Origin: Diatrype stigma
Taxonomy: Eukaryota; Ascomycota; Sordariomycetes; Xylariales; Diatrypaceae
DNA length: 64,000 bases
Direction of reading: 5' to 3'
Assembly (NCBI GenBank): GCA_022225965.2
Contig: JAKJXP020000001.1
Coordinates: 124,001 to 188,000 of the forward strand
Below the pieces are notes generated by a model. It was given only the letters and a program-made list of their open reading frames with translations, searched no databases and had not been told where the DNA came from. Numbering within the stretch: the stretch's first letter is position 1; each line of letters begins with the position of its first letter. Of this stretch, positions 1 through 64,000 are shown piece after piece. The translations under genes and the position numbers were made by a program.

Positions 1-709
1 AACAATGTAATATATCGAATGGCGCACACGCGGCGTGGGATTTCAACCATGCAGAGGACGTGGCCCATTACAAGGAAGGATAGGTGCTATGGGCCAGCCT
101 GGCGAACGCGCTCGGCGGGATGATCGTGGTTGTTGGCGGATACCTAAACAAGCATGATGTATCATTGGGTACCACCCCCAGACGATTCAATTGATGCTTG
201 AGCATGAAGGGCTAGATCAAATGCCTAGCTTGTCGGGTTCCAACGGCGGCGTGCAATGGTAGCAGGGTTGCTCGGCAAGGCCGAGATTAGCATGATGTGT
301 GAACATCATCTTGACGGGCTGACGGGCATCACAGATCACTCGCAAAAGGACACAATGTGTAGATCAGAGAACCGTCCTCTGGTATTTCAGCCCTAGAGGG
401 CAATATGCGAGTACAGAGAAGCCTATCTTGAATGACTACTATGTATGACCAGGCTTGAATGATGCCGCCTTGTTGACTCCTCAATGAATGACGATATGTA
501 AAGCCAGACGCATCCACAATCATGAGTTTCGTATCCTCTTCCCTACGGAATGTGCTTGAGCAGGGGAAGTTGCTGGTCCGCCATGCGCCAAAAGAGGTGG
601 ACGCTCAGAGTAACAAGCCAGTATCCGTGGCTCTACTCGTCCATCGCCATCCGAAACCTCCCGCTCATGACCTCGGCTGCTCTAAGAGAGAGCGGGCGCT
701 TCGCCGCGC
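1..709. other. Left edge, no gene assigned; 3' flank of eS30
   Basis: No supported gene. Positions 20-160 read as a short protein-like stretch in one plus frame with one stop and no start, so it could be the tail or relic of a gene lying outside the window. I could not assign it to a family. The stretch nearest 709 is the 3' flank of the minus-strand eS30 gene. Confidence 0.5.
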
Positions 710-1323
710 TTACGTGCCAGGGTTGGGGTTCATCTGTCACCCACGTGTTAGCTTGGTGACCAGAGATATCTGCCGAACCTAGACATCATCTACGAACCTT
801 TCTCTTGCCACCGGTCAAAGTGACGTTGACGAATCGGCGGGTGTATACGAGTCTCTTCTTCGCGCGGCCCTTGGGGGTCTTGGACTTCTCTTGCTTCTCG
901 ACCTGTGACGTGCCGTATTAGCCTCCAATTTGGTTCTAGTGTCGTGCCAGTCCTCCGGCTTCGTGTGGGACAAATGATGGAGAAAGCGCGGTTTCGTAGT
1001 CGTGGTCGTCGTGGTCGTCGTAATCAGTGATGGTGTCGCAGACAAGGGCATCGAGTATATATCGGGAATTCCTCGCCTGTCCTCATCACCATGTAGTTCT
1101 TATTCGTCGGTTGCATCTCGAGTATCGCGCTTCCTCCATCGTCGGGAAAATCATGGGTCTTGTCGGGTAGAGGCGATGGAAAATGCGAATCAACGAACCT
1201 TAGGCGTCTGAGACTTGACCTTTCCTGTAATGCGAATCCCATCAGTTATCGTGCGCCCCTCAGAGATCCCATCAAACAGAGCAACATACCGGCACGAGCC
1301 AAACTTCCGTGAACCTTTCCCAT
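710..1323 (-). CDS. RPS30: 40S ribosomal protein eS30 (RPS30)
   Basis: Small-subunit ribosomal protein eS30, 62 aa, read in four minus-strand exons: 1323-1290, 1224-1199, 902-798 and 733-710. Introns are 65, 296 and 64 nt. Exon lengths 34+26+105+24 give an exact frame. The peptide starts [15 protein letters not shown], contains [20 protein letters not shown] and ends MNPNPGT, all hallmarks of eS30. The last exon holds only seven codons plus the stop; without it the frame would end in an untypical KVRR. As is usual in fungi there is no ubiquitin-like N-terminal fusion (FUBI). The donors of introns 2 and 3 are both GTTCGT, less canonical than the others. The long second intron carries a possible C/D snoRNA, listed separately. 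Identification is by sequence recognition and is very secure. Confidence 0.96.
1020..1093 (-). ncRNA. Possible box C/D snoRNA in eS30 intron 2
   Basis: The longest eS30 intron contains a box C match GTGATGA (1089-1083, minus strand) and a box D match CTGA (1027-1024) about 60 nt apart. This is the spacing of a C/D snoRNA, and ribosomal-protein introns are common hosts. I could not find a convincing terminal stem or clear C'/D' boxes, so the match may be chance. Confidence 0.2.
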
Positions 1324-2181
1324 CTTGGATTATTTTGCTGCTACGAGACTTTGCTGTTCGTTGGCGGTGGTGTAGGTGTTGTATGGGCGCTGTCGGCTGA
1401 ATGAAATCTTTGACTCCCGGCTGGTTTGGATAGAAGTGGGTAAGAGTCAGAGTGCACAGGAGCGAGGGGCGAATCTGAAAAGCCCTAGTCACGTGGGGTC
1501 TGCCTAACAGCATAAATGCTTGGTCGGTGCATAGTGGCCCCGTGCAGTCGGGGTAATCCTCGGCGGTGGGAACAGCGATAAGATCTTACATAATGAGCAG
1601 GCCCGCCAAGCCCGGCAGCTACGCTGGATGTACTTGACGCAAAGGCAGGACTGGCAGGAGTACCTTGCATGATGCATCCAACCTTGGAACTTACCTCGGG
1701 CTACACGTAGCGGAGGTATCTACATACCTACTTCGTACCTACGACTTCGATGAGCCAAACCATTCAGGTTTTCAACTACGAAACGGGAACCAGAAACAAT
1801 CCAACCAAACCAATCCTGTAGGTATCACGGTATATGATGGCACCTATGTTGGTAATAGGTACTTATCTGATCTCCCAACCTTCAAATCGCACAGCACATG
1901 CAAGCACAGTTGTATCATGAGGCCCGCTAGGCCGGTTTAGGACTACTGCAGATCGTCGCCTGATCGCGTGGCGCCCATCCCGGGATATCAAACGGTACCG
2001 GGGTCGGAGCCAGCTGATGCTGCTTCTTCTTAACATTCGACTATGGCCGAGCTGTGCTCAAGGCTCACGATTCCAATAACCTTTGCTTTGGTCTAGTTAG
2101 TTGCCCGTCTGAAACGCGTCTTTTCTTGCTCAGAACGCCTCCTCCTGTACCCTACGATCATCAAGGACTGGAGAATCCACA
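1324..2181. other. Intergenic, divergent promoters of eS30 and CREG-like gene
   Basis: 858 bp between two divergently transcribed genes. Short frames occur on both strands but none shows recognisable protein sequence or conserved splice structure. The stretch must hold both promoters. No distinct repeat was seen. Confidence 0.6.
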
Positions 2182-3093
2182 ATGAGGTTCCTTCGCCACC
2201 TCCCCGTCTTCTCGCTCGCCGCCGCCGTCTCCGCCACTGGTCTGGCTGAGCAGCAGCAGCAGCAGGCTTTAGCAGCAGAGCCACTGCAGGAGGAGCAGCA
2301 GTACATGTTTAGTAACCCGCCAGTCTCCGATTCTTCGAGGTACAACCGGATCCCGACCTCGTACGAGTCCGCCGTGCTCGGGCGCCGCATCCTAGCTCTG
2401 ACGCCGCTCGGGACGCTCTCCACCGTGTTTCCGGGCAGTGGTAGCGGCTTTGTAGGCGAGGAGAACCGCCCGGACGGGCTGGGGGGCGTGCCAATTGGCA
2501 TGATGGACTACGTCGCGGACTGCGAGGCCGATGGCAACCCGACCATCCTGGCGATCGGCATCGCAACGTCCTTCAAGAACGTGCGCGAGGGGTCCAACAT
2601 CAGCCTGGCGCAACAGTGGACGCCGCGGTACCCGCCCGACAAGCGCATCAAGTCAACTTCGACTCCTCTGACGAAAACGCTGAAGCTGATCGACTGGCTC
2701 TTGGGGACCGAGGACGACCAAGCGGAAGAGGAGGACGACCCCGTGCCGTACTCGGCCGCAAACTTGCCCCGGTATTCGCTCATCGGCTACCTCGAAAAGA
2801 TCGAGCCTGCGTCTGTCGCTGACACCGAGGAGCTGTCGGCGTGCTTCGTCGGCGCCCATCCCGATGCCAAGTACTGGCTTCCCGGCAACCGGATCCACCA
2901 GTCCGAGTTCGTCCGCCTCGTCGTCACGCAAATCTACTGGGTCGGCGGGTTCGGCGACCGCGCCTACATCGGCTGGATTGACCCGGCCGATTGGAACAAT
3001 GTCACCCGCGAGGAATGGGGGGCCGTGAGGCTGCCCGGAGAGAAGAAAGGTTGGAAGGAGTGGAGTGTCGTGCCGAGCTTCTCGGATTTGTGA
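2182..3093 (+). CDS. Secreted CREG-like (FMN-binding split barrel) protein
   Basis: Single-exon gene, 303 aa. The N-terminus MRFLRHLPVFSLAAAVSATG has a basic start and a hydrophobic core ending in small residues, a typical secretory signal peptide. The mature part fits the CREG / pyridoxamine-phosphate-oxidase-like split barrel: a central run on naming a multi-residue substrate pocket around residues 110-155, then HPDAKYWLPGNRIHQSEFVR and IYWVGGFGDRAYIGWI near residues 228-265, the family's C-terminal signature. CREG proteins are secreted or lysosomal and usually lack oxidase activity, so an enzymatic role is not implied. A Gln-rich stretch follows the signal. One NxT/S site (NVTRE) near residue 273 could be glycosylated. 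The first in-frame ATG carries the signal, which decides the start. Confidence 0.85.
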   Translation: MRFLRHLPVFSLAAAVSATGLAEQQQQQALAAEPLQEEQQYMFSNPPVSDSSRYNRIPTSYESAVLGRRILALTPLGTLSTVFPGSGSGFVGEENRPDGLGGVPIGMMDYVADCEADGNPTILAIGIATSFKNVREGSNISLAQQWTPRYPPDKRIKSTSTPLTKTLKLIDWLLGTEDDQAEEEDDPVPYSAANLPRYSLIGYLEKIEPASVADTEELSACFVGAHPDAKYWLPGNRIHQSEFVRLVVTQIYWVGGFGDRAYIGWIDPADWNNVTREEWGAVRLPGEKKGWKEWSVVPSFSDL

Positions 3094-3920
3094 AGATGAG
3101 ATGAATATACCTATGTAGATAATTTAGCCAAGCCACGATGGCGGGCGGCCCTTATGGGTGGTTTTGGGTTCGTGTGGGCATAGCGGGCACACACGATCTA
3201 CCACTGTAGCAAAGGAGGCGTGTACAATAGATACAGGGGACAAGCAGATTGATTCAGGCAATGCATATTTTATGGTTGAGCAATCAACTACCGCCATACA
3301 AATACTCCACGAAGCTCTTACTTGAAACGAACGTCTTCTCTAGACACATAGGGAATACTTCCACTGATAAGGGCGACATATGACCATGTTAGTTGCTGTC
3401 TTCAAGGCAAGCTACTTTCAATGGAACTTGGTTCAATGCCTACACAGTCACTGGTCGACAGGTTCACCGTGGTTCGAAGTGGTGGGTCCTATCCGATGCG
3501 TATATCTGATGCATACATCATGCAGAAGCTCCCGACATCCATATCAAAGGTTCCTTATCTTCCCATTAAGTAGACCTGAGTAGTTGTTCAACTACTGGCT
3601 ATGAATACCCGTATAGCTAGGTAGAGATGTGGTGGCGAGGTACTCGTTTGGATAGCTTGGGGTAGCTGAAATACAACAGACCTTTGCTTTTGCTCTGGTT
3701 GGGATGTGACGAGCCGGGAACATTGGGTAACCACTCAGGCCGCTTTATTCGTCTATTCGTTTGCGCACTGACATCATTGTCCGATACTTGCCAAGGTACC
3801 TGGATTTTGGAAACCAAGGCGCGGTACCTAAGACCTAAGGAATGTATGTAAGGTTACCGGTTGTTGGTGGTCCTACCACATCCTACCTTAAAACGCAGGA
3901 TACGCGGGAAATTCTAACAA
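3094..3920. other. Intergenic, no gene seen
   Basis: 827 bp between the CREG-like gene and the tRNA. Only short unsupported frames; nothing recognisable. Confidence 0.6.
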
Positions 3921-4044
3921 GTTCACGTAGAGAAATGGGTAAGTTGCATCCTTTCCTTTCCTTCAGAAAATACGCTAACCAAAGTTCCAGTAACTCGTTG
4001 ACCTCCTAAGTCAGAGATTGCGGGTTCGAGTCCCGTCGTGAACT
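3921..4044 (+). tRNA. tRNA-Arg(CCT) split in the D loop by a spliceosomal-like intron
   Basis: Halves 3921-3938 (18 nt) and 3991-4044 (54 nt) join to a canonical 72-nt tRNA. The acceptor GTTCACG/CGTGAAC pairs perfectly. The D stem has G10-C25, A11-T24 and G12-C23, with the loop carrying A14, G18G19 and A21. The anticodon stem TTGAC/GTCAG closes loop CTCCTAA, giving anticodon CCT with T33. The variable loop is AGATT, allowing the A15-T48 and G26-A44 contacts, and the T arm is GCGGG TTCGAGT CCCGT. Position 73 is T. A T7 tract at 4052-4058 is a good Pol III terminator. The B box GGTTCGAGTCC is intact and the A box lies wholly in the first half. The interruption is not at the usual 37/38 site of nuclear tRNA introns. 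It would decode AGG codons. It could instead be a disrupted pseudogene, but the perfect arms argue against decay. Confidence 0.85.
3939..3990 (+). other. 52-nt GT-AG intron-like insert inside tRNA-Arg
   Basis: The insert begins GTAAGT directly after the D-loop GG, has a pyrimidine tract (CCTTTCCTTTCCTTC, 3949-3963), a fungal branch site GCTAAC (3974-3979) with the branch A 12 nt before the end, and finishes in CAG. All four signals are at normal spacing for a short filamentous-fungal mRNA intron. GTAA occurs at both boundaries (3939-3942 and 3990-3993), so the exact junction could shift, but only the GT-AG reading uses standard splice sites. It lacks the bulge-helix-bulge setting needed by tRNA endonuclease. 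Confidence 0.8.
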
Positions 4045-4051
4045 ATTCTTA

Positions 4052-4058
4052 TTTTTTT
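4052..4058 (+). terminator. Pol III terminator of tRNA-Arg
   Basis: Run of seven T residues starting 8 nt after the discriminator base, the normal position and strength for RNA polymerase III termination. Confidence 0.8.
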
Positions 4059-5829
4059 GCTGCTTCCTCCTTGGGAGCTTTCTACTCTTCCGTTTCCTTT
4101 TGCCTTCTTAGATAAGAAATCACCTACAAGATATCGAACCTAGTTCACATCGATCTTGTATGCAACAACGCATTATTCACTTACGTTAAGATACGCTTTG
4201 ATCAAATACATGGATGATCACTAATAGGTTGTTTGTTCAACTCCAAAGCCTTCACATATGCAATGATAATAACGATTAATGCCGATCAACTTATTGGATT
4301 ATTGGTGACCACGAACGTACCAAGAACATATGATGCCTACGACATTCCTAGGTAGCTTTGGGCAGATGGTACTCTACTTGGTTCTACACATGACGCCTAC
4401 CATCTTGAGAACGTCTAGATGCATTTGGAGATAACAATCAATAGATAACTAGTACTTTCGTGGCTACCTATATAGCATCAGAGAGAGTATGCGAATACTT
4501 ATGTCTTCCATCCGAGAACATGTTACTAACTTACCATGTGGACAAACAAGGTGATATCCATGCAGCCTGCCTAAGAAAGGGGGGAGATGGGAGGGGTGGG
4601 GGGGGGGGGGGTAAAGTCATAAACTTTAAGGCTAAATCTACTTTCTAGGAAATCCATCCACATGAACAATAGTTAGCCTCTGCTCTAGATTATAGCAGAG
4701 CTGTCATTGCCGTGAAGCTGTAAATGTGCCTAAGTTAACATCCGATCCTCGAGTGGCATAGCTTCAACGAATGCCAAAGCCCTTCGGCTGTTGGCTGCCA
4801 GAGGGTCATACTGGATCGTGATGGAATTAGAGAAAGCAAGTCCTTACCAGCCCTTTCATGTGAGTGCTTTATAGAACGCTAGTAAAACCCTTATACGAAT
4901 TTATCTTTTACACTCTGGTAATGTTACTACCTCCCCCCCCATTCTTTACATACTCTGGGGTGGTGAAACAGTAGGCTATTGCTTAACTTCGTGCAACAAT
5001 CTAGGCAACCCTTCAAGGATTGACTTGAGTAAAACCATATTAACTGCTGAAATGTACCCCTTTATGATTTATCCTGCTTCAGGCCATGGCCATCACCGTC
5101 GCTCTGTAGTATCGCCGCTCATAACTACAAAAACAACTATAGCCTACCTTTGCAATGCAATGAAGTTCGAATTTGCGATCGAAATCCTTAGTAAGACTGG
5201 AGTGGACTGAATGAGGAGCTCTTCATTTACCTACAGTACTTTGTATTATTTCTGCCCAAACGCCATCAATATCTTCAACTCCCCGTATGCTATAATGATG
5301 CGTAGACCCTGAACGGAAGTAGTCCGGCCGCGGGGCAATGCCTAATATTTCAGGATTCCTTCCCTGTTATTCCCTGTGCTGGCGACATGTATAATTCGGT
5401 TGCTAAGGTTCTAACCGATTGCCTAGGTAGGTAGTATATTGTACTTGGGCTATACTGCCCCTAGCTACCTGTACATATAGCTCCACCATGATGACAACCG
5501 ACGTGATTACAACTGCATAGTGTATAATACGCCTGATACTATCGTCCACTAGGCCGCCTCCTCGACCCACATGTCGTAACTAGGTAGTTCTAGTCTGCAC
5601 GGAGGGGAGTTGGGGGTCACCTTTCGTCTGGTCTGGGGGTCAGGACCGAAAAGCGGAGTATTCGTGCCTACGAGGATCGGAGGGAGCAATAATGTTATCC
5701 CAGCGGGCTTCATGTTTGGATAGAAATATATGCTATATTGTGTATAAATAAACACGTGTCTAAAGTTAGGCTATTCTCCAGGTTGGAGGATATTACTAGG
5801 ATAGCATATTGAGATTTGCCGCAACGACG
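4059..5829. other. Intergenic, no gene seen
   Basis: About 1.8 kb of relatively AT-rich spacer with a 14-nt G run at 4598-4611 and scattered copies of the TAGGTAGG/CCTACCTA word common in spacers of this window. Frames are short and unsupported. Confidence 0.6.
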
Positions 5830-7042
5830 ATGTCCTCTCCTGACCAAATCGATGTCTGTCTGTACGGGCTTGGGGCGTAAGTTGCATCTACTATGGCAAG
5901 CTGCTGCTGCTGGACCGGAGCTGACGTTGACATAGCATTGGCTCGTTCTACGCCTTCATCTTGAGCCGCTCCGAGAAAGTGAGACTCACGGTAGTAGCAC
6001 GGTCGAACTATGAGGCGGTCAAGGCCCACGGCCTTTCTATCAGCAGCCAGAACCATGGAGATCATATAGTGCGCCCCTTCAAAGGTAGGTTCAGACAGCA
6101 AACACTTAGAGCACGATCCTCTGCATCTGCCGCCCAAGGAAGGTGCTTATTCTAGTATCTATCTAGTCGTGAAGACTGTGGCCGAGGCTCAATCAACTTT
6201 CGACTACATCGTCTGCGCACACAAGGCGATCAACCCCGCGGCTGCTCCGCCACAGATTGCACCCGGCGTGGACGAGTCGAAGACTACTATCGTCATAATC
6301 CAGAACGGCGTCGGCAACGAAGAGCCCTTCCGGAAGCACTTTCCCAGCGCGACGATATTGTCCTGTGTGGTACGTACAGCCCCCTAATCATGGTGTATAT
6401 GTACATATACATCCCATGCACATCTTGACACAAGGCTAGAAGGAGCTGACATGTGTTTCTTAGACATGGGTAGGAGCTGGCCAACCCGAGCCAGGTATCA
6501 TCAAGCACACGAAGTCCGAGGACATGCAGATGGGGCTGTTTTCGAACCCCTCGGCCGATCAAGGCCAGGAGAAGCAGCGGCTGGATGACTTCGCCTCCTT
6601 GCTGAGCCACGGCAAGACCGTGTTCCAGGTCGTGCCCAACATCCAAGTACAGCGGTGGGAGAAGGTGGTCTGGAACGCGGCGTGGAACTCACTCACGACG
6701 CTGACCATGCTGGACACGCACTCCTGGCTAACCTCCTCACCCGACGCGATGCCCCTGACGCGCCGGCTGATGACCGAGGTCATCGGCGTGGCGCAGAAGT
6801 GCGACGTGCCGATCGAATACTCGCTGATCGACAAGCTAATCGACAAAATTTTAGCCATGCCACCGATTGGCAGCAGCATGCAGGTGGATGCCAAGAACGG
6901 GAGGCCGATGGAGGTTGACGTGATCCTCGGATACCCCGTGGCGAAGGCAAAGGAACTCGGTCTCGAGATACCAACGACAGAAACACTCTATGTGGTCTTG
7001 ACGGGGATGAACCACAAGTTTCTAAAGGCAGCAAACCTATAA
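5830..7042 (+). CDS. 2-dehydropantoate 2-reductase (ApbA/PanE family)
   Basis: Ketopantoate reductase family enzyme, 325 aa in four exons: 5830-5876, 5936-6084, 6167-6369 and 6464-7042 (introns 59, 82 and 94 nt). Exon lengths 47+149+203+579 sum to an intact frame. The N-terminal NADPH motif GLGAIG is created across the first splice junction (CLYGLGAIGSFYA), which fixes start and intron. FDYIVCAHKAI and IIQNGVGNEE follow, then TWVGAGQPEPGIIKHTKS across the third junction. The C-terminal helical domain has WEKVVWNAAWNSLTTL with the catalytic Lys at about residue 200. The family reduces ketopantoate to pantoate in pantothenate and CoA synthesis, but fungi carry several paralogues, some of unknown substrate. 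The gene converges on the flavocytochrome b2 gene, 404 bp away. Confidence 0.9.
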
Positions 7043-7446
7043 CATGTCGGCATAAATAATAGCAGTTTAGGCCTAAAACACAGTAGCTAAGTAGGTAGCT
7101 ATCGATAATATCAACCAAAGCGAAAAAGGGGCCCTCCACCACAATGCAGGCCATGGCTGCTTTCCAGTGTATGTACATAGGTAGGATGACAGTCGAATAG
7201 CACTCAATTCAGCTCGGTTATTGGGAAAAGGGCTTGCGGGTGAGGCATCTCAATTTGCTCGTCATAAAGCTAGATAGGTCAAGGACGTGTTTCTCTCGAC
7301 ATTCCATTGGTCCATTACTATGTAAGTACGTAGTCTGATTATGTTTTATTCTGCATTACTGCATGACATCTCCCTAAGTCCCCAATAGCTATGACAGCTA
7401 TTGGGCCTCTCTAAGCCGTGCGTAGTTACAGCTTGAATCCACCTCT
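7043..7446. other. Convergent intergenic region
   Basis: 404 bp between two gene 3' ends. Expected to hold both 3' UTRs; nothing else seen. Confidence 0.6.
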
Positions 7447-8964
7447 TCACAGCTTCACCCTCCTCGACATCTCGTTTTCCGCGCGTTCGCTGTTAATCAT
7501 CTCCGGGACGAGGTCGTCCAAGCTAGCCGCTCCCAACAGCGCCATGCTGGTCTCGATCTCAGCGCGGAACATGTCGATCAGGCGCGTCACGCCCGCCTCG
7601 CCGTACTCGGCCGTCAGGGCGTACAGGAACGGCCGGCCGATGCCCACGGCCGAGGCGCCCAGCGCCAGCGCCTTGAGCACGTCGGTGCCGCGGCGCACGC
7701 CGCCATCAACAAAGACCTGGAACCTGTCCCGCACCCCGCGCGCCAGCAGGTGCGGCGCGTGGCGGCGGATCTCCAGCAGCGTCAGCAGCGGCGCCTGGGC
7801 GGTATCGAGCGAGCGCCCGCCGTGGTTCGACAGCACGACGCCCTGGACGCCGCGGTCGTGGGCCAGCACGGCGTCCTCGACGGTCTGGACGCCCTTGATC
7901 ACGATCGGCAGGCGCGTGATCCCGCGCAGCCAGTCGACGTCGTCCCAGGTCAGCAGAGGGTTGAGCAGGCCGCGCGAGCTGGCCTTGGCCACGCCCCCCT
8001 CGGCGGACAGCAGGTCCTCGCCCTCGGCGACCTTGACGCGGTCGTCGCGCTCGCGCCGCCCCAGCACGGGCGAGTCGACCGTCAGGAACACGGCCGCGGC
8101 GCCGAGCGCCTCGGCCCGCCGCACCAGCGCCTCCGACCGCCCCCGCTCGCGGTTCGCGTACAGCTGCAGGAACAGCGGCTGGTCCGGCCGCGCGCGCGCC
8201 CCGAACACCGCCTCGTGCGCGATCGCCGTCGGCATGCAGTACACGATGCCGGCCTTGCCCGCCGCCCGCGCCAGGATCGGCTCCGCCTCCGGGTGCGCGT
8301 ACCGGCCCAGGCCCGTGGGCGAGATGTAGAAGGGCAGCGACGAAGGGTGGCCCAGGATCCGGGTGGCGGGGGAGACGGGCTCGACGCGCCGGAGCACGCG
8401 CGGCCGGAACGTGATCCGCCGGAACAGCCGCCGCGTGTCCTGCAGGCTGAGCTCGTCCTCGGCGCCGGACGAGTAGTAGGCCCAGCCGGCCGCGGTGAGG
8501 TAGCTATGGGCTACCTTCTCGAAGTCGTCCACGTTCACGATGGAGCCTAGGGGCGGCCACCTCGTGTGAGGCGGCGGCTGCTTGCCCTTCGTTGCTTCTT
8601 GCACTGTGGCCTTCTCTCTAACTAGGCTACCGGGTTTGACGCTGCCTAGACACTTTTCCGGAGCCAGGGTCTCGGCGACTAGCTCTGGGCCATGGACAGT
8701 ATCGTACATGGTTGTGCCATCTCGGCCGGCACATTTCATTATGAGGTTTGCTCCTCCGGGATGCTCATCGACAAAATCTGAGCTGTGTTAGACTTCGATG
8801 CACGTGACTTTCCGCATAGCAACTATACTTCGTGTGGCGTTTGAGATGAGCGTGAGCGTACCTGATACGTTCCAGACCTTCCCATGTATCACCGTCCAGC
8901 AATCGCCTCTGGTGCTGTGTTTCGCGACATCCGCTCCGTCGATGGTCGCCATTGAGATAGCCAT
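7447..8964 (-). CDS. Flavocytochrome b2-type L-2-hydroxyacid (lactate) dehydrogenase
   Basis: Two minus-strand exons, 8964-8862 and 8777-7447 (84-nt intron), give 477 aa. Residues 1-80 are a cytochrome b5 domain: KHSTRGDCWTVIHGKVWNV, then DEHPGG with heme ligand His40 and DTVHGPE with the second ligand His63. The HPGG motif appears only when exon 1 is joined upstream of the long frame. The FMN domain follows with AYYSSGAEDE, YISPTGLGRYAHPE, FLTVDSP, VIKGVQT and SNHGGRSLD; His353 and Arg356 are the catalytic base and substrate-binding Arg. The family oxidises L-lactate or related 2-hydroxyacids, passing electrons through heme to cytochrome c. Unlike yeast Cyb2 there is no mitochondrial presequence, and the C-terminus VKL is only a weak peroxisome-like tail, so location is open. 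A second start 12 nt downstream (Met5) is possible. Confidence 0.9.
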
Positions 8965-10691
8965 AAGCTGACAAACCGGTCGTCTTCGTGACCTGTCTCC
9001 TTCCAGGTGTCTATAAGCGTGAAGCTAGTCCCAACTCTACTCGCCCTTCCGTTCTCGAAAGTAAAGAGCAATCATACAACAGTTCTTCGTTTGTAATCAA
9101 GATCAATAGATTTAGCGACACGATTTCAGTTGCTCTAGAACTATGTAGTACATAATTTGCATCGTGGGGCATCTTGCTGCGGTACCTACCGCACGAACCA
9201 CATGTGCCTTTTCGAGATTCCTACACCTAGTCACCTACATATGCGTGTGTAGTTACATAGCTGCCTAGTGTAGGAACAGAAGATAGGGGTCCCACTAACT
9301 ATAGTCCGCTGGCCAGCCCCGGCCTCGACCAGCGGTCCCGATGGAAGAACAGCAACACCGCCTTTTTGAAACCCGCTAGCATTGTCTGGACTGAATCTCA
9401 ACCTCAAGCACGTATGTACTTCAGTGACCGGGAATATCACCAGCTGTGGTGCTCGGTGTTCGACCCGTTAGTTTGATGACCCCCACCTAGACACGGATAC
9501 TCGTGGTAGGTAATTTGTCCCCGTATTTTCTCCAAGTCCGGGGATCAGTTAGCCCCAGTCCCCCACACAACATATTATGTTGGTGATTAGGTTCTCCACG
9601 AGGCAGAGACCCCCCGCATCATCCTCATGTTGGAAAACCATGAAAAATTACCTCACTCATCCATGGGCAATGACAGGGCCTGAGAGAAAGAGAGTTAACA
9701 GCGTCCGTACTAATCGTACTAGGTCTTACTCGAGGAACAGGCATATGTCCATCTGAACCAGGTTCTCCGCAAGCAAAGAGCCCGGATACCAGATACTGAC
9801 CAAAGTCAAATTACCAAAGGAAAACACCGATGAACGAGGTGCGGCCCACTCTTGCATTACAACCCCATAACGCGGAATATCCATTGCCTTGGGACGAGAA
9901 CATTGGAAACGTGAACGAACAGTCGTGCACCGTAAATAGCGTTGCCATGCTATGGAATCATTCGGGACTATTCCGAAGATTCCTTGGCACTGAATGGAAA
10001 CATTGGAACAAAATACACGATGATAGCATCATGTCCATTTCGTTATGGTAGCTATCTATTATTACTCATTATGCTGAAAATCGGTTGATGGGTTAATGTG
10101 AACTTCGAAGGTTCATAATTATTTATGAACCATTTCTGAATTATACATTCCAAATAACAGTTACGAGGTATACCAGCCCTGCTGCGCCGCCCCAGCAGTC
10201 TGATACTCGGCACCAACATGCATCCTGCCGAGACCAATCAGCGAGTGGTTATAGTCATAGTTCAATAGGCTATACCCTCGTTAGTGGTGTTACGTGGGGG
10301 TCAGAGAGGGTTTCCCTTATCCCCCTCATCTCCCCCAGTATCTAGATCGAGAGCTAGCCCGAGAAGGGGCATCTAAGAGACCCCGTGGGGATTCTGGGGA
10401 AGCGTGGATTGCGGAGTGTGAAGTGGGAAACTCCAAAGTCCTCCTCCTTGTTCGATGCCATTCAGTAGCACGCACTAGCTCAAGGTGTGAGGCGCACGCA
10501 AGCGTCGAGCAGTTGCTTATCTATCGCTTGAATATATGTAAGGCTGAAAACACGACAAGACCCAGGACACCTGCTCGTCCCGGAATTCTCGCTCGAAAGG
10601 TTTTACTCGCCTTCAGCCAGTTGTTCAAGCCGGAACCCGCTAAGGAAGAAAGAAAAAGACAAGGGAAAAGAGGAAAAAGACCTCGGTTACT
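8965..10691. other. Intergenic, divergent promoters
   Basis: 1.7 kb between the flavocytochrome b2 start and the MFS transporter start. Short frames on both strands have no recognisable sequence. Contains regulatory DNA for both genes by position only. Confidence 0.6.
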
Positions 10692-12375
10692 ATGGAGCCC
10701 GAGAAAGAGACAATGGACACCGCTTCGGAGCAGGTCGAAGTGGTCAAGCAAGATGACGGGCAGCAGGGAGCCGCGCTCGTGATGCCGGCGAGCCTCGCCG
10801 CCCTCACCCAGGACGAATACAACAGCATCAGCCGGAAGGCCACATTGAAGATGGACATGACCATCATGCCCGTCATGACGATAATGTACATCCTCAACTA
10901 CCTCGACCGCCAGAACATCGCCAGCGCCAAGCTAGCCAACATTGAGGAGGAACTGGGCCTGAGCCCTGTGGAATACCAAACAGCCGTGAGGTAAGTTAAA
11001 TCAGCAGCCGCGAGATTTGGCTCTTGTGTGCTTCCCCGTGACGGACCGTCATGCTGATACTAATTCGTCCGGACTCGCAGCATCCTGTTTGTCGGTTACA
11101 TCTTGATGCAAGTGCCCTCGAACCTGATCGTGGGCAAGATCTCATGGCCGGGCATCTACATCTGCGGCGGCATGGCGGCGTGGGGCGTGGTCTCGGCCCT
11201 TATGGCGGTGGTCCACAACTACGCCGGCTTGCTGACGGCCCGAATCTTCCTGGGCATCATCGAAGCCATCTTCTTCCCCGGCGCGCTCTACTTCCTGTCG
11301 CTGTTCTACAACCGGAAGCAGATGGCATTCCGCACCGCCATCCTCTATTCGGGCTCCCAGCTTGGCAACGCTTTCGGAGGACTGTTTGCCATTGGAGTTT
11401 TACGACTTGATGGGTCACGTGGCATGTCTGGATGGCGTTGGGTAAGTCATCAAAAAACATACAGAAAGAAAGAAATTAAAAACGACCCTCATCGTGTCCC
11501 TGTTAGGCACTTATCATGTTCGGCACACTGACATTACCATACAGCTGTTCTTAGTCGAAGGCGTCCTGACGGTTGGTCTGTCGCTCATGTTCGCCCTTAT
11601 CCTTCCCAACTCCCACAAGCGGATCCTCGGCCTATCCAAGCTCGAATGCGAGTTCGTCGAGTGGAACTACATCTCGGATCAGGGCCAGGCCGACGACGTA
11701 AGCGAATTCACCGCAATGAAGGGGTTCTCCATGGCGCTGGTCGACCCGAAAACCTGGCTCCTGCTGGGCATCCTGTACATGACCTACGTGGTCGGCGCCG
11801 TGGTCAACTTCTTCCCGTCCGTCGTCGGCGGCCTCGGCTACGACCGCAACACGACCTACGGGCTCACGGCGCCGCCCTTCATCCTGTGCGTCATATGCAT
11901 GCTGATCAACGGGTTCCACTCGGACCGCACGCAGGAGCGGTTCCTGCACGTGGTGGTGCCGCTCGTCGTCACGCTCGTGGCCAACGTCATCGCCGTGTCG
12001 TCCCTCAACATCGCCGCCCGCTACGTCGCCATCATGCTCCTCCCCGCGTCGTTCTACTCGGCCGCCGTCGTCGTCCTGTCGTGGATCACGGCCAGCCTGG
12101 CGCGCCCCTCCGTCAAGCGCGCCGCCGCCATCGCCTTCATCAACGCCATGTGCAACACCCCCAACATCTGGGGCTCGTACCTGTACTTCGAGGCCCCCCG
12201 CTACGTCGTCGCCTTCATCGTCAACGTCGTTGCCACGGGGCTCGCCATCGGCTTCGCCGTCGCCACGCGCATCTACCTCCGCCGAGAGAACAGGAAGCTG
12301 GACCGGGGCCAGAGCATGGGCAAGCATGGACCGACTGGCGCGCAGATCGCGAGTGGTTACAGGTATACTTTGTAG
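10692..12375 (+). CDS. MFS transporter, DAL5/TNA1-like anion:cation symporter
   Basis: Exons 10692-10990, 11081-11441 and 11545-12375 (introns 90 and 103 nt) encode 496 aa. The first membrane segment begins MTIMPVMTIMYILNYLDRQN, with the LDRQNIASAK loop motif typical of the fungal allantoate/nicotinate/vitamin permease family. Exon 2 carries GYILMQVPSNLIVGK and ARIFLGIIEAIFFPGALYFL, both family signatures. Exon 3 encodes the second six-helix bundle, with FHSDRTQERF in a cytoplasmic loop, and ends in a charged tail. These plasma-membrane carriers import carboxylates, vitamins or ureides by proton symport; the substrate cannot be told. The position next to ketopantoate reductase makes pantothenate-like substrates thinkable but unproven. 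Frame and splice sites are unambiguous. Confidence 0.9.
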
Positions 12376-13007
12376 TTATGAAGGGGTATTTATGCGGCTG
12401 CCGCGGAGGCTTTTCTCAAGTGAATGAGCCACCATCTATGTACATGTCAGCTGTTTTTATGAGACCGAGTCGAATCTGGTCCAGGTAGTAGGTACATTGC
12501 AAATGGGCATTATGAACGATTTGAAGTACACTTATTAGGCACATGCGTGAAAATTTCGAACGCCCATGACACCAATCCTTCTGACCTGGAAGTAGTTGTG
12601 CGTAGATTAGAGGTATATCAGTTATTAATAACCAATCATGTAAGGTCCTTCAAAGTGGAAGAGGATGACTTTGAGATACAACTGGTTGTAATAGGGAATG
12701 AAATGGGAACCCTTCCTCTTGGTGAGCCAATGGCCCCTGATAAAGCCAAAATTACTGAACTAGGTGAATCACTTGCACTATATTATGCCTCGATTGTACA
12801 TTGGATGTACCCCTTGCATCCCTGTAAACATTCTATATATCAAGCTGCTGACCAATAGTACTTTTATGCAGCCCGTAATGTCTCCAAAGTACAGCTCGCA
12901 TGCCCCTTTATTGTTGCATCAAGTAATCAAACATGTGACAGGGGTAAATTAGAACGGAAGACCAAAAATATTTCCCGGGTAGAAAAGGTACACAAACAGG
13001 AATGCTT

Positions 13008-13040
<33 letters not shown>

Positions 13041-13405
13041 AAAAGCCCTGGTACCGGATTTCGAACCCAGTACCGTCAAAAGGTTGTCTTGCTTCCCCCT
13101 TATTCAGGCTTCCACAAGATGGCTGTTTTTCGGTAACATCAGTTTTGGCGGATGAACCACGATCCCGAGGGGACATCGTAGAACTGCACCTCCACTTTAG
13201 CTTGAAGGACTTTTTTTTATTTTGGTATTTAAGGTCACCTGTAGGTTGTGCCAGTTGTATGCCGGGAATTACCCACCCGTATTATTCGGACTGCCTGTTG
13301 TTAAATAATGGCGCTGTTATTCTAAATCCGTGGCCACCCTGTAGACCTCTATGTACATACCTATCTCTACTGCCGTAACATAGCCCTAGGCCCTGGCATA
13401 ACGTG
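12376..13405. other. Intergenic with 28-nt poly(A) tract
   Basis: About 1 kb. A run of 28 A (13011-13038) is followed by an imperfect hairpin (13050-13074) holding a B-box-like word on the minus strand. An open frame at 12547-12858 has no recognisable content and is not called. Confidence 0.5.
13011..13074. repeat. Poly(A)/poly(T) tract with tRNA-like T-arm hairpin
   Basis: 28 A residues on the plus strand adjoin GGTACCGG...CCAGTACC, an imperfect stem whose loop on the minus strand reads GGGTTCGAAATCC, close to a Pol III B box. No cloverleaf can be built upstream. It could be the remnant of a SINE-like element or chance. Confidence 0.35.
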
Positions 13406-14416
13406 TTATTGTTTCGATCTCGATGGCGCTTCTCGTTCTCTGCGACCCCATTCGCGCGCCGCCCTGGCTACTTGCAAGGCGGCTTCCTCGATCCTCTTGG
13501 CTTTTGCTACTACGCTCTGGTCCCTCTTGGACTCAGCACCTGCTCCTGCTGCAGTGGCGGCGCTCGTGCTGTTCTTCACCTGCTCTATCAACTTCAAAAC
13601 GGTGATGTAGTCCTCCCGCCTCGGCCCGCTATTATTCCCACCCTCCTCCCCCTTTCCCTTGTCCTTGTCCTTCGCATCCGACCTGCTGCGCTTCCTGCTC
13701 GACCGGCGGTAGGAGCACCGCTGCAGCGCATCGCAATCGTCACCCAGGCCGTCGTAGAGACAATTGCTGCAGGCATCCACGCCGTTCCCGCTACTGAGGC
13801 GCGGCGAGACGACGACGCACTCCCGCGAGATGCCCTTCCCCTCGCTGCAGCGGCTGCACCGGCCCACGCGGTCCAGGACCTCGCCGCGCTCGTACATCAT
13901 GATGGCCTCGACGACGGGCTCGCGGCGCACGTTCGGCCGCTCCCGCGAGCTGCGCCGCCGCCACGCCCGCCGGATCGGCATCGCGCCCAGCTGCCGGATC
14001 GCCGGCGTCCGCATCGGGCTCGCACCGCCACCACCGCCGCCGGCGCTGCCCGACGGCGGGGGCAGGCAGACCGGGTCGTACACGAAGTCCCAGACGTCCG
14101 GCGCCTTCTTGGACTCCTCCAGGTCGAACTTGAGCACGTCCGCCGCCTCCCAGTACCGCCCCCGCATCTCGTACCCGTCGGGGCTCTCCGACGGCGCCCT
14201 CGGCGGCCGGGAGGGCGCCCGGCAGCTCCGTGAAGACACGGTGGTGGAGTCCGACGCGGCACTGCTGCCGCCGTAGCCGCTGCCGCTGCCGCCGCCGTAG
14301 TCTTCGTCTGAGACCAGCTTGAGGTCGTCTAGGTCGGCGACATGCCGCTCCGGAAACGAATCGCCATATTCGATGTGCCGCAGCGTCATTTGCGCTAAGT
14401 ATCGTTGGTATGCCAT
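13406..14416 (-). CDS. DUF3716-type Cys-rich fungal protein
   Basis: Single-exon gene, 336 aa. Residues about 182-225 hold two matching cysteine sets, CSRCSEGKGISREC and CSNCLYDGLGDDC, each C-x2-C-x9-C, as in the fungal DUF3716 domain. That pattern suggests zinc binding, though the function of the family is unknown. Upstream are Gly/Ser-rich and Pro-rich low-complexity stretches (residues 35-85), and downstream a strongly basic RRSSRKRSRSD run near residue 255 that could serve as a nuclear localisation signal. The C-terminal third is helical with many Ala, Glu and Arg. The start is the first ATG of a long frame beginning MAYQRYLAQMTLRH. No related gene lies nearby. Confidence 0.75.
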   Translation of the reverse strand: MAYQRYLAQMTLRHIEYGDSFPERHVADLDDLKLVSDEDYGGGSGSGYGGSSAASDSTTVSSRSCRAPSRPPRAPSESPDGYEMRGRYWEAADVLKFDLEESKKAPDVWDFVYDPVCLPPPSGSAGGGGGGASPMRTPAIRQLGAMPIRRAWRRRSSRERPNVRREPVVEAIMMYERGEVLDRVGRCSRCSEGKGISRECVVVSPRLSSGNGVDACSNCLYDGLGDDCDALQRCSYRRSSRKRSRSDAKDKDKGKGEEGGNNSGPRREDYITVLKLIEQVKNSTSAATAAGAGAESKRDQSVVAKAKRIEEAALQVARAAREWGRREREAPSRSKQ

Positions 14417-16494
14417 TATTATAGTATATATTATAGTATAAATTAGGGGAAGACGAAGACGAAGACGAAAATGAAGACGACGAAAAAGCTACCGTGGGAC
14501 GACGACGAGGTGGATGAGCTACGGCGGGTGGGAAATGGACATGAAGCAGCTCGTTCTACAAAACTTTCGCATGGCTCGTTTCGGTTTTCTAAGGTGGTGT
14601 GTTTGCTTACCCCAGATTTAGGCGTGGAGAAGCCTGAAAGCTCTAAGCAAAATAGTTACGTATTTCCTCCCAATGGGCATGCGGTAGCTGGACAACTTTG
14701 GGCGCCGTCGGCCAGGCCCAGGTCCAAGTGGTCTAGGTAGCTTGCTACAGATGTCATTCATTCCCCATCTCAGTCCCCGGATTGTCAACTCGCTAGTTAC
14801 TACGTAGCAGGGTCACGCGAGATTCGCTGGCAGGCCGAATCCATTGCCTTCTATAGATAGCAACTGCAGATAAGTAGTTGCCATCGTAGAAGCCCGACAG
14901 GGCGGGAGAGAAAGAAAAGCTGGGAAATATTATGGGGCCCATTGTTGTTTCACGGAATCCTCCATCCCCAACTTCCAGTGTAACTAGAGTCTAGTGCTCA
15001 CTCAACGTTAGGCCTTTCCCCGGACCATCTAGCTAGCTGCTACTAGTACAGGCAAACTTTACGGCGGCAGCCCCCACGGACACCACGCGCGCAAAGACCG
15101 ACTAATAGTAGTTAGCTTGGTGGAGCAGGATGCCAGCTCTGCGAAGGGGGTGAAGGGGGGTGAAGGAAATCGGCACCCAAGGATCTCGGCGCTTCAGAGT
15201 GTCAGGTGATTCTGCAGGTCATCGAGACGTGACATGAAATCAGTGTCGTATTTGCTTCTTCAGCAAAGGAGAGCAACTCGAAAGGATTCTCGTTGGAACA
15301 CTGCGGGATATATGTATGTACCGACACGTAGTCGGTAGTGTAGGGCAGCTGGGGTCGCCCACTAAGAATAGATTGGCAATGTGCAAAAGTAGATCACATT
15401 CCACGTGGGTGGTTCCCGGGACAAGATAGACGTAGACATCGAGGTAGAGCAAACAACTCGGGCCGTAGGCGTGGTTAGACGTGGTTGCCGATTTGACCTT
15501 TCCCTGACTTATAAGTTACTCTCGAAATGTCGGTCAGACAGCTCGTCCAAGTTTATTTAGACTCTTCTCGTGTCACCTTCTGTTCTCCTGACAACTGCTA
15601 CGCCGTACACGCACCGCTCGACAAAGAATCTTGCTTTCAGAGCGTTAACCGGGCATAGTCAAATAGGAAGAGAGGGAGACGGTGGAGTTGACTCCATCGC
15701 TCGGGAGGCACTATACCAGATCGCCACTTTTTAGTCTAATCCCCGTTCCTATGCTAGTTCACATGAAGGTCCGTGGGGGTATGGTTAGAGGCTAGGCGTG
15801 ATGCGTTCATTGGGGCCCCGTCAGCCCGTCGGGATACGTGGGGGAGCGGGGAAGGGGTGTTGAGACTAGGGGGGGCCGAGACTAGGCAGGTAAACGCAGG
15901 AGCCGAGAATTACAAGGTTGACGAGCCTCAGTTCAGCTACCAGCTTCGGGTAATTTTTAGGATAGGATATACTAACGTAAACACGGGGAACATGTATCAG
16001 CTCTGATAAATTTTAACAGAAACTCTATTTTTATGATCCTAAAACATGAGACGGTTCTTTGATTTCACACCTGTAGCAAGGTGGGAGGAGTATAGGCTGA
16101 AGAGGAAACAAGATGAAAATAAGACGAAACGGAGGATGAAGAGAATATTGAAGGATCCATACCTGTTATAGAATGTGGTTTGCTGAGTATATTAGCGTAC
16201 TCGGTAAGATATATAAAGACTAACAGCTACCCGAGGCGGGAAGAAGCTAGGAAGACCCTTGTGCTATTATCTCTAACTTAGTCCGTCACCAGTTCAGAGT
16301 GAACGATTCAGGGACTATTATACTTTGCAACTTGAACATCTTACCTGTTTAACTTTACCCTTTTTCGAAAGGAAAAAAGGTCCCGGCGTCGCCATCTGCT
16401 CGCATATTCCACCACCCTCTCTCCCTTTACCTCCTCTTCTTATCTTCCATTAAGCACTATAACACACATACACACTCGTACACATATATACACC
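14417..16494. other. Intergenic, no gene seen
   Basis: 2.1 kb spacer between the DUF3716 gene and the aldolase, divergently oriented. Short frames only. The 150 bp before 16495 are pyrimidine-rich, as is common for fungal core promoters. Confidence 0.6.
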
Positions 16495-17472
16495 ATGGCT
16501 CCATCCGCCAACGGCACCACGGCCCCATCCGGCTCCTCACCACCATCCACCCTAGCCCCCGGCTTCTACGTCCCGACCGTCGCCTTCTTCACGCCCGGCG
16601 ACGACGACACCATCGACGAGGCCACGACGACCTCGCACGCAATCCGGCTCGCGCAGGCGGGCGTGACGGGGCTCGTGACGCACGGCTCCAACGGCGAGGC
16701 CGTGCACCTGGACCACGAGGAGCGGATCCGGGTCACGCGGCTGACGCGCGCCGCCCTCGACGCCCACGGCTACGGCCACGTGCCCGTCATCGTCGGGTGC
16801 GGGGCCCAGAGCACGCGCGAGACCATCCAGCTGTGCCGGGAGGCCGGCGCCGCGGGGGGCTCGCACGCGCTGGTGCTGCCGCCCGCCTACTACGGGTCGC
16901 TGCTGACGCCGGCGCTGATCGCCTCCCACTTCCGGGCCGTGGCCGACGCGTCGCCGGTGCCGATCCTGATCTACAACTTCCCGGCGGCCTGCGGCGGGCT
17001 GGACCTCAGCTCGGACGCCATCCTGGCGCTGGCGCGGCACCCCAACATCGTCGGCGTGAAGCTGACCTGCGGCAACACGGGCAAGCTGGCGCGCGTGGCG
17101 GCCGGCACGGCCGGCACGGGCTTCCGCACGTTCGGCGGCAGCGCCGACTTCACCGTCCAGACGCTGGCCGTGGGCGGCCACGGCATCATCGGCGGCCTGG
17201 CCAACGTGGCGCCGCGCGCCTGCCTCGAGGTCATGCGCCTCTGGGAGGCGGGCCAGCACGAGAAGGCGAGGGCCGCCCAGGCCGTCGTCGCCCGCGGCGA
17301 CTGGACCGCCATCCAGGGCGGCTTCGTGTCCGTCAAGGTCGGCCTGCAGAAGTACTTCGGGTACGGCGGCGAGCCCCGGAAGCCGTGCGCCCTGCCCGAG
17401 GGCGGCAAGCTGACGGCGCAGGAGGAGGGCTTCGCGGAGCTGGTCGACCTGGAGAAGTCGCTCTCGTCATGA
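16495..17472 (+). CDS. DapA-family class I aldolase (2-keto-3-deoxy sugar acid aldolase-like)
   Basis: Single exon, 325 aa, dihydrodipicolinate synthase/N-acetylneuraminate lyase superfamily. After a 20-residue Ser/Pro/Thr start comes a TIM barrel with the G-x-x-GE motif GSNGE (residues 64-68), YNFP with the catalytic Tyr160, and VGVKLTCGN with the Schiff-base Lys189. All expected catalytic residues are present. Fungal members include 2-keto-3-deoxy-L-galactonate aldolase (LGA1/GaaC) and proteins of unknown substrate; lysine synthesis is excluded because fungi use the aminoadipate route. A DgoD-like dehydratase, SDR and polyol-type dehydrogenase follow within 8 kb, which favours cleavage of a 2-keto-3-deoxy sugar acid to pyruvate and an aldehyde. 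Very high GC, with wobble positions almost all G or C. Confidence 0.88.
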   Translation: MAPSANGTTAPSGSSPPSTLAPGFYVPTVAFFTPGDDDTIDEATTTSHAIRLAQAGVTGLVTHGSNGEAVHLDHEERIRVTRLTRAALDAHGYGHVPVIVGCGAQSTRETIQLCREAGAAGGSHALVLPPAYYGSLLTPALIASHFRAVADASPVPILIYNFPAACGGLDLSSDAILALARHPNIVGVKLTCGNTGKLARVAAGTAGTGFRTFGGSADFTVQTLAVGGHGIIGGLANVAPRACLEVMRLWEAGQHEKARAAQAVVARGDWTAIQGGFVSVKVGLQKYFGYGGEPRKPCALPEGGKLTAQEEGFAELVDLEKSLSS

Positions 17473-17819
17473 CATGCATTGGAACGAATGGATGAATAAA
17501 TAGTTACATAGCTTAGAATACCCAAGAAGGAATCCACGCCGACAGATGAGAGCATTGAAGACAGAAGTCTTACCTATTCCTTGGTGTTACTTGTTTTGCC
17601 TCGTACGTCGCGTCGAGCATGTCGTGAAACTACACGGCATGTATCCCATTTGACCCACAGGCATTGTGATCACGAGGCGACTAGAATGCTACCATGGGCT
17701 TCGCACGTATGAGACATGGTCTTGCGGATGCTGCGAACATGTTGATCATTAGGTTTGTGAGCATTTATCAAGACATGCCTCTTGATGACTAATTCGATGA
17801 TCCATTGACTTTATGTATT
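17473..17819. other. Intergenic, 3' flanks
   Basis: 347 bp between the aldolase 3' end and the 3' end of the kinase pseudogene. Nothing distinct. Confidence 0.5.
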
Positions 17820-19070
17820 TACTCTTATCCCACAAACCCCTTCAGCAACGCAAAAAGGCCATTACGCCCCGGGTCAGGGCAGTTCCTCCACCCCTCGCCG
17901 CCGACGTAGATCGAGCGGCCCAGATCCGCCTGCATGCCCTTGGTGCTATCGCAGCCCCTTTCCGATGCCCCCACCGCCTGGGCCCAGATCGCCACCATGG
18001 CCGGTCGAGGTTGCTCGACCGCGCTGTCCCAGTCTTGTTCGCGGGGACCGTGTGCGAGTTCGTTGATATAAATGGCGTACAGCACGCCCGAGGTCCCGTC
18101 CATGCTCTTTTCGACCACGTGGGCGATGTTCGCTACGAGCTGGACGGCATCGCTGGTGGTGGTTTGATACCAATGTCGATGTCGATGTTGATGGTAAGCT
18201 TGGCTTTGAGACACAGGCCGCACTCGCCTTCGCCGACGAGGGTGTCGTATTGCGTAACTTCGGGTTCGGCATCTATCACGTTCTTGAGCCCTTGTGCGGT
18301 CACGTCTTGATTTTGTGTGTGGTCGACTATAGTTACATGACATCATCTTCGAGTTAGTCATTGTCGACCAAAGCGAGCAAGAGATAAACCAAAAAAATAC
18401 CCTATCCTTAGTGTTCTTTGCGTGCTATTCAAGACTTACCTTGGAGGTTACTCTGCGTCCTCTCTGCACCGAACCCAACTTCCTCCATGCTGGCGAGACC
18501 TTGTGGCTTTCCCCGGGTCCAGTCTTCGGTAGGCGCTGGTGGGAGCCAGCCGTTGGCCGCAACGGCCATGTCGAGGAGTTTGACAAACTGGTCGTCTAAG
18601 ACCTTGAAGAGCGTCGCGCTGAATCCCAGGCCAATCAGACTCGACATGTAGGTACCGCTCAGCACCCTCACCGCCCTGATCCCATCTGCTGCGGTTACTG
18701 TTGCTGTTATCGGAGAGCTGTTTGGATACCTCCGTCGTAACAGCGCCCATCTCCAGCTAGCTCAGCCCGCCCAGGTTGTTGCACATCAGAGTGACATGCT
18801 CACCACTGTCGATCTGGACGCACCCCCTATCGCTATCCGAGGTATCGAGGAGCTTCTGGAGCAGTGTCTGCAGCAGAACCTGAGAGATCGGTCCTAACGC
18901 GCCCGAAGCCCTCTTCGTTATGTATCCCCATTCCTCCCGCACCGCGAGCCGTCGTCAGAGCCTCCGCGGAGTAGACGGTCTTGTTAGCCTGGTCGACTAC
19001 CACGGCAGGGTTGACTACGGCGAGAGACTCAGTGTTCCTTGCACGAGGGCCTCGACGTCATTGCTTAGAT
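17820..19070 (-). pseudogene. Dihydroxyacetone (triose) kinase, degenerate
   Basis: Minus-strand remnants in DAK order: ANKTVYS (start of DhaK), GGMGIHNEEGFGRV, VTLMCNNLGGLS, LEMGAVTTEVSKQL, AVRVLSGTYMSSLIGLGFSA, then the DhaL part with YDTLVGEGECGLCLK and EKSMDGTSGVLYAIYINELA. Lesions: about 150 codons are missing between the N-terminal piece and GMGIHNE; the frame shifts after GFGRVRTD; TAG interrupts GGLS/LEMG; the frame shifts before AVRVLS and again after the LCLK segment. The DhaL metal site, normally GDGDCG, reads GEGECG. A GTAAGT donor near 18434 may mark an old intron. Active enzymes phosphorylate dihydroxyacetone or glyceraldehyde, the C3 product expected from the neighbouring aldolase. 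Not functional as read. Confidence 0.85.
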
Positions 19071-19948
19071 GCTTTGTTGTACATGGCAAGCAAGTCTTAG
19101 TCAGCGCGAGTCGCCAAAGCGCCCGAGAGACATCGTTTTTGACAGCATACCGAAGGACATCGTAGTATTTTGATGGTATACGTAGGGGATGGTCGAATAT
19201 ACGTTATTTGATGGCGTCTTGGGTATTATAGAAAGGGGTTCGTCGAATGTTTTGCTCGAAGAAGGGGTTCAAGGAATCCACAAATCGATGAATCACGCAG
19301 GCTGTCAATCTACCTACTTGAGCTGAAGGAATGGTGTCAAAAGGAGCATTGGAATTTACTGTATCATTACCATATTTCTATATTCACTATACTGTATCTC
19401 GGCGTACCCTGTCGGATTCAACCTACCTGGCGCAGAACCTCTGATGCCCTCATATCACCAAACCCCATATCCCCATCGCGCAGAGCTCGCCTCCTTGTTG
19501 CTTGCCATCTCGTCCTCCCCCCTTTCCCCAATCACCAGTTTGACTTACACTCCTTCGCATCTGTCATAGTGAATGCCTAGCTCCCTGGATATGTCAGCAG
19601 GCAGCATGACCCCCAACCACCCCCATCCATTCGGTAAAGCGATAACATCCGTAGACTTTCCTGGTCATAAAGCAGTTGCTGCGCCTCCTGGGAACGTAAA
19701 GTCATGTATGCAGCCATGCATCCGTTCCCAGTAGGGTATTCTGTTGCTATGTACCTAAGCGACCACGGGCTTCCCCCACCCCCACCGTGCTAGACCCCCA
19801 CGTCAACACGAAGCGAGGGGCTGATGGATTCGATGTCCCGATCGGGAAATAGCAGGGGTTGGTGGGCCAATTGTGGTTCTCCATAGTTCTCCCCGCATCT
19901 CGGCTTGATCTGCTCCACGACCCCTCCATAACCCCTCCACGAGCCCCG

Positions 19949-19978
19949 TATAACACCCTATAACACCCTATAACACCC
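19949..19978. repeat. Minisatellite (TATAACACCC)x3
   Basis: Three perfect 10-bp copies in direct tandem, about 370 bp upstream of the SDR start. Confidence 0.9.
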
Positions 19979-20055
19979 CACATTTGCTCAGCTTGGAGAA
20001 GCTTCCTCGGTCATTTCTTGGTTGCGGGATGTGACTGTATGTCAGGTGCTCCGAC

Positions 20056-20106
20056 CGGCCTGGAATCGGCAGGCATGGAATCGGCATGGAACCGGCATGG
20101 AACCGG
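20056..20106. repeat. Degenerate 12-bp repeats, CGGCATGGAAYC type
   Basis: About four near-identical copies alternate GGAATCGGC and GGAACCGGC with CAT spacers, 240-290 bp upstream of the SDR start. The internal CGG-N-CCGG-like symmetry could offer Zn2Cys6 regulator sites, but this is inference. Confidence 0.7.
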
Positions 20107-20345
20107 TCCTGCATTAGTTAGGCGTCTCGTCTTACAAAGCGGGTAGATGTCGGGCGGGAGTTTTTGCCAAATTGAGATCATAGACAAAAGGAAAAGCAAT
20201 GGGACATCGTATAATCCGCCGATATTATTGTCATGCTGCCTATTTGGCAATGTTAGGCACTTAGTCACCTAGATAACTCACACATCCATCTTCGAGAGAC
20301 AGAGAGATATACATACAGCACAGGTATATTCACAGGCAGCACACC

Positions 20346-21253
20346 ATGGCACCATCGTATCTCGAGTGGTTGTTCTCGCTCGAAGGCCACCTGGCCGTCA
20401 TCACGGGCGGAACCCGGGGCATCGGGCAGGCCATGGCGTTCGCCCTCGCCGGCGCGGGCTCCGACATCATCCTCATCCAGCGGGACGAGACGAACCAGGA
20501 GACGAGGCAGAAGATCGAGGCGCTCGGCCGCAAGGCCTTCATCTACACGGCCGACCTGTTGTCGCAAGACGCCGTGGCCGGGCTCTCGAAGCGCATCCTG
20601 GCCGACGGTCACGACGTTGACATCCTGGTCACCTGCGCCGGCATCCAGAGGCGGCATCCGGCGCACGTGTTCCCCGAGTCCGATTGGGATGATGTAAGTC
20701 TCAGCTTTTCGCGCAACTTTCTCTCTCCTCCTACCCACCCCCCCTTTCTCTACCGGTCGACGGACCAACTGGTTAGCTGGCTGGCTGACACGAAAAACCA
20801 ATATTTCAGGTCCTCCAAGTCAACCTCAAGACCTGCTGGACGCTCTGCCGGGACTTCGGGGCGTACTTTCTGACGCGCACGCCGGACGCGACGGGGCGGC
20901 GCGGGGCCATCATCAACGTGGCGTCGCTGGTGTCGTTCCAGGGCGGGATCAACGTGCCGGCGTACGCGGCGGCCAAGGGCGGCATCGCGCAGGTGACCAA
21001 GGCGCTGTCGAACCAGTGGGCCGCCGACGGCATCAACGTCAACGCCATCGCGCCGGGGTACGTGACCACGGACATGAACGAGGCGCTGATCGCCGACCCC
21101 AAGCGTTCCGCCAGCATCCTGGAGCGCATCCCCATGGGCCGCTGGGCCACCCCCCAGGACTTCGAGGGCGCCACAGTCTTCCTCGCCGGCGCCGCCTGCC
21201 GGTACGTCAGCGGCGAGATCCTGACTGTCGACGGGGGCTGGATGGGGCGGTGA
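20346..21253 (+). CDS. SDR oxidoreductase, KduD-like (2-deoxy-D-gluconate 3-dehydrogenase type)
   Basis: Exons 20346-20693 and 20810-21253 (116-nt intron) encode 263 aa, the normal length of a classical short-chain dehydrogenase. The NAD(P)-binding motif is TGGTRGIG (residues 20-27). [10 protein letters not shown] follows the NAG-type position with Cys-Ala in place of Asn-Ala. Exon 2 holds [12 protein letters not shown] with catalytic Ser155, AYAAAKGG with Tyr168 and Lys172, and [13 protein letters not shown]. The C-terminus ends [14 protein letters not shown], a standard family ending. The overall pattern ([12 protein letters not shown] start, RYVSGE end) is closest to KduD-like enzymes acting on keto-deoxy sugar acids. 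Its place between aldolase and dehydratase agrees with this. Confidence 0.88.
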
Positions 21254-22196
21254 TCGCGCGATTTGGTTGGATAGATAGATGAATCAACCATAGACATATA
21301 CAGAAATTACAAATATTATCATGACTACACAAGCGAGTCCTTAGCAGTGATCGTTTCATTGAACTATTCAATCTACTTGTCTACATATGGCACGAGCGAA
21401 AGCCGGCTAGACACAACTTTGACGACTCAGTAGATACGTTGTTTGGTTTTCTACTGCTACCCCAGAAGAAGCCCAAGATAAAGTCGCCGTTAGCAACCTA
21501 TCCTACAAAGTCTACTCAAGCAGGAGGCCAGGAGGCCTACTTCCAGAACCCCTCAAGCTCCATATTAACAAGCTCCACAACGAGCTTACCCCAAGATAAA
21601 AAACATGGAGCACCATTCCCCGTATACTAGCATCTTGTCTGGGTAAAATAAATGGTTGGTAGCTAGGCTCATACTTAGTAGCAGTGGGGGTCGATCCGAA
21701 AGGAACAAAACGCTGGCTGGCTGACTGACTGCGTGCTGAGTGGGGGATCGTCAGGGATCAAGCGGTCCTACCTATACTGTCGTGACTGTCTGTACAGCGA
21801 TGCACGAAGGAGCCGTCCAGACCAGATCGACTCCACTGGTTGCGTACCCAGGCAGCTGCCAGGTAAGAATTGAATCAAGCTTGATCCTTCAAGTACTTTT
21901 GGTTCCTAGTTTCCTCGCATCGTCATGAGTGGATCATGAGGGGTTGAGAGGGGGAGGAGGGGGCTAAGTCAGGGTAAGGGTAAGGGTAAGGGTAAGGGAT
22001 CTTACTTAGGTAACGGCAACTCAAATGATGCAACCGCCGTGAAACGGAGCTCGGGTTTCAACAACATCAGGTCAGCAAGACTATTCGTGTGCATACATGG
22101 ATTTTCGCGTGCTGTTTTCTGACTATTGAAGATCGTTTTGCCTCCCACCTATCGAACTAACTATCCAGGTTGGACAACCTAAATAATATACACAAC
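21254..22196. other. Intergenic with GGGTAA repeats
   Basis: 943 bp between the SDR and the zinc dehydrogenase. It contains (GGGTAA)4GGG 200 bp before the next start; otherwise nothing recognisable. Confidence 0.55.
21972..21998. repeat. (GGGTAA)4GGG short tandem repeat
   Basis: Four perfect hexamers plus a fifth G3 run. It resembles but is not the fungal telomere unit TTAGGG. Five G3 runs with 3-nt loops could also form a G-quadruplex. Confidence 0.9.
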
Positions 22197-23472
22197 ATGT
22201 CCGAGACCACCGTACAGGCCTCTGTGCTTCATGGGGTGAGGGATTTGAGAACGGTATGATCCCCGCTGGCGACGGTCGGCTTTTGCTTGCTTGCCTGTTT
22301 GAGTGCGCATGGTACTTAGATATATCAAGACTCACGCGATGCTTCCCTAGGAGACGCGCAAGGTCCCCGCGCCGGGCCCCGACGAGCTGCAGATCTCCGT
22401 CCGCAGCACCGGGATCTGCGGGTCGGACCAGCACTACTTCAACCACTACCGCAACGGCGACATCCTGGTGCGGGAGCCGCTCTCGCTAGGCCACGAGTCG
22501 GCCGGCGTGGTCGAGGCCGTCGGGTCGAACGCGGCGGGCCAGTTCCAGCCGGGCGACCGGGTCGCGCTCGAGGTCGGGCTGCCGTGCGAGAAGTGCGCGC
22601 TCTGCCGCGAGGGCCGCTACAACATCTGCCGCGCGATGCAGTTCCGGAGCTCGGCCAAGGCCTTCCCGCACTTCCAGGGCACCCTGCAGGGCCGCATCAA
22701 CCACCCGGCCCGGTGGTGCCACAAGCTGCCCGACGCCGTCACCCTCGACGAGGGCGCCCTGCTCGAGCCCCTGGGCGTCGCCATCCACGCCGTGCGCCGC
22801 GCGCGCCTGCGGCCCGGGGCCCGCGCCCTCGTGCTGGGCGCCGGCGCCGTCGGCCTGCTCGTCGCCGCCGTGCTGCGCGTCGAGCAGGCCGCCACCATCG
22901 CCATCGCCGACATCGAGGGCCGCCGCGTCGACTTCGCCAAGCAGCACGGCTTCGCCGACGTCGCCGTCACCGTGCCGCGCACGAGGCCCAAGACCGACGC
23001 CATCGAGGACCGGCTCGCCCTCGCGCAGGACACCGCCAGGGTGCTGACGGAGGCTGGCGCTGGCGCCTCCGCCGATGAGGAGAAGAAGAAGAATAAGAAT
23101 GATAGCGACGGCTTGTTCGACGTCGTCTTCGAGTGCACGGGCGTGGAGTCCTGCGTGCAGGCCGCCATCTACGCGACGGCGCCGGGCGGGGCCGTCATGC
23201 TGATCGGCATGGGCACCCCGATCCAGACCCTGCCCGTGTCGGCGGCGGCGCTGCGCGAGGTCGACCTGCGCGGCGTGTTCCGCTACGCCAGCACGTACCG
23301 GTACGGCATCGACCTGCTCGAGGACAAGGCGAAGTACGGGCTCCCTGACGTGTCGAAGCTGGCCACCCACCGGTTCAAGGGGCTCGACAGCGTCGTCGAG
23401 GCGTTCAATATGGCGGCGAAGCCGGTGGACGAGGCGGGGAACCTGGTGCTGAAGGTTATCATAGAAACGTGA
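22197..23472 (+). CDS. Zinc-dependent medium-chain dehydrogenase (sorbitol/arabinitol dehydrogenase-like)
   Basis: Exons 22197-22253 and 22351-23472 (97-nt intron) give 392 aa. Exon 1 supplies MSETTVQASVLHGVRDLRT, so the long frame alone would lack the start. The catalytic zinc site is visible as STGICGSDQH (Cys) and GHESAG (His, Glu). The structural zinc lobe is CEKCALCREGRYNIC (four Cys). The coenzyme fold has VLGAGAVGLLVA. These motifs and GDILVREPLSLGHESAG match the fungal polyol dehydrogenase group (sorbitol, xylitol, L-arabinitol 4-dehydrogenase). An insertion around residues 280-300, with EEKKKNKNDS, is longer than in most members. Substrate is not predictable; the neighbourhood suggests a sugar, polyol or aldonic acid. 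Confidence 0.88.
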
Positions 23473-24021
23473 GGGGAGAAGAGCAAGCCATGATGTAACT
23501 GTGGGAAATTGATATGAAATGAAAAGAAAGTTATTGGTACATACGTCTTGGCCAGGACTCTGGTAATGATGAGCCTAGATAGAGTTGGGTGTGAGACTAG
23601 GTAGAAGTCATTGGTTTTGGGCAGCCTTGTAAATAGTAACCCCCCCTAGAGATCCAAGTACTAAGACGATTGAATTACAGCCAATCAACATTAGCATCCA
23701 TAACGGCTGATATTCCTACTAGATGCCTGCCTATCGAGCCGTAGCATGAACAGGCACATTGGGAGCGCCAAGGACCCGCGATGAGGGAGGGGGAACAGTA
23801 CAGTCACAGACTCGAGGGGAGGGAAAAGAAGAGGGTGGGTGACACCGTGACAGGTCAGAATTCATCAATCTTGCATACTATATCACCGAGTATTTCGACG
23901 AAACTTATTCGATGTTACGCTAATTGTACTTATTTAAGAAGCTCTTTCCAAGCCCATTCTCCCAGCCCACGTCAATTTTGATACCGGTTCCCCGTTTTCC
24001 CAAGTTGGTAGGCCTAGCCAA
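23473..24021. other. Convergent intergenic region
   Basis: 549 bp between the 3' ends of the zinc dehydrogenase and the dehydratase. Nothing recognisable. Confidence 0.55.
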
Positions 24022-25390
24022 CTACCACTCGCGGATGCTGCCGTCCGGCCCGTGGAAGACCTTGCACTGCCACGGCTGGGTGTCCTTGGAGATCTTGCGC
24101 ACGAGGTCCTCGTCGATGTCGATGCCGAGGCCGTAGCCGGTGGGGGCCTTGACGTAGCCGCCGGGGCCGATGTCGAAGATGGCCGGGTTCTTCATGTAGG
24201 TGAGCAGGTCGATGTCGTCGCCGGCCTCGGTGTTGTAGTGCATGCCGAGGCTCATCTCGAGGATGGCGAAGTTGGGCGCCGTCAGCGCGATGTGCACGCT
24301 GGCCGCGAAGGCCACGGGGCCCAGGGGGCAGTGCGGCGCGATGGCGACGTCGTACGCCTCGGCCATGCTGGCGATGCGGCGCGTCTCGCTGATGCCGCCC
24401 GCGTGCGCGATGTCCGGCTGCAGGATGTCGACGCTGGCGTCCTCCAGGAAGCGCTTGACGTCCCAGCGCGTGTACAGGCGCTCGCCGAGCGCGATCGGGA
24501 TCGTCGTCTGGTCCGCCAGCTGCTTGATCGCCTCCGGGTGCTCGTTCAGCAGCGGCTCCTCGATGAACAGCGGCCGGTGCGGCTCCAGCGCCCGCGCCAG
24601 CTGCTTCGCCATCGCCTTGTGCAGCCGCCCGTGGAAGTCCAGTCCCGCGTCCAGCCCCAGCGCCTTCACCACCTTGAGCCGTTCTACCGTCGCGTCCAGC
24701 GCCGCCGGCGAGTCCACCCAGTTCAGGTCCTCGGTCGCGTTCATCTTCACGCACTTGAGGCCTTGCGCTAGGCGTGCCTTGCTGTTAAATCGGTCAGCCC
24801 CGGGTCTCTCTCTCTCTCCCCCTTCTGTCTCTATCCTGGATTGCGGGTTACATACGCGGCTGTTTCCACATCTGATGGCCGGTCACCACCGATCCAGCAG
24901 TACACCTGGACTTGTTCTCGGACCTTTCCACCCAGGAGCTCGTAGATTGGTGCTTTTAGAACCTTGCCTAGAGCCTACAGTTAGAGACCTCCTCATGTCA
25001 TGCTACCAACAATGGGAGTTTTACTGTCCAACACGAACGACTAACCTTTAAGATCCCACAGCGCAATGTCGATTCCCGACAGCGCACTCATAAACACCGG
25101 ACCGCCACGGTAAAATCCATGGCGCCAGAACGTCTGCCAGATGTTCTCGATCTCACTGGAGGTACAGATTAGCTGATGAAGCATTCCAATGACTTGCATG
25201 TGGGGAAAGCTTACTTTGCTTCTCGCCCTATCAACCGGACAATCATCTCCTCTAAGCATCCCTCGACAGCCAGATCGTGGCCTTCCAGAGTGGCCTCCCC
25301 CCAACCGAACTCTCCATTCTCGTCGGTGATCTTGACCATCAACCAGCGGGGCTTCACCCGGAAGTGCTCGACGCTCTTGATCTTAGGCAT
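24022..25390 (-). CDS. Enolase-superfamily sugar-acid dehydratase, DgoD-like
   Basis: Minus-strand exons 25390-25215, 25155-25046, 24967-24856 and 24781-24022 (introns 59, 77 and 74 nt) encode 385 aa, close to the 382 aa of bacterial D-galactonate dehydratase. The N-terminal capping domain runs from [16 protein letters not shown] through GEATLEGHD. The barrel has all expected ligands and catalytic groups: LDFHGRLHK (metal Asp and catalytic His), FIEEPLL (Glu), [12 protein letters not shown] (Glu) and APHCPLGP (catalytic His). The C-terminus PDGSIREW also matches the DgoD subgroup rather than fungal L-rhamnonate or L-galactonate dehydratases. Expected reaction: an aldonate to its 2-keto-3-deoxy acid, Mg-dependent and cytosolic. 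The neighbouring aldolase could use the product. Confidence 0.9.
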
Positions 25391-26612
25391 GTTGGGAGCT
25401 TTCTATGATATCAAGCTTCTTGTTTCCTTTCGTCCTCCTTCGATGATCCTGTATTTATTTGTCTTGTTTTTATAGTAACGTGTACCATAGTAGATTGAAA
25501 TGACCGACACCTTTTGAGAAGGGAAGAAACCTAGTTACATCAGCATCTTTGACTTTCAATTTGGCCCTGCGGTCTCCGGTCCCGACATAGCACCCTCGCA
25601 CCCTCGCAACCTCTCTCCGTACCTATTACACTGGGGCAATCTGGATCTAATGGCTCTTAGCGAATGGCCTAACGACACTCCACACTCCACACTCACGATC
25701 CTCCCTCCATAGTTACCCCTCTAAACCCTCCCCTCTTCCCCCCAGTGACCCCCAATACTGACCCCCACTAATATTAGCATGGTGAATGGGGGTCTAGTTC
25801 CCTTGGAAAGAGAGGAATGCGAGACTTTGTTTCAAGCTCACGTGCTCAGGCCAATGTGCATAATGCATGTACATGTGACTGTGTAAAGTAAGTTCCCCTG
25901 TCTAGTCCAGCGTTCCGGCTTATCCGTCCAACGTATGACAGGCACCAGAGTTCCCAACCTCAGGGGCACTTGCAGCAATATTGAGGAATAGCGGGGTTCT
26001 GTATTCCTCTCGAGGGCTGTTTCTTCTCTTGGTCATCGCTCCCCGCAAGCAAAGTCATGGTGATGGGATTGCAGAGGCAGAGGGAGACTGGAGTTGAGTA
26101 ATCATGTCAAGCATCGATGTATAGTATGTCCTGTAAGCCGAAGGCCGGCTTTCAATATCACAGCACATGGTGAGGGGTACACAAGGCATCAGAGCCTATC
26201 ATGTAAAAGCATGAATACCTAAAACCCTGTTATATATCACGTAATGCGGTTAGTGGTCAAGCGGATGTTATATGTATGTAGAAGCATCCTTTGTATTGAC
26301 TCAGAGGCCACCAATGGTGTCAAAGGTTCCAAGCACAATGGCTACTATGTCAGCGAATCCGACACCCTAGAAAAAAGCGGAAGCTTTGAAACAGTCTCAG
26401 TCCCTTCAACCGTACGTTCGCGGCATTCAGTACTGGTGTGTATCAGAATATTATGCCGCCGCGGTATGGTCCTACCACATTGTGATACTACCACGTTATA
26501 GTGTTACCCTCAATCACAATAATACTCCGTGTACATGAAAGCGACCCTTCCATCATCTCTTGGGCTGACTCCCAAAGCCCCTTTATTCGTATTCCTCACA
26601 CCTTGCATCTTC
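25391..26612. other. Intergenic, no gene seen
   Basis: 1.2 kb with short frames only. It lies upstream of the dehydratase and downstream of the 826-aa gene. Confidence 0.6.
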
Positions 26613-29093
26613 TCAACCCCCAATCTCGAATGTCTCAGCACTCCAACCATAATGTGAGTTTAAACGCCGTCCTATGCCTCGCGCGAAATGGCGCGACATC
26701 TTCGTGCTTGCTCCGTGAGGTGCGTGGAAAACAAGTGGTTTCTGGGCCCCGTGCACAATCTTCGGCGTGAACTTCCAACAGGATCCGTCGCCCTTTTCGA
26801 TGGCAAACCCAATTGTTGCCATGGCGTACCGGAAATCTGACCAGTCTATCTCGCCAGTTTTACGCGGCGTATCTTCTACGAAGAACAGATTCTCCAGGAC
26901 ACTAGCCGTCCTCTTGTTGACTTTGATCTTGGCTTGGACCTCCGCTTCCACATTGTTGTGTTCTTCTGCCGTAGTTTCTTGAGGGGGGTTCGGTATTCCT
27001 CTCGTTTTCGCCTTGGTCTTTCGCTTGGCGGCGGTTGTGGCCGCGAAACGCGATGGCCTTTCTTGAAGTCCAAAGCCTCCGATGGCTTTAGCTAAGCATT
27101 CGTCTGTGCATACCGGTTTTCCCTGAACATCTGTTGCCGGCTCTACCCATTCGGGAGTCCTATGGACTTCGCGGGAGAAGACTGCGATTATGCGGGGAGG
27201 AAGACGCACTTTCTGTCGGATCAAGGGTATGAATTGATCCCAAAATCCGTCCAGATTTGCCTCTGCTGCTCTCCTAGCAAGAACTATTCTCCGGGACGGT
27301 CCCGTATAGTCCGGGTACAGAAACCGGTCATTCTCTGCCTTAGTCATGTCAAGCAGTGCCTTTGGGATGGGGACTTTGGATATTTCTTTAAAGCATTCCG
27401 CCACGTCTGTGACTGATGACTCTATAAGTATCGATATGTGTTGATCCAGATAATCGACTATTGGCTCTGACCTAGGGTGTAGAAGTTGGAGTTGATCCAT
27501 CAACTCGACGTAAACTGTGAGATTCGAAATATGGGTTTCCACGACCGGAGCTAGTAGCCCTTTCACTGTCCTGTTGCTCTTTGATATGACCTCAAGATCA
27601 TACAAAACAGTCTTCAGACCAAGGCTGTTACGATCGAACATCGTGCGACGTTCCCAGTCAAACGCGATAGCTATCCGGCATATTTTAATTTCGTCCTCAT
27701 TTAACGTAAATTCCTTGTTGATCACGAACGACGGGACTTTGTCATCATTCAGACACGCAGAGGCTTTGGTGAAGTAGTGGCGCATTGATGGGGATGTAAT
27801 GAACCAGTTCAGGAATTTGTGGAACTCGAACTCGGTCAAACGAGATAGAGCAAGATGTAGGTAGTAAACAGCCATCGTATACTCCCCTGGGAGGTCATCT
27901 TGCGGTAAAAAAGCTTCGTCATATTTTGCTTTTAGCTTGTCCAAGTGTGAGAGGGTTTCTTCAATGGTAGACAGGAGTTCGATATGTCGCACGGCCTTCT
28001 CTAGCACAGAGTGGATAGTCTTTGCCCATCGAACATCAGACCCGGATATTAGGTGCTTCTTTTTCTCATCTGGCTCAACCTCTGTAGTGTACTCTACCAT
28101 TAGGCACTCAGCAAAGTATTTGGGGTTCTCCCGTAGAGAGAACAGATGATCTTTGGCCTCTTCCAGATGAACTCCAATGATAGCGTGGAAGCTCTTGAAG
28201 TTGACGTTGGCGGGGTGACGATAGGGGGCCTCTAGTGACACGATAGAAAGTAACTCAGAGATTGATTTCCCACCGATCTCTGATGATACTTCAGTCTGAT
28301 CTAGCTGTATCGGGCTCGTATATAGTTCCTCGCCAATGTCGTGAAGTATGAGCTCGCAGCATCGGACGAGGAACTTATAAATTCGTGATTGGGCCTTCAA
28401 CACGATCAGGCCTGATCCCGGATCTAGAGTGCATGTTGCTATATCCTTGACGGAAAAAAGCTCTTCGCACTCCTTGAGCGGATATAGTTTTCCGTATGTC
28501 TCCGTGGTTTTCCCGATGAACATCATACAAAAGCCGTTGGTTCCGGTCATCTCTATGCTTAAAGTTCTGATACCTAGGTGGCATGCAGCGAGATCTGCAA
28601 ATGTGAAATGGTCTGGGTCATTGCGACCCCGACTCTTGAGAAGGAGAGGTAAAGGCTCCGTCTTCGCCATGTCGTCGAGATTTAGGTGGGGCGTGATATA
28701 CGGTTGTGGCTTTGGATCACGCCAACTGGACTTCTCTTTGAAGGCAACTATGTCAGGCCGGTGATACAAAGGCATGGCTGGCTCGCCCCAGGCTTCTTTT
28801 AGGATGGCTCGTCTCTTGTTCTTCGACTTTTTGATCCATCTATTTCTCAAAGTCGCCTCATGACGGATAATGATCTCGTGCAGCAGGTGTTGCTGCTCGA
28901 AGATCTGTTGAACGAGCGGCCTGGACGTTGAGAGTAGGTCTTTCACTCTCATGGCTGTGGCCTCAGGCTGTTGGTGGTGTCGCACAAAATCGCTCCATAC
29001 TTCGTGCGTTGTCTTTTGTGTATTATCCATGGTATATAGGTGAAGCCTAGGAAAGACTTGGTCGTCAGTGATGACACTCTGTAAAACCATCAA
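26613..29093 (-). CDS. Uncharacterised fungal protein with HicA-like C-terminal domain
   Basis: Single open frame of 826 aa. Residues 1-720 are mainly helical and charged, without a recognised domain or membrane segment; a basic stretch (AATTAAKRKTKAKTRG) lies near residue 695. The last 90 residues have IDWSDFRYAMATIGFAIEKG, then GSCWKFTP, a histidine-containing FHAPHG and RHFARGIGRRLNSHYGW. This tail recurs at the ends of many fungal proteins of different kinds. Its order of alpha-beta elements and the small-residue/His strand resemble the HicA/YcfA double-stranded-RNA-binding fold; that likeness is my inference. The start could be Met1 or Met22 (MDNTQKTT). Codon use is less GC-biased than in the neighbouring sugar-acid genes. 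Confidence 0.7.
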   Translation of the reverse strand: MMVLQSVITDDQVFPRLHLYTMDNTQKTTHEVWSDFVRHHQQPEATAMRVKDLLSTSRPLVQQIFEQQHLLHEIIIRHEATLRNRWIKKSKNKRRAILKEAWGEPAMPLYHRPDIVAFKEKSSWRDPKPQPYITPHLNLDDMAKTEPLPLLLKSRGRNDPDHFTFADLAACHLGIRTLSIEMTGTNGFCMMFIGKTTETYGKLYPLKECEELFSVKDIATCTLDPGSGLIVLKAQSRIYKFLVRCCELILHDIGEELYTSPIQLDQTEVSSEIGGKSISELLSIVSLEAPYRHPANVNFKSFHAIIGVHLEEAKDHLFSLRENPKYFAECLMVEYTTEVEPDEKKKHLISGSDVRWAKTIHSVLEKAVRHIELLSTIEETLSHLDKLKAKYDEAFLPQDDLPGEYTMAVYYLHLALSRLTEFEFHKFLNWFITSPSMRHYFTKASACLNDDKVPSFVINKEFTLNEDEIKICRIAIAFDWERRTMFDRNSLGLKTVLYDLEVISKSNRTVKGLLAPVVETHISNLTVYVELMDQLQLLHPRSEPIVDYLDQHISILIESSVTDVAECFKEISKVPIPKALLDMTKAENDRFLYPDYTGPSRRIVLARRAAEANLDGFWDQFIPLIRQKVRLPPRIIAVFSREVHRTPEWVEPATDVQGKPVCTDECLAKAIGGFGLQERPSRFAATTAAKRKTKAKTRGIPNPPQETTAEEHNNVEAEVQAKIKVNKRTASVLENLFFVEDTPRKTGEIDWSDFRYAMATIGFAIEKGDGSCWKFTPKIVHGAQKPLVFHAPHGASTKMSRHFARGIGRRLNSHYGWSAETFEIGG

Positions 29094-30772
29094 AGGATAT
29101 ACTTGATATAATGTGTATTTCGTTCAACGTGTAGGGTAATCATGACATTCCCGAAGTATCTCCTGAAATAAACAATGACTGCTTCCAAGCAAAGCAACAT
29201 ACTTATATTCCGGCGTAACGGAATCAATCACAACAACAGGCCCAGAGCTGCAATTGCCAAGTAAATTACCTAATAAGGATAGGCATGGAAAGAGACTGAT
29301 GGTCGAAGAAGGCGAGGTATCCAACTGAAAGTGGTGGTCTCTTCGTTATAGTGATCTCAGCATATCACAACAAGAGAAGGTTTGGTGTAGAGGTCTTGAC
29401 ACGTATTGAAGAAACTTATGAACCAGAAGTATCAACGAAATAAAAGAAGTAGAAGAAGGAATCGTTTAAGAAGGATGTCCGGGAAGTACCAATATTAATG
29501 CGGAGCTAAGGAAAACACGTAGAATCGGCCAACCGAGTACGAAGGTAAATAAACGGAAGGTTACCGGGTACTATCAAGATAAATGCGGAGCCAAAGCAAA
29601 ACACGGTAATAGGAGAAACGGCCATGAAAAGCAAACGAAGCATGGACGAAAATCAATGGAAGATTACCGGAAAGTACCAAAATTAATGCGGAGCCGAAGA
29701 AGATAAGGGAGAAGAAAATGGTGATATAAAGTAAGCAAAGCATGAAGATAAACAATACAAGGCAGGCGGAAAGATATTACAATCACATGTAGTAAGCAAT
29801 CAAGCCAGTAGGAAAGATACAAAGAGAAAGTTCCAAAGCCGGGAAGGTGTACGCGGACGGGGTTCTGAATAGGAGGCGGGAGCAAGGCCCGGGCCGGGGC
29901 GGGAGCAGGGGCCGGAACCTTCCGGGATTCCCCGCCTGCCCCGAAGCCACGATATCAACTGGATATTACGCAAGGTTGTTGCTCCTAACATCCGAAGTAA
30001 AAATGAAATTAAATATGTCTTTGGAAAGAGCCATGATTCATAATTATCATATATTACCCCTTTCATGCGTGGAAACATCCCTGTTTCCGCATATATATGA
30101 CCACGAAACTCACAGTCGTCGAACTCATATAACACTACGCAGGGTTTTTACTAGGTATGAATATCTTTTCAAGGTTGTCTATGTTACCCCCAAGAGCGTT
30201 TATATATTTCAGAAGACATGCGGCGAAAATCTCCAGGGTAAGTTAGTTGTTTAGTTCGAAATGTTGTCTCACTTGTTTGATGGGGACCTTTGTCATCGCA
30301 CCTAGTCCTGATGGCTACACACGTGGCCTTGTGGCTTGATTACCTAACAAACAACAACTCTAGTGCCGTTGCTGAACGTCACGATTCCCTCAGAGATGCC
30401 TGACCATTATGTGAGTTGCCAGTGTTGGGCAACGGAAGTCATCCGACAAAGCTATCTTGACTTCTGCAATGACTACTAGGCATACTAGGGGATTGTTGGT
30501 CAACTGTATGCTTGATATGTGCGGTCTGTTGTTGAACATCCTTTGTCAATAGCCCCTTGGTTGTCTTCTGCCATTGAATGCTATTGTTGGAAACTCGTGG
30601 CTAACTGACTCCTGAAGAAAACCAAACCAGCAGTGTTGCTCACGGTAGACCTCAAGAATTGCTATCTCATTCCATATGTGTTTCATCTACTAATCACAAT
30701 TATGTGCCGACAGACAGTACCTATCAAAAGCTACATATGGAGCCAGCACACGACCGACATCCCTACGTCCAC
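29094..30772. other. Intergenic with degenerate repeat block
   Basis: 1.7 kb upstream of the 826-aa gene. 29478-29760 holds three degenerate repeat copies, listed separately. No gene recognised. Confidence 0.55.
29478..29760. repeat. Three degenerate 85-105 bp repeats
   Basis: Each copy has a core like TACCGGRWAGTACCAARATTAATGCGGAGC, followed by purine-rich AAGAAAA...ACGG and, in copies 2 and 3, AAGCAAA-GAAGCATG. The shared CGGAGC words lie at about 29501, 29586 and 29690. The copies are too diverged to delimit exactly. Confidence 0.7.
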
Positions 30773-31792
30773 TCACCAGCCGGGCGTCCCTTGCGCCTTC
30801 AAACGACCATCGAGACAGCCCAAGAACGAAAAGAACTGTTCCACGGTCACGATCTCCTTTCTCGCAGCCCTGAGATCCTTGATGGAGCGTCGCAGGACCG
30901 GGTGTCGTAGCGCTTCTACATTCCGAAACCCGCCATCCAAGTCCCAGGACGGTGACGGGTTACGCACCTCGCCAAGGCGGCCCAGGAGCACGTACTCGTC
31001 AAGAGCCTCGCGAGCAACAAGCTGCAGCGCGTCTGCAGCGATGCCACCCCCACCCCTCCGACACCCGCTATCCCCATGCCCGCCCTTCCCGAAGTCCTGC
31101 TCGAGGCGCGCTACGATACCCGAGACCGAAATCGATACTACCGAGGGGCGCGCGTCGGCACCGCCACTCTGCCCCCAACCCCCATGCAGTAGAAGAAGCC
31201 ATACAGCGCGGGCGAACTCGGCGCGCACGGCGTCCCAGCCGGTCGGATCGGATACGGGGTCGACGTGGAAAGTCAGGGGGTCGTCGTCGCGCCACGCGGG
31301 GTCCGAGGCGAAGAGGCCGTGTCGCACGAGGCCGGCAAAGACGTCCTCTATGAACGCCTGCGTGAGGAGGCAAGGGGTGGTTGGCTCATCCAGGGCCTCC
31401 GCTGCTGCCACCGCGATGGCGGATACGGCCTCGAAGATCCCGTCTTGGTAGGGGGCGCCGAACTTACCGTAGGTGGTCTTGTCTAGCTGGCAGGACGTGC
31501 AGAGGTCTGCCGTGACTGTAACTACCGGTGCGCGGATGGGGGTGTCGCGCTCGCTGGGGGGGGTATCATCGTCGCCCCATTGCGTCGCCTGGGAGAAGCG
31601 AAAGTTCCGCACGAGTGTGGGCATCGGATCATCTACTATCAAGCGGGGGCAAGCTGCGCAGCTACTGGGTATTACCCTGGGGGCTTGCTTCGCCATCATT
31701 GGACCTACCTTGGATGATCTCGTTTGGACAAATTGCATTCGACAACAATAAGAGGACCCTGGAAACGGTATGACATCTTGAGACCAGAGCAT
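30773..31792 (-). CDS. Hypothetical protein with CxxC pairs
   Basis: Open frame of 339 aa, not recognised. It contains CAACPRL (near residue 46) and CTSCQL (near residue 97), two CxxC pairs that could bind a metal or form disulfides. Ala/Leu/Glu-rich helical stretches follow (residues 120-260), then a Gly-rich loop with GGHGDSGCRRGGGG. No signal peptide or membrane segment is evident from the first ATG. Internal starts at Met19 (MQFVQ) or Met33/34 are possible and perhaps likelier, since the first 18 residues look untypical. GC bias at third positions is strong from about residue 70 on, supporting coding, whereas the N-terminal part is weaker; an intron there cannot be excluded. Confidence 0.55.
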   Translation of the reverse strand: MLWSQDVIPFPGSSYCCRMQFVQTRSSKVGPMMAKQAPRVIPSSCAACPRLIVDDPMPTLVRNFRFSQATQWGDDDTPPSERDTPIRAPVVTVTADLCTSCQLDKTTYGKFGAPYQDGIFEAVSAIAVAAAEALDEPTTPCLLTQAFIEDVFAGLVRHGLFASDPAWRDDDPLTFHVDPVSDPTGWDAVRAEFARAVWLLLLHGGWGQSGGADARPSVVSISVSGIVARLEQDFGKGGHGDSGCRRGGGGIAADALQLVAREALDEYVLLGRLGEVRNPSPSWDLDGGFRNVEALRHPVLRRSIKDLRAARKEIVTVEQFFSFLGCLDGRLKAQGTPGW

Positions 31793-33963
31793 GGAACGTG
31801 GGAATACACCGGGAAAAGAATACTATATACCCAAGGACTGCCACGAAGGGCGATCTCATCGTACTGAGCACTGAGGCTTGTCAATCATTGTCTTCTTGTC
31901 TTTGTCATCCTGGACAATACCTTTGTCGCTCCCACAGGAGACTTGGACAACATGACGAGAAAAGGGGCAATGTGTCTTTCTCCTGACCTTTGGCCACGGT
32001 TTGGGACAAAAGCCCGCCATGTAGAGGCCCATGGAATGCTGAAAATAAAGGAGTTCAAGTCGAGGTATGGTCATCATGAAATAAGGGAGTGGTTGACAAA
32101 TGGAATGCTAATGACTAAACTTCCGAAGCACGCAAGGGATCGATCGACAACCGAAATCCTCCGGGCATTCCGATACTCGCATTAGCCGACGAACGGCTTT
32201 TCCCTCGCCACTCTATCCCCTTAATACCCTGACAACTGCCATTATGACGGCGTCAAATGCATATGCGCGTCGGATTGCCTCGATTTCTAGGCGGCTTTGT
32301 GCCTCTCTGCTTCTTGCCGAGCTGTCGGATAGTGGACGGACGGGCGGCCGTGGCATGCTCCGTATCCTCCTTTCTCACACTTCCTGCAGCAGTGGCTTTC
32401 GAGATTCTTCCAATCACAGCTGCAGTTCGGAGTCCGGACACTTGCGATGTGCCTGGCTAGCATACCAGACACTTGGGTAGGGTCCAGGGTCCATAGAATG
32501 AGGCTATTTCTTTGGGCAGGAATCCCTCGTAACACACACACTTGAATATCCTGGTAGGAGAGGTAAGAAACAGAAAGAAAGAAAGAAACGTCTGATAAAA
32601 TGACAGAGTGAGGTGCACTGACTGGTCAAGTCGTGTGTGCGTATGCGTTTCCAAGCCCGTGACTACCTAACGTCCACCTTCTGCATCCTGTACGACTAAC
32701 TATACGGCATATGCATACGCATATACGCGCAACCCAACGTGCCAATTAATTACCATCAGCTCCTGCATAGGAGATGAGACGGAGCTACTGTGATCCCCCC
32801 CCTTCTTCCCCTGGGAGCCGCCTGGCAGCTGGGAGCGAGTTCCCTACCTAGCCGGTCTGATTGGCTGGCATGGACGCTCCGTGCCGCGCTGTTTGTCGTT
32901 GAAAGAAGCTTAAACCTCGATAAACCTCGATCGTTTTTCTGTATCTCGGTCGGGCCTATAGTCGCCGTCCAATCACGAGCGACAGATCGTCGAAATCTAG
33001 TTAGGACTAGGTAGAACCTGGCATCGATCGGATCATCCATTGGGCAGCGAAGTAATCACTCACTCTCTTTTATATACTATGTACCTAGTCCAGGTACCGG
33101 AACTCTGATCTTTGCTCCCCCCTTCCCCCTCTTCCCAGGTTTCCCCCCTTTTCCTTCCGGCCTGGTGGGCCCGGCTTGGAGGTGACCTCCTTATTAGACA
33201 GGCAGTGGACGCCACTAAATGCGAAGTCCGCGTGTGGTCTCCGACGCCGACGCCGTCTAGTTCAGGTAGTTTTCCAACCGCCTGCAGCGGACAAAGAAAG
33301 CGGGCGAGTGAGCGGTGGGGGTTGGCGCCTCGGTCGAGGCGTCGACCCCCATCATTTCCCATGAAACATGAAACAGCCAACTCGTTTTCCACACCCCTTA
33401 CGGCTGACAAAGAAGACGCCTGCATATTCCTAGTCGGGCCAATCAAGAATGGGGGTTGCTGAAATGTGATTGTACTACACAGTAGCTGTAAGTCCGCGAA
33501 TGATGGATGGACGGATGGATGGATGGATGGATAGATGACCAGGTAAGGTCAATGAGGAAAGGAGGCACACTCCCGTATGCATATGTAATCATGTTTGTGT
33601 AGGTTGCAACTATATGTGCATGCGTGATTCATCTTCATTCATTCATCTCTTCTTTCCGTCCTTACGCTCATTCCAGCATCCGTTCGCCCTTGACACGGCC
33701 GCATACATTCATTCATTCATTTCCAGCTGCGAACCGGTCGGCCTAGCGCAGCCGATTCTCGAGAGACTCCCTACCTAGCTGTCTCTTTTATAATCTTGTC
33801 AATCCTTTTATTCCTTCGTCGCTGGTTCATCCGACTCCAAGATAGCCAAGCGCTATTGTTCACTTTCCTTCGAGTGCACCAGCTGCTACATAGACAATCA
33901 TCCAACTTTCCAGCCTTTCTTTTATACAGCTAGCTGTTTCTCTGTTCCATAGCATCATCCAAA
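31793..33963. other. Intergenic, no gene seen
   Basis: 2.2 kb with short frames, a GGAT microsatellite near 33505-33532 and CATT repeats at 33637-33650 and 33708-33722. A basic minus-strand frame at 32253-32441 was weighed but not recognised. The 3' part is the GH12 promoter. Confidence 0.55.
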
Positions 33964-35448
33964 ATGCTAACCCTTACATTCCTTCTCTTGGCTCTGAACC
34001 CGCTGGTCGCCCATGGTCTTCCCAGCGAAGGCGAGGCCAGGTGCAAGACCGTCACCGTCACCTCGACGGTACAATTAGACCCCACTACGGTCATAGTGCC
34101 GGCCGAGACCTCCTCTTTTGCCCCGGTGGCTCCGCCTGCTCCGACAGACAGCCCCGTGGAGAGCGACACTAGGGTTCTTCAGACCCCTACCGTGAGACTG
34201 ACCACGTCCTCGAGCGTGTTCTTCGGCAACGGGACCGGGGCAATCCCATCCTACCCGGCCTCGAGCCTGCTATCCAGCGGGGCGACCGGAGTAGCATCGC
34301 TGCCGTCCCCGTCTTCGAAGACTGCGGCGGCAGCCTCGTCTTCGACAACCGTGGCTGAGAGGCCGACCGTCGAGTCGACCAGCACCAAAGCAGCGGCGCC
34401 TACGACAGTGATTGAGAAGTCGCCGTCGTCCGCCGTCGCCTCCAGCAGCGACACGCAGCAAGAGGAACCGTCCACCACCGCCACCGCTACCGCTACCGCT
34501 GCCGCCACGGCCGCCTCCTCATCGCTGAACGACCTCCTCAGCGACGCGACGAAGGTAGCCGACAGCCCGGCCGCGACGTCGATGTGCGGGGACGCGGACC
34601 GGAAGATCCTGCCGGGGTACCCGTGGACGGTGAGCAACGCGATGTACAACGCCGGGCAGATGGTGGGGCAGCAGTGCACCAACTACGAGGACCTGGTGGC
34701 GACGGCCGACGGCACGCAGCACGTGCGGTACCGGAGCGTGACGGACATCGAGCGCGTGGGCGACACCGAGGACCTCTGCAAGGGCTACTCCAACGTCGGC
34801 ATCGGCAAGAACCTGAAGAAGCAGTTCCGCGACGTCAAGGCCATCCCGGCCTCCTTCCAGTGGGATCGCACGAACACGACGGAGTTCAAGGGTAAGTGAA
34901 GTTATGAAGAGTCATGATAGAACCCCATCACCCCCAACTCAACCCAACCCAATCCCACCCAATCCCCACCTTTGACCTAGTCGAATGATGAGCCGCGTGA
35001 TCTAACAACCTATCACAAAAAAACAGGGGCCAACGTCTTCGACTTCATCACAGCGCCGACCTCAGGCGACGGCACCTCGACGGCGACAGCGGAGTTCATG
35101 CTGTGGCTGGAGATCTGGGGCGGGCAGGTGCCGATCGGGTTCGCCGAGGGCCCCGTGGCCACGCTCGACCTGTACGGGGCGTCGTTCGCGCTGTACGAGG
35201 GCCAGAACCCCGGAAGCGGCGTGACGGTGCGGAGCGCGCTGCCCGCCGACGGCGCCTCCCCCTTCACGAAGGGCGGCAGCGGCGGAAGCGGCGTCTTCAC
35301 GGGGGACATGAAGGACTGGCTCCAGGCCATGGCGGACCGGGGCTACATCCGCGACGACGACTACGTCAACGTCGGGAACGCCGGCACCGAGGTGTTCTAC
35401 GGCAGCTCGGAGATGGAGGCCGTCGTAGCGCTGGAGATCCTGGTTTGA
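33964..35448 (+). CDS. Secreted glycoside hydrolase family 12-like protein
   Basis: Exons 33964-34891 and 35027-35448 (135-nt intron) encode 449 aa. MLTLTFLLLALNPLVAHG is a signal peptide. Residues 20-205 are Ser/Thr/Ala/Pro-rich without Trp or a carbohydrate-binding module, like a heavily O-glycosylated stalk. The catalytic domain occupies about residues 205-449: AIPASFQWDRTN, NVFDFITAP across the splice junction, EFMLWLEIWGGQVPIGF with the expected nucleophile Glu332, and NAGTEVFYGSS with the expected acid/base Glu431. These correspond to the EIMIWL and GTEPFTG motifs of GH12 endoglucanases and xyloglucanases. Most GH12 proteins are about 230 aa and lack such an N-terminal extension. Expected action: cleavage of beta-1,4-glucan or xyloglucan outside the cell or at the wall. 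Confidence 0.85.
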
Positions 35449-36328
35449 AAAGAAGTTTTTTCGGCGATTGTTTTGTTCTGGTTGGAATTGAGGGGTGGAA
35501 GAAAATAGAAACAGGGTAACAACCGGTTCCCATCGGTTGAGGAAAAGGTTTTGGCGTCGTTTGGACACGGGTATATGTAAATAAGCAATGGGGATAAAGG
35601 GATATGGGAAGGACGACAAGGTACTTTCACCATGCACCACAAAGACGGGAGATATATAAGCGGGGTGCGGCACATTAGGAATCTTTAGAAGGCGGGAGCG
35701 TGACCTTGCCTCGCTTCGGGGATATATGGGATGGGACAGGATGGGATTCTGGCTAGGAATGGGAAAGGGAAAGGGATAGGGGGTAAAAAAGGGATAAGGA
35801 TGCCCGCACGTACGCATTGGTTCGCTTCTTCGTCAGCACTGGTTTGAGCACTACGCTTCTGTTCGACCATCTACTTTCTATAGGCCCGACAACAGTTTCG
35901 CTTGGATTCACTGGGCGGGCGGCTGGTATATGCAGCTGGTATCTACAGCAGCGATGATATTCTAGCTACGCTTCTGGCTACTTGTAGCATAGACACATAT
36001 ATAGAAACCTCGTACAGCACTATATAAGATGGACATATCTAGATCATCTTCAACATCGTCCCCTCTCGTCCTGTGTCCAGACCCTGACTATGTCATGCTT
36101 AGACCCTTTGTCGCATCCTTGCTTCCAACTAGCATTCACCAAAATGCGGAGAACACGGAGAACGTCAGGAGCTATGCAGTGAAAGGTTTTACTTTCACAT
36201 AGGTTGTGTATGGTATTATGTATCCAATATACATTAATATACAGTGAGTGGACCAACGAACCCCTCATTGCCCTTGCTTGGCCCAACGACAACAGTGACA
36301 ACGCCATCATCACCTTCATGATGCATCA
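35449..36328. other. Convergent intergenic region
   Basis: 880 bp between the GH12 and acetyl-CoA transporter 3' ends. Nothing recognisable. Confidence 0.55.
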
Positions 36329-38136
36329 TCACCGCGGGGGACCGGCAACGAGCCTCCAGGCCCTCAACGGCAGGCTCTGCAGGTGCAGAACCTTGCGACG
36401 GATGTACAGGGTGAAGGTGAGGGCGCCGACGAGGACGCAGATGATATTGACGATGTAGTAGCCGTCGTGGAGGATCTCGCAGGAACCGCCGCCGTTCTCG
36501 CACCGTTCCTTCTCCGCCTGCAGGGCGCATGAGAAGGGCTGTGTCACCAGGGGCCCCTTGAGTGACGTAACGTCCGTCTTGGCCGACGGCGGGTGGCACG
36601 TAGCCGTCGTGAACGCGTCGACCAACTTCAGCACGAAGAATCTCGGGAACGTGCCTCCCAGGTTCGAGACGCTATAAGAAGAAGTTAGCCACAATTACTT
36701 CATTACCATGTATATAAATATCGGCACTGGTTTGAAACTTACGTTGCGAGTAGCGTCATGTAGGTCCCGCCGATCACAGGATCGGCCACCCTTGCATGGA
36801 ACGCGGACACGGCGACGAACATGATGGTATTGGTGAAGGTTGAGAATACATGCGAGAAGATGACGGTGAGAAAGTACCATGGCTGGACACCTTCGGCGGG
36901 AAAAGCGGTGACGACCGTCTGAGCGAAAAGTGCAGCGACAAGGCGACCCATGAAACCCCAGCACCAGAGGCGCATAGGTGTGTATTTCTGCGACCATTTC
37001 CCAGCATAATAGCCTAGAGAAATCTCGAAGGGGAAATCAATCAGTACGGTCAACGCCATGTTGTCCTTCCCGAACCCCTTCTCCAGTAGTTTCAAGTTGG
37101 TGACGCCGTCGTTAGCCTGGAATCCGATCTTGGCGATAAGGTGGACAATAATGATGGTCTGGATATTACGGAGTTTCAAGACATCCCACATGATCTTGTA
37201 AACATCCCAGACGCCTTCTTCGTTTTTGGATTTATCTTCTTTCTTCAGGACGGCAAGGCCGATTGTGATCGCAACATAGGCCCAGCCCCAGAAGGTCAAA
37301 TAGCCTCCAAGACTTATCAGACCTGTGTCGAGTGCTTCCGTCCGGAACCACTTATTGGCAAAATCTTTGGAGTTGAAAGCCAGGAATACGGTATAGGACA
37401 AGAACTGGCCAGCCGTAAGCCCGACGGTTTGGGCGGTTGAGGCATATGAAACGTTTCCAGGTGACAAGAGTGTCAGAGCCCAGCCATCAACCGCGATATC
37501 TTGAGTCGCGCACATAAAGACCAAGAAGAACCACCAGCCAGTAAAACTCCATACGGTGGGACCCCCGGGCTTCCCAGTTGTCGCCATAAGATCTTCGACC
37601 ACGGAGCCTAAGTAAAGCATGCCGACACCAGACAACAGCTGAATAGGCAAGATCCAGCTCTTCCTCCTGCCGAACTTGGGGCTCCATACTGCATCAACTA
37701 TAGGGCTCCAGAACAGTTTGAGAGAATATGGATACGAGGCCAAGCTAAAGACACCAATCTGGCCAAAGGAGAGGTGGTCCTTGAGCAAGAAAGGGACAGA
37801 ACCACTCGCAAGCCCCATAGGTACACCCTGGAGGAAATATAACAAAACCAAGAGCATGAAATTCCGCTGGTCTTGGTGGGGGAGTTCGAAAAAGCCATGG
37901 TTGTTGGCTGTCGGGGTTTTAGGGACATGGTCATCTAGCGAGAAGGAGTCCCGAGACATCAGGTTTGCCGTAACCTGATCTGAATCTGGCTTTGAAGACA
38001 CCTTCCTCCTTAACTCAATGTTTCCAGCCATCTTGCCGTTCGTGGGACCAGCCAAACCGGTAGTCGAGACTGATAAATCGTCTCGAGGTGAGGGCTTCGA
38101 GCGTCTACTTTTGGCACCCATTCGTACTTCGCGCAA
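36329..38136 (-). CDS. Acetyl-CoA transporter family protein (AT-1/SLC33A1)
   Basis: Exons 38136-36743 and 36671-36329 (71-nt intron) encode 578 aa. A polar N-terminus of about 95 residues precedes a multi-helix MFS-like domain. Family motifs include LLYFLQGVPMGLASGSVPFL (first helix), SLKLFWSPIVDAVW, GRRKSWILPIQ, CATQDIAVDGWAL and YMTLLATVSNLGG, the last formed over the splice junction. These are the signatures of the AT-1 family of endoplasmic-reticulum membrane acetyl-CoA importers, which feed acetylation of lumenal proteins and glycans. The C-terminus contains a long lumenal Cys-bearing loop and a last helix (YYIVNIICVLVGALTFTLYI). A nearby upstream Met (Met1 versus Met6) leaves the exact start open. 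Confidence 0.9.
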
Positions 38137-39282
38137 AGCCGTTCGAAAACTCGGTATCGAGAGACGAGCAGGTCGTCGTATTCGGGAGGAACTTCGTAGA
38201 GACTTGTGAACTTGGAATGGTCGCGGAGCTTACGCAGAGATCAGGATCAAAAGAACCGAGTCCGGTGATAATACAGCTGGCTAGATCACAAGTCGCAAGA
38301 GAAAGGAGTAGCGTGCTTCTACGGCGGCAGCTAGTTTCTAGTTGATGGTCAAAGAAGGGCAGATAGTTGAGTATCGAAGTAGATGCAGAAAAGCTAGATG
38401 CAACCTAGGCCCTCGGATTCAGGCAGCGTCAGGTAAGAAGGTATCGGGTAGAAAGTACAGGAGGAGACAGAATCGCTTAGCGAAGCGTGTGTAACATGGC
38501 CAGAAAGGGACGTCGGTAAGGTGAAGGCTGGATGTTGTGTGTGGTTTGGATGTGAGCGACTGTGAACCTGTCGTAATAAAATGCTTCAGTTGCCAATGAT
38601 GTCAAGGCAAAGAATTAGCGGATCAGACCAGCAACCGTGGCCTTTTCAAATCAGGCAAAGAAAGTGTGGCAACGTGAACTTGAACTTGAAAGAGAATAGC
38701 GAAAAGCTAAAAAGCTCTATAACAGCTTAAGGATAATACGAGAAGTTATAGCACAGAGGAGTGAAAGGTGGACGGACGTCTCAAGCCACAGGCGACATCA
38801 AGGGACAAGTACGAAGTGAACTATAGACTCTTAATCCATCACGAAGTAAACATCCACGTCGCCCTTCCCGCAACGTACAATAGCCAGGAACAAATATGAT
38901 CAATGGGCCAATTGGAGTGAAGATGACAGCTGGGGTGGAAGCGAAAGTGGGCGTGGAAATGGAAATGGAATTGGAAGTGGAAAAAGAACAGGAGAGCGGA
39001 TCTGCGCCGGGCTGATAAGGACAGCTAGAGGCTAGAGGAGGATCCGATAAGCGAAAGTTCCGCTAACCCCACCAGTTACGTACATATGTACATACATGTA
39101 CCCATAGGGCCATAGTAACAAATGGGCTACATACAACATACAAAGTACATACAACTTACAGCTGCCCATCACAGTCGCGTCACATCACGTCTGGAGCTCT
39201 TAAGTTAAGAGCTCCAGACACTCTCTTCAACATATTGTGACACAATCAGACCCAATCGAAGCAATACAACGCCCCAGACACG
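38137..39282. other. Divergent promoter region with perfect palindrome
   Basis: 1.15 kb between the acetyl-CoA transporter and CENP-O starts. It contains a purine-rich GGAAATGGAA run near 38945-38990 and the 31-bp palindrome at 39189-39219. Confidence 0.6.
39189..39219. repeat. Perfect inverted repeat, 15-bp arms, 1-nt spacer
   Basis: Arms GTCTGGAGCTCTTAA and TTAAGAGCTCCAGAC flank a single G at 39204, 63 bp upstream of the CENP-O start codon. It could be a dimeric regulator site or a cruciform; no T tract follows, so a terminator is unlikely. Confidence 0.9.
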
Positions 39283-40376
39283 ATGGCCAGTCCAGAAGAT
39301 ACCACCATACTCGAGCTACCGACAGCTGAAAAGCTAGACGACGAGATCACGAAATTAAGGGCCCAAGGTATGCATGCAACTTTCAACCCTCCTCCCAATC
39401 AGTATATAAGCCAATAGCTAACCACCCCCAAACAGTCGACTCCCTAAAGCGCGACCTCCAACTCCACACCACCACGCTCCTCACAGCCGAGCCGATCCAG
39501 CAAGCCATCACCACACCAAACGACAACAACGACAACAACGACCTCGCCGCCCACGCCGCCCGCCAGCAAGCCCACAAGCAGCAGTGCCTGTACCGGGCCT
39601 GCGCGTCCGTCACGACCTTCCGGGTGCGGGACCCGGACCCGGCCGCCGTGGACGGGGGCCGCGTGCTCGGCCTCCGGTTCGAGGTCATGGCGCGCGCGCG
39701 CTTCGCCCGCCCCTACTTCGTCCTGCTGAACCGTCCGTGGACGACGACGACGACGTCCGCGGCACGCAATCGTAATAACAGCGACCAGAGCGGCGACTAC
39801 CTGCGCGTCCACCGCCACACCGTGCCGGCGTGCGTGCCGCTGGCGGGCCTGGCCGCGCGGTACCTGCCCCCGCCGCCTTCACGGAGGGCTGCCGCCGCTG
39901 CCGAAGACGAAGATGGGGATGATGATGGCGGTGATGATGATGACGATAGAGCAAGGCGGCGGCGGCAGCAGCGCAGGAAGCACAGGCAAGACCTCCCGGC
40001 TTTCGTGCGCACGCTGCGCCGCGAGCTGGTGCGGTACCACAACCGGGTCGGTGTGATCGGGGACCTGCGGAAGGCGGCCGGGCTAGAGGCCAGCAGCAAG
40101 CGGCGGAGGAGCAGCAGCAGCGCCAACACTACCATCAACAACATGATGGACCCGCCGATCGTCGACGTCAGCGCGGCCGACGCCGAGGCCAAGCAGATCC
40201 GGGTCGAGTGGGGCGACGGCAAGTCCGGGCGCCTGGTCATGGGCGACGACGGGGAGATCCTGAAGATGGTGGTCGTGCGGGGCTTGGACGGGGAGCAGGG
40301 CCAGGATAGGGAGACGATGAGGCGGTTCCTGGGCGGTGCGGTGCGCATCGAGGAGATTGTTCGCGGCCACTTTTGA
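39283..40376 (+). CDS. MCM21: Inner-kinetochore subunit CENP-O (Mcm21/Mal2 family)
   Basis: Exons 39283-39367 and 39436-40376 (68-nt intron) encode 341 aa. An N-terminal helix with EKLDDEITKLRAQVDSLKRD, formed over the splice junction, is the expected coiled coil. The RWD-like part contains YRACASVTTFRVRDPDP, GRVLGLRFEV, RPYFVLLNRP, LRVHRHTVPACVPLAGLAARY and LPAFVRTLRRELVRYHNRVGVI, the conserved core of CENP-O. The protein belongs to the COMA/Ctf19 part of the constitutive centromere-associated network. Low-complexity inserts (NDNNDNND; Glu/Asp-rich run near residue 165; RRSSSSANTT) interrupt the domain and are longer than in many relatives. Recognition is by pattern; confirmation by profile search would be easy. 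Confidence 0.88.
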
Positions 40377-41222
40377 GAATATGCATAGCACTTCGAGGCA
40401 CGTTTAGTCTAACATACTAAGCACTTCGGCTTTTTGGTTGGCTGGTTGGCTGGTTCGTGGAGATGTCACAGCGGTCTGTACAGGGGCCACGCGCGCTCTT
40501 GTGCCTTTACAGGACCGACTACTCTAGAAATCGAGCCGGATGGGTTGTTTGTTCGTCCCAAGGCTTCTTGTAAACCGGCATCCTTGTTTGTAGTGCCAAA
40601 ATATAACGATGACATGCCTAGATGGTCTATACGATTACGATGTCATCTCTGCAAGGCGATGGCATTTTAGACTCCTAACGAGAATGCGCTGATTTACATC
40701 GCTCATGCGAAGGCGGTTCGTCTGGCAGAACCTTAGGTGCCGCTATACGAATTATACAATGCATATAGGGGTAGGATTCAGCCAAGGGGAATAGTCAATA
40801 TCATATCACAGTGAGCAGTAGACTAAAGCGAGCAGAGCGTAAAGTTTAGTACCGGAAGCATTACTAGGGCGTATAGGTCAAGATATGTAATTACAACGAT
40901 TAGAAAAAGGAACGTGAGCATTGTGCCTAAAACTACGTAGAGGGCAAAACATGAAGATACTTTAGGGAATCGAAAAGGAAGGTACTCCTACTCATGAAGC
41001 CATCGTCCAGCACGTCACATTCTCTGCAATACCACACTCAGGCCCGTCCAGTCTCAGCCTAAGCAAAAACAGTCAAACGCCTCGATAGTCGTCCTTACCA
41101 ATCTCATGCTAGGAATTTTGTTGTTACATTCTGTTCTGTGGGTTGTCCAGTCTGAAGACGTAGTCGAGCTAGTTGTGTCTCCTCCAGATCTAGTAACCGG
41201 GTATCTCGATCATACTCTCCAT
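40377..41222. other. Convergent intergenic region
   Basis: 846 bp between the CENP-O and DUF7728-like gene 3' ends; nothing recognisable. Confidence 0.55.
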
Positions 41223-42422
41223 CTAAGCACTATCGTCGGGCTTCTTGTCATCAGCCACAAGAACACCCTCCTCCACGTAAGCAGGTGGGGCCTCGACGTC
41301 ATCTTGATGCGCCATGAGGCCGGATTTCTCATCCTCAACAACAGCCTCGTTCAGACCAGCCTTGAAGTTGCGGCCACGTCCATGGTGCTGGCGGCGGGCA
41401 CTAGAAGGTCGGCGTACGAAAGTGCGCCAGAGGTAGACGATGAAGGTGCCGACCATCATACCGATGATACTAGCGGTAACGCCGGCCATGATGCCAATAG
41501 CGACAGGCAGAAGGATGTGAGTGGCAATGTTCTTGAAGAGATGTCCCAAGCGATGGTGGTGTCCGTGGTGAGGACGGCCCCCATGGTGCATATCGACTTC
41601 GATATGGGCACTCTCCTGGCCGGCACGGTCGGGACGGCCACCACAGTGTTTGCTAGGTCGGAAGCGTCCAAGATGCTCCTTGGCCATAGCGATCCATTTG
41701 CAGAACATGGTCGTGCACTCTTCCTGCGAATCCATGGGCGTCTTCTGCACATTCTCGGATGCAGTAGCGATAAGGTCAGCGATCAGCAGCTTGCCCGAAG
41801 GCGACCTGACTAGCTGGACCTCGACATTAGGAATGCCATCAACGAAGGCATTTCCGACTTCGATGATCTGGAAGTCGACCACAACGAGCTCGAGATCATC
41901 CTCGTTGTCATCGGCCGAGGGAATGCGACGGGTCTGGAGACCGAAGCCGAGGTTCTCGCTGCTGTGAGGGCGCGGCCCCTTGAAATGGGGAGGGTGCACC
42001 TTGCCCTCGTGATCGTGTAAGTCGGGCAAGAGAGAGGCAGTGAGGGTGCCTTGGAACGGGTTTGACTTGGGGTAGAGCTCAAATCCATTCAAAAGGAGGC
42101 GGTCGGCACCATTCGGAGTTCCTGCCGTGGCGATGCTGAAGTCCAGCTCCAGATGGCTTGGGATGTCGGTCTTGATGCTGGCGCTAGCATCGTCATGGTG
42201 TCCCTTCCAGTGGGACCGGACCCGAACGGGGCATCCAGGACAGTTGAGCTTCAGGTTCTGGGTCTGGGCAATCTTGGAGGGGCCGATAGCGTCGCCTTGG
42301 ACGGGTACGGGTACAGGTAAAGTGGAAACGATATCGTCGGCGTTTACGTCGGGGGGCAATAGGAAGGCGTTGGTGGCCGTGGCCGTCAGTCCGGCTGCGG
42401 CGATGAAGGGCTTCAACTGCAT
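41223..42422 (-). CDS. DUF7728-like secreted/single-pass membrane protein
   Basis: Single exon, 399 aa. MQLKPFIAAAGLTATATNAF is a signal peptide. A lumenal or extracellular domain of about 270 residues follows, with LKLNCPGCPV (CPGC motif, residues 59-65), DRLLLNGFELYP and two later Cys (ECTTMFCKW). A His-rich stretch (MHHGGRPHHGHHHR, near residue 280) precedes one membrane segment, LLPVAIGIMAGVTASIIGMM, near residues 305-330 with GxxxG-type packing. The short cytoplasmic tail is basic at first (RRQHHGRGR) and then acidic. The arrangement matches a fungal-only family known as DUF7728, with no function assigned. The His-rich juxtamembrane part might bind metal; that is inference. Confidence 0.75.
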   Translation of the reverse strand: MQLKPFIAAAGLTATATNAFLLPPDVNADDIVSTLPVPVPVQGDAIGPSKIAQTQNLKLNCPGCPVRVRSHWKGHHDDASASIKTDIPSHLELDFSIATAGTPNGADRLLLNGFELYPKSNPFQGTLTASLLPDLHDHEGKVHPPHFKGPRPHSSENLGFGLQTRRIPSADDNEDDLELVVVDFQIIEVGNAFVDGIPNVEVQLVRSPSGKLLIADLIATASENVQKTPMDSQEECTTMFCKWIAMAKEHLGRFRPSKHCGGRPDRAGQESAHIEVDMHHGGRPHHGHHHRLGHLFKNIATHILLPVAIGIMAGVTASIIGMMVGTFIVYLWRTFVRRPSSARRQHHGRGRNFKAGLNEAVVEDEKSGLMAHQDDVEAPPAYVEEGVLVADDKKPDDSA

Positions 42423-43248
42423 TTTGATGGAAGTGAGGAAATGAACCTCTGCAGTAACGGTTTGTAGAGTTGTTTTGATGGGTGTGTGTTGATTTTAGAT
42501 ACGAAAGGGCTAGTTAGAGAAACACAAGTGGTAGAAGTGAAAGAAGTGGGAGTTTCATTGGATGATGCGGATGAGTGTGAGAGGGTGATGAGAAAGCAGG
42601 CGTGGTACGTGGCCAACGTGACGACACTCAAAGAAGGCGGCGTAATCCGTCTTGTTTGGGTTAGGCTCTCTTTGACCCGGCCGATTAGCCAGTGGGCAGG
42701 TGGTGGTGGCTGAGCCGCCGAGTGGGCTTGGTGGGTTCCAGAACGCTAAGAGCGCCTGTGACCCGTCACCCCTCCTGGGCCTCTTGACCCTGCAATACAC
42801 GCTAAGTATGTGTAACTAGGTACCTAACTGAGGCTAACTCCCTGCTCCCGCAGCCCTGAAGCAAAAGCAGAACAGGCAGAGTTAAATGGAGGCGCTTTGA
42901 CCAGAAGATCTCAGTTCCCATCACGTGATGAGTTTATTCTTCATTTAGGACCTCCTTTCCTTCAATTGCCTTTCCTTGAATGATCCTTTAGGGAAAGGGA
43001 GAGGCTGGGTAGATTCACGATTAAGGTTGCTAAGCTACGAAGTACGAAGTAATTTTGGCATCGCGGTCTTTTACTTTTATTGTGAAAATGCTTGTATTAA
43101 AAGATAATGTTACCAACCTTAAGACTACTGTATGTACATACCTGGGTATGCATGTACTTAAATGTTAGCGCTACTTAGGTAATGTATTAAAGGTTCCATT
43201 TCCGCTTCCCGGGTATGTATGTATGTATGTATGTACAATACCTATGCA

Positions 43249-43615
43249 TGTACAGTAATGATCCTAGATTTTGCATACAATAATTCCCTAAACCCCATGC
43301 ATTTAGAGGGCCATATGCACCAATTGGTAGCGTACTTAATGGGCTTGGCAAAGGTACATCCCGAATGTACCTCCCTGGTACCTGTAATACAGTATTATTA
43401 CCTAATAAATACAGGTATCTGGAGGTAAATGTGCCATATATATCAGGACGTGCCATATAAATCTGATCCCCTGCGGATGCATATATGGGCTTTTGGTATG
43501 TAATATGCCGTTAAGCAGTTAGCTGGTATAAAACAAAGCTGACAGCCAAATCCCATGCACTTAGAGAGCCATATGCACCAAAAGATCCATGCAAAAACAG
43601 GGATCATTACTGTAC
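43249..43615. repeat. Two-module repeat, one module inverted in the second copy
   Basis: Module X (43249-43276) and module Y (43295-43323) recur at 43552-43580 (Y, same strand, about 26 of 29 matching) and 43589-43615 (X as reverse complement, 23 of 27 matching). Between the copies GTGCCATATA is also duplicated (about 43431 and 43450). Confidence 0.75.
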
Positions 43616-44511
43616 CTCCATGGCTGTTCCGAAACATGCAGCCGTCATGTAGGTACGATCTTAAGGGGCTCCACCATCTCTTAGTTACCATTCGCCTGTA
43701 ACAACTTATCGGGTAACAAATTCAACACATCAACATCGTAACTCGGGCCGAAACGGTCATGATATCTCAAACTCACAGCTTGCTGAGCAGACATCAAACG
43801 GGCTGTTTAACCTAAACCCCTCCGAGAGTGTCTGCTAGAGTCTCGAAGCCGTAACTACTTATATGCACAGGCCTACAGGGAGGTATGGGCTATCATGTGT
43901 CAGGAGCTCTGTGCTCGGGTGTTGGCACCGGAGACTGGGGTGATGGAACAGCTGCTAGGCTGGGAGATAGAAGGAGAAAGGAGAATAAATGGTTCTCGGC
44001 CTATAGAAGCTATGGGGGAGGAAACGGTTCCTTACCTACCTAGGTACTGGTACATATATAGCTGTAGAACCTTCCACTAGTAGGCAATGGGGTCTATGAG
44101 GGCCCTTATAGCACCTCCTATTACATGATCCCCTGGCATATCTTTACACGTCCTAAGATTGGGATCCCGGACTAACATACTCGAAATCCACCACTTGGGA
44201 GGTATCTTCATAACACCCGCATGGCTGCGGAATAAGCCAGGAGAAGGGGGCGAGCCCTGAAGCGATGTATACCAAGGAGAGGCTGCTAACAAGAGGGGAT
44301 GGGGGTGGACCAATATGCATTTGCTGAGTTGTTGGATATCGATATAGAACCCTTTGAGAATGGGCTGCTGGTGAGTAGGGAAGTTGATGGAGCGCGCCCG
44401 ACCAACTATGGCTGAGAAATGTAACTTGCTCTAATGTTAGACTTCATTCACCTTCTGACACGCGTGATGAAGTCGGACGAGATCATCAGCGACCCCTATA
44501 TCCGAGTGAGA

Positions 44512-44529
44512 CCCCCCCCCCCCCCCCCC
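44512..44529. repeat. 18-nt C homopolymer
   Basis: Uninterrupted run of 18 C. Similar 14-nt runs occur at 4598-4611 (G) and 61211-61224 (C). Confidence 0.9.
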
Positions 44530-45541
44530 AAGATTCGTAAACACGGCATACGGGGTTACTACTTTATATATGAGCATATCCAGGCTAAAACTAGAGTATT
44601 GTTGAAGCCGGAACACGATGTATACGCACAAGACCTTGATCCCCGACATCTTGCGTAGTAACTCAATCTACCTAAGTATATGAGCTAGTTGAACCTGCGT
44701 CATGGTATTTGGAGAACTACACAGATATAACAGGTGAGAAGAGGCCATACCGCCCAAACAAAGTTGCTTGTCTCGAGGTTCATGACCTTGAACACCACAC
44801 TCCAGGCAAAGCATTACTATAGTCTAACACACCACATCTCCCATCTTCTATCGGTCAGTGGTAGCTACCACTATCACTGCTGGCTGAGAGGGGGTGGGGG
44901 GTGCAACCCTTCGTTCGATTATACCGTAGTGATAGCAACTAGGGATGGATACATGTAGTCCTTTCCAACATCTTCATCTAGTAACTTTCGAATACACTGG
45001 CAACACGAAGAATGCAGCGTATGCAATGAGTCGTGATACCTATCAAGCAATAATGTACGCCAAGCTTCTGGCAAGCACATTCTCTCGGGGCAGCCTAGTA
45101 ACCTTCATAGTAGCACAAGCCGTGAATCTATCTATGTGTTTTCTGGTTCAAAAGACTGGGAATGACGAGTTCGGAAGCTCCCGAGCGGTACAAAGAATCT
45201 TGACTACCAAATTCCCAATGTCCTCATTATCAAATCAGAACCGCAAGTGATGTATTGAGGAATCGAGGAGCATTGCTGCCTGTGATTCACAAGGGTGAGC
45301 TTCGGTCCTCTGCAAGAATCATCCATAGCTCTCCCCCCTCTTTCGCACGCACACACACTTCTATATAAGTCAAGGTCGTCCACGAGTTGTCTATATGTTC
45401 TTTGAGATACACTTCACTATAGAGCGGCGGCTATCCACGGAGGTCTTCGTTCTTCCACCTACCAGTCACGAGCAGCCTTGCACCACGAGCCAGTCCTCTA
45501 CCTAGTCTGACCAGAGCCGTACCAACACACCTACCTAGGTC

Positions 45542-46288
45542 ATGGGCAACTGCTGTGCATCGGAGCACGAGCCCGATCCCGATCCCGAGCCCGAGCCCGC
45601 GCGCAGGCCCAGGGTGCCTAAAAAGAGCGGTAGGCACGGAACCCGAGCCAAGGAGAATCCTGGAGAATTCGACTCGAGTGTCGGCGGTCATAACTATGAT
45701 GATCGCTGCGCGTTCCCAGACCCGGTCCCGGCCTCTGTCCCAGCCCCGGCTCCGGCCCCCGAGGAGATCCCACTTGAAACACTGCCCCCACAGCCGGAGC
45801 CGCAACCGCAACCGCAACCGCAACTACAACCGCAGCCCCAACCACAGGTGGTGCTCCCAGCAGCAGCAGCAGCAGTATCAAACGACGCGCCGGCACCAGG
45901 GCCCCCGATCCCGCTCTTCCCCCCAGACGCTCGACTCAGCGACTGGTCGCGCCGCATCACCACGACGACAGCAGACGGCGCGACCACGACCACGATCACG
46001 CCGGCGGGGCCTCGACTGCAGCAGTGGCCGCCCGGGGCGGGGGAGGAGTGGCAGCACCGGGTCCCCGTCGAGAGGGAGATGGTGCCGCGCAAGATGACGA
46101 GGAGGGCCGCTGGGCCTGTAGGTCACGGTAGCGGCTATGACTACGGTCATGGTTCTGCTTCTCAGTCGAGGCGGGATGCGGGAGGCGGTGGAGGCGGTAG
46201 TAGCGGGGGCGGTAGCGGGCATTCGCGCTCGCATTCACATTCACATTCGCATTCGCAGCAAGGTTCCTCTTCTTCGAGGAGGGGGTGA
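45542..46288 (+). CDS. Low-complexity protein with MGNCC lipid-anchor start
   Basis: Single open frame, 248 aa, not assigned to a family. It begins MGNCCASEH: Gly2 with a small residue at position 6 is a fair N-myristoylation signal, and Cys4-Cys5 are ideal palmitoylation sites, so membrane attachment is likely if the frame is real. The rest is low complexity: DPDPEPEP, a Pro/Gln run (PEPQPQPQPQLQPQPQPQ, near residue 90), Ala and Thr runs, Gly/Ser-rich repeats and a terminal HSRSHSHSHSHSQQ. A short conserved-looking core, ARLSDWSRRITTTTADGATT (residues 131-150) to REMVPRKMTRR, may be the functional part. ATG context (TAGGTCATGGGC) is acceptable. Expressed coding status is probable rather than certain. 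Confidence 0.6.
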   Translation: MGNCCASEHEPDPDPEPEPARRPRVPKKSGRHGTRAKENPGEFDSSVGGHNYDDRCAFPDPVPASVPAPAPAPEEIPLETLPPQPEPQPQPQPQLQPQPQPQVVLPAAAAAVSNDAPAPGPPIPLFPPDARLSDWSRRITTTTADGATTTTITPAGPRLQQWPPGAGEEWQHRVPVEREMVPRKMTRRAAGPVGHGSGYDYGHGSASQSRRDAGGGGGGSSGGGSGHSRSHSHSHSHSQQGSSSSRRG

Positions 46289-46874
46289 CTTTGTTTAAAG
46301 GTGAGAGCGGGGGGCGTTATTTCTTTTAAACTACCCTGTTCGAAGGATGTGATATAGAAAATGAAACCAAGTCACGGGTGAATGCAGTGGGTGAGGAATC
46401 ATCTTCATCTAAGCATGTTGCTACCTACTCTTTTGAAGAAAGTTCCAAGGGGGGAGGGGGGTTAGTGTCTATCTGCTAAGCATTCGGATTGAGCGCTGTT
46501 TCATACGTACTGCAACATGATATCTACCTACATCGAGGTCCCTCGAAGATCCGATATACCCAGGTAATTGGAAGACGCATGGAAAGGGGAAGAGAAACAG
46601 ACGAGAGTTCAAAATGTAGAAAGAAGCATGTACCTTTTCTTGAAACAACTTCTATATCTAGAACGTAGGTTCTATCAACCTGAATGACCTGCTCAAACTT
46701 CAACTCATAAAGGGTACATACAGTCTCGTTCCTCCCCTCCAATTTTCTATGCAAGACCAAATCACAGCAAGCAGTGCGTCAAGCACCATACCTAACCTAC
46801 TATCACTCCTAAAACACAAAGGCCTCATCCTCACCCTCACCCATCACCTTCTCCCTCTCCATCTCCACCCCCCT
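46289..46874. other. Convergent intergenic region
   Basis: 586 bp between the MGNCC gene and the POP1 3' end; nothing recognisable. Confidence 0.55.
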
Positions 46875-49754
46875 CTACACGACCTCCCACCTCGCCAACC
46901 TCCCCACCACCTCCCCCGCATTCCGCACAACGCACAGCCTCGCCGCGGAATGACTTCGATCCCCGGCGTACCGGCGCATCTCGTCGCGCGCGGCGGTCGC
47001 CGACAGCGCCCCGACGGCCGCGGCCCGCCCGTCCCGCAGGTTGTAGCTGCCGGTGGTGACGAAGCCGACGAGGTGCTCGGCGCCGGGGCACGGCGGGTGG
47101 TGGTCGTTGTTGTCTTGGTGCAGCGTCGGCGCGACCAGCAGCTCGCGCGCGAGCATGCGCGCCCGCGCGTGGACATCGCCGATGGCTGCTGTCTTGGGTT
47201 GGTTGTTTTTCTTCCCGCAGCTGCCGCCGCCGCCCTTCTTCGGGTCGGGCTTCTGGGCGAGCCACTGCTCTCGCAGGTTGGGCGGGAGCTGCGGGGGTTG
47301 GGACTTGTTGGTCACGCTGCCGCCCACCCAGGAGAAGGAGGAAGAGGGCCCGCCCGCCGCCGCCGCCGCCGCTGCCTCTTCGAGGGGCGCCGCGTCCTTG
47401 GCGGCCTCGTCCGGGAGCCTGTAGATCCTGGCACATGTCGAGACGGTGCCACGGCCCAGGAGTTTGATTTGCACGGTGATGACCGAGGCGGGGGGTGGCG
47501 GTTCGGATTTAGGGCCCACGTACGTGGTGAAGGTGGCCTTTGGAAGATATGTTAGGTTTTCTAACGGACTGTTCTCCGGCTGCTCTGATTTCTTTTTCTT
47601 CTTTTTCTTTCCTTCCTGTAGAACAGATGTTTCTTCTGTTGCTGTTGCTGTTATTGTGCCATCCTCACCGGTGGTGGTGGGTACAACCCCTTGCATCTTG
47701 TCAGGCTCGCATTCGGCTACAGCGCCAGTGTTCTTGTTAAGCTCAAGGAGAGTCTCGAAGTCACAGCTCCAGCCGACGCCAACCTCGCCCTTGCGCCCGG
47801 CTCCCAGATCTAGAGTTTCGTAATTGACCCGCTTTCCCTTCGGCATGCGCCCCCACTTCTGCTGCCGGTGTAGCCGTTGACTTGTCTCCCATGCGTTGCC
47901 CGCACCGGTGCCGGGAAAGTCGCCCGGAAACCAGGGGAGCCCCCGTTCGAAAGTAAGCTGCCGTAACTCATTGAGACCACCGAAGCGGGGGTTTCCGCCG
48001 CTCGACAGAGGGCAGTGCATGAGACTGTGCCATACTGGCAGGACACATTTCCACGGGAGAATCAAGGTCCAGGTTCCGGGTGCTTGCGGATCTTTCGGAT
48101 GTCGGGAAGCGAGTAAAATTACGGGGATTTGGGGGTCCCTGGCCGTGGGTTCAAGTCTGGCACCTGGTGAACCTTTGCCCCTGCGGCGATTTAAATCTTT
48201 CTGCGCAGGAAGCTGGGAGGCTTTGAATCGTGCATCTCTGTCAAAAAGCTGAAAAGGGGTTGTGCAGGGATCCTTGTGAAAATCTCCCAAGGCATCGATA
48301 TCTGCTTTGGTGGGAGGCATTTTCTGCGGAGGGTAGCGAAGACGCGGGTCCATGATCGAAAATGCCAGGAGAGACCCGAGAGGAAGAGACGCGGGATCTC
48401 TACAACCAGCGAGCTTCTCAAACTTCAAGCCTTGAGGCTCCTTCGAGTGTGTTTCGGAGACATAGGGTTTGAGTATACCTAGAAGAGACTCGGTCGAGTC
48501 TGAACCGGTGATTTCGATACTGCCAATCTCGTGTCTTAGATCCTCTATGAAAGGCCGGGGGTTCTGCTTCTTTACTAGCCGACGGAGCTCGTCGAATGTT
48601 TCTAGGAAAGCGGAAGGATGTAGTCGGATAAATAGACGCTTGAAGTCGTTTGAAGACCCAGGTCCATCTGACGTGGATTCTGGATTCCAAATGATAGTTG
48701 CAGGTCCGATTATTTGAACAAAGCCTTGTTGTGTCTTCCTGCTGAGGGTGCTGGTCCAATGCACAGCTCCACTCCTCCAGCATGCTCCTTTGTCATTCCA
48801 CAGGTTTTCATGCGTCAAACCTAACGCCTTGAGAACATTGCGGACGCTATTTAGAGGGCCAGAAAGGCTGATAGTGCTCATGTAGCTTATATCCCAGGCT
48901 ATCGCACCTTTCTCCCATTGCACCCTATGCGTAGGCCTGTAGCATTTTGCCGTGGGTGTCAGTGGAATGACAAACCTCCAGAGTGGTTCCTTGGGGGCTG
49001 TCATCCTTGCTCTCTTCGTATGCCACAGATGCGTGGGTAGCCATGTCTTGTCAAGCTGGCGCTTCCTGAACTTGGTTGCTGTCACTGGGGGGTTGTTAAG
49101 TGCATTTCTCCTAATCTTCGGTCTCGCCGCCCTGACAGTAATAGTCTCTTTGTCGACGCCAGCCTTCTGCAGCCTTCGAAGCCTCTTGTTTTTAGCTAGG
49201 ATCTCTAGCCGCTTTGCGGTCTCGGCTCGAAGACGGCTTCTAGTCGAGCTTGATTTCCTGGTCCTTGAATTTACCGTTGGCGTGTTGTCCTGTATCATCT
49301 CCTTCCTAGCCCTTTTCTGTAGGCGCTTCGGAACCCTTTTGTGATTATGGGCGCCAGCTCTGCGTCTGAGTGTGATGGGCACACGTTGAAAAGCCCGGCT
49401 CGTCTTAGATGTCCTTGTCCGCCGCATACTCTCATCCAGGGCGTTCAGCTCGAAGCTACGAGCATTGAGAAAGGACTGAACGTTAAGCTCGCCATCCCTG
49501 AGGGCTGCATCGGACTTCTGGACGGCAATGCTCCTGATCTCATAGATTTTTGCCCGGTTCCGATTGTCAGGGGGTGGAGCACCCTTCCCTGACCTGTTAA
49601 AGCTGCCATCAGTCTGGCCGCCCTTCTTAGGTGGCCTCTGTTTTGATGTAGCACCGTTATTGTTGTTATCACTGTTAGTTTTGGGTCTTTTAGTGGGTGG
49701 TGCTGTCAAAGCCTCCTCGGAAGGCCGCTTGTTCCTCTGCGCGGACGGCGCCAT
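46875..49754 (-). CDS. POP1: Ribonuclease P/MRP protein subunit POP1
   Basis: Single exon, 959 aa, nuclear. The N-terminal POP1 domain spans about residues 70-310: IYEIRSIAVQKSDAALRDGE, LNALDESMRRTRTSKTSRAF, RRRAGAHNHKRVPKRLQKRA, WLPTHLWHTKRARM and WEKGAIAWDISYMSTI, all conserved from yeast to man. The POPLD domain lies near residues 545-640 with WTLILPWKCVLPVWHSLMHC, GGLNELRQL and RGLPWFPGDFP. The C-terminal third is extended by Lys-, Ala- and Gly-rich linkers (GKKKKKKKS near residue 715; AAAAAAGG near 800) and ends in the conserved LVGFVTTGSYNLRDGRAAAV region. Pop1 is the largest protein scaffold of RNase P and MRP, needed for tRNA 5' processing and rRNA cleavage. The frame is intact. Confidence 0.96.
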   Translation of the reverse strand: MAPSAQRNKRPSEEALTAPPTKRPKTNSDNNNNGATSKQRPPKKGGQTDGSFNRSGKGAPPPDNRNRAKIYEIRSIAVQKSDAALRDGELNVQSFLNARSFELNALDESMRRTRTSKTSRAFQRVPITLRRRAGAHNHKRVPKRLQKRARKEMIQDNTPTVNSRTRKSSSTRSRLRAETAKRLEILAKNKRLRRLQKAGVDKETITVRAARPKIRRNALNNPPVTATKFRKRQLDKTWLPTHLWHTKRARMTAPKEPLWRFVIPLTPTAKCYRPTHRVQWEKGAIAWDISYMSTISLSGPLNSVRNVLKALGLTHENLWNDKGACWRSGAVHWTSTLSRKTQQGFVQIIGPATIIWNPESTSDGPGSSNDFKRLFIRLHPSAFLETFDELRRLVKKQNPRPFIEDLRHEIGSIEITGSDSTESLLGILKPYVSETHSKEPQGLKFEKLAGCRDPASLPLGSLLAFSIMDPRLRYPPQKMPPTKADIDALGDFHKDPCTTPFQLFDRDARFKASQLPAQKDLNRRRGKGSPGARLEPTARDPQIPVILLASRHPKDPQAPGTWTLILPWKCVLPVWHSLMHCPLSSGGNPRFGGLNELRQLTFERGLPWFPGDFPGTGAGNAWETSQRLHRQQKWGRMPKGKRVNYETLDLGAGRKGEVGVGWSCDFETLLELNKNTGAVAECEPDKMQGVVPTTTGEDGTITATATEETSVLQEGKKKKKKKSEQPENSPLENLTYLPKATFTTYVGPKSEPPPPASVITVQIKLLGRGTVSTCARIYRLPDEAAKDAAPLEEAAAAAAAGGPSSSFSWVGGSVTNKSQPPQLPPNLREQWLAQKPDPKKGGGGSCGKKNNQPKTAAIGDVHARARMLARELLVAPTLHQDNNDHHPPCPGAEHLVGFVTTGSYNLRDGRAAAVGALSATAARDEMRRYAGDRSHSAARLCVVRNAGEVVGRLARWEVV

Positions 49755-51868
49755 ATTGCAGGTGGCCGCTTATTGACGGATCAACAAGACGTGAAGTGAA
49801 GTTGTTGTGTAATGTGTGGTGATCGAAGCATCCTAACTGGGTTCAGATAACAGAATTATCAACTGTTTGCCAAAGGGCTGTATTCATCCACCATACACAG
49901 CTTAGATTCACGTCATGTTTCTGTAACTTCAAACGCGTGCCTGTTCAACTCGGCCCTTGATCGTAGATCCTTGATGGCAGATGCTGCAGGTCCGGGTCCA
50001 CGGGTCCACGGTGCCCAGGTGCTGTCATTCGAAGACTGCGCCAGCTGTCTGCACCTGTGAAAAGTTATCAATTTTAGGGCCCCGGGGACTGCTAAGAATC
50101 TAAGAATAACCAACCCCACTATACAAGCTACCTACAATATGCCATGCCGGTGTTCGTCGGCTGGAATCCGTAACCTGATTTCTAGAACCAGATGATGACC
50201 CTGGAAGTGGAAGCTACATGTACATATGTGCTAATTCCGCCGTTAACTATGTAATACCTATTTCTGGTGCCCGAATTTCTGCTGCATACTCCATATTTGG
50301 TTATTCAGTGCATCAAGCTGAAAGAAACTTGCTGCTAGTCTACTTCGTACATAGTTTAGTCAGATTTGGTTGGGTTTAACTAACGTTGCGTCGAAGGCGT
50401 ACGAAGTAAGGATGTCCTCACATTCATTTGGCTCCAGAATCCTTCCAGGTTCTCAGCTGCATCTAAACTACATACACCCACACGGCCACATCCCACATCC
50501 CACATGCAGCCGGCAGCCACGCGCCACGCAGTTCCAGGCCCTCGATCAACTCCTTGGACCTTGCTCATGGGCCGTCCAGGAGTGAACACCTGGGCAGCTA
50601 ACGCTGGAAGATGTGGCGCTGGCGGCGCAATTAATGAGGCAGTGAGGGTTTAGTGGTATGTATGTACCTGACAGCAGCCTGCCTGACAGGCCTGAGTTGC
50701 TGTACGCATCACTACCACGGTATCACTCCCTATTTAACTATGAGCTATTAACAGATTAGCACTGAGGTTGGTGCCAACCTTCTGAAGTCCGTGAGCCCGT
50801 GAGTCCGTGAGTCCTCCCTCACCAGCTAATTTACGAAACACAATTTCCCTAATTTCGGTTTCCGGTTTCTCGTTGCTAGAAATGGAAACACACATGGGAA
50901 ACGCAACCTGGGAATTTCCCTTCTCTTCAGACTCTCCTAACCAAACCTTCCTCTCTGAGACTTGAGTGCCATTTCGCCCGACTCGAATTCTTTCTCTTGA
51001 TTCAGCTTCTAGTTGCTTACCGACCTTCTTAGTGCTCACTGCGGCTCTACTACACTTCGACTTCTAGACTTCTTACTTAAGCGTTATTTCTTCTATTTGC
51101 TTCGTAGACAGACCCCGAACCCCTTATTTATCGCCATAATCTAGTCAGCCAGTCGCCGTCCTCCTATACGCTATTCGCTATCCGCTATACCCTATACCCT
51201 ATACCCTAAGCGATTCTCCGTACATGCCATGGACCGGAGGAACTGCTACAAAAAGTAACGGGTCTTTCGTTTACGGTTGTTCGGTCTCGGTCGGTCTCGG
51301 GAGGCGTCGAGCGAAGGCGAATCGAATGCGGCCTACACTATTACTATGGCGTCCTTAAGTATGTAACCCAAACTTTCTAATGCGTTAATAATAAGCCCCG
51401 GCTCTTCCGGATTGGCCATTGAACATTGGACGTTGGCTTCCTTCAAGCCTCCTTCCCTTGTTCGGCTGCTGGTTCCTTGTCTTCCCTGCCTTCCCATTGT
51501 GCTTGCCGGTTGTCCCTCTCCTTCGCATTCCACTGGCAATATCTGGTAGCTGTAATAAGCCTTAAACACGCATAAATGCGATAAGATGAGACGTCTTCGA
51601 GTTCCAACGTCTCCTTGAGACGCGACTCTGATTACCTCCATTTACTCTTTCTTAATCCTTATCTGTTCTTATCTCCTCTCCCATACGTTGATTCATCCTC
51701 TTGTCTTACATCATCATCCTCCCTGAGGTCATTTCCATCCATACCGACCAACCTGCCCTCCTAATTTTTACCCTCCTCTACGGGTGCTATGCATAATACA
51801 TCCTCTTGTTTTCTGCCGCCCTCTCTATCTCTGCTATGCGCGACAACCGCACAAACAACTGAGCTGAC
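49755..51868. other. Divergent promoter region, no gene seen
   Basis: 2.1 kb between POP1 and the NT-C2 gene. It includes a CTATACC repeat (51185-51209). The stretch before 51869 is pyrimidine-rich, like a long 5' leader. Confidence 0.6.
51185..51209. repeat. (CTATACC)3 plus CTAAG tail
   Basis: Three perfect 7-bp copies ending CCCTAAG, about 660 bp upstream of the NT-C2 gene start. Confidence 0.85.
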
Positions 51869-53805
51869 ATGCGTGCCTTACCCATAGTGAACAAGGCGCG
51901 GAAGGTTCGTACTACAAGCCAGCCTACAAACACCATCGCCGACAGGCACACGAGGCTCGGTAGATGGCTGAGAGAGACGCCCTGCTGACCTGACTTTTCT
52001 AGCCGAAATTCGAGCTTCACCTAACTATCTACGACCTGAACAACGTGCCATTGGTTTCGGGATGCTCGTATATAAAATGGTACCTCCCGCACTCGATGCA
52101 TGCCGAGCATCGCGGCCGGACTGCGAAATGCACCATGGACAAGCCGAGCCACCGAGTCACCTACAACTATTCCAAAATCGTGCCCATGCGCATCTCCATC
52201 GACCGTAGCAATCACCTAACCGACTGCCCCATCGAGTTCGAAGTGCTGCAGGAGCTACCTTCCGCGCCCGGAGCCAAGGACGAGAGAATCACCCTTGGCG
52301 TTGTGCGCCTGAACCTCAGCGAGTACGTCGAAGAGAGCGAGAATTTTCCGCGCCGAGGAGCAGCCGCGGCCGCGCGAGCCGCCGCAGCCGCCGAGAATGC
52401 GCATGAGAAATCGCAGAACCTCGGCCAAGGCCTCGGCCGCCGGCGACTTAGTAGTAAATCGAGCGTCGGTGGCGAAGGCGCCAACCTCAGCCCGACGCGC
52501 ACGAAAGATCCCGCCCAGCAGCAGCAAGCGCAACAGCCACACCCCGAAGAAACCGACGTGGTGGACGAGGACGCCGAGGAGGGCATCGTGCGGCGGTACC
52601 TGATGCAGGACAGCAAGATCAACAGCACGCTGAAGGTCGGCATCCTCATGGTGCAAGTGGACGGGGAGCGGAACTATGCGGCGCCGCCGCTCAAGACGGC
52701 GCCCATGTTCTCCGGCATCACCGGTATCATGGCGGGCGATGCGGCGGGCGAGCCTGTCGACGCCGCCGGTGCTGGCAGTGGCGGGACTTCCCGCGCCCTG
52801 GGCGCTATCACGAGCTTCGGCAAGTCCCGCGACGTGTCCGAGGTCCAGGACATGTACCGGCGGGCTCTAGCTGCCAGCTGGTCCTGCCAGCCCGGCGAGC
52901 TGCCCGCCGACGAGTGCATTGAGGATATCTTCTCGGGCGGCGATGGGTGGAGGCGCCCTCCCTCGGACGATCTGGCCTCGGCATCCTCCTCTTCCGGTCG
53001 CCATGCTAGAAGAGGGGGCGGAGGAGCAACGACCTCGTCGCAAACGCAGTCACCGCATCGCCAAGTAGACGGAGTCGCCGACGATGTCGAAAGCGTCCAC
53101 AGTAATAGTAATAACAGCCACACCAACAGCAGCAGCGCGAGCCCCGACGATGCCGCGAGAGGAGGGGCCGGAGGAGGGGTAGGAGGGGGAGGGGCAGGAT
53201 CGCTGCGGCCCACCGACGTCCCGCGCATCATGAAGCGCCACGGACGCCGCCAGAGCGCGAGTAGTAACCACAGCGACCGGAGCACCAGGAGTGGGCTCAC
53301 CGTAATCAGCGGCGAGAGTCGCGACCGCGACTACCGGAATCACCGCCCACCACTTCCCGAGCCGTCGTATACCCACTCTTTCTCCCAGCTACAGCAGCAG
53401 CAGCACAACCCATCATTCCACCACCAGAACCTACCACTGCGGAATAACGGAAACAATTATCAGCAACTCCGCCCGCCGTCCTCGAGGGGAGGCGGATGGG
53501 GGAGAGATGATGGCAGCACGCCTCTGCCGTTCCCCAATATGATCAGCAGCAGCAGCAACCACCCCCACTCCCACGCCGGCGGCGACGACGATTTACACCG
53601 TAGTGGTAGTATGGCTAGCCTCGCACCTACGCTGGGTAGTACTGCCACGAGTAGTAGTGGCAGGAGCAGCAGCGACCGCGACCGTGACCGCCACCGGGGG
53701 CGCCGGTATGGCGGGGTATTCCGCCGCCAGCAGGAGGTCGACGAGCACGAAATCCGCGAGGACTTGATCGCTTGGGAACTGCCGGGGACCATGGCTGCCA
53801 CTTGA
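51869..53805 (+). CDS. NT-C2 (EEIG1/EHBP1 N-terminal) domain protein
   Basis: Exons 51869-51904 and 52003-53805 (98-nt intron) encode 612 aa. The first exon gives only MRALPIVNKARK, and joins to PKFELHLTIYDLNNVPLVSG, which begins the N-terminal C2-type domain. The domain runs to about residue 220: YIKWYLPHSMHAEHRGRTAKC, ITLGVVRLNLSEYVEES and RRYLMQDSKINSTLKVGILM, with an Ala-rich insertion (RRGAAAAARAAAAAENAHEK) in between. It binds lipids or membrane-linked GTPase partners in animal EHBP1; the fungal role is less clear. The C-terminal 390 residues are low complexity: Ser/Gly/Asn-rich, Gln runs and an RDRDRHRGRRYGG stretch. The tail HEIREDLIAWELP is conserved-looking. Other starts would lose the first strand. 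Confidence 0.9.
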
Positions 53806-55122
53806 GCATAGGAACATGGGGGCAAGGGGACAAAGTAGTCTAGATGCAGCAGCAAGCAAAGAGGAGTAAACGGGACTGTTTCGTTCGCCAGCGGATTTCG
53901 ATTTCAAGAAGGGGTGTGGTGGGGGTGGCGTGTGGGTTAAAGAAAGGCGTTTCCGGAGTAAAAAGCGCAAAGGTGACGAGCATTTATTCGTTCTGGCGGG
54001 GGGGAGGAAGAGATTGCATTGATTCGTTTCATGTGTATACTTTGTCGTTTGGGAACTGGTTTCCCCCTATTTCCCCACCTCTCTTCGCTTCCACTTACTT
54101 ACTTCACTCTTCGGGAGGGTGGCGGCCGACCGCCCGACAACATCATCGAATACAATACCTATACCAGATACAGATACCAAAATACAGACGACACACTACC
54201 AACTTCACGTTCTCCTTTTTTTTTATCCCAGGGGCGGTTGAGTATAGAACTAGATAAAGGGGGGCGCAATGAGCCATTGATCTTACCTAGCTTCACTATA
54301 CATATCCACCCATCCATTTATCTGATAGATAGATAGATGGCAACCTAGACAAAGGCTCGTCTAATGCTTCATGCCGATCTAGGTATGGATATAATATATA
54401 AGACAGACGAACGGACGGGGAGAGGGTGAAATTTGCCCGTCTTTTTTTGTGTCCATGGGGGATAACTGCCAAGGAATCTCGAATAGTCGGTTGAGGTATT
54501 GTACAGTGAAAGATCAACAATTCAAGCTCATAAGTAGAACTTCGTACAACGTGATGCTGGTTCATTTTGGCTACTGCCTACTCAAGGTATCACGGGTTCC
54601 GATGGATGACAGAAATCCGATCCCACCCTATTTCCTGTTACCAGACCAAGTATCTCTTGACGTTACTTCTTATTAGGAGGGCATGAGCGATAATCGATGT
54701 TGCGTTGTTCTTGGCATTCTACCTACGTACTTCGAGGATCCAATGGAATCTAGAATACGACGGCTGGACTTCATTTTATAAAGTCCCATGTCTCACTAAC
54801 CAGGCCCGTGGTCGAGTAAGATTCAGTTAATAGGAATGTCTTAGCCATATGGCTAGGATAGAGCGTTGTGCAACTTGATAGTCGGTCACCCAGGAACGAG
54901 TTCTAGTCATCCTCTGATCCTCCATGAATAGGTAGACCGAAGTCCAACTCAACTTAGCCCAACCGGATCAGCCAATCCATTCATCAACCAACTATACTCC
55001 TATCAGCTAGTTACCAACCACCATCCTTGCTCACCCATCCAAGTCTCTTACCTACGGATCCACTCTCAATACCCCCCCCCCTTTCCCATTTCCCCTTTCC
55101 ACCCCTCCCCCCCCCCCTTCCC
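53806..55122. other. Convergent intergenic region
   Basis: 1.3 kb between the NT-C2 and Dabb 3' ends, with C-rich runs at 55071-55081 and about 55107-55117. No gene seen. Confidence 0.55.
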
Positions 55123-55989
55123 TTACTCCTTCTCTGCACCGACCTCGACCCCAGCCTCGAAGTACACCGTCAGCACGCCGGCCGGGCCCCCGACGATCCC
55201 GCACCCCTTCTTGGCCTTCTCGCGGAGCGCCGCGTGCGCCGCGTCCGCCTCGTCGTAGTACCGCATGTCGGCCAGGCTGGCGAACCGGGTCTCGGCTACG
55301 ACGGTCCAGCCCTGGCTGCGCGGGTCCACGTTCTCGTTGTTGTTGCCGTCGGTGAGCTGGCGGCCCACGTGCATGGAGAGGATGTAAGGCTTGCCGTCCT
55401 TTTTTTTGAAAAAGGAAAACAGAGAAAGTTTGGTCAGCTGGTACGGTAAAGTCAGGCAGGCAGATTGTTGATCCAGTGTGAAGGGAAGTAGGTAGATGCA
55501 TTAGGAAATGAGGCTGTTCGACTACTTGGGTATCTGGGTTGGCCTGGTCTGGTGGGATGGCGGAGACTGGACTGAAGGGTATAGAAAATAGACTGAGGAT
55601 TGAGGGGTGCGATATAAGGGAGGGGGCTTGTTCATGCGACTCGCAGACAGACGGATCGGAGCACTGCGTGTGTAGGGTATGTAAGTGATATTCCTTCAGG
55701 GGTTCATTGCACGCCGAGGTGATGTGGATGTGCGTAGACTATATAAGATACGTATGGAGGTGGATGCATAGGACAACAACGCAGTCGATAGCATGGCGGA
55801 TCATAGGCAGGTAGATTTCTGAAAATGTAGGATCGAGTATATAATACGTATTGGGTGGTACTATCCGTTATGCTAAGCACTTACTTTGCGCGAGTTCTTC
55901 GCTAATACGTCGTACTCCTCTACTAGCCTCTGCTGATCTTCGGGGTTGGGAATCTTGAACATGGTGGTGCGGTGGATAGGACGGGCCAT
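55123..55989 (-). CDS. Stress-responsive Dabb (dimeric alpha/beta barrel) protein
   Basis: Exons 55989-55885 and 55398-55123, separated by a 486-nt intron, encode 126 aa. Exon 1: MARPIHRTTMFKIPNPEDQQ, then RLVEEYDVLAKNSRK; exon 2 continues DGKPYILSMHVGRQLTD with a GWTVVAETRFASLADMRYYD stretch and DAAHAALREKAKKG. This strand-helix-strand order with the YYD..AHAAL motif is that of Dabb/EthD-like ferredoxin-fold dimers. The intron is the longest in the window but both sites are good (GTAAGT donor; acceptor after an A8 stretch, AAAAAAAAG). Function is open; relatives include stress proteins and polyketide-tailoring enzymes. It lies 640 bp from the RraA-like aldolase gene, tandem on the same strand. 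Confidence 0.75.
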
Positions 55990-56628
55990 GATGATGATGA
56001 TGGTGGTGGTGGTGATTGTCTCTCTTTCCTTCTCTTAGACTCTAGTCCAGTCGTGTGTAAGTAATCTTGTGTGGCAGGGAATGAATCTCCTTGGTGATGA
56101 GCGGAGTTGAGACTGTATTTTTGTTATATAGGGGTGATGGACATGGGATTACGCTTTTTGAATACTCGACAATGACTTGTTTTATACAACTTGGGCATGC
56201 TATTTCGAGAGCAGCGGGGTGGTCGTGATTGCATAACGGATCCCTCCTTGTACAACTTCGCATGTCCGGGTGGCTGATGAGAAGTTCAGTCCATCTTCAT
56301 ATGTTTCGATGACTAATTCCTATTTACGTGCGGCACACAATACCTATTAAACGTCAATCAGAATCCATTGGGCGTCGAGCCTCCGTTTCATTGAGAGATT
56401 GCTAAGCTGGGCTGCTGTTTCGCCACGGATGTCCGGTCCGATGGATGGCACCGAGAAGTCCAAGACGGTTTATCGTGTTCTACGTATATATCGCTTACTA
56501 CATACAATAGTCATGGGCTTTCAGGTACTTTCTCAAAGAAAAAAGAAGTCAAAAAGGGGGGAAGAGGGGAGAGAGAGGATATGGCAGACGTCTCTCCTTC
56601 GTCCTATATAAGTGCGCAAAGCGGCGCC
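55990..56628. other. Intergenic, no gene seen
   Basis: 639 bp between tandem genes. Nothing recognisable. Confidence 0.55.
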
Positions 56629-57969
56629 TCATCTGAACTTCTTACTAGCTTCAGTAAAACTCATGCCTCCTTTGATGGCAACAGCCATCTGATCATCGGC
56701 CTCGACCTGCTTCTTCATCAGCGGCAGCGCCTGCTCGGCCAGCTCGACGGGCAGCACCACCACGCCATTCAGGTCTGCGATGATGTAGTCGCCCGGGCGG
56801 ATCTCCGCCTCCTGCTCGCCCGACTGCAGAGTTACCGGTACGTTGACCGCCGCTACCTTGAGAAGCGGCGCCGGGGGCTGCGGATAATCCTTCTGGGTCA
56901 GCATGCGACGATCAATCCCACATCTTTCTCATACAAGCACCAAGCAACCGAGGGTAGCTTGCTCGTTTTTTGTTCGTGTCAGGGGCGAGGGCTCCTTTTC
57001 AAAAGATAACTGCAATGCAGGCCGTGCAATGCTTCGATTGAGAACCAACACATGATGATTGGGAAATGGGGGGATGGGGTATTCTTACTGCTGTGCCTAC
57101 ATCCCGAGCGAATATCTATGCGTTATTGTCGTGAATTAATATTATAAGTCTTCGAACATCATGGCAATAAAGAAATAAACAAATCAAATAAACTACGACA
57201 GATGTGGAAGTCGAAGAAAGAATACAGGAGGGGGGGTGGAGAGAGTAGTAAGAGGAAGTAGCAAGACTCAAGGGGCGGAAAGACACACCGGATAGCCCAG
57301 CTCCCGCTGCTCCTGTAGATCGCGGAAGCGCCCATCAATGACGGAGCCGACGGCGCCGCTCGCGCGAGCGCGCATCGACATGAGACCGCCGTAGACAGCG
57401 TTCGGGGTCCCGGCCGGACACGAGACGAACACGACGGCGCCTTCGGGGACCGAATCGATCTAAGCCTAACCGTTAACGTAAGGCAAAGAAGATAAGAGCA
57501 ACACACCCTCAAGTAATGTAATTAGGTGCTCTGTCTGCTTGGTGGTGTGGGGGGTTGCGGACGTACGTAGTGCGTCGGATGCTTCGGCGACGGATGGTCA
57601 AGCGGCACGTACTTGACCGTGTAGGCGGGGCCGACGATCTTGGCCGGGCCGGCCTGCCGCTCCGGCGACCACATCGTCAGGCCCGACAGGAACCCGCCGT
57701 GGGGTTGCTTGAGCTTGCATAGGGCGTCCGAGACGTCGCATCTGTTTGTTCTCCTTTCATGAGCCCCGGCGCACCGTGCATGTACCTACTACTACTACCC
57801 ACTTTCGAGGAATATAAGACGGGATGCGATGGGATGGGATGAGATGACGATAGAACGAGAACTTGACTTTGCTTCATCGCGGGCGGGTAGGTAGGCTGGG
57901 GTAGGCTTACGTCGTGAATTCCCCCAGCGCTTTAACAACGGGGTCCTGGGTCCCAGCCGCTGCCGCCAT
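56629..57969 (-). CDS. RraA-like protein (4-hydroxy-4-methyl-2-oxoglutarate aldolase family)
   Basis: Five exons, 57969-57911, 57741-57567, 57459-57289, 57115-57089 (only 27 nt) and 56892-56629, with introns of 169, 107, 173 and 196 nt, encode 231 aa. Junctions restore TTCDVSDALCKL, HYIDSVPEGAVVFVS, GYPIFARDVGTA and GTAKDYPQPPAPLLK. The family core is complete: GPAYTVKYVP, NAVYGGLMSMRARASGAVG, VIDGRFRDLQEQRELGYP with the Arg-Asp pair of the active site, then AVNVPVTLQ and IRPGDYIIADLNGVVVLP. Fungal RraA-like proteins are annotated as HMG/oxaloacetate-type aldolases. The frame stays open upstream of Met1 with a basic, hydrophobic stretch starting MSLFAPAKFTAPRRLLPRSL, so a longer form with a mitochondrial-type leader is possible. 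Confidence 0.85.
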
Positions 57970-58873
57970 GCTGCCGAGCTGCCGAGCCTGGCCTCTGCTA
58001 CGCATTAGGGGAAGATCGAAGCAAGTATTCAGTAGCGTACTAAACAGAAGAGAGCGCGGCAGTAATCGGCGTGGTGCTGTGAATTTGGCTGGTGCAAACA
58101 GTGACATAACATGGATTGTATGAAATGTTGCAAGTAGGTATTGTTCATTCAATATACATACGATACCTATCCCCAAAAGGTTGGGGAAGCGGACAATCGG
58201 CTACTTTCACATGTGTTGGAGATAGCATCTTGTCTTGCGCCGATTGCTACGGCCGGGCGGGCGGGCGGGCGGGGGCTGACACTTACATCCACACTTGCAC
58301 CTACAAAGATACGTACTTAAGTAATGAAGCCGAACTAAACACAGTCGGCCGTCGGTTACATGGAAGTCGATCCGTCACTCATCCATATACTACGAGGTAC
58401 GTAGCTGCTGAGCGCCCCTTACTATTTGAATATACTATATGACTATGTATCGGCATTTGGGGGATACTCTAGATGGAAATTCGTCGCTTTGAACTGTAGC
58501 AGGCTGCTGTAGGCTACGACTGAAGAAAACAAGGGAAATCGGTGGCTTCGTGGAGGTTAATTGGCCTACAAAAGCTGGAGACCCAGACGGTTAGATAAGT
58601 TGAATTGGAACAAGCTTCTTCAGTATAACATAAATGCCGATACTATACGTTATATGTCATTAAGTAAGCTAGTATACTATGTAGATATATATATATTATA
58701 TTGCACCCCATCCAAGCTATACACTGTACATACGCCTAGTCCCGAGACCGGGAGCGCGCGAGGGAGCATCGGCGCTGGTCCCCTTTCATGTAGGTATGTA
58801 CTGTAGAACAAGTGCCTAGTCATGTAATTAGGGCGCAGGTGTGTTTAACTCGTTTCTTACCCCTCCCTACTCC
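57970..58873. other. Intergenic with G-quadruplex motif
   Basis: 904 bp upstream of the RraA-like gene and downstream of the MFS gene. It holds the G-rich motif at 58255-58275. No gene seen. Confidence 0.55.
58255..58275 (+). other. G-quadruplex motif (GGGC)4GGGGG
   Basis: Five G runs with single-C loops on the plus strand, the most stable loop class for intramolecular quadruplexes. It lies 286 bp upstream of the RraA-like start on the opposite strand. Confidence 0.8.
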
Positions 58874-60603
58874 TTACTCCCTCTTGCGGATCTTAGGAAA
58901 CGACAGCCAAACCAGCGCCAACACGGCGATAAGCGCGAGCACGATAGGCTGCAGGACCTGGACGCCCCTGCTGGCGGCGATGGCGCCGATGGCGAAGGGG
59001 AAGACGGTGCTGCCGATGCCGCCGAGGGCCATGGCGAAGCCGATGGCGCTGACGTGGATGTGGCGCGGCAGCAGCTTGGCGGCGACGGTGACGCCCGAGG
59101 GGAAGACGGGCCCGAGCGCGGCGCCCAGGAGCGCGACGGCGACGGCGCTGACGACGAACTGCGGCACGAGCCAGAACACGAGCTGCAGCGCCGCCGCGGC
59201 CGCCAGGTACAGCGCCACGCAGCGCCGCTCGCCGAAGCGCTCGGTCACGAAGCCGAGACCCGCCCGCCCCGCCGCCATGCCCGCCCAGAACCCCGTCCCC
59301 GACGCGCCCGACTGCAGCTCCGTCGCGCCGCGCACCTTCAGCATGAACGAGACGATCCACCCGCCCAGCCCGACCTCCACGCCCATGTAGGTGAAGAAGA
59401 ACAGCGTGCAGACCCAGGTCGTCTTGGACCGCAGCGCTTCCCGGGTGCGGCCGCTCCCGTTGTCCCCGTGGTCGCGCACGTGCTCGGCGCGGTATACCGC
59501 GCCGGTTCGGTGCCAGAACGCCGCCGTCAGGCCGACTAGCTCCAGGAAGGACGCGCCGGCCTAGATTGTGTGTGAGTAAGTAGGTAGTGCAATTCAACCT
59601 CTCGTTTAACACAAAGCTCGCTTTCTTTGGTATGCGAACATTGGGCAGATCACGAATTGCCCAATGCAACTAATGAACGGCACGTCATAAATTAAACTCA
59701 CCATGAGATAATACCAGGTGTACCACGGCAAGCTGTACGTGGTGATCATGCTGGTGGCGAGCAGGGGGGCGACCAGCGCGCCGACGCTGTAGAAGGCGTG
59801 CAGGCAGCCCTGGATGGCGTTGGGGTTGTCCATGACGCCGACCCAGGCGCAGAAGCAGGCGTCGGTCAGGCCGTTGCCGAAGCCGGAGAGGGCGTTGGCC
59901 AGGACCAGGACGGGGAAGGGCGGGTGCGCGCAGAGGCAGGCGTACGTGGCGAGGTGGCAGAGCGGCGCCGCGATGGCGATGCCGCGCTGGCCGAACCGGC
60001 TGTGGATCGTCGCGTTGCTGAAGGCCGCCGCCGAGTAGCCGACGAACGGCGTCAGGAAGATCAGCGAGATGATGGTGTAGTTGAGCCCGTAGTAGGTCTC
60101 GAGGTACGGGATCAATGCCTGTAGGTAGATAGATGGTCGGCACAGATGTACAGCGCATGAGATTAAAACCAAACTCTCTCTCTCTCTCTCTTTCTCTCGG
60201 TTATAATAATGTGGTGCTGGGCGACAACGACGTGGTTGTGTAGTATGCAACTATCCCCGATATATAGGTAGTGTCAATAATGACTTACACCGACGGCGGC
60301 ATCGTTCATGCCCGCGATAATGAATGACCAGAAGCAGAAGCCTAGTCTCGGGATGTTCCCCCGCGGCATGTTCCATCGTTGAGCTGGCGGCGTCGGCGCA
60401 GCGGGTGCCGGGGCCGGAGCCACATCGCGACCGACTCCGCTGCCGCTGCCGTCCCCTTCGGAGGAGGCAGCCAGCGCTTGCCTCGACGCATTCCTCGCCC
60501 TCCGCCAAACGTCTCTTAGCGAATTGCGAGGCGCCGGCGTTAGCTCATAGCTTTCTAGCATAGAGGCGTCCGGCACGGTTCTGCTTATAGTCTCGGTTGC
60601 CAT
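58874..60603 (-). CDS. MFS transporter (FucP/Bsc6-like group)
   Basis: Exons 60603-60289, 60118-59702 and 59560-58874 (introns 170 and 141 nt) encode 472 aa. Residues 1-85 are a cytoplasmic Ala/Pro/Ser-rich leader. Membrane segments begin FCFWSFIIAGMNDAAVG, continuing across the first junction as ALIPYLETYYGLNYTIISL. GMNDAAVG and FAWVG-type motifs (ACFCAWVGVMDNPNAIQG) plus GGWIVSFML are typical of the fungal group related to bacterial fucose permease and yeast Bsc6. The second junction joins WYYLM to AGASFLELVGL. The C-terminal half keeps LGAALGPVFPSGVTVAAKLLP and the last two helices; it ends FPKIRKRE. Substrate unknown; sugar uptake is a fair guess from family but not shown. For exon 1 the GTAAGT donor, not the GTGTAA two bases upstream, keeps the frame. 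Confidence 0.87.
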
Positions 60604-61287
60604 TGCGGGCCAATGGGAAGTGTATAGGTAAGTAGATATATATAGGAGGTTAGTAGGTACCTGTATAGGTGATGGTGATCAAACCCGCGGCGGGAATCGT
60701 AGGACAGGTAGCTAAGTAAGTAGAGAACACGGTTCTTATAGCACAACAACTTGGCAACTAGTTGCCTAGGTGCATGGGGAGGTTGTCGGAGATGCCTCAA
60801 TCCGGATTATGTATACCTTTAGTTAGATATACGTACGTTAGACTTCATAGGTAAGGAATGCTTACAACCCCCACATTTTACCCCTTCTTTCCCCTCTGAA
60901 CAGGCCTTGGCGCTTTGCAAACCTGGGGGGGAGGGGGGCGATTATCATGGCAAGATTACTGGCTTACTGGGTGATCTTACATTACCTAAATACATATATA
61001 TTCTATACATCTTCTCATCGTCTTGTCAATGACACACACGTAAGCATCGGGAAGGCGGCCCGCCTGCAACTAGTAGATGATGACATCGTAGCCGACTCGT
61101 AACTTCCAACTGATCTAACTCTAACTAGGGGCCACTCGGTTCGTCCCGTAGGACAGCCAGAACAAACCAGAATCGATACCAATATCCCATTACATTATCT
61201 CCTCTCCTCACCCCCCCCCCCCCCTATAATTACGCAGAGACATAGCCAGAAGCGCACACAGCCACAAGCAAGCCCACCACCCATTAA
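60604..61287. other. Intergenic, no gene seen
   Basis: 684 bp between the MFS start and the SRPBCC gene 3' end. It contains a 14-nt C run at 61211-61224. Confidence 0.55.
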
Positions 61288-62004
61288 TCACTGCGCACCT
61301 CCCGTCCCCTCCTCTTCCCCCTCCCCCTCCTCCTTCACCCCCTCCTCAGCGAACCTCTTCAAATCCTCCGCCCACATCCCAAAATTCCTCAGCAGCGCCG
61401 CGCCAACAACCATCTTCACGACCGGCGCCACCGGACCGAAGAACGTCTCATAGCAGACGTAATCCGTCCCGCCGTCCTCCCTCTCCAGGAACTCCTGCGT
61501 CCGCTCCGCCTTCAAATACCACGGATCTCCCTGCGTCTTCCAAGCCACGCGCAGCCCCTTCCTCTTCTTCCCCCCTTCCTCACCCCCCCGCTCAAACGTC
61601 TCCAGCACCGAAACCTCCAGATCCGTCATCGCCACGCCCTTCGCCCAAGCCCCGGGGTTCATGTGGACCTCGAAGCGGACGCGGGTGCCGAGCAGCAGCA
61701 GCTTGTCGGGCGTGTTGCGCCGGAACGCCGGCTGGGCCAGCAGCGCGGCCGGGGTCGAGGCCGGCGGCAGCTCGGCCGACGTCGCCGGCGACGACAGCAC
61801 CGTGGCGCGCGGCACGAACCGGTTCCAGGCCGGGTAGCGCCCCGGGTCCAGCACGGCGGCCAGACACGCCGCCGGCGAGGCCGCGATCCCCGACGTCGCG
61901 CAGATCACCGTCGCTTTGCTGCCGGCGGAGCCGTACGTCGGCGACGCGAGGGGCGCGTCGGCCCACCGGGGCGCTTGGTCGGGCGCGATGGTCTCGGCGG
62001 CCAT
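61288..62004 (-). CDS. SRPBCC-fold (START/polyketide-cyclase-like) protein
   Basis: Single exon, 238 aa. After about 30 residues the helix-grip pattern starts: VICATSGIAASPAACLAAVL, then DPGRYPAWNRFVPRATVLSS, the YPxWN hallmark of SRPBCC proteins. GTRVRFEVHMNPG is the conserved second strand region, RVAWKTQGDPWYL and CYETFFGPVAPVVKMVVGAA the later strands and the long C-terminal helix. The tail is acidic (EEGVKEEGEGEEEG). Such proteins bind hydrophobic ligands or act as cyclases; no catalytic residues can be inferred. It is tandem with the MFS gene on the same strand, 684 bp apart. Confidence 0.82.
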   Translation of the reverse strand: MAAETIAPDQAPRWADAPLASPTYGSAGSKATVICATSGIAASPAACLAAVLDPGRYPAWNRFVPRATVLSSPATSAELPPASTPAALLAQPAFRRNTPDKLLLLGTRVRFEVHMNPGAWAKGVAMTDLEVSVLETFERGGEEGGKKRKGLRVAWKTQGDPWYLKAERTQEFLEREDGGTDYVCYETFFGPVAPVVKMVVGAALLRNFGMWAEDLKRFAEEGVKEEGEGEEEGTGGAQ

Positions 62005-62982
62005 GGTGTGGTGAGACGAACGAATGGAAGAAAGGCGGGTTAGAGATTTATTTTGGTCCCCCTGTCCCGTGTGAGTGTTTTGCTTGCTGGTGTTGAGGAA
62101 GTTAAGGGATTGTGTAAGTACCAGGTAGCTAATTAGGGAGGTCAGGTGTGGGTGTAAGTGTAAGTGTAAGTAAGTAGCGGTAGCAGCAGCTGCCAGCAGC
62201 GCGCTTGAACCTTACATAGGTCGGCGTGGCACTAAATCCAACGAGCCGGGACCCGCTTTTGCTTGCATCACTCAAGTTCGCTCTCTGATTATTGCCAGTC
62301 ACTTTATCATATCGGGACAGGAAGCTATCACTTCGCTCTTCCAAGTAAACCTGGCTTCTCACAGTGCAGTTTGTGACCTGTTGATGCATCGAATTGTACG
62401 TTCTTGTCGAGCTTGTATCAGCTATACTTCGTACTGGTGCCGAATGCATGTACGGACTGGAGGTGTATAAGCTTCCAAGTGCATTGCCGAGGCCGGTCCT
62501 GGCCGGAGCACTAAAGCGGGTACATGTAGTTACTTGATTCAGGTGCCTGGCAAATGACAATGAGGATGGGGGCAGAAGCGCTACATAAGGCCTGGCTTCT
62601 CCGCCGGAACAGATGCAATGAGCTCTTAAGCCCTGGTAAACCAAGTCCTGGTGAACCAGGCCCTGGTAACCCAAGTCGCATGGTAAACCTACGTACATAC
62701 GAAGTACCTATATACAGTATGGTCGTGAGCATATAGTGACGTCAAGAAGTAAGGGTCGTTATAGGAAGATAAGAGATGCTTCGGTGTAGGGAGCTATCCA
62801 TATTCCTTTCGCATTCTACATCGCAAAAGCCTCCTCGCCTGCTTGTTTCTGATACACCTTGGATGACTTTCCCTGACGCCCGCTCCTTTCCTCCTTCAGC
62901 CTTCGACCCAACCCATCTTGTCTTGGTATCGTGGGGACGGGAGAGTCTGAGGTTCGAACTGCACGCGTTCCACTGATTACCG
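62005..62982. other. Intergenic with short repeats
   Basis: 978 bp. It holds (GTGTAA)3 near 62152-62172 and three 15-bp CCTGGTRAACCARG-type copies at 62631-62675. No gene seen. Confidence 0.55.
62631..62675. repeat. Three 15-bp imperfect tandem repeats
   Basis: Copies CCTGGTAAACCAAGT, CCTGGTGAACCAGGC and CCTGGTAACCCAAGT lie head to tail. Each copy is itself near-palindromic (CCTGGT/ACCAGG). Confidence 0.85.
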
Positions 62983-64000
62983 CTATTTACTGTCCCCTGC
63001 TATATTTATACTTCCCCTGGCGCTGTGCGTGTGCTCTCGTTCTCGCTCTCCTCCGTCCATCTGCTGGGCCTCCTTCAGCGCCCGCATCACGCTCGTCATC
63101 TTCTCGATCAGGTCGGGCATTCGGAAGGGCTTCACGAGCATGTCGTCGCAGCCGGCCGCCTTCGCTTCCATGATCTGCTCGGTCCGCGCGTTGGCGCTGA
63201 CCGCTATGATCGGGATCCGAGGTCCCTGCAGCTGACCCGTCCTCTCCATCTCCCGTATGTTTCGCGTGCACGTGAGGCCGTCTTGTATCGGCATTTCAAT
63301 GTCCATCAGGATCAGGTCGAGGGGGATCTGACCACCGGCGCGGGTGGTGTGCTGGATTTTGTCTAACGCCTCTAGCCCATGGTTCGCCACGTCGACGGTG
63401 TATCCGTGCTCGAGAAGCCCGCGCCTCGATATCTGCTGGTTTATGAGGTTGTCCTCGACGATCAAAATGCCATTGATGTGAATCTTGACCGGTGGAGTTT
63501 CCGCTTCAAAGGCCCTGGATTCCTCTATGCTTTGACTGAGACGAGTACTGCTACGGGACAGCCGCATATAAACAGCGTCGGCGGCAGCTCTCGCCTCGCG
63601 GAGAGCTTCGGGGCTTGGCAAATGCGCTTCGATGTAGAAGGCAAAGGTAGATCCATGGCCAGGCCGGGAAGCGACGCCAATCGCGCCATTCTGCATTTCT
63701 GTGAGCTGGCGACTGATGAATAGGCCGAGGCCGCTTCCACCATAGAGTACATGCGTTCTTGGGTTCGCCTATGCCACGATCAGGGGTCAGTTGAGACTGG
63801 TCTTAGTATGTCACGGGAACTCCCGTTGTTATCTTCGGAGATTTTTTCAATGGGAGAGCTTAGCACAAGGCCAGGGGCTCTTCAGATAATGCACAAAAAG
63901 AACAAAGGGTTTATAGTAACTTACCTGAGCAAATCGTTGGAATAACGTAGACATCTCCTCTTCTGTCATACCTTGGCCCGTATCCGTGACTTTGAACATG
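62983..64000 (-). CDS. Hybrid histidine kinase, C-terminal part (cut by window end)
   Basis: Last exon 63768-62983 and part of the exon before it (64000-63925), joined over a 156-nt intron; the 5' part is outside the window. The end of the HATPase domain is present: MFKVTDTGQGMTEEEMSTLF (G1 box), then AQANPRTHVLYGGSGLGLFI, built over the junction, with the G2 box GGSGLGL. A linker of about 65 residues leads to a receiver domain: ILIVEDNLINQQI (acidic pair), LILMDIEMPIQDG with the phosphoacceptor Asp, IIAVSANA and DDMLVKPFRM with the conserved Lys. ATP-binding and receiver parts in one chain define a hybrid kinase feeding a phosphorelay (Ypd1 to Skn7/Ssk1). Sensor domains lie beyond the window, so the class cannot be assigned. 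A short Glu/Arg-rich tail ends the protein. Confidence 0.92.

Follow-up and report, generated by a model that had tools for sequence, protein, structure and literature searches.

Can a nuclear tRNA gene carry an intron of the kind that the spliceosome removes? Nuclear tRNA introns are taken to sit between positions 37 and 38 and to be cut by a protein endonuclease. The window, by which we mean the whole stretch of 64,000 nt analysed here (Diatrype stigma, contig JAKJXP020000001.1, positions 124,001 to 188,000), contains a tRNA-Arg(CCT) gene at 3921-4044 that, as read directly from the sequence, is interrupted after G18-G19 by a 52-nt insert (3939-3990). This observation is correct, and the interpretation of the insert as an intron of the spliceosomal type is well supported by sequence comparison. 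The features of the gene are as follows.

3921..3938, forward strand: exon 1 of tRNA-Arg(CCT), tRNA positions 1-19 (acceptor 5' strand, D stem 5' strand, D loop to G18-G19)
3928..3938, forward strand: Pol III A box TAGAGAAATGG, complete within exon 1, pattern TRGNNNAR(N1-4)GG
3939..3990, forward strand: putative spliceosomal-type intron of tRNA-Arg(CCT), 52 nt
3939..3944, forward strand: 5' splice site GTAAGT of the Arg intron
3974..3979, forward strand: branch site GCTAAC of the Arg intron, with the branch A at 3978, 12 nt before the last intron base
3988..3990, forward strand: 3' splice site CAG of the Arg intron
3991..4044, forward strand: exon 2 of tRNA-Arg(CCT), D loop from T20 through discriminator T73
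4005..4007, forward strand: anticodon CCT of tRNA-Arg
4023..4033, forward strand: Pol III B box GGTTCGAGTCC
4052..4058, forward strand: T7 run, Pol III terminator

Deletion of 3939-3990 leaves a clean tRNA-Arg(CCT) of 72 nt that satisfies the cloverleaf and the conserved positions (ARAGORN and reading). The acceptor stem has 7/7 pairs, the D stem three pairs plus A13-A22, the anticodon stem 5/5 (one T-G) and the T stem 5/5 (one G-T); the anticodon loop is CTCCTAA, A15 and T48 are partners, and G18 and G19 are present. Position 73, the discriminator, is T. Both promoter boxes (A and B) and the terminator are in place, and a search for decay of the exons found none visible. Between GTAAGT and GCTAAC the insert is pyrimidine-rich and lacks a T4 run, and shifting the splice point by one base leaves the product unchanged. 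The preliminary description of this DNA had claimed a 7-bp acceptor, a T arm, the CTCCTAA loop, 15-48 partners and a T7 terminator, along with GTAAGT, a pyrimidine tract, GCTAAC and CAG at the spacing of an mRNA intron, and in all of these it is borne out.

The division of the gene in the D loop, also claimed there, is confirmed by ARAGORN, which calls the spliced form tRNA-Arg(cct) and retains it to a threshold of 118% (six other tRNA genes tried from the same genome were retained to 110-120%). On the unspliced gene the program reports solely a tRNA-Lys(ctt) at 3920-4045 with a 29-nt anticodon intron, retained to 104%; we rejected this call given the two thresholds (104 vs 118%). With introns disallowed, ARAGORN finds zero tRNAs in the window. 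Infernal, applied to the unspliced window, gives a weak tRNA of 30.5 bits (gathering score 29) at 3984-4044, in which bases of the insert serve as a false 5' acceptor strand. This D-armless candidate has a mismatched acceptor and was likewise rejected. Minimum-energy folding of the spliced Arg RNA yields a structure other than the cloverleaf; for the precursor, the predicted structure preserves the acceptor, anticodon and T arms around the intron.

The splice signals were compared with chance and with an mRNA intron of the same window. Among 1,000,000 simulated 52-nt inserts with local base statistics, 18 had the relaxed pattern GTRNGT...RCTRAY...YAG in any of seven registers, and none had the strict GTAAGT...RCTRAC...CAG. 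Deletion of each of 50 intron-like segments on both window strands (segments within 120 bases of the window ends being left out) revealed a tRNA once, at the Arg insert, which was also the only one among 156 distinct segments to do so when the window and 91 loci were taken together. A looser test (183 deletions at 74 B-box sites) returned the Arg gene and one tRNA-Phe (L007); the latter is already intact, adjoins another tRNA and was set aside. GTAAGT and RCTAAC occur together in 3/20 strong intron-like segments listed for the window. The Arg insert is one of these three; another, used as the yardstick, is the following pre-mRNA intron.

36672..36742, reverse strand: acetyl-CoA transporter gene intron, sharing GTAAGT and GCTAAC with the Arg insert

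Once it is deleted, the open frame extends to 609 aa and Pfam Acatn scores 553.3 bits instead of 449.6. Since the 5' site and branch site of the Arg insert are those of this validated intron, the tRNA insert bears the genome's own mRNA signals.

We searched the whole genome (48,980,124 bases, 224 contigs) for further copies of tRNA-Arg(CCT). The preliminary description had called for such a count, and had named a second intact copy, together with decay of this one, as speaking against its reading. Five whole-genome searches, valid for the patterns used, identified no second tRNA-Arg(CCT), and the exons of the known copy are without visible decay. CTCCTAA followed by a B box occurs in two places genome-wide, the other one without a tRNA call. 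BLAST of the Arg locus finds one place, itself. TCCTA followed by a B box gives 20 places, the others being tRNAs with anticodon-loop introns, apparent tRNA-derived repeats or unrelated sequence. The 28 places with TCCTAA and a relaxed T loop are tRNA-like by eye at the Arg gene only, and none of the four places with CTCCTA and a long anticodon intron has CTCCTA in the anticodon loop (ARAGORN and eye). At one of these four (L069), a tRNA-like stretch with a long insert, CTCCTA lies far from the expected anticodon loop. ARAGORN also names Arg(cct) with an intron in L082; we did not count it, as CCT lacks a preceding T33 and the paralogue in L061 lacks CCT. The tRNA-Arg(CCT) pattern had 0 matches each in prokaryotic and viral contig collections, where little was expected. 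The tRNA census is based on about the first hundred of 409 matches, with 63 of 1714 candidates scored. At the sensitivity used, tRNA-Arg(CCT) is single copy. AGG is a common codon, accounting for 51/251 Arg codons in six ORFs of the window (one of them without a Pfam match). Judged by its POP1 protein, the host is an ascomycete close to Monosporascus: the best named matches share 70% identity and one further match 73%, and most of the at least 120 matches belong to Xylariales.

The second place with CTCCTAA and a B box matches a group II intron (RF00029, 66.6 bits; L010, near G000:C4:55565).

Is the Arg gene alone in this? A whole-genome pattern of a CTAAC branch site, AG and a B box occurs in 21 places, which include, beside the Arg gene, a tRNA-Lys(CTT) gene on contig 59 (L103). 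Its insert of 53 nt (GTAGGA...GACTAAC...CAG) follows A15, and its joined exons are 73/73 identical to four uninterrupted tRNA-Lys(CTT) genes (L001-L004). These intact genes represent the empty site, and therefore fix the GT and AG ends without use of splice rules. BLAST of the whole genome with tRNA-Lys gave eight matches in seven places, namely the four intact genes and those on contigs 59, 53 and 131. The contig 53 gene (L113), found in this way by a tRNA query without splice signals, has a 56-nt insert (GTAGGA...ACTAAC...TAG) at the same D-loop site as that of contig 59, along with an additional 22-nt insert in the anticodon loop; minus both, it is 73/73 identical to the intact tRNA-Lys(CTT). 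ARAGORN names this gene Arg(cct) or Ile(tat), not Lys, if the D-loop intron alone is removed; we call it Lys because of the 73/73 identity. The related tRNA-Lys on contig 131 (L114) has, by reading, an anticodon-loop intron without a D-loop intron. D-loop introns occur in two of the six tRNA-Lys(CTT) genes found.

Aligned with each other, the two Lys introns agree in 36 columns, differ in 17 and have gaps in 3; kept between them are GTAGGAA, CTCGCTT, GCAAATGACTAACC and YAG. The alignment shows a 5' site, a branch site and a YAG that appear selectively conserved while the introns diverged. In the exons of both interrupted genes (146 bases) there is no change. Gene conversion among the copies could add to this identity, but if an intact Lys gene were the donor, loss of the intron would be expected. 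All six tRNA-Lys(CTT) genes (L001-L004, L103, L113) share a similar 3' trailer hairpin (GATGCATCTCGT...CGAGATACTTCGAA) before the T run, and the stem of the contig 59 trailer is, from our reading of the folds, maintained by paired changes. Thus, this gene is not simply decaying. The minimum-energy fold of its unspliced RNA is not the cloverleaf. The two interrupted genes are dispensable, because four intact Lys(CTT) genes exist. The score of the alignment of the Arg with the Lys intron was reached by 91/5000 shuffles, which is no more than suggestive of a common origin.

Also among the 21 places is a tRNA-Leu(TAA) gene on contig 101 (L110), in which 57 nt (GTGAGC...ACTAAC...TAG) lie between G18 and G19 and which has, according to ARAGORN, a 19-nt anticodon-loop intron as well. 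After removal, ARAGORN retains the tRNA to a threshold of 108%; for the unspliced gene it reports a tRNA-Gln whose intron would span 67 nt. A T4 run within the Leu intron could act as a weak Pol III stop. The pattern that found the genes on contigs 59 and 101 required CTAAC and AG, and therefore only the GT end is independent evidence there, together with the empty site for contig 59.

Deletion of 238 GT...CTRAY...YAG segments at 111 B-box-like sites, a set that includes both Lys genes and the Leu gene already found by the CTAAC pattern or the tRNA-Lys BLAST, revealed D-arm-interrupted tRNAs for the Arg, two Lys and Leu genes only, some of the four being restored by more than one deletion. Control motif sets at the same sites gave 0/218 and 0/158. 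The searches for further cases covered the branch sites CTAAC and CTGAC with the B box GGTTCRANYCC. The final whole-genome pattern matched 20 places, comprising 11 of a multicopy GCCAGG element, the genes on contigs 53 and 101, an Asp gene and six others that, judged by eye, were not taken as cases. The tRNA-Asp (C78:117397-117486; L119) has by reading an ordinary anticodon-loop intron, 0/6 GT deletions in it gave a tRNA call, and its CTAAC is taken as chance. L106 (C65), a tRNA-Leu 3' half in AT-rich DNA, was not counted, its 5' half not being found in the locus with the Leu words tried. The CTGAC pattern gave 18 matches, none of them a D-loop case by eye; four (L115-L118) were also deletion-tested with none positive, 13 were judged from the printed match alone, and the one in L077 is a tRNA with an anticodon-loop intron. 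With three further tRNA genes holding a like insert, two of them with an empty-site control, the earlier reading of the Arg insert as a spliceosomal-type intron gains support.

The four genes can be compared directly. All (4/4) have GT...AG ends, those of Lys being fixed by the empty site, and an RCTAAC branch site, which lies 12, 11, 13 and 12 nt from the 3' end. A range of 6-36 nt before the 3' end is given for the RCTRAY branch site (PMC5832005), and 4/4 genes satisfy it. GTAAGT of Arg fits the fungal 5' consensus GTRNGT; GTGAGC of Leu and GTAGGA of both Lys genes deviate. Random inserts of 53 and 57 nt with fixed ends have GT...CTAAC...AG, the CTAAC lying 10-14 nt from the end, in about 2/100,000. 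The inserts follow G19 (Arg), A15 (Lys) and G18 (Leu), and none lies between 37 and 38. The A box consensus TRGNNNAR(N1-4)GG, written loosely so that one to four bases may precede GG, can be read in each of the four genes before splicing. It is complete in exon 1 of Arg, is completed by the first G of the intron in Leu, and by GTAGG of the intron in Lys. The odd GTAGGA of Lys, the same in both copies, may balance the needs of U1 pairing against those of the Pol III promoter.

We predict that Pol III would transcribe the Arg gene from the A and B boxes, both intact, as far as the T7 run, that the spliceosome would excise the 52-nt intron at GTAAGT, GCTAAC and CAG, and that the joined 72-nt RNA would be trimmed by RNase P and RNase Z, be charged and decode AGG; we infer the order of these steps, like the steps themselves, from sequence features. 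The RNAs of contig 53 Lys and contig 101 Leu would additionally be cut by tRNA endonuclease. As these two genes carry an anticodon-loop intron too, two splicing machines would act on one tRNA. Counting against splicing of a Pol III transcript, an old experiment reportedly saw no splicing of a reporter transcribed by this polymerase. We consider it highly probable that the D-loop insert of the one tRNA-Arg(CCT) gene found is a U2-type spliceosomal intron, that Pol III transcribes this gene and the spliceosome removes the intron, and that at least three more genes are of this kind. It is also quite probable that the spliceosome is an obligatory enzyme of tRNA maturation in this fungus, with the sole AGG-decoding tRNA-Arg(CCT) dependent on it, a family of D-loop introns in Arg, Lys and Leu genes, some pre-tRNAs needing both spliceosome and tRNA endonuclease, and a Lys 5' site shaped to double as the end of the A box.

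Other explanations have to be weighed against removal by the spliceosome. The insertion may have killed the Arg gene, with AGG read through wobble by tRNA-Arg(TCT) or by a copy missing from the assembly, which in its 224 contigs may be incomplete. This would agree with the T at the discriminator position, and with the account in the available text of PMC4090602 that short insertions in the D or T arm of eukaryotic tRNAs mostly affect one of many synonymous genes and are supposed to mark pseudogenes. Here, however, neither whole-genome patterns nor BLAST found a synonymous tRNA-Arg(CCT), the arms, A box, B box and terminator are intact with no decay seen, the boundaries of the insert coincide with perfect splice signals, and three other tRNA genes have a like insert, two of them with exons identical to intact copies. 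We regard a dead gene as unlikely. It is also unlikely, and slightly more so, that the intron is spliced from a Pol II read-through transcript of the locus instead of a Pol III transcript. Spliceosomes normally act on Pol II transcripts, and the polymerase used cannot be told from sequence, but the Arg gene has an A box, a B box and a T7 terminator with no T4 run between, the 5' splice site of Lys, identical in both copies, also serves as the A-box end, and in the upstream direction the first ORF of 200 aa or more (CREG) ends at a distance of about 830 nt.

Removal by the tRNA splicing endonuclease or through a bulge-helix-bulge (BHB), as in red algae and nucleomorphs, has its precedent in the D-arm introns of Cyanidioschyzon merolae and the Guillardia theta nucleomorph, many of the Guillardia ones being described as without a defined BHB (PMC4090602, PMC3978253), and three of the four central BHB pairs can be formed in some Arg and Leu registers. 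Yet a complete BHB is absent from all three genes tested (Arg in ten registers, contig 59 Lys, Leu in three registers), and such a mechanism leaves unexplained both the GT, CTAAC and YAG at fixed spacing in four genes and the apparently selective conservation of these signals between the two Lys introns. We therefore consider it very improbable. The least credible explanation is chance coincidence or an assembly error. A single assembly was seen, but the simulations, deletion tests and controls all speak against an accident, as do the four loci, which are separate and of which two have homologous introns that have diverged.

If the inserts are spliceosomal introns, as we favor, their closest parallels lie in other small RNA genes. 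The U6 snRNA gene of fission yeast, transcribed by Pol III, has an mRNA-type intron (PMC10484740), and thus resembles the tRNA cases in placing a spliceosomal-type intron in a small Pol III RNA gene. It differs in that U6 is itself a component of the spliceosome, and its insertion is thought, in the available text of that source, to have come from reverse splicing near catalytic nucleotides (PMC10484740). The only U6 gene found in the present genome (L071; G000:C103:111417-111512) matches the U6 model along 96 nt and has no intron. Introns of fungal U3 snoRNA, present in the vast majority of the Pezizomycotina analysed in PMC5832005, are like the tRNA introns in their GT-AG ends, RCTRAC branch site, preference for CAG and location in a small structured RNA (PMC5832005), but the host is a snoRNA. 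According to the accessible part of that 2017 paper, frequent interruption by introns is known, among small structured RNAs, for U3 and U6 alone (PMC5832005).

Among tRNA introns, those in the D and T arms of C. merolae and the cryptophyte nucleomorph share a D-arm site and a nuclear-type tRNA host with the present ones (PMC4090602, PMC3978253). They differ in that the Guillardia introns are 3-24 nt long and those of C. merolae are linked to a BHB; removal of D-arm introns in both is attributed to splicing endonucleases, and the accessible text of the two sources contains no mention of GT-AG ends or a branch site (PMC4090602, PMC3978253). The canonical introns at 37/38 reside in the same class of host but differ in position, in splice signals and, if our prediction holds, in enzyme; contig 53 Lys and contig 101 Leu have an anticodon-loop intron besides the D-loop one. 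None of the open-licence PMC papers listed by our searches was seen to describe a spliceosomal intron within a nuclear tRNA gene, which is not proof of absence. What we describe is a known kind of intron in a class of gene for which we found no such report.

If true, spliceosomal introns in tRNA genes would constitute a further class of tRNA intron, and tRNA precursors would be shown to reach the spliceosome. The decoding of AGG would then be tied to splicing capacity. Gene finders that allow introns in the anticodon loop only would miss or misname such genes, as ARAGORN did here, and therefore tRNAs that seem "missing" from fungal genomes may be hidden. The noncanonical-intron step of tRNAscan-SE 2.0 is described, in the available text of its source, for archaeal candidates (PMC8450103). 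In the Lys pair, with its empty sites, the gain of introns by a Pol III gene is recorded directly, and the question becomes testable.

We also identified other tRNA-like elements in the genome. A multicopy tRNA-like gene of about 200-230 nt, GCCAGGTTGGTGYAGTGGT...CCAGGTTCGATTCCTGGACCAGGCA (L038, L043, L057, L078, L083, L091 and more places), has a second internal B box, a conserved middle and often a T run after it; it is either a tRNA with a very long intron or a separate Pol III RNA. Three tRNA-Gly-like loci (L045, L056, L097) have a conserved stretch inside anticodon-region inserts of roughly 75-114 nt. L061 (about 2453-2566) and L082 form a tRNA-like pair with AGCCGCG/GGCCGCG acceptors and a long insert in the anticodon region, in which T33 and the anticodon are not placeable. 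L069 contains two nearby tRNA-like stretches with long inserts (about 868-1003 and around 1572). Two apparent families of tRNA-derived, SINE-like repeats with a B box are represented by L013, L015 and L031, and by L017, L020, L025 and L028.
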